This document shows positions 1 through 36,707 of a stretch of DNA of 36,707 nucleotides, in pieces. The number at the start of each line of letters is the position of its first letter. The first letter of the stretch is position 1. Source of the stretch: a virus; IMG/VR virus record IMGVR_UViG_3300045051_000005, positions 1 through 36,707 of that record. The stretch is one strand, 5' to 3'. Under the pieces are notes generated by a model. That model was not told the origin of the DNA. It saw only the letters and a list, made by a program, of their open reading frames with translations, and did not search any database. Made by a program: the position numbers and the translations under genes.

Positions 1-127
1 CGGGCCACATAGCTGCTGCCAAGGATCGGGGTCTTCATCAGAAGTTCCCTGCGTAGATGTTGAACCGCTGCTTGTTCGCCACGATGCCGTAGGGCAGGCT
101 CATGATGTCGTTCGGGTTGTTGATCCG
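1..127. repeat. Left copy of the 127-bp terminal direct repeat (circle closure)
   Basis: Bases 1-127 are identical to 36581-36707. The copy contains the 3' end of the gp4-like gene and the start of the gp10-like gene. With one copy removed the ends join into a 36,580-bp circle in which gp4-like and gp10-like overlap as TGATG. A length of exactly 127 is a usual large assembly k-mer, so this is more likely an assembly overlap from a circular or circularly permuted genome than a biological terminal repeat. P22-type headful packaging would give permuted ends. Confidence 0.95.
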
Positions 128-751
128 CTTCAAGTTGCGTTTGCTGGTCATGGCAATGCGCTGAACTTGCGGCGAAGGTTCGACACCGAACTCAGGGGCG
201 ATTTCCATCGCCAAGTTGTACGTGAAAGCCCGCATATAACCCGGTGGAAAATGAAGTTCCGTGGTCAGGGCAGCAGGCTGTGTCAGTTCTTGCACCGAGA
301 TAAAGTGCCACTCCAAGACCTGCGTTGGCTTGGGGTAGATGAACATCTCGACATCGGGGAATGTCTCGTTGACGAAGATGACCTGCGGGAAAGTGGACGT
401 GGCGGTCTTAACCGCGATGCCGTTGTACTGGTCTTGGTTGATGAACTTGATGCCATACGACACGCCACTGGGAGCGCGGTAGTAGGTGGCGTCATCCATG
501 AGAACAGGGCGATTGCCCACAAAGTCGCCAGTGGGACCAAGGGTGCGGCGAATCTCGCCTGCGGGCCAACTGAAAACTTGATCTTGGGTGGCAAAGACCG
601 ACAACCGCTCGGTGTTCCACGAGTCGATCATCTGGTTCATTGCCACAAGGGCGTCTTGGCTGGTTGCGGCTGACGGGGTTTCGCTCTCAGCCAGTACACC
701 AATTAGGCGCAACGCCCGGTTGATTTGATCGCCTGCGGTGTACGTAGCCAT
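38..751 (-). CDS. Head-completion / packaged-DNA stabilisation protein, P22 gp4-like
   Basis: A 237-residue protein that resembles the P22 gp4 (tail accessory factor) family, which binds under the portal after packaging and receives the tail hub. The N-terminus (MATYTAGDQINRALRLIGV) and the following helix with the DALVAMNQMIDSWNTE stretch are typical of the podophage members. P22 gp4 itself is shorter, about 166 residues, and the extra length is a beta-rich middle part. The gene sits between the coat group and the gp10-like gene, as in P22. Its stop codon overlaps the gp10-like start by one base (TGATG) once the circle is closed. A GGAAG ribosome site precedes the ATG. The family call is from sequence pattern and position. 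Confidence 0.82.
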   Translation of the reverse strand: MATYTAGDQINRALRLIGVLAESETPSAATSQDALVAMNQMIDSWNTERLSVFATQDQVFSWPAGEIRRTLGPTGDFVGNRPVLMDDATYYRAPSGVSYGIKFINQDQYNGIAVKTATSTFPQVIFVNETFPDVEMFIYPKPTQVLEWHFISVQELTQPAALTTELHFPPGYMRAFTYNLAMEIAPEFGVEPSPQVQRIAMTSKRNLKRINNPNDIMSLPYGIVANKQRFNIYAGNF

Positions 752-752
752 G

Positions 753-998
753 TCAGCTTCCTTCGGATTCGTCGCTTGCCGAAGTCAGAAAAGATGGGAC
801 TTCGTTGGGCTGTTCGATGGGTTGTTCGGTCACTTTGCGAGACAACTTGTTGCGCACAGGCTTGTCTGCTTTCGGTGCCACCTCGACGGGCGTGTCAGGA
901 TTGTACTCGGTCCAACCGTTTTTGACATCCATCTCCATCTCAAGTTCGTTGATGGCAACTTTGGCACCGTGAATGGGGTGTACGAGGACTACGTTCAT
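753..998 (-). CDS. Small hypothetical virion-region protein
   Basis: This 81-residue protein has an ordered-looking N-terminus (MNVVLVHPIHGAKVAI), an acidic middle and a Lys/Pro/Glu/Ser-rich tail that is probably disordered. I chose the ATG at 998 because GGAG sits 8 bases upstream; an ATG four codons earlier overlaps that ribosome site. It lies between a terminator hairpin and the gp4-like gene, one base before the latter's start. Small proteins like this are common next to head-completion genes in short-tailed phages. I do not know its function. Confidence 0.7.
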   Translation of the reverse strand: MNVVLVHPIHGAKVAINELEMEMDVKNGWTEYNPDTPVEVAPKADKPVRNKLSRKVTEQPIEQPNEVPSFLTSASDESEGS

Positions 999-1011
999 GC
1001 AAATCTCCATG

Positions 1012-1038
1012 TGAAAACGGGGCCGAAGCCCCGTTTCG
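1012..1038 (-). terminator. Rho-independent terminator, UUCG loop
   Basis: On the minus strand a perfect 9-bp stem (AAACGGGGC / GCCCCGTTT) closes a UUCG tetraloop and is followed by UUUUC. It lies directly after the 135-residue gene. Its GGGGC-UUCG-GCCCC core is the same as that of the hairpin behind the coat gene. The U-run is short, so termination may be partial. Confidence 0.8.
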
Positions 1039-1053
1039 TTTACCGATCAGTGA

Positions 1054-1461
1054 TTAACCAATGCGGTAGGCGACAAACGTGTTGTCAGCGACCTTGCGGA
1101 AGCGGAACAACGCGCTGGAAGTCACTGCGATAGCGGTGACAGCGTTGCCACCATCGGTCACGCCGGTGCTCACAGCCAGCGTCACAGCGCCAGAGGAAGT
1201 ACCGATGTTGATGATGGACAGGTCGAACGTGCTGCCAACGGTGGCGTTGGGAACAGCGGCGTCGATCAAAGCACCAGTGGGCAGAGTGTAGGTAGCAGCG
1301 GAGGTGCCGGGGTTGGCGACCAGCATACCACCCACGATCTGAGCAGCGGTCAGAGTTGCAGTAGAAGTTGCGGTTTGCGGGGCAGCGTATGCACCCATGA
1401 TGGTTTCGGCACGGTTGCCGGGACCGACTTGATAACCGCCTGCGCCGTTAGGGAGAGCCAT
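1054..1461 (-). CDS. Hypothetical protein behind the coat gene, possible head decoration or fibre
   Basis: A 135-residue protein rich in Ala, Thr, Gly, Val and Ser with few charged residues, typical of an all-beta virion surface protein. No named domain is recognised. The start has a good AAAGGAAA ribosome site. The gene is alone between two rho-independent terminators, just downstream of the major coat gene. That position often holds decoration or cement proteins, but this role is inferred from context and composition only. Confidence 0.72.
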   Translation of the reverse strand: MALPNGAGGYQVGPGNRAETIMGAYAAPQTATSTATLTAAQIVGGMLVANPGTSAATYTLPTGALIDAAVPNATVGSTFDLSIINIGTSSGAVTLAVSTGVTDGGNAVTAIAVTSSALFRFRKVADNTFVAYRIG

Positions 1462-1487
1462 GATGATTTCCTTTGAAAATGATGTTC

Positions 1488-1513
1488 AGAAAAGAGGGGC
1501 CGAAGCCCCTCGG
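1488..1513 (-). terminator. Rho-independent terminator after the coat gene
   Basis: Minus-strand stem GAGGGGC / GCCCCTC closes a UUCG loop and is followed by UUUU. It starts a few bases after the coat stop codon. I see no clear promoter between it and the next gene, so it probably trims the coat transcript partially and sets the ratio of coat to the downstream head and tail proteins. Confidence 0.82.
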
Positions 1514-1519
1514 TTCAGA

Positions 1520-2728
1520 TTAGCCCCACACGCGGCAGGCCATCTGCGGACGGATCGTGTTGTAGCCGTACAGAACGTCAACACGGCAGGGCATCCGGTC
1601 GTTGTTGATGTCGTACTGGCGAACCACACGCAGGCTGATGCCGTTGTGAACGGCACGGCTGGCCATGTCCACACCTTGCGGCAGGAGCAGGTCGGCGGTG
1701 GCGAACGCAATCGCGTCACGATGGTAGGCGATGTTCTGAGCGTAGGTCGTCGAAGCAGCACCCACGAACACCACGGCCTTGCCGCTCTGAGGCAGCACGT
1801 CCACGGTAGCCAGAGCGTTGCCAGCCGAGTAGATCGGAGCAACGGTGATGTTGCCAGCACCAGAGCCGTTCAGGGTCGTCTCAGCAGTAGCGACGAACTG
1901 GAACAGCGAACCGGTGGACTCACGGGTCTGGGGGTTGACGGCGAAGCAGTCAGCCACGGTGAACACGTCACCGATGCGGACGATGCCGTTGTTGCCAGCG
2001 CCGGTGACAGCGATGGTGGTAGCGCCCTCAGCGGTCACAGCAGCCGACAGAGTACCGCCAGTGGCAGCACGCGAACCGGTCGTGAACGACTTGATCGACT
2101 GGCTCATGTTGACTTCATCGTAGCCCAGAACCTGCTCACCCATCATGCCGTTCTTGAACTGGCGGGAGATCACGTCTTGGGGGTTGAAGAAGCCGGACAG
2201 GCCGTTGACCAGCGCAGCGTTGGCGGCGGGGTTCACGGTCAGGTAGCGCGGCGACATGGTGGCTGCGTTTTCGTTCAGTTTCTGCTGGGCTTGCAGCATG
2301 ACCAAAGCGGAAGCGGGCGTTGTGCCGGGGGTGCCGACGGAGTTGCCGATCTGGCGGAAAGCGTTGGCAACGTCAGCGTCCACGGTGGAGGCCAATTGGC
2401 TGATACGAGGCTTCAGAACACGCTCTGCGAAGTCGTCCAACTGCATGGTCAGTTCGGCAGAGGTGAAGTTGATGCCAACGTGCTTCTGCGAGGCCACAGT
2501 CAGGGTGGTGTACTGCTCGTTGTCGTCCTGAGCTTGCAGGGCGGCACCGTCGGTCACCAGAGCGCGGTCGGGCAGGCGGATACGCAGGGTAGAACCGATC
2601 TTTGCACCTTCAACAGCGAAGCTGTCGTCGTACTGGCGGTTCACGTTGCGGGTGATCACGAGGTTGTTCTCCAGAATTTCCAGAGATTTGCGCGTGATCA
2701 TGTCAATGGTAAGAAGGCTGTTTGCCAT
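1520..2728 (-). CDS. Major coat protein, P22 gp5-like (HK97 fold)
   Basis: This 402-residue protein forms the capsid shell. The N-terminus (MANSLLTIDMITRKSLEIL), a following stretch with NVNRQYDDSF and RIRLPDRA, and the ending with RVDVLYGYNTIRPQMACRV are characteristic of the P22 coat family; the length is near the 430 residues of P22 gp5. It is preceded by the scaffold gene and followed by a terminator. A glycine/alanine/threonine-rich middle segment probably corresponds to the inserted domain seen in P22 coat. The family call is confident; the domain boundary is inferred. Confidence 0.92.
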   Translation of the reverse strand: MANSLLTIDMITRKSLEILENNLVITRNVNRQYDDSFAVEGAKIGSTLRIRLPDRALVTDGAALQAQDDNEQYTTLTVASQKHVGINFTSAELTMQLDDFAERVLKPRISQLASTVDADVANAFRQIGNSVGTPGTTPASALVMLQAQQKLNENAATMSPRYLTVNPAANAALVNGLSGFFNPQDVISRQFKNGMMGEQVLGYDEVNMSQSIKSFTTGSRAATGGTLSAAVTAEGATTIAVTGAGNNGIVRIGDVFTVADCFAVNPQTRESTGSLFQFVATAETTLNGSGAGNITVAPIYSAGNALATVDVLPQSGKAVVFVGAASTTYAQNIAYHRDAIAFATADLLLPQGVDMASRAVHNGISLRVVRQYDINNDRMPCRVDVLYGYNTIRPQMACRVWG

Positions 2729-2743
2729 GATTTAGAGTCCTAT

Positions 2744-3541
2744 TTAACGATTGCGGAGTGCCTGTGCTTTGGCGATTTGTCGTTGACGCTCGGCTGCAAT
2801 CCACTCCGATGCACTCATGGTCTGTACAGACCGAGGATCGGTGGTGTCAGTGACACCGGGGTTCACAGCGCGGGCGCTTACCGGACTGATCGGTGCGGGC
2901 GCAGACGTTGTTTTTTTCTGGGGAGGCTCGGCACCAAGTTTGGCTTCGATCTTCCCAATCTCACGCGCTTGCAGAAGTGGCGACAGACGCGAGATGCGAT
3001 CAGCTTCTTTTGGATTGCTGCCCAGCCAATAGGCCAAATCAGGTCCAAGGTCGGAGGCTTTGATTGTTTCAGCCATCACATCGGTGACGCGAAGCTGAGG
3101 GTTGTAGGCGACCTGTTCAAAGTCGTCGTACTTGCCACGGGCTTCTTCTTCACGTTCTGCGTAGGCGTCTTCAACCTGAGCGCGTTGCTTTTGGAGTTCT
3201 CGCTGCGCGATCAGTTCTTCGGCCTTCCGCATCGCCAGTGCTTCCGCATAGGCTTCGGTGGACTCAAACTGGTCTGCTGGCGGGAGTTCCGCTGGCATCG
3301 ACCGCGCGGCTTGCATTTCTGCTTGCTTTGCTTGCTGCTCACGTTCCCACTTACGTTGCTCTCTTGCGAGGCGTTTGCCGATCATTGCATCGAGTTCAGC
3401 TTGGGTGAATCGCTTCTCCTCTGCTGTCTCGCCGCCTTGACCTGCGACTTCCGGCGCGTTTTGTGCCTGATCCGTAGTGGCCGTCACTGCGGGGGCTTGC
3501 GCGGAGTCAACTTCCGCTAGGTTCTGGACTTCATCAGTCAT
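2744..3541 (-). CDS. Scaffolding protein
   Basis: About 265 residues, strongly charged and Glu/Gln/Arg/Lys-rich, with a long predicted coiled-coil from about residue 45 to 135, an acidic disordered N-terminus and a basic C-terminus. This is the usual architecture of podophage scaffolds, whose basic C-terminal helix-turn-helix binds coat. It lies between portal and coat as in P22. An ATG four codons upstream (3553) is an alternative start; I prefer 3541 because GGAA lies 7 bases before it. The scaffold would guide procapsid assembly and then leave or be cleaved; no protease gene is visible. Confidence 0.83.
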   Translation of the reverse strand: MTDEVQNLAEVDSAQAPAVTATTDQAQNAPEVAGQGGETAEEKRFTQAELDAMIGKRLAREQRKWEREQQAKQAEMQAARSMPAELPPADQFESTEAYAEALAMRKAEELIAQRELQKQRAQVEDAYAEREEEARGKYDDFEQVAYNPQLRVTDVMAETIKASDLGPDLAYWLGSNPKEADRISRLSPLLQAREIGKIEAKLGAEPPQKKTTSAPAPISPVSARAVNPGVTDTTDPRSVQTMSASEWIAAERQRQIAKAQALRNR

Positions 3542-3602
3542 CGCATGTTCCATTGGAACCCCGGTCTACTGGGCCGGTACAGTTTGTATTACACACGAAT
3601 TG

Positions 3603-3869
3603 TTATTCGTATGCAATGGTGCATGATACCGTGCCGGAAATCACAACATACAGACCCTTGTTGGTGTACATACCATCAAAGAAGTTGTAGTTGCTTCCAG
3701 CAACAGCGGCAAATGAGTCAATCACTTTGGCGTCCGACGTGCTAGATGTAGCCGAGTCGTAGACCGTGATGGTGCCCGCAGTTGCGGCACTCACGAAAAT
3801 ACCTTTCAGTTTTGCCGACATCGGCTTGATCTGAGTGGTGGTGGTGATCTGTGCGTAATTGGAAGACAT
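3603..3869 (-). CDS. Small hypothetical protein, probably virion-associated
   Basis: An 88-residue protein rich in Thr, Ser, Ala and aromatic beta-strand residues, with an AAGGAG ribosome site. It resembles small beta-sandwich proteins encoded near podophage capsid genes, but I recognise no named family. It lies between the DUF5856-like gene and the scaffold gene. A roughly 60-bp gap with no clear terminator follows it. Confidence 0.68.
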   Translation of the reverse strand: MSSNYAQITTTTQIKPMSAKLKGIFVSAATAGTITVYDSATSSTSDAKVIDSFAAVAGSNYNFFDGMYTNKGLYVVISGTVSCTIAYE

Positions 3870-3881
3870 TAGGGTTTCTCC

Positions 3882-4244
3882 TTATGCGAGGAACTTGAGT
3901 TTGTACAGGGTGCTCAGATACAGACCACTGATTTCGTCAATGATGTTCTGAAGCGGAGTGTCGGTCTTTTCGCAGACTTCGTAGCGCATCTTCTCGATGT
4001 CGGCCAGCGAGTCCTCAAGGAACTCGACAATGTTGGTCGTCTTTTTGGCCGACATCAAGCTGATGGGGCCAATCAGACCATGACGGCCCTGATAGGCTTC
4101 CGCGAACTTATCGGCCAATTCAACAATCTCGTCGTAGAACTCGTTCAGAGCCGAGTGCTTTGCAAAGCTGCGGGTGTTCAGATGCACGGAATGCGCGACA
4201 TCCCGTGCCAAGAACAACGTGCCCACGAAATCAGCGCATTTCAT
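3882..4244 (-). CDS. DUF5856-like small helical protein
   Basis: A 120-residue, almost wholly helical protein with an N-terminal segment (FVGTLFLARDVAHSVHL), then SFAKHSALNEFYDEI and AEAYQGRHGLIG. This pattern, with repeated His and Glu on helices, matches the phage DUF5856 proteins, which look like ferritin-like/Dps-like four-helix bundles. Function is unknown. Its start overlaps the end of the portal gene by 14 bases and has AAGGAG 6 bases upstream, so it is translationally linked to portal. The DUF assignment is from memory of the pattern and should be confirmed. Confidence 0.72.
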   Translation of the reverse strand: MKCADFVGTLFLARDVAHSVHLNTRSFAKHSALNEFYDEIVELADKFAEAYQGRHGLIGPISLMSAKKTTNIVEFLEDSLADIEKMRYEVCEKTDTPLQNIIDEISGLYLSTLYKLKFLA

Positions 4245-6429
4245 TCATCTCTCCTTGCTCGGGCATTCCACCCATCTGTTCCATTGATTCCATCTGCGAA
4301 GTCTCACGCATTTGAGGTGCACCGGCAACCAGATCGCCGGTATCGACAGCGGCTGCAATGGTGCCCATCACGATGTCCTGAATCTGCTCGGGGGTCATGC
4401 TGGCCTGCACGGCGCTGATGCGCTGTGTTTCGGCCTGATACGCCTTGACCTCGGCTTCAAACTCCTTGATGTTGAGATCGCGGGCTTCCATGCTCTGATT
4501 GACGTTTTGCAACATCTGGAACATGTTTTGCATCTCGGCTTGCATGGCTTCCATCTGCTGGTTGGCAGCAACCAGAGCCGGGTTGTCCTCGTCGGCCAAC
4601 ACTTTCGGGTCCAAAGTCTTCTGGAACCGCTTGGCGAGGTCTTGGGCACCGGGCCAGTCCATGTTCTTGACGAACAGGTCACCCGCCACGCTCCAAAGCT
4701 GCGGGTTGCCCTGCAACAGTTGGGCCATCGACTCCAGAGCCTCCTGACGCTTGGTGGCGTAGCCGGGGCCAGTGATGACACGCACGTCGTACTTGCCGAC
4801 AGACGGGTTGTAGATTTTGTCGATGACCACGCCTTCTTGGTTCACGATCTTTTTGACCGGTTCCTCTTGCATCGGGTTCATCTTGACGGTCGATGGTTCG
4901 CCGTCTTCACCAATGATGCGGGCAATGCGCTCAGTGTCGTAAATCTTGGGGATCAAATCCACCAGTTGACGACCAACATGGCGAATAGCGCGGGCCAGAT
5001 TATCCACATAGTGATAGGTTCCTACGTCCCCCTCGCGCTGACGCGCAAGGATTGCTTTACCAGACCGCTCGTTGCTGGACATGCCCAGCGATGCGTTGTA
5101 CTGACCGGTGGCGGACTTGATGTCTTCGGATGCGCCTGCTTTGGCCTGCAACAGCCCGCTGGAGGCCATCGGAGGTTGTGCCCGCTGGGGCAGAGGCAGA
5201 ACAGCACCTTGACCGTCCGTAACGTCAGGGTTGACCTCCAGATACGGCCAGTTCTGGGTGTTGGCAGTCTTCCACTGTTGCTCGTACCCTTCAAACTGCC
5301 CGCCGTATCCGATGAACGGTGCTTTGGGTGCCAGCGCCAGCATTTCGGCTTCCTGCGACACCCAGTAGTTGTACATGCGCTGTGCGTCTTTGGCGTTGCG
5401 CACCAAGCCGCTGACATACACCCGGCCGTCCACCTCAAACTCGTTGCCGACCACGCGCACCACGGGGATGAACGAGCCAGCCCAGTCGCGTTCTTCAAGA
5501 ATCTCGTAGCCGTTGATCTTGCACCACTTGACCTTCTTGCGGTCAGAGGGGCGAGAGCGCAGGGGCTTGCCGAACATCATGCGCAGCGACTTGTCCTCGG
5601 GACTGCCGTCAAAAGCGGTCACGTTGCCGGGGTACAGGTTCAGCGTTGCTTTTTCGTACTCGATGTAGAAATACTCAGCAATGCGAACTGTGTTCTCGCT
5701 GATCCACTGGCTGATTGACTGATCGCCAACGCCCAACGACATCAAGGTGTTAATCGGGGCGGCGTTGGGGTACAGGCGCTCATACTCAGCCTTGGTCATG
5801 TCTTCCGTGATGAAGCACCAGCGGGCGTCAGAGCCAGTCGGGTCTTGAATCAAGGGGTCCATGTAGACCGAGAAGCTGTTGCGAACGCGCCCGATCTTAA
5901 TGTCCTGATCGAAGGTGTCTTCGTCGCAATACTCGGTCAGCAGGCGGATGTAGCCTTCGCCGTAGGAAACTTGGTTCTCGCAAGCGGTGTCATAGGCCAC
6001 GTCGGCATCCGAGATGTACTCGATGTGACGGATCACGCCGTTGTAGACATCGGCCACCTCGACATCACCCTTGTCGTCAGCCGGGATCACCTTAATACCC
6101 GGGCGGTTCATGCGCTGCTCGTTGGTGATCTGCTTAACGTGCTGGGGTAGCTTGTTGATGGTCAGGCAGGGGCGGGCGTTGATGGTTTGACCCTGCACCG
6201 CGCCACGGGTCTGGAGAACGTCAGCGGGCCACTGCCACTGGTTGTCCGGGGAGCCTGCGTAGAAGCGCAGGTCGTCAAGTTCACTCTCGCGTGTCTCGGA
6301 AAACGCCGAGATCGCCATTGTCATGCGTGAACGGGCGACGGTCAGGATGTCCTCGGAACCGCCTTTTGACGGGTACGGGCCGTTCTTTGCCACATTCGCT
6401 GCGGCCACGATTCCGGTTGTGTCTTTCAT
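4231..6429 (-). CDS. Portal protein, P22 gp1-like
   Basis: This 732-residue protein is close to the 725 residues of P22 portal. It would form the dodecameric DNA channel at one capsid vertex, bind the terminase and later the gp4-like protein. Supporting stretches include the early segment with DDLRFYAGSPDNQW, then LTINKLPQHVKQITNEQRMN, IPADDKGDVEVADVYNG and SYGEGYIRLLTEY. A long coiled-coil with Glu/Gln-rich sequence and a Met/Gln-rich tail (from about residue 620) fits the helical barrel of P22-type portals. The start ATG overlaps the stop of the GroES-like gene (ATGA). Confidence 0.94.
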   Translation of the reverse strand: MKDTTGIVAAANVAKNGPYPSKGGSEDILTVARSRMTMAISAFSETRESELDDLRFYAGSPDNQWQWPADVLQTRGAVQGQTINARPCLTINKLPQHVKQITNEQRMNRPGIKVIPADDKGDVEVADVYNGVIRHIEYISDADVAYDTACENQVSYGEGYIRLLTEYCDEDTFDQDIKIGRVRNSFSVYMDPLIQDPTGSDARWCFITEDMTKAEYERLYPNAAPINTLMSLGVGDQSISQWISENTVRIAEYFYIEYEKATLNLYPGNVTAFDGSPEDKSLRMMFGKPLRSRPSDRKKVKWCKINGYEILEERDWAGSFIPVVRVVGNEFEVDGRVYVSGLVRNAKDAQRMYNYWVSQEAEMLALAPKAPFIGYGGQFEGYEQQWKTANTQNWPYLEVNPDVTDGQGAVLPLPQRAQPPMASSGLLQAKAGASEDIKSATGQYNASLGMSSNERSGKAILARQREGDVGTYHYVDNLARAIRHVGRQLVDLIPKIYDTERIARIIGEDGEPSTVKMNPMQEEPVKKIVNQEGVVIDKIYNPSVGKYDVRVITGPGYATKRQEALESMAQLLQGNPQLWSVAGDLFVKNMDWPGAQDLAKRFQKTLDPKVLADEDNPALVAANQQMEAMQAEMQNMFQMLQNVNQSMEARDLNIKEFEAEVKAYQAETQRISAVQASMTPEQIQDIVMGTIAAAVDTGDLVAGAPQMRETSQMESMEQMGGMPEQGEMNEMR

Positions 6430-6674
6430 GCGTCAAATACTCCAAGGGTATGCGCCTCTCGCATGACGAGGAGGTCTTCGCCTTCCCATTGTAAGTCTTG
6501 ACCGATGGAATCTCCAAACAGTACCCGGTCGCCTACTTTTACATCTACGGCATCCGGGCCAGCGGAGACGACGGTGCCGGTACCAGTTTGCTTTTGTCGC
6601 AGGAGGATGAAAAGGTCGTGTTTCTCCATGTCGGGACGCACGATCAGGCAGTCTTGGGTGGCTTGTAGTCTCAT
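6426..6674 (-). CDS. GroES-like co-chaperonin
   Basis: An 82-residue protein with the Cpn10 pattern: LIVRPD near residues 10-15, GTGTVVSAGP (31-40), DVKVGDRVLF (44-53), GEDLLVMRE (65-73) and a terminal LGVF. GroES is about 97 residues; the loss is mostly in the mobile-loop and roof region. The segment between residues 15 and 31 contains FILL, a possible counterpart of the hydrophobic IVL tripeptide that docks on GroEL. It would redirect the host GroEL to fold phage proteins, likely coat or portal, as T4 gp31 and RB49 CocO do. It is coupled by 4-base overlaps to the gene before it and to the portal gene. Confidence 0.85.
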   Translation of the reverse strand: MRLQATQDCLIVRPDMEKHDLFILLRQKQTGTGTVVSAGPDAVDVKVGDRVLFGDSIGQDLQWEGEDLLVMREAHTLGVFDA

Positions 6675-6823
6675 TTTTTGGACTTTGTTGGGGCTTTTTT
6701 GGCAGCTTCGCGCTTGACGCTGTACGCAATGGCAACGGCTTGTTTTACCGGCTTTCCAGAGCCAATTTCAGCCTTGACGTTCTTGCGAAACGCCTCTTTG
6801 GAGGTGGATTTTACGAGTGGCAT
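6671..6823 (-). CDS. Small basic protein (50 aa)
   Basis: A 50-residue, very basic protein beginning MPLVKSTSKEAFRKNVKAEI and ending in a Lys/Ala/Pro tail. The middle (SGKPVKQAVAIAYSVKREA) recurs in many phage-encoded mini-proteins of unknown function, as far as I recall. Its start overlaps the stop of the preceding gene as TGATG and its stop overlaps the GroES-like start as ATGA, which strongly supports translation. DNA or RNA binding is possible from charge alone. Confidence 0.78.
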   Translation of the reverse strand: MPLVKSTSKEAFRKNVKAEIGSGKPVKQAVAIAYSVKREAAKKAPTKSKK

Positions 6824-6987
6824 CACTTGCTCCTTGCGGGCTTTTTGGCGGTCTTGGCCGACTCTTTGAACGCCTTGTTAGTGGGTGCTCCGGGGGAGCC
6901 GGGTTTGCGCATCTTCTCACCAGAACCTGCTTTGATGCGGGCCTGTTTGGCGTGAATGTTGGCGTAGAGTCCGGGTTTTGTAGCCAT
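6823..6987 (-). CDS. Small basic protein (54 aa)
   Basis: A 54-residue protein beginning MATKPGLYANIHAKQARIK, followed by a glycine/lysine-rich stretch and a Lys-rich tail. It belongs to a type of small basic phage protein often found next to DUF6321-like genes. It is two bases after the stop of the upstream gene and ends in a TGATG overlap with the next one. The function is unknown. Confidence 0.78.
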   Translation of the reverse strand: MATKPGLYANIHAKQARIKAGSGEKMRKPGSPGAPTNKAFKESAKTAKKPARSK

Positions 6988-6989
6988 GA

Positions 6990-7253
6990 TCAGCACTTCC
7001 ATCGTTTGAGCGATGCCTTGGCCCGCTCGGCTGGACCTTTGGCGTTTTTGACAACCCCTTCCATGCGAGCACAGAAGCTGGCCTTGCGACCAGCATCGGC
7101 TTTGGTCTTGGGGCTGGGAGCGGGGGCTTTGAGTTTGGAGCCGGTTTCCCGGTTGTACTTGGCGCGGCCTTTTTCAGTCAGGCCAGCACCCTTGGAGACG
7201 GGCAGCTTTTCACCCTTCTTGACGCTCAGAGAGACACTTTTCTTTGTTGCCAT
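6990..7253 (-). CDS. DUF6321-like small basic protein
   Basis: An 87-residue basic protein with GLTEKGRAKYNRETGSKL near the middle, then KASFCARMEG and a C-terminal RAKASLKRWKC. These blocks match the DUF6321 proteins of phages, which have unknown function; the cysteine positions might bind metal. The ATG at 7253 overlaps the terminase stop (TGATG), so I reject a start five codons upstream. It is the first of three consecutive Lys-rich proteins between the large terminase and the GroES-like gene. Confidence 0.82.
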   Translation of the reverse strand: MATKKSVSLSVKKGEKLPVSKGAGLTEKGRAKYNRETGSKLKAPAPSPKTKADAGRKASFCARMEGVVKNAKGPAERAKASLKRWKC

Positions 7254-8794
7254 CACGCCCCCATCCAAGATGTTGCAATAGTCCCGTTCTGCGCGTTGCG
7301 CCGCTGGACCGTTCGTTCATTGTACTCCCGATGTGCAACAGGGAACGCAAAAGTTACGGCGATGGCATCAGCGGCGTCCGGTGAGGCCAGTCCACGGGCT
7401 TTCATTTCCTTCTTGCCCTCCAAGAATATGGTGCCTGCCGAGTTGGGCTTCTTCATCGGCCCGATCAAATCGCCCTTCAAAAGCCGATCCTGCGGCAAAC
7501 TGGCCGTCTTGAGCCAGTCACGCATCGCACCCCAAATCTCAGCGCGTTTGTTGCCCCACATCACGGGGTTCTTGGCCTTCCAGCCAAAGTTGACCCCGCG
7601 CACTTTGTACTTCTGCTCGGTCAGTCTGTCAAGGATGCCGTAGCCGAGACCTCCCTCGTCGATCACGGTCAGGGCTGGCCGGTACTCCTCGATGGCGTCG
7701 ATGACGTGCCCGACGGTGGTCATGGTGTCGTCGCCACGGAACCGCTTGATCGCCACGATGTCACGCCCTCGGCGCACGGCGATCACGGTGGAGTCCATGC
7801 CGCCCCGGGCCGGGTCCACCCCGATGATCACCGGTGCGGTCATGTCTTTCCACAACTCCCGCTTCATGGCGTCATCGACGATGTGGGGGCTGATGAACTG
7901 GTCTTGCCCAGACTTGGGGAAATCCCCATAGACCTCGACCCGGGCCTCGTCGGAGTCCTCGCCGTACTCCTCGATGATCTGCTGGTAGATGGTCTTGTCG
8001 GTGCCCTCGACAGTACGGGCGTCGATCTTCTCGGACTCCCAGAAGTCGCGCTTGTTGCCGTCCACGGCCTCGTAGAAGTACCCGGTGTTGCGACGGCCGT
8101 TGGAGAACGCGAACCAGTACCGGTCGAGGATGTTCTCGGTAAAGAAGCCCGCAGCCACGGACCAGATGGAGTCTGGAATACCGCTGGCCTCGTCGAAGAT
8201 CACCATCATGCCGTCCATGTTGTGCACACCGGCGTAGGCGTCTGGGTTCTCCTCGCTCCAGAGCTTACCTTCAGCACCCCAGTACCGGGTGCCTTTGCGC
8301 AGGTCACGCTCGACCAACTCGGTCAACCAGTTGGCCGGATTCAGTGATGTAGCCGTGGGTTCCCACCAGTGGGCATTGATCGCCATCGTGACCCATTTGG
8401 TCAACTCGCCCCATGTCACTTTGCGCAACTGGTTCTCGCTGTTGGCCGACACGATCACGCTGGACCCGATGCGGGTGGAGAGCATCCACAGGATCAGCCA
8501 CGACACGAGTGCTGACTTACCCACCCCCCGGCCAGAACTGACAGCCCTGCGCAGCGCGTCAATCAGATCACCCTCGGTCATCTTCCCCCGGTTCTCGCGG
8601 ATGAAGTCCCGTATCCGGCGAAGTGTGCGCCGCTGCCATGCCCGGGGTGCCTTGAAGTGTTCGAGTGGGGTGTTCTTCTGTCCCCAAGGAAACGCAAACA
8701 ACACGAACGCCTCGGGGTCGTCCTTGATCGCAGGACTCCACAACTGCGACATCAGCAGTTGCTCCTCCTCGGGTGAGTAGCGCATCTTCTGCAT
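7253..8794 (-). CDS. Large terminase subunit (packaging ATPase/nuclease)
   Basis: This 513-residue protein is the packaging motor that docks on the portal. The ATPase half shows Walker A (SSGRGVGKSA, residues 86-95), Walker B with catalytic Glu (MMVIFDE, 196-202) and the coupling motif SNG at 231-233. The nuclease half shows the RNase H-like acidic residues in GVDPARGG (D327), LTVIDEGG (D379) and SPDAADA (D473/D476). All key residues are present. Its ATG overlaps the stop of the small gene before it (TAATG) and its stop overlaps the next start (TGATG). Confidence 0.95.
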   Translation of the reverse strand: MQKMRYSPEEEQLLMSQLWSPAIKDDPEAFVLFAFPWGQKNTPLEHFKAPRAWQRRTLRRIRDFIRENRGKMTEGDLIDALRRAVSSGRGVGKSALVSWLILWMLSTRIGSSVIVSANSENQLRKVTWGELTKWVTMAINAHWWEPTATSLNPANWLTELVERDLRKGTRYWGAEGKLWSEENPDAYAGVHNMDGMMVIFDEASGIPDSIWSVAAGFFTENILDRYWFAFSNGRRNTGYFYEAVDGNKRDFWESEKIDARTVEGTDKTIYQQIIEEYGEDSDEARVEVYGDFPKSGQDQFISPHIVDDAMKRELWKDMTAPVIIGVDPARGGMDSTVIAVRRGRDIVAIKRFRGDDTMTTVGHVIDAIEEYRPALTVIDEGGLGYGILDRLTEQKYKVRGVNFGWKAKNPVMWGNKRAEIWGAMRDWLKTASLPQDRLLKGDLIGPMKKPNSAGTIFLEGKKEMKARGLASPDAADAIAVTFAFPVAHREYNERTVQRRNAQNGTIATSWMGA

Positions 8795-8973
8795 TATTTA
8801 CCCCAATACATCGCAAACGGAAAGTCGCGCTCGGTGTAATCGCGCTTCTCAAGACTCGGGGCGTACTCCCAAGCGTAAAAGTCTGACATGCGCAACCCTT
8901 TGTCACTGGGCGTGTACAGCACCCGACGATAACCGAGCCAGTTCATCAAATGCCACCACGACCATTTAATCAT
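8794..8973 (-). CDS. Small tryptophan-rich hypothetical protein (59 aa)
   Basis: A 59-residue protein with start MIKWSWWHLMNWLGYRRV, six tryptophans in all, and the ending FPFAMYWGK. It is not obviously a membrane protein; the aromatic N-terminus may be a surface-binding helix. It is supported by one-base overlaps at both ends: TGATG with the gene before and TAATG with the large terminase. I recognise no family. Confidence 0.75.
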   Translation of the reverse strand: MIKWSWWHLMNWLGYRRVLYTPSDKGLRMSDFYAWEYAPSLEKRDYTERDFPFAMYWGK

Positions 8974-9131
8974 CAGTGTTCCTTCAGTTCCCCGGTTTCA
9001 TACTTCTCTCGCCCGTCAAGTGAGTGGTGAATCAGCACATCGTGCTCCTCGTCGTACTCGGGGTGACACCAGCAGTCCCGACCCTCGACGATGTGGTCGC
9101 GCAAGTCGTTGAGCGGATAGACGTGGATCAC
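8973..9131 (-). CDS. Small acidic hypothetical protein (52 aa, GTG start)
   Basis: A 52-residue protein with sequence VIHVYPLNDLRDHIVEGRDC followed by a Trp/Cys/His stretch and an acidic end. Short proteins of this form (HVYPLNDL...EGRDCWC...) are found near terminase genes of several phages; the function is unknown. The GTG start overlaps the stop of the 21-residue gene (GTGA). There is no stronger start because an in-frame stop lies just upstream. Confidence 0.7.
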   Translation of the reverse strand: MIHVYPLNDLRDHIVEGRDCWCHPEYDEEHDVLIHHSLDGREKYETGELKEH

Positions 9132-9193
9132 CAGAGTCTTTCAGCCACGTAGTCCACAAGCAGTATGACAACTGCACCAATAATCACAGCCAT
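9128..9193 (-). CDS. Membrane micropeptide (21 aa)
   Basis: A 21-residue ORF coding MAVIIGAVVILLVDYVAERL followed by Trp. Residues 2-13 are an uninterrupted hydrophobic helix, so this would be a single-pass inner-membrane peptide. Its ATG overlaps the small terminase stop as TGATG, and its TGA overlaps the next GTG as GTGA. These overlaps fit the start-stop chain of this operon and suggest real translation. It is shorter than normal gene-calling limits. A pure spacer role in translational coupling is the alternative. Confidence 0.55.
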   Translation of the reverse strand: MAVIIGAVVILLVDYVAERLW

Positions 9194-9756
9194 CACTCGT
9201 TCTCCAATCTCGGGGTCACATCGACCACCTCGGCCTCAATCACCCGGGCCTGAGCCTGCGCCAAGGCTTCTGTGATCGAGATCGTCCCGCCCACCTCGAT
9301 CTGCTTGGTTTCCCCGTACCGCTTGCGGTTGTGGGCACCCATGAGCCACTTGCGCGTGTCGATGCGCAGCTTGTCGCGGTTGACCGTCTCAGGGGCCGAT
9401 GCGTCGATGGAGTCCACCCCATCGGCAATCTCGAGAATCTCCCCGGCCAAGAACTCGGTGCGCATCTCCTGCGCTTCTTTGAACCGCTCGTGGCGCTGGG
9501 GGTCACGCTTGACCCAGCGCAGGAAGTCCTCATACGACACGAGTCGATGGTCGTCTTCGATGAGGGATTGCAGGGAGCGGCCCCGGTAAACGTCCTCGAT
9601 CACCCGCTCGAAGATTTGCTCATATTCGACATGGCGAAGGGCTTTGGACTCCGCAGGGAGCCTCGGGGGTTTGGGGTCTGGGCACGACAGCCAGTTTGGG
9701 AGTGGGGTTTCACCGGTGACAACCGTGCCTAGGGAATGAGGGTTTCCTTGTTCCAT
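9193..9756 (-). CDS. Small terminase subunit
   Basis: A 187-residue protein in the small-terminase position directly upstream of the large-subunit group. A proline-rich N-terminus leads to a helical DNA-binding part with IFERVIEDVYRGRSLQSLI and DDHRLVSYEDFLRWVKRD, which reads as a helix-turn-helix recognition unit, then a helical oligomerisation part (EMRTEFLAGEILEIADG) and RIDTRKWLMGAHNRKRYGE, a typical ending of this family. I chose the ATG at 9756. A longer frame reaches a GTG at 9843 but would run through the promoter. No ribosome site precedes this ATG. Confidence 0.85.
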   Translation of the reverse strand: MEQGNPHSLGTVVTGETPLPNWLSCPDPKPPRLPAESKALRHVEYEQIFERVIEDVYRGRSLQSLIEDDHRLVSYEDFLRWVKRDPQRHERFKEAQEMRTEFLAGEILEIADGVDSIDASAPETVNRDKLRIDTRKWLMGAHNRKRYGETKQIEVGGTISITEALAQAQARVIEAEVVDVTPRLENE

Positions 9757-9766
9757 AGTGGGTGTG

Positions 9767-9795
9767 AGTGTAGCAGGTGGATAACTGAGATGCAA
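9767..9795 (-). promoter_or_regulatory. Sigma-70-type promoter for the late/terminase operon
   Basis: On the minus strand TTGCAT and TACACT are separated by 17 bases, and TGC directly before TACACT makes an extended -10 element. The -35 box is weak (3 of 6). The predicted transcript would begin only about 3-4 bases before the small-terminase ATG, implying a nearly leaderless mRNA. The palindrome AACCCACTGGGTT lies just upstream, centred near -54. Confidence 0.62.
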
Positions 9796-9807
9796 TGGAG
9801 TATGCAG

Positions 9808-9820
9808 AACCCACTGGGTT
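9808..9820. promoter_or_regulatory. Palindrome site 1 (AACCCACTGGGTT)
   Basis: A 13-base palindrome with 6-base arms. It lies upstream of the -35 box of the terminase promoter, a position more usual for an activator or a looping repressor than for simple blocking. Confidence 0.65.
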
Positions 9821-9967
9821 TTTGATTTTGAAAAAATTTTCACGGGTTCTGTGGTGCCTACGTAGCTGGACCATCGACCCCGCTGGCCCTACCCCCTCCC
9901 CTCGCGCCAGCGACCCCCGGGCACCACGGCAACCGGCACCCGGGCGCGGCACCCCCGGCACCCGCGC

Positions 9968-9978
9968 ACCCGCTGGGT
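9968..9978. promoter_or_regulatory. Palindrome site 2 (ACCCGCTGGGT)
   Basis: An ACCC-NNN-GGGT match in the middle of the divergent intergenic region. Confidence 0.6.
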
Positions 9979-10000
9979 TTGGGAATCGTGCGGATTCTCT

Positions 10001-10013
10001 GACCCGATGGGTC
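10001..10013. promoter_or_regulatory. Palindrome site 3 (GACCCGATGGGTC)
   Basis: Perfect 5-base arms GACCC/GGGTC around GAT, centred 34 bases from site 2. Confidence 0.62.
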
Positions 10014-10060
10014 AAGGTTCGCGGGGCCTTTTGGGTTTTGCGGGTGAATGAAACCCGCGC

Positions 10061-10072
10061 ACCCACTGGGTT
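10061..10072. promoter_or_regulatory. Palindrome site 4 (ACCCACTGGGTT)
   Basis: It has the same 11-base core as site 1, ACCCACTGGGT, in the central part of the region. Confidence 0.62.
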
Positions 10073-10090
10073 AGGGGTTCAATCGAGAAG

Positions 10091-10121
10091 CCGGGGAAAA
10101 CCGGGGAATTCCCGGGGAAAA
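10091..10121. repeat. CCGGGGAA repeat cluster
   Basis: Three copies of CCGGGGAA begin at 10091, 10101 and 10112, about one helical turn apart. The middle copy runs into GAATTCCCGG, forming a palindrome. Iteron-like spacing suggests protein binding on one DNA face; the role is unknown. Confidence 0.5.
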
Positions 10122-10125
10122 GTGC

Positions 10126-10136
10126 ACCCAGCGGGT
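10126..10136. promoter_or_regulatory. Palindrome site 5 (ACCCAGCGGGT)
   Basis: An ACCC-NNN-GGGT match immediately after the CCGGGGAA repeat cluster. Confidence 0.58.
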
Positions 10137-10305
10137 TAGAATTCCCGGTTTTGCGGGGGCTGGGGACAAAAAATCCTTTTCGCGCGCGCCCGACCCCTTG
10201 TTTTATACGATTTTGAAAAGGCACTTATTTTCTGGAATTCCCAAAATGCACCCCTAGAACCAAAAGGGCCAGTTGTCACCGGCGAACCAGTGAACCCGTA
10301 AACCC

Positions 10306-10318
10306 GACCCAGTGGGTC
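10306..10318. promoter_or_regulatory. Palindrome site 6 (GACCCAGTGGGTC)
   Basis: A perfect 13-base palindrome with 6-base arms, centred 61 bases upstream of site 7, which fits two bound dimers on the same or nearly the same DNA face. Confidence 0.66.
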
Positions 10319-10356
10319 AGGGAAAACACCTACAATCTTTTTTTTCGTGCTAGGGG

Positions 10357-10384
10357 TTGACACCTTGACCCAGTGGGTTACAAT
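10357..10384 (+). promoter_or_regulatory. Early promoter, TTGACA-N16-TACAAT
   Basis: The -35 hexamer is consensus and the -10 differs at one base. The spacer is 16 bases and contains palindrome site 7. The transcript would start near 10391 and lead into the 48-residue gene and the following plus-strand block. It is the strongest promoter match I find in the window. Confidence 0.75.
10368..10378. promoter_or_regulatory. Palindrome site 7, inside the early promoter spacer (ACCCAGTGGGT)
   Basis: The palindrome fills the last 11 bases of the 16-base spacer between TTGACA and TACAAT. A protein bound here would directly exclude RNA polymerase, so this is a classic repressor-operator position. Confidence 0.7.
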
Positions 10385-10427
10385 GAACCCGTGACACCGT
10401 AAACCGTAACCCCTCGAAAGGATGAAC

Positions 10428-10574
10428 ATGGACCGCCATAAGCTGACCTACGTTGATTTGCACCCCGCCCCCGTGGATACCGAAAAGGCCCCGCCATTGT
10501 GGGCGCAAGTGCTGGGGGCGATTGTCACCCTCGCCGCATTGTATGTTTCCCTTGTTTTTCTTTTTTCTCTGTAA
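10428..10574 (+). CDS. Small membrane protein (48 aa), first early gene
   Basis: A 48-residue protein: a polar N-terminus (MDRHKLTYVDLHP), then a hydrophobic helix from about residue 26 to 47 ending VFLFSL. It has a GAAAGGA ribosome site 5 bases before the ATG. As the first gene after the early promoter it could act on the host envelope, for example in superinfection exclusion, but that is inference from position and topology. I recognise no family. Confidence 0.62.
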   Translation: MDRHKLTYVDLHPAPVDTEKAPPLWAQVLGAIVTLAALYVSLVFLFSL

Positions 10575-10605
10575 CCCGTAACCGTAACCCTCGAAAGGAT
10601 CAACC

Positions 10606-10914
10606 ATGAACACTGCAACCGATACCCGCACCATCCTCGCCGCCGCCGTGGACCGCCTCGCCTTGATCAAGGCACGCATGGCGGAATTGAGCGCCGAGGA
10701 AAAGGCCCTTAAAGAAACCTTGACCGCCTCGGGCCTCGAGGCCATCGAGGGCACCGCGCACCGCGCCGCCATTTCCCAGTGCGCCGGGCGCGTTTCGATT
10801 GACTGGGAAACCATCGCCGCAAAATTCAACCCCTCGCGCCAGTTGATCGCCGCGCATACGTCAACCGGTGCACCCTATGCCGTGGTGCGCGTTTCCGCAC
10901 GTAAGGGGGCCTGA
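10606..10914 (+). CDS. Hypothetical early protein with coiled coil (102 aa)
   Basis: A 102-residue protein. Residues 14-45 are Ala/Leu/Glu/Lys-rich and should form a coiled coil (LALIKARMAELSAEEKAL); the rest contains IDWETIAAKFNPSRQLIAAH, a block I have seen in other phage hypothetical proteins. Its function is unknown. A GAAAGGATCAACC leader precedes the ATG, nearly the same as that of the gene before and two genes after. Confidence 0.75.
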   Translation: MNTATDTRTILAAAVDRLALIKARMAELSAEEKALKETLTASGLEAIEGTAHRAAISQCAGRVSIDWETIAAKFNPSRQLIAAHTSTGAPYAVVRVSARKGA

Positions 10915-10916
10915 TC

Positions 10917-11183
10917 ATGTTTCAGATTTTCGATTGTCTGAATAACCCAGTGGGCCGCGAAGCGGGCTATTTGAAGCATTCAACCGCTCAAGGCCTTGTA
11001 GAGCGCCCCGGGCGCATACGCCGCGCGATTTATGACACTTTCGCCCGGGTGCGCGGTGAAAACCCGCTACAGTGTCACGTGTACTCGATCCGCTGGGTTG
11101 ACCCCGTGGCCGTGACGATTATCAACCGCACCGGTATCCCCTCGGATCGCTTGATCGTCGCTCACGTAGGGGGTGCGGCATGA
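10917..11183 (+). CDS. Hypothetical early protein (88 aa)
   Basis: An 88-residue, arginine-rich protein without a recognised domain, two bases after the previous stop and overlapping the next gene as ATGA. A segment near the start (NNPVGREAGYL) is encoded over an imperfect copy of the ACCCAGTGGGT palindrome (10945-10955); this may be coincidence. Confidence 0.68.
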   Translation: MFQIFDCLNNPVGREAGYLKHSTAQGLVERPGRIRRAIYDTFARVRGENPLQCHVYSIRWVDPVAVTIINRTGIPSDRLIVAHVGGAA

Positions 11184-11854
11184 AATTTCACTTTATTCCC
11201 CAGTCGAGCAACCGCAAAACCGGGGCGATCCCGGTAACGTACACCGAGCGGGCATCGTGCCCGCCATCGTGCCCGCATTACCGGGCCGATTGTTACGCCG
11301 AGGATTTTTATACCCGCATGGCATGGGACAAAGTGCCCGAGCGGGGCGGCACCCTCGAGGCCCTTTGCTCATCGATCGCCGCATTACCCGAGGGTCAATT
11401 GTGGCGCATGAACGTGGCCGGGGATTTACCCGGCGAGGGTGAAACCGTGGACCCCGTCGCACTGGGTGAAATTGTGCGGGCAAATATCGGGCGGCGCGGG
11501 TTCACGTACACCCACAAGAAAAGCCCCGAGGCCATCGAATGGGCGACCCATGCTACGCGCTGGGGGTTCACCGTCAATCTGAGCGCCGATGATGCCGGGG
11601 ATGCCGATGCCCTCGCACCCTTTGGCCCCGTTTGCGCCATCGTGCCCACTGACACCCCCGAGAAAAGTTATACCCCCGAGGGGCGCACAATCATCGTGTG
11701 CCCCGCGCAAACCCGCGATGATGTCACGTGCGAAACATGCGGCCTTTGTGCCCGCGCTGATCGCGCCGTGATCATCGGATTCCGTGCCCACGGCACCCGC
11801 GCACGGGTTGCCGATGCCAAAGCCCGCCGGGTGATTCCTATTTTGAAAGGATGA
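11180..11854 (+). CDS. Cysteine-cluster protein (DUF7227/GP88-like), possible metal or Fe-S enzyme
   Basis: A 224-residue protein with two cysteine clusters: C27, C31 and C38 (ASCPPSCPHYRADCYAED) and C174, C184, C187 and C190 (VCPAQ...CETCGLC). Between them are alternating strands such as QLWRMNVAGDLPG, RRGFTYTHK and GFTVNLSADDAG that read like a barrel. The pattern matches a widespread family I know as DUF7227 or 'gene product 88', of unknown function; the CYAE block also resembles the phage Gp37/Gp68 radical-SAM-like proteins. An Fe-S or zinc site is likely; enzymatic activity is inference. ATGA overlap with the gene before. Confidence 0.75.
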   Translation: MKFHFIPQSSNRKTGAIPVTYTERASCPPSCPHYRADCYAEDFYTRMAWDKVPERGGTLEALCSSIAALPEGQLWRMNVAGDLPGEGETVDPVALGEIVRANIGRRGFTYTHKKSPEAIEWATHATRWGFTVNLSADDAGDADALAPFGPVCAIVPTDTPEKSYTPEGRTIIVCPAQTRDDVTCETCGLCARADRAVIIGFRAHGTRARVADAKARRVIPILKG

Positions 11855-11858
11855 ACAA

Positions 11859-12083
11859 ATGCCCCTCGATTTAATGACACTGCCCGCCCATGAGGCCGAG
11901 GCCCTCGCCTACGCCGAGGGATTTACCGGCACCGCTCGCCTATTTGCCCGGATCGCCGATTTACAAAAGGCCCTCGGTGAGGCCGTGGCCGAGATTGAAT
12001 CCTTGAAAAATATCCGTGATCAATTGGAAACCAACCTTTTTATCGCCCGCCATGATCGCGCATACGGGGGGCCGATGGATTGA
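11859..12083 (+). CDS. Hypothetical coiled-coil early protein (74 aa)
   Basis: A 74-residue helical protein; residues 25-60 form a probable coiled coil (IADLQKALGEAVAEIESL). It has the shared leader GAAAGGATGAACAA before the ATG. Its stop overlaps a TTG that could start a hydrophobic 24-residue ORF. Function is unknown. Confidence 0.68.
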   Translation: MPLDLMTLPAHEAEALAYAEGFTGTARLFARIADLQKALGEAVAEIESLKNIRDQLETNLFIARHDRAYGGPMD

Positions 12084-12154
12084 TAACCGCCCTTTTAATC
12101 GCCGCCGCTGGGGCCGTTTTGGTGCCCCTGATTTGTAAATTTTTGGATTTGTAA
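12080..12154 (+). CDS. Possible hydrophobic micropeptide (24 aa, TTG start)
   Basis: A TTG overlapping the previous stop (TTGA) opens a 24-codon frame: one transmembrane helix rich in Ala, Leu and Ile followed by CKFLDL. The overlap is like that of confirmed-looking coupled genes in this genome (the ribbon-helix-helix gene at 23.3 kb also uses TTGA). A terminator follows 14 bases after its stop. Without homologues this remains tentative. Confidence 0.38.
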   Translation: MITALLIAAAGAVLVPLICKFLDL

Positions 12155-12167
12155 GCCCCGCACCCAG

Positions 12168-12198
12168 TGCCCCCGGATTAAACCCCGGGGGCATTTTT
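12168..12198 (+). terminator. Rho-independent terminator of the first early block
   Basis: A 9-bp stem TGCCCCCGG / CCGGGGGCA with an 8-base loop, followed by TTTTT. It separates the first early transcript from the helix-turn-helix gene, which has its own ribosome site just after it, so read-through is likely partial or a promoter lies nearby. Confidence 0.83.
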
Positions 12199-12219
12199 GA
12201 CCCTTGAAAGGATGAACCG

Positions 12220-12591
12220 ATGAACCCCGCACCCCTTACTCCCGCCGCTCAATTTGCCGAGGCCCTCGGGGCCTTTGTTGCCCGCCGTGCCCTCGATGAA
12301 CCCGCCGCCGCCGGGTTGCTGGGGGTGCCCGTTTTTACTTTTCGCAAATGGGCCACGGGCACCCGTGCACCCAGTGCCGCCGCCGTGCGGTTGCTCGATG
12401 TTTTTTGCACCCTTGAGGCCCTCGCCCCCGCCATGCTCGATTCTTTTGTGCCGCCCGTGCAGCAGGCGACACCGCGCAAACGTGGGCGGCTGGGAAATTT
12501 GCCCCCGAAATCGCGTCATGTCGAAAAATCCCGTTCCACCGACTCAATCGGTTCAAGTGCCGATTCGGTCATGTCGAAAAATCCCGTTTGA
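12220..12591 (+). CDS. Helix-turn-helix transcription regulator (XRE/Cro-like)
   Basis: A 123-residue protein. Residues 25-70 read as an XRE-type helix-turn-helix: EPAAAGLLGVPVFTFRKWAT, then GTRAPSAAAVRLLDVF. Such proteins bind short palindromes as dimers, which makes this the best candidate to bind the ACCC-NNN-GGGT sites 1.8-2.4 kb upstream. The C-terminal 40 residues are basic and low in complexity, and the DNA there carries a 21-bp direct repeat. The GAAAGGATGAACCG leader matches the other genes of the block. Confidence 0.75.
   Translation: MNPAPLTPAAQFAEALGAFVARRALDEPAAAGLLGVPVFTFRKWATGTRAPSAAAVRLLDVFCTLEALAPAMLDSFVPPVQQATPRKRGRLGNLPPKSRHVEKSRSTDSIGSSADSVMSKNPV
12515..12535 (+). repeat. 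21-bp direct repeat, copy 1
   Basis: GTCATGTCGAAAAATCCCGT plus T, inside the 3' end of the helix-turn-helix gene. An identical copy starts 53 bases later. Because 53 is not a multiple of three the two copies are read in different frames, so protein-level selection does not explain the repeat. Confidence 0.85.
12568..12588 (+). repeat. 21-bp direct repeat, copy 2
   Basis: Identical to copy 1 and ending at the stop codon of the helix-turn-helix gene. The bases between the copies are unrelated to those after copy 2, so this is not a simple tandem duplication of 53 bp. A binding site or a slipped-strand event at the gene's end are both possible. Confidence 0.85.
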
Positions 12592-12602
12592 AGGAGTCAA
12601 CC

Positions 12603-12764
12603 ATGAGAAACAAGAAATTTGAGCAATGGTTTGCAAAGTACAACGACCTCGACCCTAGTGTTGTTGAAGACATGTGGGACGGTGAAACTTACACCAGTTG
12701 GGACTATTACGTTGAAGTTGCATGGGCCGCTTGGTGCAACGCCCTCGGATTCATGAAAGATTAA
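12603..12764 (+). CDS. Small acidic, aromatic hypothetical protein (53 aa)
   Basis: A 53-residue protein starting MRNKKFEQWFAKYNDLD, with six tryptophans and the block YYVEVAWAAWCNALGF. It has a GGAG ribosome site 7 bases before the ATG. Codon use returns here to that of the rest of the genome. No family recognised; similar short Trp-rich proteins occur in other phage early regions. Confidence 0.66.
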   Translation: MRNKKFEQWFAKYNDLDPSVVEDMWDGETYTSWDYYVEVAWAAWCNALGFMKD

Positions 12765-12766
12765 TT

Positions 12767-12994
12767 ATGAGCAACATTAAACCCGTCGTCATCCCAGACC
12801 ACCACAAAGATCAGGCCAAAGCCATGCTTCACGAGGCCATCGAAGAAGCACCGGACACCGTGATCGTGTTGTGCTTCTGGAAAGACCGTGGTCAATTCAA
12901 GATCAAGTCGTCCACCGCCGCCGACCGTCTGATGGTCATTGGTGCACTGGAGGAAGCCAAGAACAAATTCATCATGGATGGGTACGCATCATGA
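12767..12994 (+). CDS. Hypothetical early protein (75 aa)
   Basis: A 75-residue alpha/beta protein, MSNIKPVVIPDHHKDQAKAM at the start, then a hydrophobic strand (TVIVLCFW) and an ADRLMVIGALEEAK helix. I chose the ATG at 12767, two bases after the previous stop; a longer frame starting at 12722 would run through the preceding gene. The end overlaps the next gene (ATGA). Unknown function. Confidence 0.7.
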   Translation: MSNIKPVVIPDHHKDQAKAMLHEAIEEAPDTVIVLCFWKDRGQFKIKSSTAADRLMVIGALEEAKNKFIMDGYAS

Positions 12995-13197
12995 GCACAT
13001 TCAACGCACGAGTGACCGAAGTGGTTATCGAGATGGACGGCTTGCACATCACCACGGTGACAGCGCCGGATGAAAAACTAGAAGCCGCCCCGGATGAAGC
13101 GCAGATCGGCGACTTTCACATGAGCCTGTTCACGGCAGCGGAGTGGATCGAGTTGTCGGTGCTGGTCGAAAAGGCCATCAGACAAGTGACCAAGTAA
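12991..13197 (+). CDS. Hypothetical early protein (68 aa)
   Basis: A 68-residue acidic protein, MSTFNARVTEVVIEMDGLH followed by a Thr/Asp/Glu-rich middle and a C-terminal helix (WIELSVLVEKAIRQV). It starts with an ATGA overlap on the gene before and is the last gene before a bidirectional terminator and the oppositely oriented primase gene. Unknown function. Confidence 0.7.
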   Translation: MSTFNARVTEVVIEMDGLHITTVTAPDEKLEAAPDEAQIGDFHMSLFTAAEWIELSVLVEKAIRQVTK

Positions 13198-13201
13198 GCA
13201 A

Positions 13202-13228
13202 AAGGCCCGGGATTACCGGGCCTTCTTT
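13202..13228. terminator. Bidirectional rho-independent terminator
   Basis: A 9-bp stem AAGGCCCGG / CCGGGCCTT with a 5-base loop. On the plus strand it is followed by CTTTATT; on the minus strand by UUUUGC. It lies between converging genes and can serve both. Confidence 0.8.
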
Positions 13229-15731
13229 ATTCCTCATCCATCGCGTCAGGGTCATACCCTTTGACCAGCTTGCGCTCATATCCCTTCTCGATGGCGTAGC
13301 GGTAGATGTAGTCGGCGTGGCGCTGCTTGGCCTTGATGACCTTCTCCCGGTATCCCTTGAACATGGCAGGCAGACTCGGGTTGATGGCCCAGACCACGCG
13401 CTTTTTGTGCAACTCGTTCTCAAGCTGCACGACCCATCCAGCCTGCTCCAGCACCAACATGGCATCCATGATCGCCTGATCTTTCTGCCAGTCGGTCTTG
13501 CCGTCCAGTGGACGCCGTGCTGACTTCTTCAGGGTGCGCAGGTCAATCATCTGCGTGTCCCCGCTGATCTGGATCACATGGTCAATGACCCACTGATCGA
13601 AGTCGTTCGTGATCGCACCACCCACCTCACCCAGCGAGTACCGGTAGGCCGGGATGATGTACCCACGCACCAGACTCACGACCCTGTGGACAACATCGAC
13701 TGACACCTGCGGAGAGAACGGGGACTCGATGATGTGGAACATGAGGATCAAGCGCCCTGCAAGACCCTCCAGTTTGCCGAACGCCGTCATGTACTCTGTG
13801 CCACTGTCCAGCACCCGCTCGTCCTGCTTGGCCTGCTCGTACCATGATTGGAACTCGCGGAAGGCTGTGAATGCTTCTGTGGATAAGTGGTAGGTCTGGG
13901 GCGGCAGCGCGTAGGTCAGGCGCAGGGTGTTCTCCCATGCGGCCGCACTGGTCATGTACTCGGGGATGGGCTGACCCAGCTTGGTCTTGCTCCCGCGCAG
14001 CACTGCGGGTATAAACCGCTGCAACAGGCCATCCGCTGCGAGAGAGGCCAAGTTTTGCCTGAACACTTGGGGCTGGATGTTCCCATAGATCGAAACCGCC
14101 AAGTTCTCGCAGTAGATCGAGCCAGCGCCCACCCGGTCCATCTCGTAGTGTTCTGACTCGTAGCTGACAACCCATGCCGAGCGATCCTCGCCGCTGGTCT
14201 TGTCTGTCAGCTTGCGCACCCATGAGTTCATCTCGTCGAGGTGGCACAGCAGGCCACGTGGACGGTCAGCAGCTTGGCGCACCAGCTTCTGACTCGTGAT
14301 GTCGGACACCGTGATCTTGAGCGGCACGGGCTGCGGGGGCATCTCGGGCACATGGGGTGCCTGATCCGCGCCCAGCATGGCCTCGGGGCTGGCTGAGAAC
14401 TCAAGGAACGCCTTCTTGGCACTCGCGTAGGCCGCTTCCTTGCCCTCCCAGTCCAGCAGTTCCTTGCCGTAGCGAGGCCGATCCTCGGCCTCGATGTTCT
14501 TAAGCGGGGACAACATCGGACGCGATCCGGGAGACTTCTTGTCCGCTGGATCGCCCAGGGTCATGAGCCACAACACTGGCGGGACACGGAACCCCGGCAT
14601 GAGTTCGAGCCGGATGCGGGCGTCAACGACCCCACAGACAGCGGCCAACCCAGCGAACAAAGGGACCAAAGGGTCACAGCCCACGCTTTCGCTGATCTCA
14701 AGGGATCGCTGGCGCAGGATGCCGGGCCACAGGTCCATGTTCATCTCGGGCGGCTTGGGGCGCAGGCCGTCCACCACGTCCAGCGGGTCCATGACCGGCA
14801 TGTCGATCTTGCTGAACAACTCGGACGCATCGGGCAGGGGACGCTGCCACCCGTGCTGCTTGGCGATATGAAACAGTGTCCCCAACTTGACAGCGGTGGC
14901 CTTGTCAGGCCGGAAGCTGATCCACTGCGTCAGGATTTCCCGCTCACCGGGGTACTTGAACTGAGCCGTGCTGCTCCACTCGTTCCACAGTTGCAGCGCC
15001 TGCTCAAGCTGGTCGGTCTGGGTGCCTGCCCAGTGCAGCGCCATGCCGATGGACACCCACTCGTCGCGGGTGCAGTCAGCGGGCACCGCATCGAGGGCTT
15101 GCCTGATCTCCTCCCACGAGGCGTCAACCGCGCCGCCCGTGCTGATCGTGCGCTCCTTGTCCTGCGCCAGCATCCCGTTCCACAGGTCCAGCAGGGGCTG
15201 GGGGATCATGGGCAAACGGGTCCAGTGACCATTGCCTGCCCAGTGATAGGGCTGGCGTGTCTCGGGGTGGATGCTTGGTGGCAGCACGTCCTGCACCGTG
15301 AGGCCGCTGACCGTGGCGCAGCGCAACTCGTAGGCGGTGATGCCGCTGTGCATGATCTTTTTTGATGGCAGCGCAGCACCGAAGGGCATCGAGTACAGCA
15401 GCTTGCCGTGCCCGGGCTTGCCCGAGTTGATCACCACGGCGTCGGGTGCATCGTAGAGGGCTTGCAGGTCGATGCCGTGTTGGGCCAGCAGGCTGGTGGT
15501 GACAGTCCAGTTGTCGATGTCCAGAGCCATCGTGCCGCTGTACGCATGGGCCAAACCGATCCCGTAGCCCGCTGGCAGGTCGTTTTGACTCTTGAGTGCA
15601 TTCTCGCGCAGGTTCCAGCCGGGAGTGCGTGGACCCTTGGTTCCCGCAGGAATGGGGACAAGGCTCCAGCCATGCCGGATGTAGGCGTCAATGGACGCAG
15701 GATGTGGTTGCACTGTCTGTGGTGCTGTCAT
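13227..15731 (-). CDS. Primase-polymerase with PriCT and DUF3987 helicase-like regions
   Basis: An 834-residue protein. The N-terminus (about 10-185) is an archaeo-eukaryotic-type primase-polymerase domain: the metal-binding pair in ALDIDN (D71, D73), GKPGHGKLLY (105-114) with His108, and VLPPSIHPET. Residues about 205-295 match PriCT-2 (WEEIRQALDAVPAD... WVSIGMALH). The remainder (about 330-780) resembles DUF3987, found fused to such primases. It would lay primers and perhaps unwind DNA at the phage origin. It is the only minus-strand gene inside the early region. Its ATG overlaps the stop of a 14-codon leader ORF and has only a weak ribosome site of its own. Confidence 0.88.
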   Translation of the reverse strand: MTAPQTVQPHPASIDAYIRHGWSLVPIPAGTKGPRTPGWNLRENALKSQNDLPAGYGIGLAHAYSGTMALDIDNWTVTTSLLAQHGIDLQALYDAPDAVVINSGKPGHGKLLYSMPFGAALPSKKIMHSGITAYELRCATVSGLTVQDVLPPSIHPETRQPYHWAGNGHWTRLPMIPQPLLDLWNGMLAQDKERTISTGGAVDASWEEIRQALDAVPADCTRDEWVSIGMALHWAGTQTDQLEQALQLWNEWSSTAQFKYPGEREILTQWISFRPDKATAVKLGTLFHIAKQHGWQRPLPDASELFSKIDMPVMDPLDVVDGLRPKPPEMNMDLWPGILRQRSLEISESVGCDPLVPLFAGLAAVCGVVDARIRLELMPGFRVPPVLWLMTLGDPADKKSPGSRPMLSPLKNIEAEDRPRYGKELLDWEGKEAAYASAKKAFLEFSASPEAMLGADQAPHVPEMPPQPVPLKITVSDITSQKLVRQAADRPRGLLCHLDEMNSWVRKLTDKTSGEDRSAWVVSYESEHYEMDRVGAGSIYCENLAVSIYGNIQPQVFRQNLASLAADGLLQRFIPAVLRGSKTKLGQPIPEYMTSAAAWENTLRLTYALPPQTYHLSTEAFTAFREFQSWYEQAKQDERVLDSGTEYMTAFGKLEGLAGRLILMFHIIESPFSPQVSVDVVHRVVSLVRGYIIPAYRYSLGEVGGAITNDFDQWVIDHVIQISGDTQMIDLRTLKKSARRPLDGKTDWQKDQAIMDAMLVLEQAGWVVQLENELHKKRVVWAINPSLPAMFKGYREKVIKAKQRHADYIYRYAIEKGYERKLVKGYDPDAMDEE

Positions 15732-15772
15732 ATACTTTTCTCGCCAGTGATTGCAGTTGCTGGTTGTTTCAT
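15728..15772 (-). CDS. 14-residue leader ORF coupled to the primase gene
   Basis: An AAGGAG site, 6 bases before an ATG, drives a 14-codon frame (MKQPATAITGEKSI) whose TGA overlaps the primase ATG (ATGA). The good ribosome site belongs to the leader, not the primase, so primase translation is probably started by ribosomes ending here. The peptide itself may have no function. Regulation of primase level by this leader is inferred. Confidence 0.6.
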   Translation of the reverse strand: MKQPATAITGEKSI

Positions 15773-15793
15773 TGAAGTCTCCTTGAAGTTGGT

Positions 15794-15829
15794 ACCCCGG
15801 GGTTCACAAGACCCCGGGGTTTTTCTTTT
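15794..15829 (+). terminator. Hairpin: plus-strand terminator / primase 5' UTR stem
   Basis: ACCCCGGGG and CCCCGGGGT form a 9-bp stem with a 9-base loop, followed on the plus strand by TTTTCTTTT. It would stop plus-strand transcripts that read antisense through the primase gene. In the primase mRNA (minus) the same stem stands just before the leader ribosome site and could affect it. Confidence 0.72.
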
Positions 15830-15834
15830 CTGGA

Positions 15835-15866
15835 GTGTTGCACAATCGTATCACGCTGTGCTACAC
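15835..15866. promoter_or_regulatory. Inverted-repeat operator, GTGTTGCACA-N12-TGTGCTACAC
   Basis: The 10-base arms match in 9 positions and their centres are 22 bp apart, two helical turns. The repeat covers both promoters of this divergent region. The neighbouring ribbon-helix-helix protein is the natural candidate to bind it, because such proteins bind paired half-sites and often control their own promoter. Confidence 0.62.
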
Positions 15867-15867
15867 T
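15838..15867 (+). promoter_or_regulatory. Promoter for the ribbon-helix-helix/replication operon
   Basis: TTGCAC-N18-TACACT with TGC before the -10, the same extended -10 (TGCTACACT) as the terminase promoter. The -35 is weak. The first gene starts at 15899. It overlaps an opposing promoter and an inverted repeat. Confidence 0.62.
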
Positions 15868-15874
15868 ATGTCCA
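15845..15874 (-). promoter_or_regulatory. Possible primase promoter
   Basis: On the minus strand TGGACA (5 of 6) and TACGAT (4 of 6) are 18 bases apart. It occupies nearly the same bases as the opposing promoter, so the two would compete. It is the best minus-strand match upstream of the primase leader. Confidence 0.48.
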
Positions 15875-15898
15875 TCGACACGGAAAAATTTCATCGTC

Positions 15899-16108
15899 AT
15901 GACCTTCATCAACAAATCAGCGTACCTGACTGTCCGAGTGGCAGACAAGACGCGCATCAAGTTTCACGCGAAGGCCAGAAAGTTCGGGACACCGAGCGAG
16001 GTCTTACGTGAACTCATCGACGCTTTCATCGAAGATCGCGTCACCATCAACCCCCCTGTAACCGGTAATCCCAAGGAGAAACTTTATGTCCCTCGAAGCC
16101 AAGATTGA
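15899..16108 (+). CDS. Ribbon-helix-helix DNA-binding protein (Arc/MetJ type)
   Basis: A 69-residue protein with the ribbon-helix-helix pattern: a strand with alternating residues (AYLTVRVAD, 8-16), helix A (TRIKFHAKARKFG), the turn TPSE and helix B (VLRELIDAFIED). The tail after residue 50 is probably flexible. Likely a repressor or accessory factor for its own operon, see the inverted repeat upstream. The ribosome site is poor (GGAAAA at a long distance), so expression may be low. It overlaps the next gene by 23 bases. Confidence 0.75.
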   Translation: MTFINKSAYLTVRVADKTRIKFHAKARKFGTPSEVLRELIDAFIEDRVTINPPVTGNPKEKLYVPRSQD

Positions 16109-16505
16109 AGCCCTGACCCACGCTGTCGTGGCACTCACTGCAAAACTGGAGTCTGCCAATGTAGCAGCCCCGGCACCCGTTGCACAAGCACCCGCACCTG
16201 TGACAGCACCTGCCCCGGTTGCTGCGCCTGTTGCAGCCCCTGCTCCCGTTGTCGCTGCCCCAGCGATGCCCGCTCCTCCGGCTTTCGTGGCTCCCGCTCC
16301 TGCGGCTGCACCGGTGGCCTCTGGTGCCCCGTTTGCCGACGGCAAGGGTCTGATCGACTACGTGATGACAGCATACAAGGCTCTCGGCCCTCAAAAGGGT
16401 GCCATGATCCAAGGCGTCCTGACTGGTCTGGGTTACCAGAACATCAACGATGTCAAGCCCGAGCACTACGGCGCTCTGTTCGCTGGTGTTGAGGCGCTGA
16501 AGTGA
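16086..16505 (+). CDS. Coiled coil, Pro-Ala linker and C-terminal domain protein (139 aa)
   Basis: Three parts are visible: an N-terminal helix/coiled coil (MSLEAKIEALTHAVVALTAK), a long Ala/Pro/Val linker (about residues 27-80) and a compact C-terminal domain (GLIDYVMTAYKALGP...NINDVKPEHYGALFAGV). The linker suggests a tether between an oligomerising end and a binding domain. Similar proteins are known to me from phage replication regions without a function. It has an AAGGAG ribosome site and a GTGA overlap with the nuclease gene. Confidence 0.75.
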   Translation: MSLEAKIEALTHAVVALTAKLESANVAAPAPVAQAPAPVTAPAPVAAPVAAPAPVVAAPAMPAPPAFVAPAPAAAPVASGAPFADGKGLIDYVMTAYKALGPQKGAMIQGVLTGLGYQNINDVKPEHYGALFAGVEALK

Positions 16506-17797
16506 GCGATCACGCCAAGCTGTCCCCCTCGAAGCGCAGCCGCTGGGCCTTGTGCCCCGGCAGCATTCGAGAGGAGGCCAAGTACCCTGACACCGGTAGC
16601 GGCCCCGCTGCTGCCGATGGCACCCACTCGCACACGCTGCTGGAGCACTGCATCAAGAACGGTCTGTCCGACCCAATGGATCAGGTAGGGGAAACCTTTG
16701 CCGATCACGAGGGTGAGTTCAAGGTCGATGCGGATCGTGCAGCGCGGGTCAAGGTTGCCATCGAGTACATCCGTGAGCGGTCCATGAACGGCATGTTCAA
16801 GGTGATCTCCGAGCAGCGCGTTGACCCCCAGCACCTGCTGGGTCGTGACGATCTCTCGGGTACCGTGGACTGCCAGATCATTGGCCCTGATTGGATCGAG
16901 ATCATCGACTACAAGGACGGCATGGGCGTGGTGAGCGCCGAGGGCAACATGCAGCTTGAGCAGTACGCCTACGGGGTGCTGGCAGGCTACAAGCTGCCCA
17001 TCAACGTCGAGTACCCCTGCAAGACGATCCGCATGACCATCATCCAGCCCAAGCTGGCTCTGAAGGGCATGAAGGCCATCACCTCGGCTGACCGCGATGT
17101 GCGTGACATGTTGACTAACATGAGTACAATCATCGTTCAGGCTGCTGCAACCGACAAACCGGATGCACCGCTTGTCCCGGGCGAAAGTCAATGTAAATTC
17201 TGCCGCGCCAAAGGCTCTTGCGCCGCGCTGGCAGGTAACGTAATGAAGGAGGTAGGAATCATGTTCCAACCAGTCGTAACTGAAACGCTCGATGTCGCGC
17301 AGCAATCTGCCGACAAAGACCCGGCCCAGATGGACGATCAGCAGATTCGTCAGATCATGGAAGCCGCACCCCTGATGCGCCAACTCCTCGAAGCCGTCGA
17401 GAAGGAAGCCCTGCGTCGTCTGGAGGCGGGCACTCCGATCCCCGGCCTCAAGCTGGTCCACGGTCGTGGCTCCCGTGCTTGGGCGCTGCCCGATGAGGAG
17501 ATGGCCGAGAAGCTGGTCAAGATGGGTATCCCCAAGACCGCGATCTACGAAACCAAACTCGTGTCCCCCGCCAAAGCTGAGAAGCTGACGTGGGAAAAGC
17601 GTGACGGCACCAAGGTGTCTCTGACCGACCGCCAACTCAAGCGCATGGAGCAGGAGTACGTCACCAAGCTGGCTGGCAAGCTGACCGTGGCCCCCGAATC
17701 TGACAGCCGCCCCGCTGTCATCACGAATGCTGCACCGATGTTCAGTGCAGTCGAGGCAGCACCCGCTGCCGAATCCCTGCCCTCGTGGCTTTCTTAA
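16502..17797 (+). CDS. RecB-like PD-(D/E)XK nuclease with Fe-S cysteines (DUF2800)
   Basis: A 431-residue protein of the DUF2800 family, a RecB/Cas4-like nuclease group. The active-site pattern appears in GTVD (120-123), IEIIDYKDG (132-140, D136 and K138) and QLEQYAYG (151-158). Four cysteines (C18 in ALCPGS, C231, C234, C240 in CKFCRAKGSC) match the Fe-S cluster of these nucleases. The C-terminal third is helical and of unknown role. It starts with GTG overlapping the preceding stop. In many phages it stands with DUF2815, polymerase, VRR-NUC and SNF2 genes, as here, and probably acts in replication or recombination. Confidence 0.88.
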   Translation: MSDHAKLSPSKRSRWALCPGSIREEAKYPDTGSGPAAADGTHSHTLLEHCIKNGLSDPMDQVGETFADHEGEFKVDADRAARVKVAIEYIRERSMNGMFKVISEQRVDPQHLLGRDDLSGTVDCQIIGPDWIEIIDYKDGMGVVSAEGNMQLEQYAYGVLAGYKLPINVEYPCKTIRMTIIQPKLALKGMKAITSADRDVRDMLTNMSTIIVQAAATDKPDAPLVPGESQCKFCRAKGSCAALAGNVMKEVGIMFQPVVTETLDVAQQSADKDPAQMDDQQIRQIMEAAPLMRQLLEAVEKEALRRLEAGTPIPGLKLVHGRGSRAWALPDEEMAEKLVKMGIPKTAIYETKLVSPAKAEKLTWEKRDGTKVSLTDRQLKRMEQEYVTKLAGKLTVAPESDSRPAVITNAAPMFSAVEAAPAAESLPSWLS

Positions 17798-17812
17798 ACT
17801 GGAGTAATCGTA

Positions 17813-18481
17813 ATGTCTGAAATCATTTTCTTGAGCAACGTCCGTCTGTCCTTCCCCCACCTCGCTGAACCTCAGAAGCAGGTCAACGAGCAGACCGGCA
17901 AGGAGCGCATCTCGTACAACTGCGAGTTCATCATGCCGCTCGATCACGCTGGCTTCCAGCAGTTCATGCAGAAGTACGGTGCGATGGCACTGGAGAAGTG
18001 GAAGGAACACGCCCAGACTGTCATGGGCATGATCCAAGCCGACCGTAAGCTGCGCTGCTTTGGTCGTGGTGAGGAGAAGGTCAACAAGAAGACTTTCCAA
18101 CCCTACGATGGCTACGCCGGTCATGTGTTCATCACCGCTGGCCGCGACTCGCAGCCTCAGATGATTCAAGCCGACGGCTCCCCCATCGACCCAGCCAACA
18201 CGATGGCCTACCAGCAGCTTGCCCGCAAGATGTACGGTGGTTGCCGAGTCAATGCTGCCGTCAAGCCTTGGCTGCAAGAGAACAAGCACGGCCGTGGCAT
18301 CCGCTGCGACCTGATTGCCGTGCAGTTTGCTGGCGACGACACCCCGTTTGGCGAAGGCGCTGTGGACGCATCGAATCTGTTCGGCGCTGTGGCTGGTGCT
18401 CCTGCTGGCATGTTTGCCCCGGCTGCTGCGCCCGCTGCTCCTGCTATGTCGATGGGTCTGCCACCCTTCATGCAGGGTTAA
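17813..18481 (+). CDS. Single-stranded-DNA-binding protein (DUF2815)
   Basis: A 222-residue protein of the DUF2815 ssDNA-binding family. Characteristic stretches are the start (IIFLSNVRLSFPHLAEP), YNCEFIMPLD, and YGGCRVNAAVKPWLQ, then GIRCDLIAVQF. The C-terminal 30 residues are Ala/Pro/Met-rich, like the flexible tails of SSB proteins, although the end is not acidic. Its leader GGAGTAATCGTA before the ATG is shared with two other genes in this operon. It would coat ssDNA for the neighbouring polymerase. Confidence 0.85.
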   Translation: MSEIIFLSNVRLSFPHLAEPQKQVNEQTGKERISYNCEFIMPLDHAGFQQFMQKYGAMALEKWKEHAQTVMGMIQADRKLRCFGRGEEKVNKKTFQPYDGYAGHVFITAGRDSQPQMIQADGSPIDPANTMAYQQLARKMYGGCRVNAAVKPWLQENKHGRGIRCDLIAVQFAGDDTPFGEGAVDASNLFGAVAGAPAGMFAPAAAPAAPAMSMGLPPFMQG

Positions 18482-18497
18482 TGTTTCGGGGGCTGTT

Positions 18498-18587
18498 AAG
18501 CCAGCATTCGAGGATGGTGACCCGCAGAGTTTTCTGGCTTTCTTCTGCGGCTTGTCGAAACCCAAATCGAAGCCTCCACCTACCTGA
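18498..18587 (+). other. Coding-like 29-codon segment without a start
   Basis: The 115-bp gap before the polymerase gene holds an open stretch KPAFEDGDPQSFLAFFCGLS followed by a Lys/Pro tail and TGA. It reads like protein, but no ATG, GTG or TTG precedes it in frame; it is +1 to the ssDNA-binding gene. It could be a remnant gene or be reached by frameshifting. An ATG in another frame overlapping the preceding stop (18481) gives only an arginine/serine-rich shadow. Confidence 0.35.
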
Positions 18588-18596
18588 GTAACCGTA

Positions 18597-20471
18597 ATGA
18601 GTAATGACTATGTGTTCGATATTGAAACATTTCCCAACGTATTCACGTTGGCGGTGGAACATGCCGACGCCCCGCTGCACTGGATGTTTGAGATCAGCGA
18701 CTGGCGCAACGACTCCCGCGAGATCATCGAGTTTCTGACCTACCTCAAGCAGACCGACGCCCGCATGGTGGGCTTCAACAACCTCGGTTTTGATTACCCC
18801 GTCCTGCACACCCTGATCCGCATGGCTAAGGCCGACGCTGCCACGCTGTACCAAAAGGCGATGGCGATCATTGGATCGCAGGACGAAGACGGCAGCAGGT
18901 GGATGCACCTCGTCAAGCCGTCTGACCAGTTCGTGACCCAGATCGACCTGTTCAAGATTCACCACTTCGACAACAAAGCCCGAGCCACCAGCCTCAAGGT
19001 GCTGGAGTTCAACATGCGCTCCGACAGCATCGAGGACTTGCCGTTCAAGGTCGGCACCACGTTGACCCGTGAGCAGGTTGACGTGCTGAAAAAGTACAAC
19101 CAACACGATGTGGCGCAGACCAAGGCGTTCTATCACAAGTCGCAGGACATGATCGCGTTCCGCGAGGAACTGACGCGCAAGTACGCCCGGGACTTCATGA
19201 ACCACAACGACACCAAGATCGGCAAGGACTACTTCGTCATGAAGTTGGAGGAGGCCGGTGTCGCCTGCTACGACTACGGCGACAAGGGTCGCACACCTCG
19301 GCAGACCAAGCGCCCGGTGATCCACCTCAAGGATGCCATCCTGCCGTGGATTCAGTTCCAGCAGCCCGAGTTCAACCGTGTGTTGAACTGGCTCAAGCAG
19401 CAGTCGATCACAGAAACCAAAGGGGTCTTCACTGACCTCACCGCAACCATCAATGGATTCACTTTTGTCTTTGGCCTCGGCGGCATCCACGGCTCCGTCG
19501 AGTCGGAAATCATCGAGTCGGATTCTGAACACGTCATCGTGGACCTCGATGTCACTTCGTACTATCCGAACTTGGCAATCACGAATGGGTTCTACCCGGC
19601 CCACCTCGGCAAAGAGTTCGTCGCCATCTACAAGTACCTGTTCGAGCAGCGCAAGTCGTACCCCAAGAAGTCCGCAGAATCGGCCATGTTGAAGCTGGCG
19701 CTCAACGGCGTCTACGGCGACAGCAACAACCAGTTCTCTGTCTTCTACGACCCGCTGTTCACCATGAGCATCACGCTCAACGGGCAACTGCTCTTGTGCC
19801 TGCTGGCCGAAGGGCTGATGACGATCCCCGGGCTGCGCCTGATCCAAGTGAACACCGATGGCTTGACCGTGCGGGTGCCGCGCACTCACAAGGTGCTGGT
19901 TGATCTGGCCCGCATGGCGTGGCAGGAGCGCACTGGTCTGAACCTTGAGGAAGCCGTCTACAAGGCCATGATGATCAGGGACGTTAACAACTACATTGGC
20001 GTGTTCGATCCGGCGTTTGTCAAGCCCGGTGACCCCACTGTCAAGCGCAAGGGTGCGTATGAGTGGAAGGTCGGTTGGCACCAGAACGCCGGTGGTCTGG
20101 TCATCCCCAAGGTCGCCGAGAAGGTGCTGGTCGAGGGTGCGCCGATCCGCGAGACAGTCGAGAACTGGCCCGACATCATGGACTTCATGCTGCGCACTAA
20201 GGTGCCCCGGTCAAGTCACTTGGGGATTGAGAAGGACGGCGTGACATCGCAGCTTCAAAACACAACGCGCTATTACATCGCCGTTGGTGGTGGTCGTCTA
20301 TTCAAGTGGATGCCACCATTGGCGAAGAAGCCCGGTGAGTGGCGCAAGATTGGCGTCGAGAGTGGCTGGGGTGTCCAGCCTTGCAACGACATCAAGGACG
20401 CCGGGAAGCTGCCGGTGGACTTTGATTACTACATCCGTGAAGTCGAGAAACTTTGTTTGGGGTTGGCATGA
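18597..20471 (+). CDS. DNA polymerase with 3'-5' exonuclease (family-B-like)
   Basis: A 624-residue replicative polymerase. Exonuclease motifs: FDIET (7-11), GFNNLGFDYP (59-68) and YNQHD (167-171). Polymerase motifs: DLDVTSYYP (316-324, motif A of family B, usually DxxSLYP), KLALNGVYG (366-374, motif B) and NTDGL (419-423, motif C, normally DTD). Asn in place of the first Asp of motif C is unusual, but one catalytic aspartate (D421) is retained. At this size it is a compact phage form without a clear terminal-protein region. It has the leader GAGTAACCGTA before the ATG and an ATGA overlap with the next gene. Confidence 0.86.
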   Translation: MSNDYVFDIETFPNVFTLAVEHADAPLHWMFEISDWRNDSREIIEFLTYLKQTDARMVGFNNLGFDYPVLHTLIRMAKADAATLYQKAMAIIGSQDEDGSRWMHLVKPSDQFVTQIDLFKIHHFDNKARATSLKVLEFNMRSDSIEDLPFKVGTTLTREQVDVLKKYNQHDVAQTKAFYHKSQDMIAFREELTRKYARDFMNHNDTKIGKDYFVMKLEEAGVACYDYGDKGRTPRQTKRPVIHLKDAILPWIQFQQPEFNRVLNWLKQQSITETKGVFTDLTATINGFTFVFGLGGIHGSVESEIIESDSEHVIVDLDVTSYYPNLAITNGFYPAHLGKEFVAIYKYLFEQRKSYPKKSAESAMLKLALNGVYGDSNNQFSVFYDPLFTMSITLNGQLLLCLLAEGLMTIPGLRLIQVNTDGLTVRVPRTHKVLVDLARMAWQERTGLNLEEAVYKAMMIRDVNNYIGVFDPAFVKPGDPTVKRKGAYEWKVGWHQNAGGLVIPKVAEKVLVEGAPIRETVENWPDIMDFMLRTKVPRSSHLGIEKDGVTSQLQNTTRYYIAVGGGRLFKWMPPLAKKPGEWRKIGVESGWGVQPCNDIKDAGKLPVDFDYYIREVEKLCLGLA

Positions 20472-20737
20472 AAGCAAGAGACATTCAAATCGGCGGTGAC
20501 CACTACAAGAACATGGGCGTGGAGCCTTGGGACGTGGTGGACACATGGCCCATCGAGCAGCGCATCGGGTTCTATCGTGGCGGTGCGCTCAAGTACGTCA
20601 TGCGCATGGGCACTAAAGACGAGAACGCCCAAGAGATTCGCAAAGGTGCGCACTACCTGCAAAAGCTGGCCGAGGTGCTGCAAGAGCGTGACGATGACCT
20701 GAAACACGAACTTGATGCGGGGTGCCGAGGTGCTTGA
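20468..20737 (+). CDS. DUF3310 protein
   Basis: An 89-residue protein with the DUF3310 signature: IQIGGDHYKNMGVEPWDVV, RGGALKYVMR and KGAHYLQKLAEVL. The family is frequent in phage replication regions, sometimes labelled nucleotide-kinase-like, without proven activity. The ATG at 20468 overlaps the polymerase stop; a frame opening 15 bases earlier lies inside the polymerase end and is rejected. Confidence 0.85.
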   Translation: MKARDIQIGGDHYKNMGVEPWDVVDTWPIEQRIGFYRGGALKYVMRMGTKDENAQEIRKGAHYLQKLAEVLQERDDDLKHELDAGCRGA

Positions 20738-21014
20738 GAAACAAATCGAAGCCAAGGTCTGCGACTACGCCAAGACCAAGAACGTGCTGGTCTACAAGTT
20801 CACCAGCCCCGCCCGTGCTGCTGTGCCTGATCGCATGTTTGTGCGACCCGACGGGCGCATGTGGTTCTGCGAGTTCAAGCGCCGGGGTCAAAAGCCCACG
20901 GAAGCGCAGGAGCGAGAGCACCACAGGTTACGCCAGCACAAGGTGTCGGTGTTTGTAATTGACAACGTAGACGACGGTAAGGCGATGGTGGACATGATGG
21001 TGATGGGATGCTGA
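20715..21014 (+). CDS. VRR-NUC family nuclease
   Basis: A 99-residue stand-alone VRR-NUC domain (PD-(D/E)XK fold). The pattern is EKQIEAKVCDYAKTKN, then VPDRMFVRPDGRMWFCEFKR with the catalytic Asp, Glu and Lys, and PTEAQEREHHRL. Such small nucleases may cut branched DNA and are paired with SNF2 helicases in phages, as here. The start is uncertain: the ATG at 20715 overlaps the previous gene by 23 bases, while a GTG at 20730 has GGGG upstream and would shorten the protein by five residues. Confidence 0.87.
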   Translation: MRGAEVLEKQIEAKVCDYAKTKNVLVYKFTSPARAAVPDRMFVRPDGRMWFCEFKRRGQKPTEAQEREHHRLRQHKVSVFVIDNVDDGKAMVDMMVMGC

Positions 21015-22414
21015 CACCTGACCTGCTCCACGACTACCAGAAGAAGGCTGTCAACTTTCAGTGCAGTCACCCCCACTCGATGCTGTGGCTGGACATGGGT
21101 CTGGGTAAGACCGTCATCACGTTGACCAGTCTCGCGCACCTTATCCGCACGGGCTTCCTGCGCGGCGTGATCATCGTGGCTCCGATCCGGGTCATCCGGT
21201 TGGTCTGGAGGCAAGAGGCTGCGAAGTGGGAGCACACCAAGCACCTCAAGTTCAGCATGGTGGCGGGCACCAAGGACCAGCGCACCCGTGCCCTGCTGCG
21301 CCCTGCCGATGTCTACATGATCAATTACGAAAACCTCGGTTGGCTTTCTGAGACATTGCAGACTTACTTTGTCAAGAAGAATCGCCCGATGCCGTTCAAC
21401 GGGATCATCTGGGACGAGATCAGCAAGATGAAGAACAGTGCCACGAACCGAGTCAAGGCGTTTCGCAAGATTGCGGATCAGTTCGACTGGACCACGGGTC
21501 TTACCGGAACCCCTGCCAGCAACGGATACAAAGACCTCCACGGTCAGTTCCTCGTGGTGGACAGGGGTGAGCGTCTGGGCACCAGCAAGACGGCGTTCCG
21601 CACCCGGTTCTACCGCAAAGTGGGGCCGTACAAAGAGGTGCCGTATGAGGACACCGAGGACACCATCAAGAAGCTGATCGGCGACATCACGCTGGAGATG
21701 TCAGCCGAGGACTACAACCCGCTGCCCGATCTGATCGTGAACAACGTGGAGATCGAGATGCCTGATGATCTGCGGGCCAAGTACGACAGGCTGGAGAAGG
21801 AGTTCTTCCTCGTACTTGACAGCGGCAAAGAGGTCGAGGCATTTAACCAAGCTGCCCTGACCAACAAGTGTCTCCAGTTCTCCAACGGTGCCATGTACCC
21901 GATTGCCGGGATGCCGCTGTGGGAACCGGTGCATGACATGAAGCTGGACGCGCTGGAGGACATTCTCGACGAAGCGCAGGGGTCGCCAGTGCTGTGCGCC
22001 TATGCGTACCGCAGTGACGCCGAGCGCATCATGACCCGGTTCAAGGCGCTGCGCCCGATCAACTTGACCGAGTGCAAGAGCGAGGCATCCTTGACCAACG
22101 CGATGCACCGGTGGAAAACTGGCGACTGCCAACTGATGATCGGCCACCCGGCATCAATGGGTCACGGCATCGACGGCCTTCAGAAAAACGGCCACATCCT
22201 CGTGTGGTATGGCCTCAACTGGTCGCTTGATCTGTACGAGCAGTTCAACGCCCGAGTGCGCCGTCAGGGTCAGGGTGCCCCGGTCATGTGCCACCGCATC
22301 CTGATGCAGAACACGCTGGATCAAGCGCAAGCACTGGCCCTCGATGAGAAGGCTACAACCCAAGCAGGACTGCGCAACGCAGTCAAACAGTATCGTCAAT
22401 CCAAAGGAGTGTGA
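21008..22414 (+). CDS. SNF2/DEAD-type helicase
   Basis: A 468-residue superfamily 2 helicase. Visible motifs: Q/I region with DMGLGKTV (Walker A, 29-36), VAPIRVI (Ia), WDEIS (135-139, in place of DEAH), TGTPAS (166-171, motif III), and near residue 418 NARVRRQGQ (motif VI with arginine fingers). Short SNF2-like helicases of this kind accompany DUF2800, DUF2815 and VRR-NUC in phage replisomes and probably remodel replication forks. It overlaps the VRR-NUC gene by 7 bases. Confidence 0.9.
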   Translation: MLTPDLLHDYQKKAVNFQCSHPHSMLWLDMGLGKTVITLTSLAHLIRTGFLRGVIIVAPIRVIRLVWRQEAAKWEHTKHLKFSMVAGTKDQRTRALLRPADVYMINYENLGWLSETLQTYFVKKNRPMPFNGIIWDEISKMKNSATNRVKAFRKIADQFDWTTGLTGTPASNGYKDLHGQFLVVDRGERLGTSKTAFRTRFYRKVGPYKEVPYEDTEDTIKKLIGDITLEMSAEDYNPLPDLIVNNVEIEMPDDLRAKYDRLEKEFFLVLDSGKEVEAFNQAALTNKCLQFSNGAMYPIAGMPLWEPVHDMKLDALEDILDEAQGSPVLCAYAYRSDAERIMTRFKALRPINLTECKSEASLTNAMHRWKTGDCQLMIGHPASMGHGIDGLQKNGHILVWYGLNWSLDLYEQFNARVRRQGQGAPVMCHRILMQNTLDQAQALALDEKATTQAGLRNAVKQYRQSKGV

Positions 22415-22416
22415 AC

Positions 22417-22722
22417 ATGAGCTACGCAGATGTTGAGATGAAAGTGGTGCAGTGGGGCGAGGCCCGTGGCATCGTGCAGAACGCCACCGCGATGTCGCAG
22501 GCCATCAAGACCCTCGAAGAAACCACCGAGTTGCTTGCAGCCATCAACAAAAAGAACCTTGACGAAACCAAGGACGCCATCGGTGACATCGTGGTGACCT
22601 TGATCATGGTGTGTGCGGTGCTCGACCTCGATCTGGTGTCGTGCCTCAAGGGTGCTTACGCCGAGATCAAAGACCGCAAAGGGCACCTGACAAAAGAAGG
22701 CGTGTTCGTTAAAGAAGTGTGA
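22417..22722 (+). CDS. MazG-like nucleotide pyrophosphohydrolase
   Basis: A 101-residue all-helical protein with the MazG metal motif: ETTELLAAI for the first E..E pair and KDAIGDIVVTL for the second (ExxE/D variant). Such enzymes hydrolyse dNTPs or (p)ppGpp-like nucleotides and may tune host nucleotide pools during infection. The ATG at 22417 has GGAG 7 bases upstream; a GTG two codons earlier overlaps the helicase stop and is less well spaced. Confidence 0.8.
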   Translation: MSYADVEMKVVQWGEARGIVQNATAMSQAIKTLEETTELLAAINKKNLDETKDAIGDIVVTLIMVCAVLDLDLVSCLKGAYAEIKDRKGHLTKEGVFVKEV

Positions 22723-22737
22723 TACACTTGTTGCACA
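22718..22737 (+). promoter_or_regulatory. Extended -10 promoter and half-sites TGTGATACAC / TTGTTGCACA
   Basis: TGATACACT (22721-22728) is an extended -10 like the two TGCTACACT promoters, without a good -35. The two 10-base segments here match the two arms of the operator at 15835-15866 in 9 of 10 positions each, but stand side by side and in the opposite order. It may drive the last cluster of small genes and share a regulator with the RHH operon. Confidence 0.48.
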
Positions 22738-22761
22738 TCAACCACCAAAGGAGTAATTGTA

Positions 22762-22971
22762 ATGATGCGTGAACTATATGAATGGGTGAAAAACATCTAC
22801 GTAACCCCGAGTGCCGAGGCTATTGCACTGCGGGAATTGGAGGAGTCCAAGCGCAGGCTGCTGGAAGCGCAAACTGGCCGTGAATACGCCGACTCGATGT
22901 GTAAGTTCCACGAGGCCAAGATCAAGCGCCTGACGGTCTATTTGCACAAAGCTACCGAGGAGCAATCATGA
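22762..22971 (+). CDS. Hypothetical helical protein (69 aa)
   Basis: A 69-residue protein, mostly helical with a coiled-coil from about residue 20 to 60 (ALRELEESKRRLLEAQTG). The leader GGAGTAATTGTA precedes the ATG; a second ATG follows directly. It overlaps the next gene as ATGA. Unknown function. Confidence 0.7.
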   Translation: MMRELYEWVKNIYVTPSAEAIALRELEESKRRLLEAQTGREYADSMCKFHEAKIKRLTVYLHKATEEQS

Positions 22972-23210
22972 ACCGCAAAGACATTATTCGCATGGCGCGT
23001 TCCGATGAGTGGGCAGCCGATGTGTCTTTGAAGTGGGATGATTTCTTTGTGCGCTTTGCCACTCTTGTCGTTGCTGCTGAGCGTGAGGCGTGTGCGAAGG
23101 TGTGTGAGGACATCTACAACGACCCCAAGGGTAACAATGGGGACGACTACTACTACACGCGCCCTTATCTTGAGTGCGCCGCCGCCATCCGCGCAAGGAG
23201 TCAATTGTGA
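22968..23210 (+). CDS. Hypothetical early protein (80 aa)
   Basis: An 80-residue protein, MNRKDIIRMARSDEWAAD followed by LVVAAEREACAKVCED and ending CAAAIRARS. The AEREACAKVCE block is common in small proteins of many phages (usually of unknown function). It overlaps both neighbours by 4 bases (ATGA before, GTGA after). Confidence 0.75.
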   Translation: MNRKDIIRMARSDEWAADVSLKWDDFFVRFATLVVAAEREACAKVCEDIYNDPKGNNGDDYYYTRPYLECAAAIRARSQL

Positions 23211-23317
23211 ACACATGGCCCTTCCCTCCCCCAAGCGGGCCTGTGCCGTGGACTCCGCAGCAGGAGCGCGAGTACCATCGCCAGCAGCGCCAACAATTAC
23301 CGGAGGCACCGTTTTGA
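23207..23317 (+). CDS. Proline/glutamine-rich small ORF (36 aa, GTG start)
   Basis: A 36-residue ORF, MNTWPFPPPSGPVPW then a Gln/Arg-rich part. AAGGAG stands 6 bases before the GTG, and 4-base overlaps (GTGA and TTGA) link it to both neighbours. The good ribosome site and coupling argue for translation in spite of its odd composition. Function unknown. Confidence 0.55.
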   Translation: MNTWPFPPPSGPVPWTPQQEREYHRQQRQQLPEAPF

Positions 23318-23496
23318 TTGACCCCAAGACCAAACGCATCACGATCCCCGTGAGCAAAGACATTGACTTGATCCGCGACAGGCTGGCTGCGGACACTGGC
23401 ATCACCATGTCCTACGTGCAGATTTTTAACTTCCTGATCCACTTCTACGTGGAGCGGGCCAACGAACCCAAGAGCAAGTGGAGATCACTGTCGTGA
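23314..23496 (+). CDS. Ribbon-helix-helix-like small protein (60 aa, TTG start)
   Basis: A 60-residue protein: strand KRITIPVSKDI, helix A (LIRDRLAADTG) and helix B (SYVQIFNFLIHFYVERA), the layout of a ribbon-helix-helix DNA-binding protein, though with a more hydrophobic second helix. A GGAGG site lies 7 bases before the TTG, and TTG overlaps the previous stop, which makes the TTG start convincing. It could be a second small regulator of early genes. Confidence 0.62.
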   Translation: MIDPKTKRITIPVSKDIDLIRDRLAADTGITMSYVQIFNFLIHFYVERANEPKSKWRSLS

Positions 23497-23975
23497 GGAA
23501 ACGCAGCAAGTACAGACCCAAGGGTGTGCGCCTCGACACGATGGGGTATGTCATGGAAAGTCTCAAGCCGGTCACCCAGCATGAGGACTACCTGCTGGAC
23601 CTCAAGATCAAGAACTCGCAGGCCATGCTGGCGCTGATGCGCGGATCGGCCACCAAGGGCGACATGGACATCTTGATCGCCATGTCCAACATCGTCGAAG
23701 CCCTGTACCAACTGGGGTTCGGGTCTGAGTACAAGGACGTGGCGATTGACGGGCGCGAGGCCATCCTGAACATTGTGCACCGGGCAGTGACCACCAAGCG
23801 GTTCGTGCCCACGGCCGAGCAGATCAAGGCGCTTCAGAACCTCATGGAACTGCATGACGCCCAGATGGACGTGATCACGATCAAGGACATGGAGCGGGCA
23901 CTGGAGTTCGCCCGCATTCAGTTTGTCAACAAGAAAATGACCGTGCTGCCCAAGCTCGAAGGGGTGCCGACATGA
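23493..23975 (+). CDS. Conserved phage hypothetical protein (160 aa)
   Basis: A 160-residue helical protein starting RKRSKYRPKGVRLDTMGYVM, then LKIKNSQAMLALMRG and HDAQMDVITIKDMERALEF. I know this pattern from many phages of proteobacteria, where it lies late in the early region; the function is unknown. The GTG at 23493 overlaps the preceding stop and has GGAG upstream; a GTG five codons earlier is possible. Confidence 0.78.
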   Translation: MRKRSKYRPKGVRLDTMGYVMESLKPVTQHEDYLLDLKIKNSQAMLALMRGSATKGDMDILIAMSNIVEALYQLGFGSEYKDVAIDGREAILNIVHRAVTTKRFVPTAEQIKALQNLMELHDAQMDVITIKDMERALEFARIQFVNKKMTVLPKLEGVPT

Positions 23976-24184
23976 ACTGCTGCGACGAGTTCGGGAACTG
24001 TCGTCAGGGGTGCAACTGTCCTGTGAGAGTTGCCAAGGTGGGTCAGCGATACCCGAGGTATCCGCAGCCGCCGTTCGTGCCCTACCTCAACCGACAACTC
24101 AGGTCACTGGCAAAGTGGATGCTGCTGGCACTTCTCGGCTGGCTGATCTGGATGCCGCTGATTTACTTGGTCTTGCGGGCGTAG
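23972..24184 (+). CDS. Cys-rich membrane protein (70 aa)
   Basis: A 70-residue protein with five cysteines among residues 3-16 (NCCDEFGNCRQGCNC), a Pro/Tyr/Arg-rich middle and a C-terminal transmembrane helix (about 46-67, MLLALLGWLIWMPLIYLVL). It starts with ATGA overlap on the gene before. Its last 22 bases overlap the 3' end of the holin gene on the other strand, and no terminator is present in the overlap. Unknown function. Confidence 0.65.
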   Translation: MNCCDEFGNCRQGCNCPVRVAKVGQRYPRYPQPPFVPYLNRQLRSLAKWMLLALLGWLIWMPLIYLVLRA

Positions 24185-24534
24185 AACAGAGTGCGGTCGC
24201 CGAACAGGTAGAACCCCACGGCAGCAGCAAAGTTGTCCACCGAGGCGCTGTCCATGTTGTTCAGCTTGAGGGTGGCCCATGTGCCCAGCACGATCACGGC
24301 CACCGAGGGGCGCATGAGGCGCACAGCAGCCTCAACCCAAGGGTACGAGGGGTTGGTGCCCCCAGCGTCATTCATCGCCTTGAACATGTCCAGATCAAGC
24401 TGGCGCATCTTGACGTACTCGTCCACGTTCACCGGCTTGTAGGTGTCGGTCTGGATAAACCGACCGATCAGGGATTTCCCTAAGTCAACGGCCAACGGGC
24501 CAAGGGCTGCGAGTATGGTCAACGGGTCCATCAT
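24163..24534 (-). CDS. Holin, 3-TM GTA-type
   Basis: A 123-residue protein resembling the GTA_holin_3TM family. The N-terminal segment (DPLTILAALGPLAVDLGKSL) is amphipathic, followed by VDEYVKMRQLDLDMFKAM, then YPWVEAAVRLMRPSVAVIVL and a last hydrophobic part with AVGFYLFGDR. It would form the lesion that releases endolysin. AAGGAG lies 5 bases before the ATG, and the start overlaps the endolysin stop as ATGA. It is the last gene of the late operon. Confidence 0.78.
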   Translation of the reverse strand: MMDPLTILAALGPLAVDLGKSLIGRFIQTDTYKPVNVDEYVKMRQLDLDMFKAMNDAGGTNPSYPWVEAAVRLMRPSVAVIVLGTWATLKLNNMDSASVDNFAAAVGFYLFGDRTLFYARKTK

Positions 24535-24926
24535 GGGTACTCCTTACGAGGTAGTTGGAAGTGTGGGCCATCTTTGAAGGTCTTCCATGTGCCACCCCAC
24601 TCTACCGGGATGCCCAGTTGCTTGGATGCTTCCTGCATGGCATCGTTGATCTTGGCATACAAGGGCCACGACCAATCGACTTGATCATCCACCCAAGCCC
24701 CGAGGTCTACCGCCTTGGCGAATCCATCGGCCCCGGGGATGTGGCGCGAGTTCATGGTCTGGCTGGCACCAGCCTCCACCAGCTTCTTCTGGCGCATGGG
24801 GTCACGGACGCCTTCGAGGATGGTGAAGTCCACCGTGGTGATCTGGATGGCGCGTTCGACGACCTTAACGAGGTCAGGATGGACCCCGTTCAAACGCATT
24901 TTTGATCGAGGGCCGAGCTGAAACAT
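24531..24926 (-). CDS. Endolysin, M15-family L,D-peptidase (VanY/T5-like)
   Basis: A 131-residue zinc peptidase that cuts peptide stems of peptidoglycan. Zinc ligands are visible in NSRHIPG (H62), AVDLGAW (D74) and DGPHFQL (H122), with the catalytic acidic residue in the EWGG...DGPHF block. No signal peptide, so export depends on the holin. I chose the ATG at 24926, which has GGAAAG upstream; a frame 25 residues longer reaches into the XhlA-like gene. Confidence 0.88.
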   Translation of the reverse strand: MFQLGPRSKMRLNGVHPDLVKVVERAIQITTVDFTILEGVRDPMRQKKLVEAGASQTMNSRHIPGADGFAKAVDLGAWVDDQVDWSWPLYAKINDAMQEASKQLGIPVEWGGTWKTFKDGPHFQLPRKEYP

Positions 24927-24928
24927 GG

Positions 24929-25138
24929 TCAGCCTTTCCAGTGGCTCGTCACCCAGCCGATGACACCACCGACGCCCGATGCAATGGTCATGCCCATCCA
25001 AAAACCGCCCTTGGACTTGTTGGCGAGTTCAAGAAGCTGGTCAATCTGGGTTTCCATCTTGTCGATCTTCTTGTCCATTGCCTGAACACGTTCCCACAGA
25101 ACGCCATACTTTACGGGGTCGATCTCTGGCGTATTCAT
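24929..25138 (-). CDS. XhlA-like lysis-associated membrane protein
   Basis: A 69-residue protein: a coiled coil (RVQAMDKKIDKMETQIDQLL, about 17-39) followed by a C-terminal transmembrane helix (FWMGMTIASGVGGVIGWV). This is the layout of the XhlA/haemolysin-type lysis proteins. Together with the 3-TM holin it gives the cassette two membrane proteins; it could be a second holin or antiholin. It stands one base after the preceding stop. Confidence 0.7.
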   Translation of the reverse strand: MNTPEIDPVKYGVLWERVQAMDKKIDKMETQIDQLLELANKSKGGFWMGMTIASGVGGVIGWVTSHWKG

Positions 25139-25139
25139 G

Positions 25140-25370
25140 TCACACCAACGAGTCAGCGATCAGTTTGAGTTCGGGCACACCGGGGGCAGAGTCGATGTCC
25201 GACTGGATGGCGGCGTACTTCTCGCGGATGGCCTGACGAGCAGCTTCAGCAGCAGCGGCTTCCGATGGGATGGTGGCCTTGATGTCCAGAGGTGCGAACT
25301 CGGCTGAACGTGCAGCGCGGCGCTTGTCGTGAACGATGGCCTTGGCCTTGTCGATGTTGATGGTAATCAT
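25140..25370 (-). CDS. Hypothetical tail-region protein (76 aa)
   Basis: A 76-residue Ala-rich helical protein starting MITINIDKAKAIVHDKRRAA. Its N-terminal block resembles the ends of tail-fibre assembly-type proteins in other phages. I chose the ATG at 25370, which overlaps the preceding stop as ATGA, over a frame 15 bases longer. A chaperone role for the fibre genes just upstream is a guess from position. Confidence 0.68.
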   Translation of the reverse strand: MITINIDKAKAIVHDKRRAARSAEFAPLDIKATIPSEAAAAEAARQAIREKYAAIQSDIDSAPGVPELKLIADSLV

Positions 25371-25558
25371 GCTGCGTACTCCCATGCGGCGCGGAACGTG
25401 CGGTCTTCAGGAATGTCAGTGTCTTCGACGATCTTGTAAGGCTTGCCAGCCGGAACGTCCTTGGCAGCGATTTCCTCGATGCTCAGGCCGCACTCGGCAG
25501 CGGGAATGATGACGGCCACGCCGCCTTCGTCTGTGGGATAAATAATTCGTTGGTTCAT
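25367..25558 (-). CDS. Hypothetical tail-region protein (63 aa)
   Basis: A 63-residue acidic protein, MNQRIIYPTDEGGVAVIIPA and then a part ending PEDRTFRAAWEY. Short proteins with this start and ending accompany the previous type in many phage tail regions. AGGAG lies 6 bases before the ATG. Function unknown; a joint role with its overlapping neighbour is likely. Confidence 0.7.
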   Translation of the reverse strand: MNQRIIYPTDEGGVAVIIPAAECGLSIEEIAAKDVPAGKPYKIVEDTDIPEDRTFRAAWEYAA

Positions 25559-25570
25559 GTTTGCTCCTGA

Positions 25571-26005
25571 TTAACGGACGATGGCGACGTTGGCATTTGT
25601 GGGGTCTGCTAGACCAGTTGTAGCTGCGGTTGCAAATCGAAATTGCGAACTTGTTTGCGCCACAATTGTCATCCTTTCGGCAGCGCCTGTTGGAAACACC
25701 CCACCCGATCCAACAAGCGCGACCGCCGAATAATTCGCATCCGGCATCGCAGTCGTAAAGTTCACCGTGTAATCGCCAGTACCGTTATCCGTGATGCTGG
25801 ACACGTTACCCGAGGCACGGATCGCCACAGTGCCAGTGCCGTTGAAGTTCACCCATGCGCGGCAGGGGTAGATGGGGGCTGTACCCGACACCGTGGCGAA
25901 CTGCGCCGAGTTGATGTTGGGCGTTGTGAGTGTGGGGCTGGCAACAGTTGTCGCCAGAGTCGATGCACCTGTGATTGTTCCGTTTCCGTCTAGGGTGAGT
26001 GGCAT
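25571..26005 (-). CDS. Fibre-like tail protein with shared C-terminal module (144 aa)
   Basis: A 144-residue beta-rich protein. A short N-terminal part (GTITGASTLATTVASPTL) of the collar type seen at the ends of fibres leads to a module starting CRAWVNFNGTGTVAI and SSITDNGTGDYTVNFTTAM. The next gene upstream carries nearly the same module. The final 50 residues differ, as expected for a receptor-contacting end. It may trimerise as an adhesin. The ribosome site is AAGGA. Confidence 0.75.
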   Translation of the reverse strand: MPLTLDGNGTITGASTLATTVASPTLTTPNINSAQFATVSGTAPIYPCRAWVNFNGTGTVAIRASGNVSSITDNGTGDYTVNFTTAMPDANYSAVALVGSGGVFPTGAAERMTIVAQTSSQFRFATAATTGLADPTNANVAIVR

Positions 26006-26014
26006 GGCTAGTCC

Positions 26015-26686
26015 TTAGCAAATGATCTGAACGGTAACTACGCTACAGTCAATATTGGTGTTGTTGTTGAACGTACCGACCGTTTGAATTGTCGCTGCGC
26101 TAGTTGAAGTGCCGGTTCGGATAGCGATCACGGGCCTGCTGGAATCACCCGTGGTGCTGTTCGTCACACACGAAACTGAGAAATTGCCGTCCGACATCGC
26201 CGTGGTGAAGTTCACCGTGTAGTTGCCAGTACCGTTGTCGGTGATCGAACTGACGTTGCCACTCGCGTTAATTGCAACCGTACCCGTGCCGTTGAAGTTG
26301 ACCCAAGCACGAGCGGCGTACACAGGCGCGGCACCAATGTTGCCCAGCGCCGGGGCACTGTTGCGATACCAAGTCGTGTTCGACTGGCGGTACACGAAGC
26401 TCATGGAACTGTTAGCCGCCATCAGCGACACCTGAGTGCCGCCGATGCTCTGGCCCGTGTTGCCGTTGATCGTGAGCGCCGTGATCTGCTGCGTCGTGGT
26501 GATGGTCACCACCATGCCGTCAGCCGGAGTGCCGGGCATCGTGATCGTGCCCGTCGCCAGCGTACCAGCGGGAGCCGCGATCAGGGTCGTGATGCCCGAG
26601 GCGAAGGTGTACGAAAAGCCCGTCGTCAGGACTTGGAAGTCATACGACTGCAAGACGCCATTGTTTCCATCGATTTTGGTCGGCAT
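26015..26686 (-). CDS. Fibre-like tail protein with shared C-terminal module (223 aa)
   Basis: A 223-residue beta-rich protein. The first 115 residues (KIDGNNGVLQSYDFQVL...) form a separate domain with many Thr/Gly strands; then follow ARAWVNFNGTGTVAI and SSITDNGTGNYTVNFTTAM, the module shared with the next gene, and a different C-terminal part (about 60 residues). The likely history is duplication of one adhesin module with divergence of its tip. Confidence 0.76.
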   Translation of the reverse strand: MPTKIDGNNGVLQSYDFQVLTTGFSYTFASGITTLIAAPAGTLATGTITMPGTPADGMVVTITTTQQITALTINGNTGQSIGGTQVSLMAANSSMSFVYRQSNTTWYRNSAPALGNIGAAPVYAARAWVNFNGTGTVAINASGNVSSITDNGTGNYTVNFTTAMSDGNFSVSCVTNSTTGDSSRPVIAIRTGTSTSAATIQTVGTFNNNTNIDCSVVTVQIIC

Positions 26687-26691
26687 GGTGC

Positions 26692-27285
26692 TTACTCGTA
26701 CAAAATGTTGATGGAACCGGCGTCAAAGGTGTCTGTGCCGTTGACGGTTGTGATGCGAACGCGGTCTAGGGTGCCACCAAGTGTGACGTCACCACCACCC
26801 CACATTGCCTCAGTTGTTGCGTTTTTTAAGGTGTGGGACGCAACCCAAGTATTCCCCGAGATGTTGGTAATTGTCATATGCCCGGAATTAGCACTTGACG
26901 CCGCAGATGCGTTTCTAATAATTAAACCGGACGTTGCACTCACCCCACCTGTGGCACTAGCTTGGTTTGTGCCGTTTGATGTAGACACATACCCACTTGT
27001 TGTTACAGAACCCGCACCCAGTTGAACCAGCAACGCACTAGAACCGTTCGTACTCACCCCATTAAACATCACCGTGATCCGGCGAACCCAAGAAGGGATG
27101 CCGGTGAAGTCGATGCTGGTGCCAGACGTACTTGCCTGCGCCGTGGCAGCAACCAGAGCGCCGTTGACGCCGTTGACCACCACGTTGCCGGTGCCCGCAG
27201 GCATCGTTGCGACGAAGTTGCTGGCTGTGGCTGGCGGGTTGATCTCAACCGATCCGCCACTCGCCGAAACTAATTTAACGCCCAT
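26692..27285 (-). CDS. Tail-associated beta-rich protein (197 aa)
   Basis: A 197-residue, Thr/Ser/Gly/Ala-rich protein with a lectin-like or fibre-tip look; the C-terminal half (VRITTVNGTDTFDAGSINI) reads as a jelly-roll strand pattern. Its N-terminus (GVKLVSASGGSVEINPPAT) resembles the first segment of fibre proteins that attach through short collars. An AAGGAG site precedes the ATG. Assigned to the tail by position and composition only. Confidence 0.68.
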   Translation of the reverse strand: MGVKLVSASGGSVEINPPATASNFVATMPAGTGNVVVNGVNGALVAATAQASTSGTSIDFTGIPSWVRRITVMFNGVSTNGSSALLVQLGAGSVTTSGYVSTSNGTNQASATGGVSATSGLIIRNASAASSANSGHMTITNISGNTWVASHTLKNATTEAMWGGGDVTLGGTLDRVRITTVNGTDTFDAGSINILYE

Positions 27286-27294
27286 GACGGCTCC

Positions 27295-27972
27295 TTAAAC
27301 GATGGACCAGACGCTGGTGGACGGCACGGTCACGGTGATGCTGTCAGCGATCGAGATGGGGCCGAACGTGCCAGCGTTCTTGTCAGCAGGAATGGTGTAG
27401 TTCTGCGTCACGATCAGACTGTTCTCAAAGAAGATCGTGTCTGCGCCACCACCTGTTGCACCGCCGCCCAGAGCGCCCCATGCGCCGTTGTAGCCCTCGA
27501 ACTTGGTCGTGGTGCTATTGTACCGAACCATGCCTGCTTCGGGGCTGGCAGGACGCTCACCGGTGGTGCCCACGTTCATGATCGCAGCACCCGTGCCCTC
27601 AAGGGTCAGCAGGTCCACCACGTTCAAGTTGGTGAAGGTGCCCTCATTGGGCACACTGCTACCGATGGCTGGCGGCGATGCAAAAGAGTTGGTGGTCACC
27701 GGCACCGACACATAGTCCACGGTGAACAGCGTCACATCGTTGGCGTCCGTGAGCACGTACTTGTACGTGGTCGTGTCAGTCAGCCACACGTTGGCTTGAC
27801 CCGCCGAGTCCAGAATCACCGGGTTGGTATTCTGGTTGGCTTGAGTGTGGTCTGTGTACGTGGCAAGCGGGGTCGTGGTGCCCGCTGCGTAGGTGTACAG
27901 TTTTCCACCGACAAGAGGCAACCCATCGGTCCCGAAGAACTGGAGTTTGGGGGTTGGGGATAGTGATGCCAT
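27295..27972 (-). CDS. Tail protein with fibre-type N-terminal domain and C-terminal cap (225 aa)
   Basis: A 225-residue protein. Residues 1-95 match a frequent phage tail domain with KLQFFGTDGLPLVGGKLYTY, NPVILDSAGQANVWL and YKYVLTDAND. The middle has GGATGGGA. The last 45 residues (ENSLIVTQNYTIPADKN... VTVTVPSTSVWSIV) resemble the C-terminus of the 690-residue fibre. Probably a structural part of the tail that carries or connects the small fibre-like proteins encoded after it. Confidence 0.76.
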   Translation of the reverse strand: MASLSPTPKLQFFGTDGLPLVGGKLYTYAAGTTTPLATYTDHTQANQNTNPVILDSAGQANVWLTDTTTYKYVLTDANDVTLFTVDYVSVPVTTNSFASPPAIGSSVPNEGTFTNLNVVDLLTLEGTGAAIMNVGTTGERPASPEAGMVRYNSTTTKFEGYNGAWGALGGGATGGGADTIFFENSLIVTQNYTIPADKNAGTFGPISIADSITVTVPSTSVWSIV

Positions 27973-28006
27973 GTCTTGGTCCTTGAGGGATTCTAACTAA
28001 TTGCGG

Positions 28007-30130
28007 TCAACGCGCAAAGTCGTTTTCAACATTGCGCTCGGGAGCCAGCATATTGACCCCGGCAGCGGTGGTGCCGGTTACCGTGGCGCGGGCTGGCGCA
28101 CTCCATTTTGACGGGTCACCGATCAGTTGCAGCACCTTGCTGCGTTCGGCAGCAGGCAGCGACTCCAGCAGGTTTGCGGCACCCTCGGGCGTCTTCAGCG
28201 CCTCGGTCAACGTCGCCATCGTCTTCTGACCGATCTTGTTCTCCAAGATGTTCAGTGCCTTGTTGGTCGTTGCCGCCACGGCGCTCAGGTACGACGGGAG
28301 ACGGAACTTGCTCATGTTCTGGAGCAGCAACTCCTTCAGAGCCGTTTGACCGCCTTCGACTTGGGACTTGATGTTGGCGTTACGGATGACCTTGGTCGCC
28401 TCGGACTGCAAGGTGCTCATTGTGTCTTCGGCCAACTCGACTGCGATGTTGTATTTACCCGGGCCGAGAATCTTCTCCACGGCTTCGGGCGACTCGTTCT
28501 GCACGAGGCGCACAAACGCATTCTTGTCGGTTTTCCACAGTTTCAGCGCCTCACCGGTCAACTGCTTCTCGGCGATCTGTTGGGACAACTTGGCATGTTC
28601 CTTGAGGTAAGCACGGTAGCCTGAGCCGCCTGCGGCCTCGATGGCGTCGTCGATCACCGGCTTGACCCGGCTCAGAACCCCGGCTGCAAGGTTGCGCTGG
28701 CTGGTAGCGTCCATACCCGGGCGAAGCTGCTGAATCGCAGCATTAACCGAGTTCTTGCGAATGGCGTCAAGGGCGCGGGCGTCGATCACCCCGCCGCTGC
28801 TGGTCCACTTGGCAATGTCGTCGCTCACATTACGCAGGGCACCGAGGAGCACGTCGTTACCAGCGAACTCAGGGTTGTTTGCCACAGCCTTGAGGCTGCG
28901 CACCAACGGTTCGCCTTCCAGTGGCTTGATACCCACCGAGCGCAGAGCGTTGGCAGCATCCTGTGCAAACCGGGCACCTTCACCCAGATCGAGGGAGGCG
29001 CTGGCGGCTTTGTTAGACCAGTCGTTAAATGCCCGTTCAGCCAGTTCGCCCGAATAGGTGTACTTGGACAAGCCAACTGGCAGACCTTTTTTGATCAGGC
29101 TGAGTCGGGCGTTGGCGGCAGCAATGTCGCCCAGTTCCATGAGGCGGCGAACCTCTTGCACCTTGGCAGCAGCCTGCTCACCGAGTTCGGCAGACAGACC
29201 TTCCAGACGGGCAACTTCTTTGCCGAGGTTGGCGCGGTCAAGTGCAGCCTCGCGCATCGGCGTAGTGACAGTACGGGCTGCTTCTTTCGCAGTCTCCGTG
29301 GTGGCACGAGTCTCCGCTGCCGTGGTGCCGCCTGCCAGCTTCGACAGGGCGTTAAGCGACACTTCACCTTGGGACTTCTCCAGCGCAGCCAAGAAGCGCG
29401 GATCGCGCTTGGTGGCGCGGTCGATCAGTGCCTGCCATGTCGGGCTGTTGATGTCCGCAGTTGCTTGCGCCGCGCTGACGTTCTTGCCTTGGCTGGCGCG
29501 AAGCATATTCAGGGCTTCTGCCAGATCAGGGCCGAGGGCGTTGCGGGCAATATCAGCAGCCTTGTTCTTGGGCATCTGGCGCAAGTCGGCCAGCTTACCC
29601 AGACCCTTCTGGATGATTGGGCCAGCCACGCGACCCGCTGTTTCAAAGGTTGCACCTTCGACCACGTTGCGCACCGGCTCGATTACCTGTGCAGCACCTT
29701 GGCGCGGAGCCTTGCCGCCAAGATACACGTCGGCCAGTTCAAGGGCTTCCTTGGCGATGCCATAGCCCAAACCAGCGCCACCGACCATGCCCGCAGGACC
29801 AAGTGGGGTGCCAATCAGTGCACCACCGGCAGCACCCAGTGCCTCAACCGTCGGGGCCACGAGTTCGCGCACCCGGGGGTACAGACCCGACTCTTGCCGA
29901 ACACCGGGAATACCCTCGGGTGCGGCAGTGCGCGGGCGCAAAGACTCTGGCAGTTGAGGTGCTGCGACTGCGGGGACGCCGAACTTCACCCGAATGGCTT
30001 CCTGCGTGGCAGGGTTTGCATTGGCGAAGTTGGGGTCTTGTGCCGAGAACTTGTCAAAGATAGCCCGCTTGGTTGCCTCATTGGCATTGACATAGTTCGG
30101 GTCGGTAAGGATCGAGGCCAGATTTGCCAT
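28007..30130 (-). CDS. Ejection (internal virion) protein, gp16-position (707 aa)
   Basis: A 707-residue, mainly helical protein at the place of P22 gp16. Near the N-terminus a unit of about 22 residues is repeated: DPNYVNANEATKRAIFDKFS (10-29) and DPNFANANPATQEAIRVKFG (32-51). A glycine-rich hydrophobic segment around residues 95-130 (EALGAAGGALIGTPLGPAGM) could insert in membrane. The remainder is rich in Ala, Leu, Lys and Glu helices. Such proteins leave the capsid first and form the channel for DNA across the cell envelope. The role comes from order and architecture. Confidence 0.77.
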   Translation of the reverse strand: MANLASILTDPNYVNANEATKRAIFDKFSAQDPNFANANPATQEAIRVKFGVPAVAAPQLPESLRPRTAAPEGIPGVRQESGLYPRVRELVAPTVEALGAAGGALIGTPLGPAGMVGGAGLGYGIAKEALELADVYLGGKAPRQGAAQVIEPVRNVVEGATFETAGRVAGPIIQKGLGKLADLRQMPKNKAADIARNALGPDLAEALNMLRASQGKNVSAAQATADINSPTWQALIDRATKRDPRFLAALEKSQGEVSLNALSKLAGGTTAAETRATTETAKEAARTVTTPMREAALDRANLGKEVARLEGLSAELGEQAAAKVQEVRRLMELGDIAAANARLSLIKKGLPVGLSKYTYSGELAERAFNDWSNKAASASLDLGEGARFAQDAANALRSVGIKPLEGEPLVRSLKAVANNPEFAGNDVLLGALRNVSDDIAKWTSSGGVIDARALDAIRKNSVNAAIQQLRPGMDATSQRNLAAGVLSRVKPVIDDAIEAAGGSGYRAYLKEHAKLSQQIAEKQLTGEALKLWKTDKNAFVRLVQNESPEAVEKILGPGKYNIAVELAEDTMSTLQSEATKVIRNANIKSQVEGGQTALKELLLQNMSKFRLPSYLSAVAATTNKALNILENKIGQKTMATLTEALKTPEGAANLLESLPAAERSKVLQLIGDPSKWSAPARATVTGTTAAGVNMLAPERNVENDFAR

Positions 30131-30139
30131 GTGACTTCC

Positions 30140-31558
30140 TTACTTCTTGAGCAGCGGGTTGTTCATGTCCACGCCGCCAGCGGGAGCAGCACTTGGAGTA
30201 CCACCGGAGCGGCCAGCGCGTTTCTGAGCGTTCTCGACACCCTTGCGAATCACGTCTTGCAGGTCCATTGCGGCGCGGATGAACTCTTTCTCGTCGGTCG
30301 AGGTAGACATCCGGTTAATGGCGTCGGTAGCCTTTGCACCTTCTTTTTCCGTGATCGCTCCACCACCTTTGAGCGACTCAAAGGCTTCGAGGAACGAGGC
30401 ACCCTTAATCTGGTCGAAACGAGACATGAAGCCCGCAGCGTCCGTGCCCGGGATGAATCGTGCGCCGGGAAGCCAAGTGGCACCCACGGCACCTTGGAAG
30501 CCGGGGTGAGGTTTCTCGCCCTTGAGCAGTTGGCCGGTTTTGGAGTCACGCTTGCCAATCAACTCGTCGATCAGGCGCACACCCTCCTCGGCACGGCTGA
30601 TGACCTTGGGCAACGCTTGCTGGGCCGTGACATCACCTTTGGCGATTGCTTCACCCACAGCCTTTGCGCCAGCCATGCGCTGCTGGAACGCAGGGTCAGC
30701 ATCCCGACGTGCGTTTTCTTCCAACACGGCAACACGGCGACCTTCCAAACCGATGCGCTGGCCTTCTTGCTTGATACGAGTAGCCTCGTTTTCCAGACGC
30801 TTCTCCTCGCCCGGAGCCATTGTTTTTTGCTGAGTGCCGACGGTGGTGAGTTCGCCAGTGATCGGCGCAAAGGTACGCGACACGACCTGACCACCAATGT
30901 CCGTGGTGGACAGTTGCGGCTTGTTCAGTTCCATGAACTTCTCGGTGCCCAGCTTCGACTCGTTGATCAGTCGAGCAAGACCACCGGGGGTCTGGATTAG
31001 TTGGGCGATGCGGCCACGGGACTGTTCAGCCGTCACACCACGAGCAGCCAATGCAGGCCCGATGATCGGGTCTTTATGGTTCGCCTCATGCCATGCGATA
31101 TACGCCTCGGCAGCACCGGGAGCGTTGGGGTCCAGCGTTTCAAGAAACCCGCGAGAACGCTTGAGCGCGGCGTCCAGAATCTCACCCTCGGTCTTGGTTT
31201 GAGTCAGACGTTGACCTGCAATCTCACCCTCAGTCTTCTGCTGGGTCAGACGCTGAGTCTTCAGTTCGCCCAGTTTCTTCTCAATGTCGGGCAGCTTGGA
31301 ACCATAGCCACCGGTCGCCAGCGATTGACGCAAGCGATTGATGTCCACGTCCCCGGTCTGCGGGTTGTAGGCTTCGCGGTATGCTGCGTTCAGGGCGTTG
31401 GTGGCTTCTTGCTCACGCTCGGCCTGACGCATCTGCAACTGGGCCAGCGCATTCTGCTGCTGCGCACCTTGAATTGCGGCAACTTTGCCGTACTGAGCCA
31501 GTGGGTCTGCAAGTTCGATCCCTCGAACACCCATTGCGATTGCGGGATTGACAGCCAT
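30140..31558 (-). CDS. Ejection (internal virion) protein, gp20-position (472 aa)
   Basis: A 472-residue helical protein, close in length to P22 gp20 (471). The start (NPAIAMGVRGIELADPLAQY) and the following Gln/Glu/Ala coiled coil (about 25-75) resemble internal virion proteins of podophages. Two near-repeats with GELKTQRLTQQKTEGEIAGQ and RLTQTKTEGEI occur near residues 93-122. The C-terminus has a conserved-looking region on DAAGFMSRFDQIKGASFLEA. Gap of 9 bases to each neighbour. Confidence 0.76.
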   Translation of the reverse strand: MAVNPAIAMGVRGIELADPLAQYGKVAAIQGAQQQNALAQLQMRQAEREQEATNALNAAYREAYNPQTGDVDINRLRQSLATGGYGSKLPDIEKKLGELKTQRLTQQKTEGEIAGQRLTQTKTEGEILDAALKRSRGFLETLDPNAPGAAEAYIAWHEANHKDPIIGPALAARGVTAEQSRGRIAQLIQTPGGLARLINESKLGTEKFMELNKPQLSTTDIGGQVVSRTFAPITGELTTVGTQQKTMAPGEEKRLENEATRIKQEGQRIGLEGRRVAVLEENARRDADPAFQQRMAGAKAVGEAIAKGDVTAQQALPKVISRAEEGVRLIDELIGKRDSKTGQLLKGEKPHPGFQGAVGATWLPGARFIPGTDAAGFMSRFDQIKGASFLEAFESLKGGGAITEKEGAKATDAINRMSTSTDEKEFIRAAMDLQDVIRKGVENAQKRAGRSGGTPSAAPAGGVDMNNPLLKK

Positions 31559-31567
31559 GTGTGCTCC

Positions 31568-32293
31568 TTAGAAACGACCGCCGCCCAACGAGTAATCCGG
31601 TGTAAACGAATAACTTGCCGAGGGGGTGTAACCAACAGGGGCCGCAGCCGTTGGTGGACGAAGTGCGTTCATCATGTTTTGACCCTGCGAGTAGTTCAGG
31701 TAGGTGCCTAAGCCTTGGGTCAGTGCGTTGGCACCACCCACATAACCCGATGCACGAGCAGCAGCACCGCTGGTAAGGGTTTCCCCTACGTTTGCGGCAG
31801 TGCGCATACCGGCCTCGCCGATTTGTTGAGCGGTCGTTTGACCGACACCGGCCAGAGATTGCAAAGGTTGCAACCGCGCCGCCCGCTCGGTCTGATATCG
31901 GTTGAATGCGTTGGAGTATTCTTGCGATCCAAGGTCTTGCCCGAATCGCTGGATGCCTTTGAGCATACCGCCAGACAGCAGGCCACCACGGGCCGCAGCA
32001 GATCGCTCCAGCGCCTTCATGCCTTCAGACATGCGGAAACCATACCCCGGGTCAGCTTGGAACTGCTGCATCCCGAACGGGGTGTACTCTGTTGCCAGAG
32101 GCACCAACTTGTTGAGGGCAACCTCGCCAGCTTGACGCCACGGTTCAGAAAGCTGAACTTGGCGCTCAAACATGCGCTCCTGCCCCTCGGCAGAGCGATC
32201 AGCAGCCGCAGCTTGCGTACTGGCTGCACTTCTGGCGGAACTCGCCCCAATGAGAGAACTGCCGACAACGGCACCAGCAACCCAAAAAGTCAT
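31568..32293 (-). CDS. Ejection / DNA transfer protein, P22 gp7-like (241 aa)
   Basis: A 241-residue protein (P22 gp7 is about 229). It starts with a glycine-rich hydrophobic segment (FWAGAV-like: WVAGAVVGSSLIGASSARSA) able to contact membranes, then a helical part with ERQVQLSEPWRQAGEVAL and the family block DPGYGFRMSEGMKALERSAA followed by RGGLLSGG. It ends in a flexible Pro/Ser/Tyr tail. It would be expelled before or with the genome. The ATG overlaps the cupin stop as ATGA. Confidence 0.84.
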   Translation of the reverse strand: MTFWVAGAVVGSSLIGASSARSAASTQAAAADRSAEGQERMFERQVQLSEPWRQAGEVALNKLVPLATEYTPFGMQQFQADPGYGFRMSEGMKALERSAAARGGLLSGGMLKGIQRFGQDLGSQEYSNAFNRYQTERAARLQPLQSLAGVGQTTAQQIGEAGMRTAANVGETLTSGAAARASGYVGGANALTQGLGTYLNYSQGQNMMNALRPPTAAAPVGYTPSASYSFTPDYSLGGGRF

Positions 32294-32757
32294 GGCTGCA
32301 CCTCGATTTCTTTGTGTTTGACCTGATTACCGAGACTGTACATCGAATCGGGTTCTACCTCAACCAGTTCGGCCTCGGCTTCCTCGACAGATTTTGCCTC
32401 GATGGCGTGGAATGTCATGCAAAGCGCGTCAGTTACTGCGTATACCGCCCGCTTTGTCCCGGGTTTACTTTGAAACAAGTGAGGCCCGGTGACCTCTTGT
32501 ACATTCCCCTCGCCGTCCGTGATTGCCACGGTTCCAGACACGATGAGATAGAAGTGTTCCTTCTTGTGGATTGCTCCAACCACCAGCACTCCGGCATGAC
32601 GAAACACTTCGCGGCAATACATCCCGCCGTGAAAATAGTGTTTGGTCTGGGGTTCGTATTGCGGCAGCTTGGACAACTCCTGCTGCAATGTTTCCACCTT
32701 TTGCCGCATCATTTGCGGCGGTGCAACATCAAACCCTTTGCCGTAAGTTATTTGCAT
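32290..32757 (-). CDS. Cupin-domain protein in the tail module (155 aa)
   Basis: A 155-residue protein whose residues 40-120 follow the cupin pattern: KHYFHGGMYCREVF, VGAIHKKEHFYLIVSGTVAI and FQSKPGTKRAVYAVTDALC. The first cupin motif has His and Glu in place, so a metal site is possible. Cupins of this type are known in some phage genomes without a defined role. It may be a structural or modifying enzyme. The start overlaps the previous stop by one base. Confidence 0.75.
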   Translation of the reverse strand: MQITYGKGFDVAPPQMMRQKVETLQQELSKLPQYEPQTKHYFHGGMYCREVFRHAGVLVVGAIHKKEHFYLIVSGTVAITDGEGNVQEVTGPHLFQSKPGTKRAVYAVTDALCMTFHAIEAKSVEEAEAELVEVEPDSMYSLGNQVKHKEIEVQP

Positions 32758-33098
32758 CAGGTGATCTCCCGCCCGCTGACGCGCATGTTGATGGCGCTGG
32801 CAGCACTGGCAATAGTTGAAATGAATGATGCGGTGGGCATGATCTGTCCGACCAACTCGGGGAATGTGTACACCTCAGAAGCCGCCAAACTCTTGGTCTT
32901 GGTGATCAAGTTGTTGTTGCCCGGTGTGTCCGAGCCTGTGACCAAGTTGACACTGATGGTGGCCGTGCTGCCGCTGATGTTTGTCGCGGTGAACTTGTCG
33001 ATGATGGTGGCCGAAGCATTCGTCGGGACGATGTACTGCGTGGTCTGAGTGTCCTCGACCAGTTTGGCAGGTACCAGATTTCGTGCTGTGACGGTCAT
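32757..33098 (-). CDS. Beta-sandwich virion-region protein (113 aa)
   Basis: A 113-residue protein (MTVTARNLVPAKLVEDTQTT, then FTATNISGSTATISVNLV) with the Thr/Val/Ser composition of an immunoglobulin-like fold. It is typical of short hypothetical proteins close to podophage tail genes and corresponds in position to P22 gene 14, but I see no clear similarity. Possibly an auxiliary tail or head protein. Confidence 0.68.
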   Translation of the reverse strand: MTVTARNLVPAKLVEDTQTTQYIVPTNASATIIDKFTATNISGSTATISVNLVTGSDTPGNNNLITKTKSLAASEVYTFPELVGQIMPTASFISTIASAASAINMRVSGREIT

Positions 33099-33107
33099 GT
33101 CATTTCC

Positions 33108-35180
33108 TTAAACGATTGCCCACGACGAGCCAGACGGCACAGTGACCGTGACGCCAGACGCCACAGTAATTCGACCCGCAGACATCGCATTGTTGCCCGA
33201 CGTAATCGAATAATTGGCCGAGATCGTGGCGCTATTTTCCCACAGTCCTTGCGAGGTGATGTTACTGCCACCGCCCGCAGCCGCCGCCCACTTGACGCCA
33301 GTAGCAGCAGTCGAGTCGGCAGTCAGCACATACGTGTCAAGCCCGACGGCCAATCGAACATTGTTGGTGCCGTTGTCAACGATCAAGTCGCCTTTTGTGG
33401 TCGTCGGGGCCAGTGCATCAAACGCAGCGGTTTGAGTCGTCTGACCCGTGCCACCGTTGGCAATCGCCACGACACCGGTCACGTTGGCTGCGGTACCCGT
33501 GGTGTTCTGGTTGAGTGTTGGGATGTCCGCAGCCACGATGGCCCGGAACGTAGGCGCACCTGTTGATCCGTTGGGAGCAGCCAAGAACCAGTTCGCCGTC
33601 TTGCTGGCGTAAGGGTTCTGGGTGTCGCCGTACCCCGAAGCCAAGCTGATTGCAGGGGTCGTGCCGCCCGAGGAAACCACTGGCGACGTGCCCGTGACAC
33701 TCGTGACCGTGCCATTACCCGTACCCGCACCGATGGCCGTGCGGAACGCTGATGCTGTCAGCGCAGAGATCGTGTTGTCAGCATTGAACCGGGGGAACGT
33801 GACCGCGCTGGGGTTGGTCAGCGTGAACATGTTCTGGCCGACCGTGGTGCCACCCAACGAGGTGCGACCCGTCGATGCGACCAAGTTGGTCGCCCCACCG
33901 TCCCACTGCAACCGCTCCGAAAAGGCGGTGTTCCAGTTGGACTGACTGGCGTCTGTCGGGATCGAGTAGCCTGCCGTGTAGGACACTGCCAGCGTACCCG
34001 AGGTGGTGATGGGAGAGCCGCTGATTGACAATCCTGTGGGAACAGTCATAGCCACCGAAGTGACCGTACCACCTGACGAGGGGCTGGTGTTGGCAATCGT
34101 CAGTGTTCCGTCAGCAGCAGGTGTCACCGAGATGCCCGTGCCAGCGGTCAGCGCGGTATTTTTCCAATAAGCATCCGCGCCGTCGTAGGTCAGGATTTGA
34201 CCGTTGCTCGGCGAGGTGATCTGCGCGTTGGAGTCGGTGCCGCCCAATGTTGAACCGGGGTTGATGCGGAGCAAAATCGTACCGCCTCCAGCAGACCCAC
34301 CTTTGACAACCGCAGCCATCTGCACCTTGACGTTCGGCGCGGAGGGTTTGACGTTTGTCAGACCACCTGTGACTGCTGGGTTGTACCAGAGAATGTCGCC
34401 GTCGGCGTAGCCCGAGGTGTTGACGTTACGCAGTGTGCCAAACGTCTGCACCAAGCCAAAATCATTGTGAGCAATCGCCTCTGCGGCAATACCCATAATG
34501 TATGTTCCATCGGTGATGCCGGTGGCCGGGGCACCCGTGGGTACGCCGCTGGCACCCACAGCGCCCGTGAACATGACCACCTCGCCCTTGGCGATGGCGG
34601 CGCTCGCTTTGCAGTAAAAGAACTGATCTTCACCGATGTGCTGGGTGACGTTGCCGCCCGCCATGCCCAGCCCGAGTGTGTTGTTGCCATCCCAGCCCAG
34701 TTGGCCTGCGGTTAAAGGCGTAGCGTATGCGGTGTCGAACTGCACAAAATCAGGCGACGAGATGCCGCCAGTCACCCCTGACATACTGGTGATGTCGGAG
34801 TTCGCACCCTTGAGCGCAAACGGTGCACCTGCGGCCGTGGTCGATCCTGTGCCGCCATTGGCGACATTGAGCGTACCGCCCAAAACAATATCGCCGGTGG
34901 TTGTGATTGGGCCACCCGTGGTGGTCAGCCCAGTCGTACCGCCTGTCACGTTGACAGACGTAACCGTACCAGACCCGCCACCACCACCGCCTCCAGCGTC
35001 AGGCTGGGGAGGAGGGCCAATTTGCAGGTCGTCTAGGGACGTTTGGTTACCACCGTTGCCCGCAAGGTTGAACAGGTTTAGGAAAAACCGGTACCACTCG
35101 CGTGACACCATCCCCGTGCGCGGATCAATGATCTCGACACGATTGGACGGTATGTTGGTGATGTTTGGTTCGTTAGGCAT
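33108..35180 (-). CDS. Tail fibre with N-terminal anchor (690 aa)
   Basis: A 690-residue fibre. The N-terminal 45 residues (EIIDPRTGMVSREWYRFFLN) are a tail-anchor segment found in many podophage fibres; a poly-Gly hinge follows at about residue 62. The shaft has repeats of GTVTSV (three copies) and NGGTGSTT/NGGTGQTT. The C-terminal 45 residues resemble those of the 225-residue tail protein. It lies where P22 encodes its gp26 needle. I used the ATG at 35180, which overlaps the gp10-like stop by eight bases; a TTG five codons earlier is less likely. No clear ribosome site, so translation probably depends on coupling. Confidence 0.85.
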   Translation of the reverse strand: MPNEPNITNIPSNRVEIIDPRTGMVSREWYRFFLNLFNLAGNGGNQTSLDDLQIGPPPQPDAGGGGGGGSGTVTSVNVTGGTTGLTTTGGPITTTGDIVLGGTLNVANGGTGSTTAAGAPFALKGANSDITSMSGVTGGISSPDFVQFDTAYATPLTAGQLGWDGNNTLGLGMAGGNVTQHIGEDQFFYCKASAAIAKGEVVMFTGAVGASGVPTGAPATGITDGTYIMGIAAEAIAHNDFGLVQTFGTLRNVNTSGYADGDILWYNPAVTGGLTNVKPSAPNVKVQMAAVVKGGSAGGGTILLRINPGSTLGGTDSNAQITSPSNGQILTYDGADAYWKNTALTAGTGISVTPAADGTLTIANTSPSSGGTVTSVAMTVPTGLSISGSPITTSGTLAVSYTAGYSIPTDASQSNWNTAFSERLQWDGGATNLVASTGRTSLGGTTVGQNMFTLTNPSAVTFPRFNADNTISALTASAFRTAIGAGTGNGTVTSVTGTSPVVSSGGTTPAISLASGYGDTQNPYASKTANWFLAAPNGSTGAPTFRAIVAADIPTLNQNTTGTAANVTGVVAIANGGTGQTTQTAAFDALAPTTTKGDLIVDNGTNNVRLAVGLDTYVLTADSTAATGVKWAAAAGGGSNITSQGLWENSATISANYSITSGNNAMSAGRITVASGVTVTVPSGSSWAIV

Positions 35181-36618
35181 TGGTCGGCGACACAATCAGT
35201 TCGGCGTCCATGATAGCGAGTTTGACCGGATCAGTACCCGAAATCTCATACACCCGGTCGCGCAGTTTGAGCGTCATGCCCAAACGTCTCCAGATCACAC
35301 GACGGTAGTATTCGCCAATCTTGCCCACGGAAGTCCAGTGTTCATTGGACCAAGTGTGACCACCATCATCCGACCAGCGCAGCATCATCTGCGGATCGCT
35401 ACCCTGACCCGTGTTCGTACCCATACCCGCCTCGCAGTCGATCTGCAAGCTGTGCTGGGCGGTTCGTTTGAGGTTGTTGGTATTCGGAGGCAACGCTCTC
35501 CACGAGCGCAACCACTTCTGAATCTGACCGTTGTCGGAGTATTCGTTCAGATCAAACGCATAGATGTTGCCGTTTTCAAAGTCGCCGACAACGATCTGGT
35601 CGTCGTAGACAGCTTGGCAGTTGGAGCGATGACGCACAAAGTCGCCGTTGGACCAACCTGCCCGCTCATGCCAAGATTGCGTTGCCACGTCATAGACCCA
35701 AGTGGTCTGCGCACTCGGGAAAATCAGCACGTAGAAGGCGTGACCGTCTTGCTGATACGTGTAGCCAATCGCATCGGACAAGTTGCCGTATTGCTGAATC
35801 TGCCACTCGACAGCATGGGTCGAGATGCGCTGACCGGTGTAGCCATTGGCGCGGTACACAATGCCTCGACCCCGGGCGTCCGACCCCAGCCAGAAGATGC
35901 CGTTGTCGAGTTTGGCGACGGAGTAAGCGGCTGCACATCCGATCTCGTTGAATGCGCCTTGAATGCGTTGCAGCGGAAAATCAGGCAGTCCAGCGTTGTA
36001 CCAAACCTCGATAGAGTTGGTGCCAAAAAGCCACGCCTCGCGGTGGTCCACGATCAACGACACCAACCCGTCCGGGTTGCCTTCGGCGGTGGCAAAGTCA
36101 AGCGGGTCAACCGACAGACCGTCGAGCAACTGGGTGACCCACACCCGGCCGCTGTTCGGCTCGTTGAAAACAAAGTAACCGTCCAGAAAGCCTACCGTCA
36201 CAGCGCCGGGAAAGTCCGGGTCAGTGATTTGAGCAAACACTTCTGTGGTGGCGTTGTAGATGAACCCGTCAGGGTTGCAGGCAATGAAAATCTGGGTGCC
36301 GTTGTCCGACATAGACACCGGTCCAGTGCCAGTCACGGTACCCAACGGCTTGACGCGCCAGCGGGTCGTGTTGCCGATGACGTTGAGTCGGTAGAGCGTG
36401 TCGCCAGAGACAGCGTACAGGTATTCCTTGAGCACCCACAGCCCGCGAATCGGTCCGTTGCCAGCAGCAACCAGTCGTTTCAAACCCGGGCAACGCGACA
36501 AGAATGCTGCGGTTTTTCCACCCTCGGGTACAAGTTCCGGGTACATGTTGACCATGCGGTTGTCGGCAGCATTGACGCTGCGGGCCACATAGCTGCTGCC
36601 AAGGATCGGGGTCTTCAT
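35173..36618 (-). CDS. Tail hub / packaged-DNA stabilisation protein, P22 gp10-like
   Basis: A 481-residue protein (P22 gp10: 472). The start (MKTPILGSSYVARSVNAADN), then RMVNMYPELVPEGGKTAAFL and CPGLKRLVAAGNGPIRGLW, are typical of the family; the rest has blade-like repeats such as DNGTQIFIACNPDG, which fits a beta-propeller hub. It would plug the portal/gp4 channel and carry the fibres. Its ATG overlaps the stop of the gp4-like gene (TGATG), visible in the repeated end. Confidence 0.9.
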   Translation of the reverse strand: MKTPILGSSYVARSVNAADNRMVNMYPELVPEGGKTAAFLSRCPGLKRLVAAGNGPIRGLWVLKEYLYAVSGDTLYRLNVIGNTTRWRVKPLGTVTGTGPVSMSDNGTQIFIACNPDGFIYNATTEVFAQITDPDFPGAVTVGFLDGYFVFNEPNSGRVWVTQLLDGLSVDPLDFATAEGNPDGLVSLIVDHREAWLFGTNSIEVWYNAGLPDFPLQRIQGAFNEIGCAAAYSVAKLDNGIFWLGSDARGRGIVYRANGYTGQRISTHAVEWQIQQYGNLSDAIGYTYQQDGHAFYVLIFPSAQTTWVYDVATQSWHERAGWSNGDFVRHRSNCQAVYDDQIVVGDFENGNIYAFDLNEYSDNGQIQKWLRSWRALPPNTNNLKRTAQHSLQIDCEAGMGTNTGQGSDPQMMLRWSDDGGHTWSNEHWTSVGKIGEYYRRVIWRRLGMTLKLRDRVYEISGTDPVKLAIMDAELIVSPTNA

Positions 36619-36707
36619 CAGAAGTTCCCTGCGTAGATGTTGAACCGCTGCTTGTTCGCCACGATGCCGTAGGGCAGGCTCATGATGTCGTTCGGGTTGT
36701 TGATCCG
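36581..36707. repeat. Right copy of the 127-bp terminal direct repeat
   Basis: Identical to bases 1-127. It shows directly how the gp10-like start and the gp4-like stop overlap in the closed circle. Confidence 0.95.
36618..36707 (-). CDS. 3' end of the gp4-like gene (duplicate by circle overlap)
   Basis: The last 30 codons (including stop) of the gp4-like gene at bases 38-127, repeated because the window overlaps itself. It is not a second gene. Confidence 0.93.
   Translation of the reverse strand, partial: RINNPNDIMSLPYGIVANKQRFNIYAGNF

Follow-up and report, generated by a model that had tools for sequence, protein, structure and literature searches.

In phage phi29, a single early protein, p4, binds at four sites located between the A2c (early) and A3 (late) start points, and it activates one promoter and represses another (PMC11476376 and titles that it cites); p4 has an N-hook motif, according to one of the cited titles, and works with the histone-like protein p6. 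The Escherichia coli antitoxin MqsA, a protein of toxin-antitoxin autoregulation, binds ACCT-N3-AGGT through Asn97 and Arg101 (PMC4901048; also PMC4894380). The R-M controller proteins, such as C.Esp1396I, C.AhdI, and C.Csp231I, are small XRE-fold proteins that control R-M operons, and PMC3115060 describes how they form a switch that is cooperative, depends on concentration, and both activates and represses. Many copies of one operator per phage genome are also a feature of multi-operator phage repressor systems, among them the mycobacteriophage stoperators, which are asymmetric and distributed genome-wide (PMC9283540).

The sequence analyzed here, called the window throughout, is a 36.7-kb record of a freshwater virus of bacteria in which copies of the palindrome ACCC-N3-GGGT are gathered between two opposite-facing gene blocks. 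The array is probably the operator of an early/late transcription switch run by one protein, an assessment made for the whole model, whose parts are not independent. Functionally, it comes closest to the phi29 p4 system, with its one early protein and several sites between early and late starts, and the site positions in the window fit activation of one promoter and repression of another. However, the sites here are 11-bp palindromes, the candidate binder is XRE/MqsA-like, and a p6-like partner was not identified. At the molecular level, MqsA and the controller proteins are the closest parallels. The MqsA operator has the same half-site and spacer geometry but differs at the inner base of the half-site (ACCT in place of ACCC). 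Moreover, the HTH lies from residue 69 on in full-length MqsA and from residue 8 of 123 in the phage protein, which leaves the latter without room for the MqsA N-terminal domain, and its predicted role is a phage switch rather than toxin-antitoxin autoregulation. Controller proteins match the phage protein structurally (Z about 7), but with only 5–18 percent identity in the structural alignments, and they act on an R-M operon rather than on divergent phage blocks. As with stoperators, one operator recurs many times, but nearly all copies lie in one intergenic region.

The proposed operator array and its genomic setting

Among named relatives, the nearest to the window is Phage DSL-LC05, a metagenome assembly that has been proposed to represent a family 'Luchaoviridae' (PMC10611076); within the literature searched, of which coverage was incomplete, a single paper names this phage or family, and the words promoter and repressor do not occur in it. 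The late genes run leftward from terS, the first late gene, which encodes the small terminase subunit (9193–9756, minus strand; phrog_1482, E=6.7e-24; Pfam Sf6_terminase), and, judged against the circular map of DSL-LC05, continue round the circle. The early block starts at 10422 and runs to the right, and its small genes, taken from the ORF list, fill 10422–12083 on the plus strand between the early promoter (PR) and the HTH gene; DSL-LC05 has homologues of most of them, in unchanged order. Early and late blocks thus diverge from the array region.

Seven exact ACCC-N3-GGGT matches were counted within 9809–10378, beginning at exactly the seven positions given in the preliminary description. 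They comprise operator L1 (ACCCACTGGGT, 9809–9819), whose center is 42 bp upstream of the −10 box of the late promoter (PL); four predicted middle operators (9968–9978, 10002–10012, 10061–10071, and 10126–10136); operator R2 (10307–10317), with its center 67 bp upstream of the PR −10 box; and operator R1 (10368–10378), located 61 bp downstream of R2 within the PR spacer. All seven are predicted operators. Over the whole window, eight perfect matches were found, where 100 dinucleotide-preserving shuffles gave a mean of 0.87 and a maximum of 4, in agreement with the above-chance density that had been claimed. The eighth match (23122–23132) had been missed in the preliminary description, in which no further perfect copies had been noticed by eye. 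It is probably a chance match, being located within an ORF and having a spacer, CAA, unlike that of the consensus TGACCC(A/G)N(T/C)GGGTCA derived from 521 distinct sites in relatives.

Relatives, well over 100 in all, were retrieved through the early DUF7227 protein, TerL, the HTH alignment, and TerS. In most TerL relatives reaching the region, the interval from terS to the early genes contains 3–11 perfect sites, and in near-complete relative records the perfect sites are concentrated there; DSL-LC05 has six, all in one cluster. The motif is not dense outside the array region, either in the window or in its relatives, where a similar density would have counted against the switch. A broad scan of viral contigs for a promoter-with-site pattern returned mostly unrelated single matches. 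In DSL-LC05 (L005), an annotated hypothetical protein at 33492–33857 spans the operator array and probably corresponds to no real gene.

Elsewhere in the window, a primase-polymerase gene (Prim-Pol, PriCT_2, DUF3987; 13227–15731) is encoded on the minus strand, its plus-strand reading being interrupted by stops, and converges with the early small-gene block, so that the replication genes seemingly have their own divergent start region at 15732–15898. Within it, at 15790–15830, two copies of ACCCCGGGGTT 6 bases apart are followed by a T run; upstream of the replication genes, they thus resemble a terminator hairpin read in the plus direction.

The HTH protein and its link to the array

The preliminary description had pointed to the protein encoded at 12220–12591 (plus strand) as the one to test for binding. 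This small HTH protein of 123 aa, encoded in the early block behind PR, is the likely operator binder on the grounds of co-occurrence, homology with the MqsA/HigA antitoxin HTH, and its AlphaFold model. Its gene was present in all 46 array loci in which the relevant region was covered, and the array loci without an HTH match were mostly cut short. Conversely, relatives with a recognizable HTH gene nearly always have 3–11 sites between terS and the early genes, and 30 of the 33 newly fetched HTH loci carry the array. Two relatives, L128 and L113, lack both the array and the HTH gene (over the whole 37-kb record and on a 9.6-kb locus, respectively) while keeping terS, terL, and the primase. This covariation gives a Fisher p of 0.015, a value that comes from few independent losses among relatives that are not independent.

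The AlphaFold model has helices at residues 8–23, 27–34, 38–46, 53–68, and 70–74, with a pLDDT of 96–98 in the HTH core, and shows the five-helix Cro/C1-type (XRE) fold with helix 3 as recognition helix. Its structural matches include HigA2, C.AhdI, and MqsA (Z 7–9), while a Foldseek search by itself yielded nothing below E 0.001. Pfam HTH_31 matches 21 of the 51 family members (the window copy only at E=0.0097), HTH_3 matches 14, and MqsA_antitoxin matches 15 (best E=0.0004). Among solved structures, the HTH profile matches MqsA best (E=0.0017), and the MqsA palindrome shares the geometry of the sites found here. In the HMMER alignment, with residues numbered by counting along the motif, Lys43 of the phage protein falls on MqsA Arg101. 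The proteins of L139 (RNW) and of L158 and L159 (RHW), which do not carry Lys43, accompany altered arrays; two other arrays, those of L055 and L043, have drifted despite Lys43, the L055 HTH being itself diverged. The idea that residue 43 determines the operator motif is therefore suggestive only, and comparing the center base of the sites with HTH residues gave no clear rule beyond clade.

Many family members (e.g., those of L009, L026, and L035) end in an RGRP motif, which we take to resemble an AT-hook, and the operators adjoin an A/T tract. No MqsR-type partner toxin was identified next to the HTH gene when the neighboring ORFs were scanned with Pfam, and no activation surface was identified on this short protein. 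A scan of 84,980 bacterial species genomes with one peptide pattern found no HTH relatives. Taken together, we consider it very likely that the HTH protein binds the ACCC-N3-GGGT sites.

Promoters at the two edges of the array

Two promoters pointing in opposite directions had been proposed at the edges of the array, and both are present as sequence. On the right, PR (10357–10384, plus strand) consists of TTGACA (10357–10362), a 16-bp spacer, and TACAAT (10379–10384), and it scored 11 of 12 matches in the promoter scan, the best in the region. An A/T tract at 10331–10345 (plus strand), about −45 to −60 of PR, is kept in many relatives and may act as an UP element. R1 lies within the PR spacer in 47 distinct promoters of relatives, of which 45 have an exact TTGACA as −35, 44 have a spacer of 16 or 17, and 37 have the site center 6 bp from the −10; since these promoters were chosen by TTGAC just upstream of the site, the counts show frequency and uniformity rather than an unbiased motif. 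R2 is placed 58–61 bp upstream of R1 in most relatives and 48, 41, or 37 bp upstream in others. As a protein sitting in the PR spacer would block the polymerase, repression is the straightforward reading, and we regard repression of PR by the protein at R1 as likely, with good confidence.

On the left, PL (9767–9795, minus strand) consists of TTGCAT (9795–9790), a 17-bp spacer, and an extended −10, TGC-TACACT, with its hexamer at 9772–9767. In every late promoter scored, 9–10 nt separate the −10 box from the terS ATG that follows, and about 69 percent of these promoters have the extended −10 TGnTAnnnT. Such a short stretch, in which no Shine-Dalgarno-like sequence was seen in the window (9756–9772) or in relatives, suggests that the terS message is probably leaderless or nearly so. 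The PL core is weaker than that of PR, with on average 4.0 of 6 matches at the −35 and 4.0 at the −10 versus 6.0 and 5.0, and several relatives have a good −35 (TTGACA) at PL.

The distance from the center of L1 to the PL −10 falls into classes about one helical turn apart. Among 74 distinct sequences, it is 32–34 bp in 17, 42–44 bp in 39, and 52–54 bp in 16, with single values of 75 and 86, no values between the classes, and R=0.92 at a period of 10.5; in far-class sequences, an imperfect site copy is visible nearer the promoter. All 42 held-out late-promoter sequences fell inside the predicted distance classes. We attach no p-value to this phasing because the sequences share ancestry, which makes the repeated changes of class the stronger argument: at least 29 such changes were counted on the TerS tree, and close relatives with identical TerS proteins, such as L108 and L051, differ by a whole turn. 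The A/T tract adjoining L1 (GTGAAAATTTTTTCAAAATCAAAA on the late strand; 9820–9843) is conserved, and in relatives it is phased with the site, the T-run being 10–15, 21–24, or 32 nt away. In a control, the same score was computed for other four-letter words in the sequence upstream of PL; the highest values belonged to fragments of the site or tract, and the 21 words had a median of 0.64, which makes this a weak control, as many of the words neighbor the site or tract. The sites are thus kept at fixed positions in relatives that keep the promoters, where their loss had been named as an outcome that would speak against the switch.

Direct contact between a bound protein and RNA polymerase predicts spacings of whole helical turns, and from the phasing we infer that the protein at L1 very probably contacts RNA polymerase at PL. 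Such a natural helical-phasing experiment, across more than 100 late-promoter sequences, is rare and points to protein-polymerase contact. That the contact activates the late genes is rather likely, although a phase-locked contact could also repress.

In the proposed switch, PR, the strong promoter, would fire first, and the early small-gene block would be made, including the HTH protein. As it accumulated, this protein would bind ACCC-N3-GGGT as a dimer. Bound at R1, it would cover the PR spacer and shut PR off, which would also amount to negative autoregulation; bound at L1, always on the same side of the helix upstream of PL, the weaker promoter, it would touch RNA polymerase and most likely activate terS and the late genes that follow. 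For the middle sites, a probable role would be to load more protein cooperatively or to set its threshold, although the spacing among neighboring sites is barely phased (R about 0.25) and does not explain what they do. The operator array of an early/late switch suggested in the preliminary description is thus supported at the level of sequence by the scarcity of the sites elsewhere, their fixed positions relative to the promoters, their co-occurrence with the HTH gene, and the like geometry of the palindrome recognized by MqsA. Such a switch would be compact and testable, its operator being defined and its binder likely, and it suggests how widespread uncultured freshwater podovirus-like phages could pass from early to late transcription with one small protein.

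Alternative readings and arrays of unrelated repeats

In three relatives, the corresponding intergenic region contains repeats of unrelated sequence. L128 has ten copies of AAACATC in 700 bp (4700–5400), compared to three in the other 12.8 kb; its half-sites flank a TTGACA-16-TACAAT promoter of its own, and the ACCC-type HTH was not found there. L130 has eight TGAC-N6-GTCA in 350 bp and none elsewhere, and MW202483 (L285) has six GTTTAC[AG]TAAAC in 540 bp and none elsewhere; the arrays were noted at 493–700 in L130 and at 5639–6010 in L285. Near the L285 array are genes for a DnaA-like HTH protein and a cytosine methyltransferase.

The same protein might bind the array and act only as a repressor at both promoters, as a Cro- or CI-like protein of a temperate or pseudo-temperate phage would, with the late block turned on by other means. 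Repression through polymerase contact can also need helical phasing, p4 uses the same residues to repress one promoter and activate another, according to a title cited in PMC11476376, and some relatives have a good PL −35. However, PL cores are mostly weak and PR is near consensus, the pattern expected if PL needs help. The one-pattern scan of bacterial genomes also speaks weakly against this reading, as does the fact that neither an integrase nor another lysogeny gene was seen in the DSL-LC05 annotation or among the right-arm proteins scanned (part of the ORFs). We therefore judge it unlikely, without dismissing it.

Far less probable are two readings in which the array serves something other than transcription by way of the HTH protein. 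The palindromic tandem sites beside a conserved A/T tract recall the lambda origin, where tandem sites lie beside an A/T tract, and they could be iterons bound by an initiator, the tract being the melting region. The outer sites, however, are locked to promoter elements, and the linked protein is an HTH of 100–120 aa with no second folded domain in the model; a replication origin as the main function was rejected on these grounds, and we hold the iteron reading to be very improbable, although the middle sites may be in dual use for the switch and replication. The array also lies directly upstream of terS, as might be expected of a pac site bound by the small terminase; alternatively, a host factor rather than the HTH protein could bind it. 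Yet L128 and L113 keep TerS (70–74 percent) and TerL without such sites, which led us to reject a pac site as the main function, drifted motifs accompany divergent HTH proteins, and unrelated arrays occupy the same place in three relatives. Binding by the terminase or a host factor appears, if anything, slightly more improbable still.

Returning to the one-protein switch, a broader and tentative extension, which we find possible but doubtful, is that the divergent early/late region is a swappable cassette of regulator and operator array in a proposed phage family without sign of lysogeny, with the middle sites as a built-in timer or titration device. Under this extension, the array word would change as a set (ACCC-N3-GGGT; ACCCATTG half-sites with a diverged HTH; AAACATC...GATGTTT; TGAC-N6-GTCA; GTTTAC[AG]TAAAC), while the position of the array and, in closer relatives, the core of the late promoter would stay constant.

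On the early side of the window, a repeated leader, made of CCGTAACC repeats followed by GAAAGGAT, precedes early ORFs at 10395–10425 and 10573–10608, and similar leaders occur in relatives.

Follow-up and report, generated by a model that had tools for sequence, protein, structure and literature searches.

A Conserved Operator-Like Palindrome in the Early Promoter Spacer of Uncultured Freshwater Phages Suggests a Self-Repressing Early Operon

Introduction

Why would a phage without a recognizable integrase carry an operator-like palindrome inside the spacer of its main early promoter? This question is raised by a stretch of DNA of 36,707 bases (hereafter the window), the genome record of a bacteria-infecting freshwater virus; among named phages, the nearest relative found is DSL-LC05 (OR003940). 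A sequence-only reading of the window had interpreted the arrangement as repressor geometry, had called it unexpected for a phage lacking an integrase, and had proposed a role in timing, superinfection immunity or a pseudolysogenic state. The word "unexpected" is too strong, since phage-encoded Aca proteins are already known to govern self-repressing operons through an inverted repeat inside the core promoter (as described in passages of PMC9410906). New here are the large array of sites, the hairpin preceding the regulator gene, and the spread of this arrangement through a group of uncultured phages.

Results

The early promoter of the window (10357-10384, plus strand) consists of the -35 hexamer TTGACA (10357-10362), a 16-nt spacer, CCTTGACCCAGTGGGT, and the -10 hexamer TACAAT (10379-10384), with a predicted transcription start at about position 10391. 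The portion of the spacer abutting the -10 hexamer is occupied by an 11-bp palindrome, ACCCAGTGGGT (10368-10378), both 4-bp arms of which match exactly; the layout claimed by the sequence-only reading is thus confirmed. Its designation as the strongest promoter of the window also holds, in terms of consensus match only, as it is the sole 11-of-12 match in a sigma70-like scan of the whole window, where the runners-up at 17103 and 26895 reach 10 of 12. The equivalent promoter of DSL-LC05 reads TTGACA-16-TAGAAT and its spacer carries ACCCAGTGGGT as well, and TTGACA is retained in most relatives sharing this geometry. We infer from these sequences that a repressor would bind, and act, at the spacer site.

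The spacer palindrome belongs to a group of seven perfect ACCC-N3-GGGT palindromes within the 671-nt divergent region between the start of the terminase small subunit gene terS (9756) and that of the early genes (10428); they begin at positions 9809, 9968, 10002, 10061, 10126, 10307, and 10368, and six of them had been missing from the sequence-only reading. Seven sites compare with a mean of 0.07 and a maximum of 2 in 2000 dinucleotide shuffles of these 671 nt. The whole window holds eight perfect ACCCNNNGGGT sites (100 dinucleotide shuffles gave 0.66 on average and never more than 3), the eighth being located outside this region, at 23122. The closest neighbor of the promoter operator, ACCCAGTGGGT (10307-10317), lies 61 nt upstream of it, and 58-61 nt is the commonest distance between these two sites among the relatives. 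Further putative operators detected by the palindrome scan are ACCCAGCGGGT (10126-10136), ACCCACTGGGT (10061-10071), ACCCGATGGGT (10002-10012), and ACCCGCTGGGT (9968-9978), followed on the terS side by O1, again ACCCACTGGGT (9809-9819), which directly adjoins an A/T tract (9820-9843). An imperfect copy with one mismatch, ACCCAGTGGGC (10945-10955), is found inside an early gene, possibly by chance. No support was obtained for helical phasing of the promoter operator with its neighbor (periods of 9.5-11.5 bp, R 0.11-0.35), and Rfam gave no match between 9700 and 13300. The stretch between the two promoter-proximal operators, AGGGAAAACACCTACAATCTTTTTTTT (10318-10345), has similar counterparts in DSL-LC05 and several relatives. 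Conservation was suggested by eye for a YAGGG-N-CCYTA element close to the promoter, yet it is present in only 15 of the 86 control regions described below and was dropped.

The control region is bounded by terS on the minus strand (9193-9756; phrog_1482, E=6.7e-24), in front of which a weak promoter-like TTGCAT-17-TACACT was noted by eye (9767-9795, minus strand); this assignment is speculative, and the distance of the element to O1 varies among relatives. Rightward, on the plus strand, follow five early genes (10428-12083, comprising 10428-10574, 10606-10914, 10917-11183, 11180-11854, and 11859-12083), for which searches in general protein-family libraries returned no informative match except DUF7227 for the fourth. 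Downstream on the same strand lies the gene of a 123-residue Xre-type HTH protein, P0002 (12220-12591), a probable repressor whose DSL-LC05 counterpart is annotated as "repressor protein C". The early region continues with other small genes and ends at a terminator-like hairpin detected by the terminator scan (13202-13224, plus strand). Directly ahead of their start codons, the leaders of the first two early genes (10397-10427 and 10575-10604) share a repeated CCGTAACC...TCGAAAGGAT-AAC, and a similar repeat occurs in DSL-LC05.

Relatives were collected by searching viral contigs with the neighboring gene P0003, the TerS protein and the HTH alignment, each search giving 80 loci (71 of those from the HTH alignment being new). 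Together with DSL-LC05 and the window, these loci yielded 86 distinct terS-side control regions, 65 of which predate the HTH search; in the first 1600 nt of these 65 regions, the number of sites has a median of 6 and ranges from 1 to 12. In 56 of the 86 regions, a promoter-like match sharing the geometry of the window has a site in its spacer, and in 70 some site is promoter-linked when those overlapping the -35 hexamer are included, while 16 have no such call; these counts, and the locus counts below, are not independent because the relatives share ancestry. Per site, promoter-spacer placement is about 100 times more frequent than background (57 of 529 sites vs. 146 of 133,144 other positions). 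A search of viral_contigs for the promoter-plus-operator pattern retrieved 30 stretches (L006-L035), and in the query-protein comparison 30 loci were without a match to any of the four query proteins. One record obtained by the pattern search, G018 (the record of L011), has no HTH match and was not counted as a relative.

The presence of the array goes along with that of the HTH gene. After removal of 19 loci with short flanks and 33 duplicates, 48 of 100 P0003 loci remained: 25 possess the HTH gene and an array of at least four sites, 21 possess neither, and two carry a divergent HTH gene without the array. Part of this co-occurrence could be due to common ancestry, because the 21 loci lacking both belong to more distant phages. 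Among the 71 newly fetched HTH-family loci, eight had too short a flank, and at least three sites were found in 59 of the 63 usable ones. The exceptions (L250, L251, L252, and L254) have a degenerate array together with their close kin L125 and L128, although the HTH protein of L125 carries the common recognition helix; L125 and L128 retain near matches, one of them at a promoter-like TTGACA. In L121 and L122, sites are present and the HTH gene was not found, the L122 record stopping inside the early operon. Where the recognition helix itself diverges from the common VPVFTLRKW, which is the case in two lineages only, the array is altered or absent: L083 (APVTTVRKW) has ACCCAATGGCC-type repeats in place of the palindromes of the window, and L071 (VENATYRKW) has TGACAAATTGAC repeats, window-type palindromes being absent. 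PrimPol is likewise diverged in both of these lineages (62-66%).

Repeated sites next to an A/T tract are typical of replication origins, and an A/T run follows the O1-like GGGT in 86 of 86 control regions, that of the window included. The palindromes could hence be iterons or sites of the primase-helicase PrimPol, encoded nearby, with their promoter placement merely coupling transcription to replication. We regard this as unlikely. The sites occupy promoter spacers about 100 times as often as background positions do, the cumulative GC skew does not turn at 10 kb, and the array is kept in L260-L271 at 65-66% PrimPol identity (one shorter match, in L268, being at 42%) and absent in L071 at 66%. 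TerS of L260-L271 is 51-58% identical, and retention of the array despite the divergence of both proteins counts against either of them as its reader. A role of the palindromes as packaging (pac) site, with the terminase small subunit as the binding protein, might be suggested by the adjoining position of terS and the extension of the array close to the terS start, but is extremely improbable: the array persists at TerS identities of 51-59%, yet is degenerate in L125 and L128 at 88%, and sites are placed in the promoter spacer. Terminase binding was therefore rejected on the distribution and conservation of the sites. The PrimPol gene of the window is located on the minus strand (13227-15731); the DSL-LC05 record (L005:37021-1950) lists it on the plus strand, apparently a strand error.

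Nearly every relative has O1 and its A/T tract on the terS side, which could mean that the HTH protein is an activator as well, repressing the early promoter and turning on a leftward terS/late promoter from O1. However, the position of O1 relative to the terS start varies widely among relatives and is ill-suited to a fixed activator site, and we consider such a dual role rather unlikely.

The HTH gene of the window is directly preceded by a hairpin with a T-run (12167-12199, plus strand), a putative leaky intrinsic terminator that was found with a custom script and is missing from the general terminator scan. It folds with -22.5 kcal/mol (z -4.65). Of 72 distinct relatives, 64 have a stem-loop with a T-run at a distance of 18-35 nt upstream of the HTH start, as opposed to 5 of 720 shuffled windows, and at least four of the eight misses (L152, L161, L166, and L258) show, by eye, a stem with a shorter T-run. 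The hairpins comprise 30 distinct stems with compensatory changes, and differing Watson-Crick pairs occur at most stem positions. A stricter first test on an overlapping set gave 44 of 52 before HTH genes, some about 100 nt away, compared with none of 29 for P0003 and 6 of 26 for P0005. As there is too little space for a separate promoter between hairpin and HTH gene, the latter is likely expressed by read-through, and the repressor would thus probably be made by polymerases passing the hairpin. In the one open-access library covered, no equivalent arrangement, with a terminator placed ahead of the repressor gene of a phage, was recognized in the excerpts of papers that it provided.

The AlphaFold2 model of P0002 has an HTH fold of five helices and is confident over approximately residues 10-75. 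Fold comparison is led by HigA2 (Z 9.3), with MqsA next (8.3), and a profile built from 37 members of the HTH family places the E. coli MqsA HTH first among solved structures (E 0.003). Foldseek found no PDB match for the model at E 0.001 or below, and all Pfam and NCBIfam matches of P0002 remain under the curated cut-offs, including the MqsA-type TIGR03830 (13.2 bits, cut-off 61.8). MqsA possesses an N-terminal CxxC zinc-binding domain; P0002, with its single cysteine, does not, and no MqsR toxin was recognized beside it. The operators nevertheless resemble each other: the MqsA site of E. coli and Pseudomonas putida, ACCT-N3-AGGT, is likewise an 11-bp palindrome with the 4-3-4 layout of the phage ACCC-N3-GGGT, its three central bases are reported to be irrelevant, and the difference lies in the inner half-site base, C in the phage site and T in that of MqsA (passages of PMC5422877 and PMC4894380). 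We take this resemblance as a pointer to how P0002 might bind DNA, not as a sign of family membership. Many HTH relatives (alignment A2) end in a KRPRGRP tail, presumably an AT-hook-like motif, the counterpart of which in the window is RKRGRL (12480-12500); the A/T tract beside O1 occurs also where this tail is absent.

Multiple operators around a main early promoter, and the name "repressor protein C" given to the HTH gene in DSL-LC05, would also befit an immunity or lysogeny region, in which the HTH protein silences an integrase-less episomal or pseudolysogenic phage or excludes superinfecting phages. The lack of a visible integrase noted by the sequence-only reading is supported: among 20 records (the window, 17 relatives, DSL-LC05, and the non-relative G018; the virus records are classed as linear and possibly incomplete), none matches the integrase family PF00589, and DSL-LC05 is predicted to be virulent by BACPHLIP (according to a passage of PMC10611076). 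The partitioning protein ParA (PF13614) was likewise found in none of the 20, and the resolvase family PF00239 matched only in G018, which was set aside. A TerL scan of genome_contigs, in which the host is possibly not represented, yielded one relative only, located on a contig of 3,187 bases from a gammaproteobacterial MAG. Among plasmids, no TerL match reached 60% identity, the best being at about 37%. This absence of close prophages is weak evidence against lysogeny. In addition, the HTH gene lies inside the operon to be silenced and should therefore shut off its own synthesis. Collectively, we judge this explanation very unlikely. Immunity and pseudolysogeny are thus unsupported among the proposed roles, because integrase, ParA, and a close prophage or plasmid were not found, whereas timing fits best.

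Discussion

Conservation of the site in the core promoter and the presence of the HTH gene in the same operon lend good support to the repressor geometry claimed for this locus. We consider it likely, on sequence grounds, that the early operon is self-repressing, has the spacer site as its promoter-proximal operator, and works as an Aca-like negative-feedback timer. Upon infection, host RNA polymerase would start near position 10391 and transcribe the five early genes, and some polymerases would pass the leaky hairpin to produce the HTH protein. As it accumulates, this protein, probably as a dimer, would bind ACCC-N3-GGGT in the spacer and block the polymerase, the other six sites possibly providing extra occupancy or a reach to the terS side. 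Early transcription would come in a burst and then be shut off.

This model resembles the Aca operons in that a small HTH gene is located downstream, on the same strand, in what would be the operon under its control, and in that an inverted repeat resides inside the core promoter (the arrangement given in passages of PMC9410906). P0002 also matches the folds of Aca10, Aca2, and Aca7, at Z values of about 7 that are within the range of common HTH proteins and may reflect just a widespread HTH arrangement. There are differences as well. Whereas one or two sites are described for Aca promoters, about six are present here; a hairpin with a T-run precedes the regulator gene; P0002 has at most 21% identity to the listed Aca structures and no NCBIfam match above cut-off; and an anti-CRISPR gene was not recognized with the libraries mentioned above. 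Concerning Aca1 and early transcription, nothing relevant came up in the one open-access library covered; for virulent phages with early repressors, the same library pointed to the Aca literature.

In phage lambda, Cro, a protein of the early operon, shuts off its own promoter. The locus studied here shares this logic, and operators overlapping the main early promoter, with the OR/PR region bound by CI and Cro. It differs from lambda by the lack of an integrase and of a divergent CI-type gene beside the operators, which are flanked by terS and the early genes instead, by the exact placement of the site in the spacer, and by a repressor gene that comes only after several other genes and a hairpin.

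A more far-reaching scheme, which we put forward as possible but doubtful, is that of an integrase-less lineage with a hard-wired early timer, in which a strong early promoter with the spacer operator is combined with a repressor made by read-through only, so that shut-off is delayed, an array of about six sites acts on the terS side as well (one small HTH protein turning early genes off and helping late genes on), and regulator and operator are exchanged as a pair in divergent lineages (ACCC-N3-GGGT, ACCCAATGGCC, and possibly GTTTA-N2-TAAAC).

The locus offers promoter, operator and repressor as a testable set from freshwater phages that form a large uncultured group. It also suggests that lysogeny need not follow from the presence of a repressor gene in a phage. 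A delay circuit, which could be measured directly, is predicted from the conserved hairpin preceding this gene, and the likeness of the operator to that of MqsA suggests how the HTH family of P0002 may read DNA.

Many copies of one repressor site are also a feature of the stoperators of mycobacteriophages. These are, however, asymmetric and distributed genome-wide, while the sites of the window are palindromic and seven of the eight lie within 9809-10378; genome-wide stoperators were consequently rejected on the distribution and conservation of the sites.

Two further phages deserve mention for repeats of other sequence. Phage MW202483, whose portal protein is 69% identical, has six GTTTA-N2-TAAAC palindromes and no ACCC-N3-GGGT in the corresponding region (L272:28220-28590), and encodes a protein annotated as DnaA-type HTH at 31423-31719. 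In Rhodoferax phage P26218, a non-coding stretch close to the terminase genes (L273:33318-33648) contains TTGTAGCAG/CTGCTACAA repeats.
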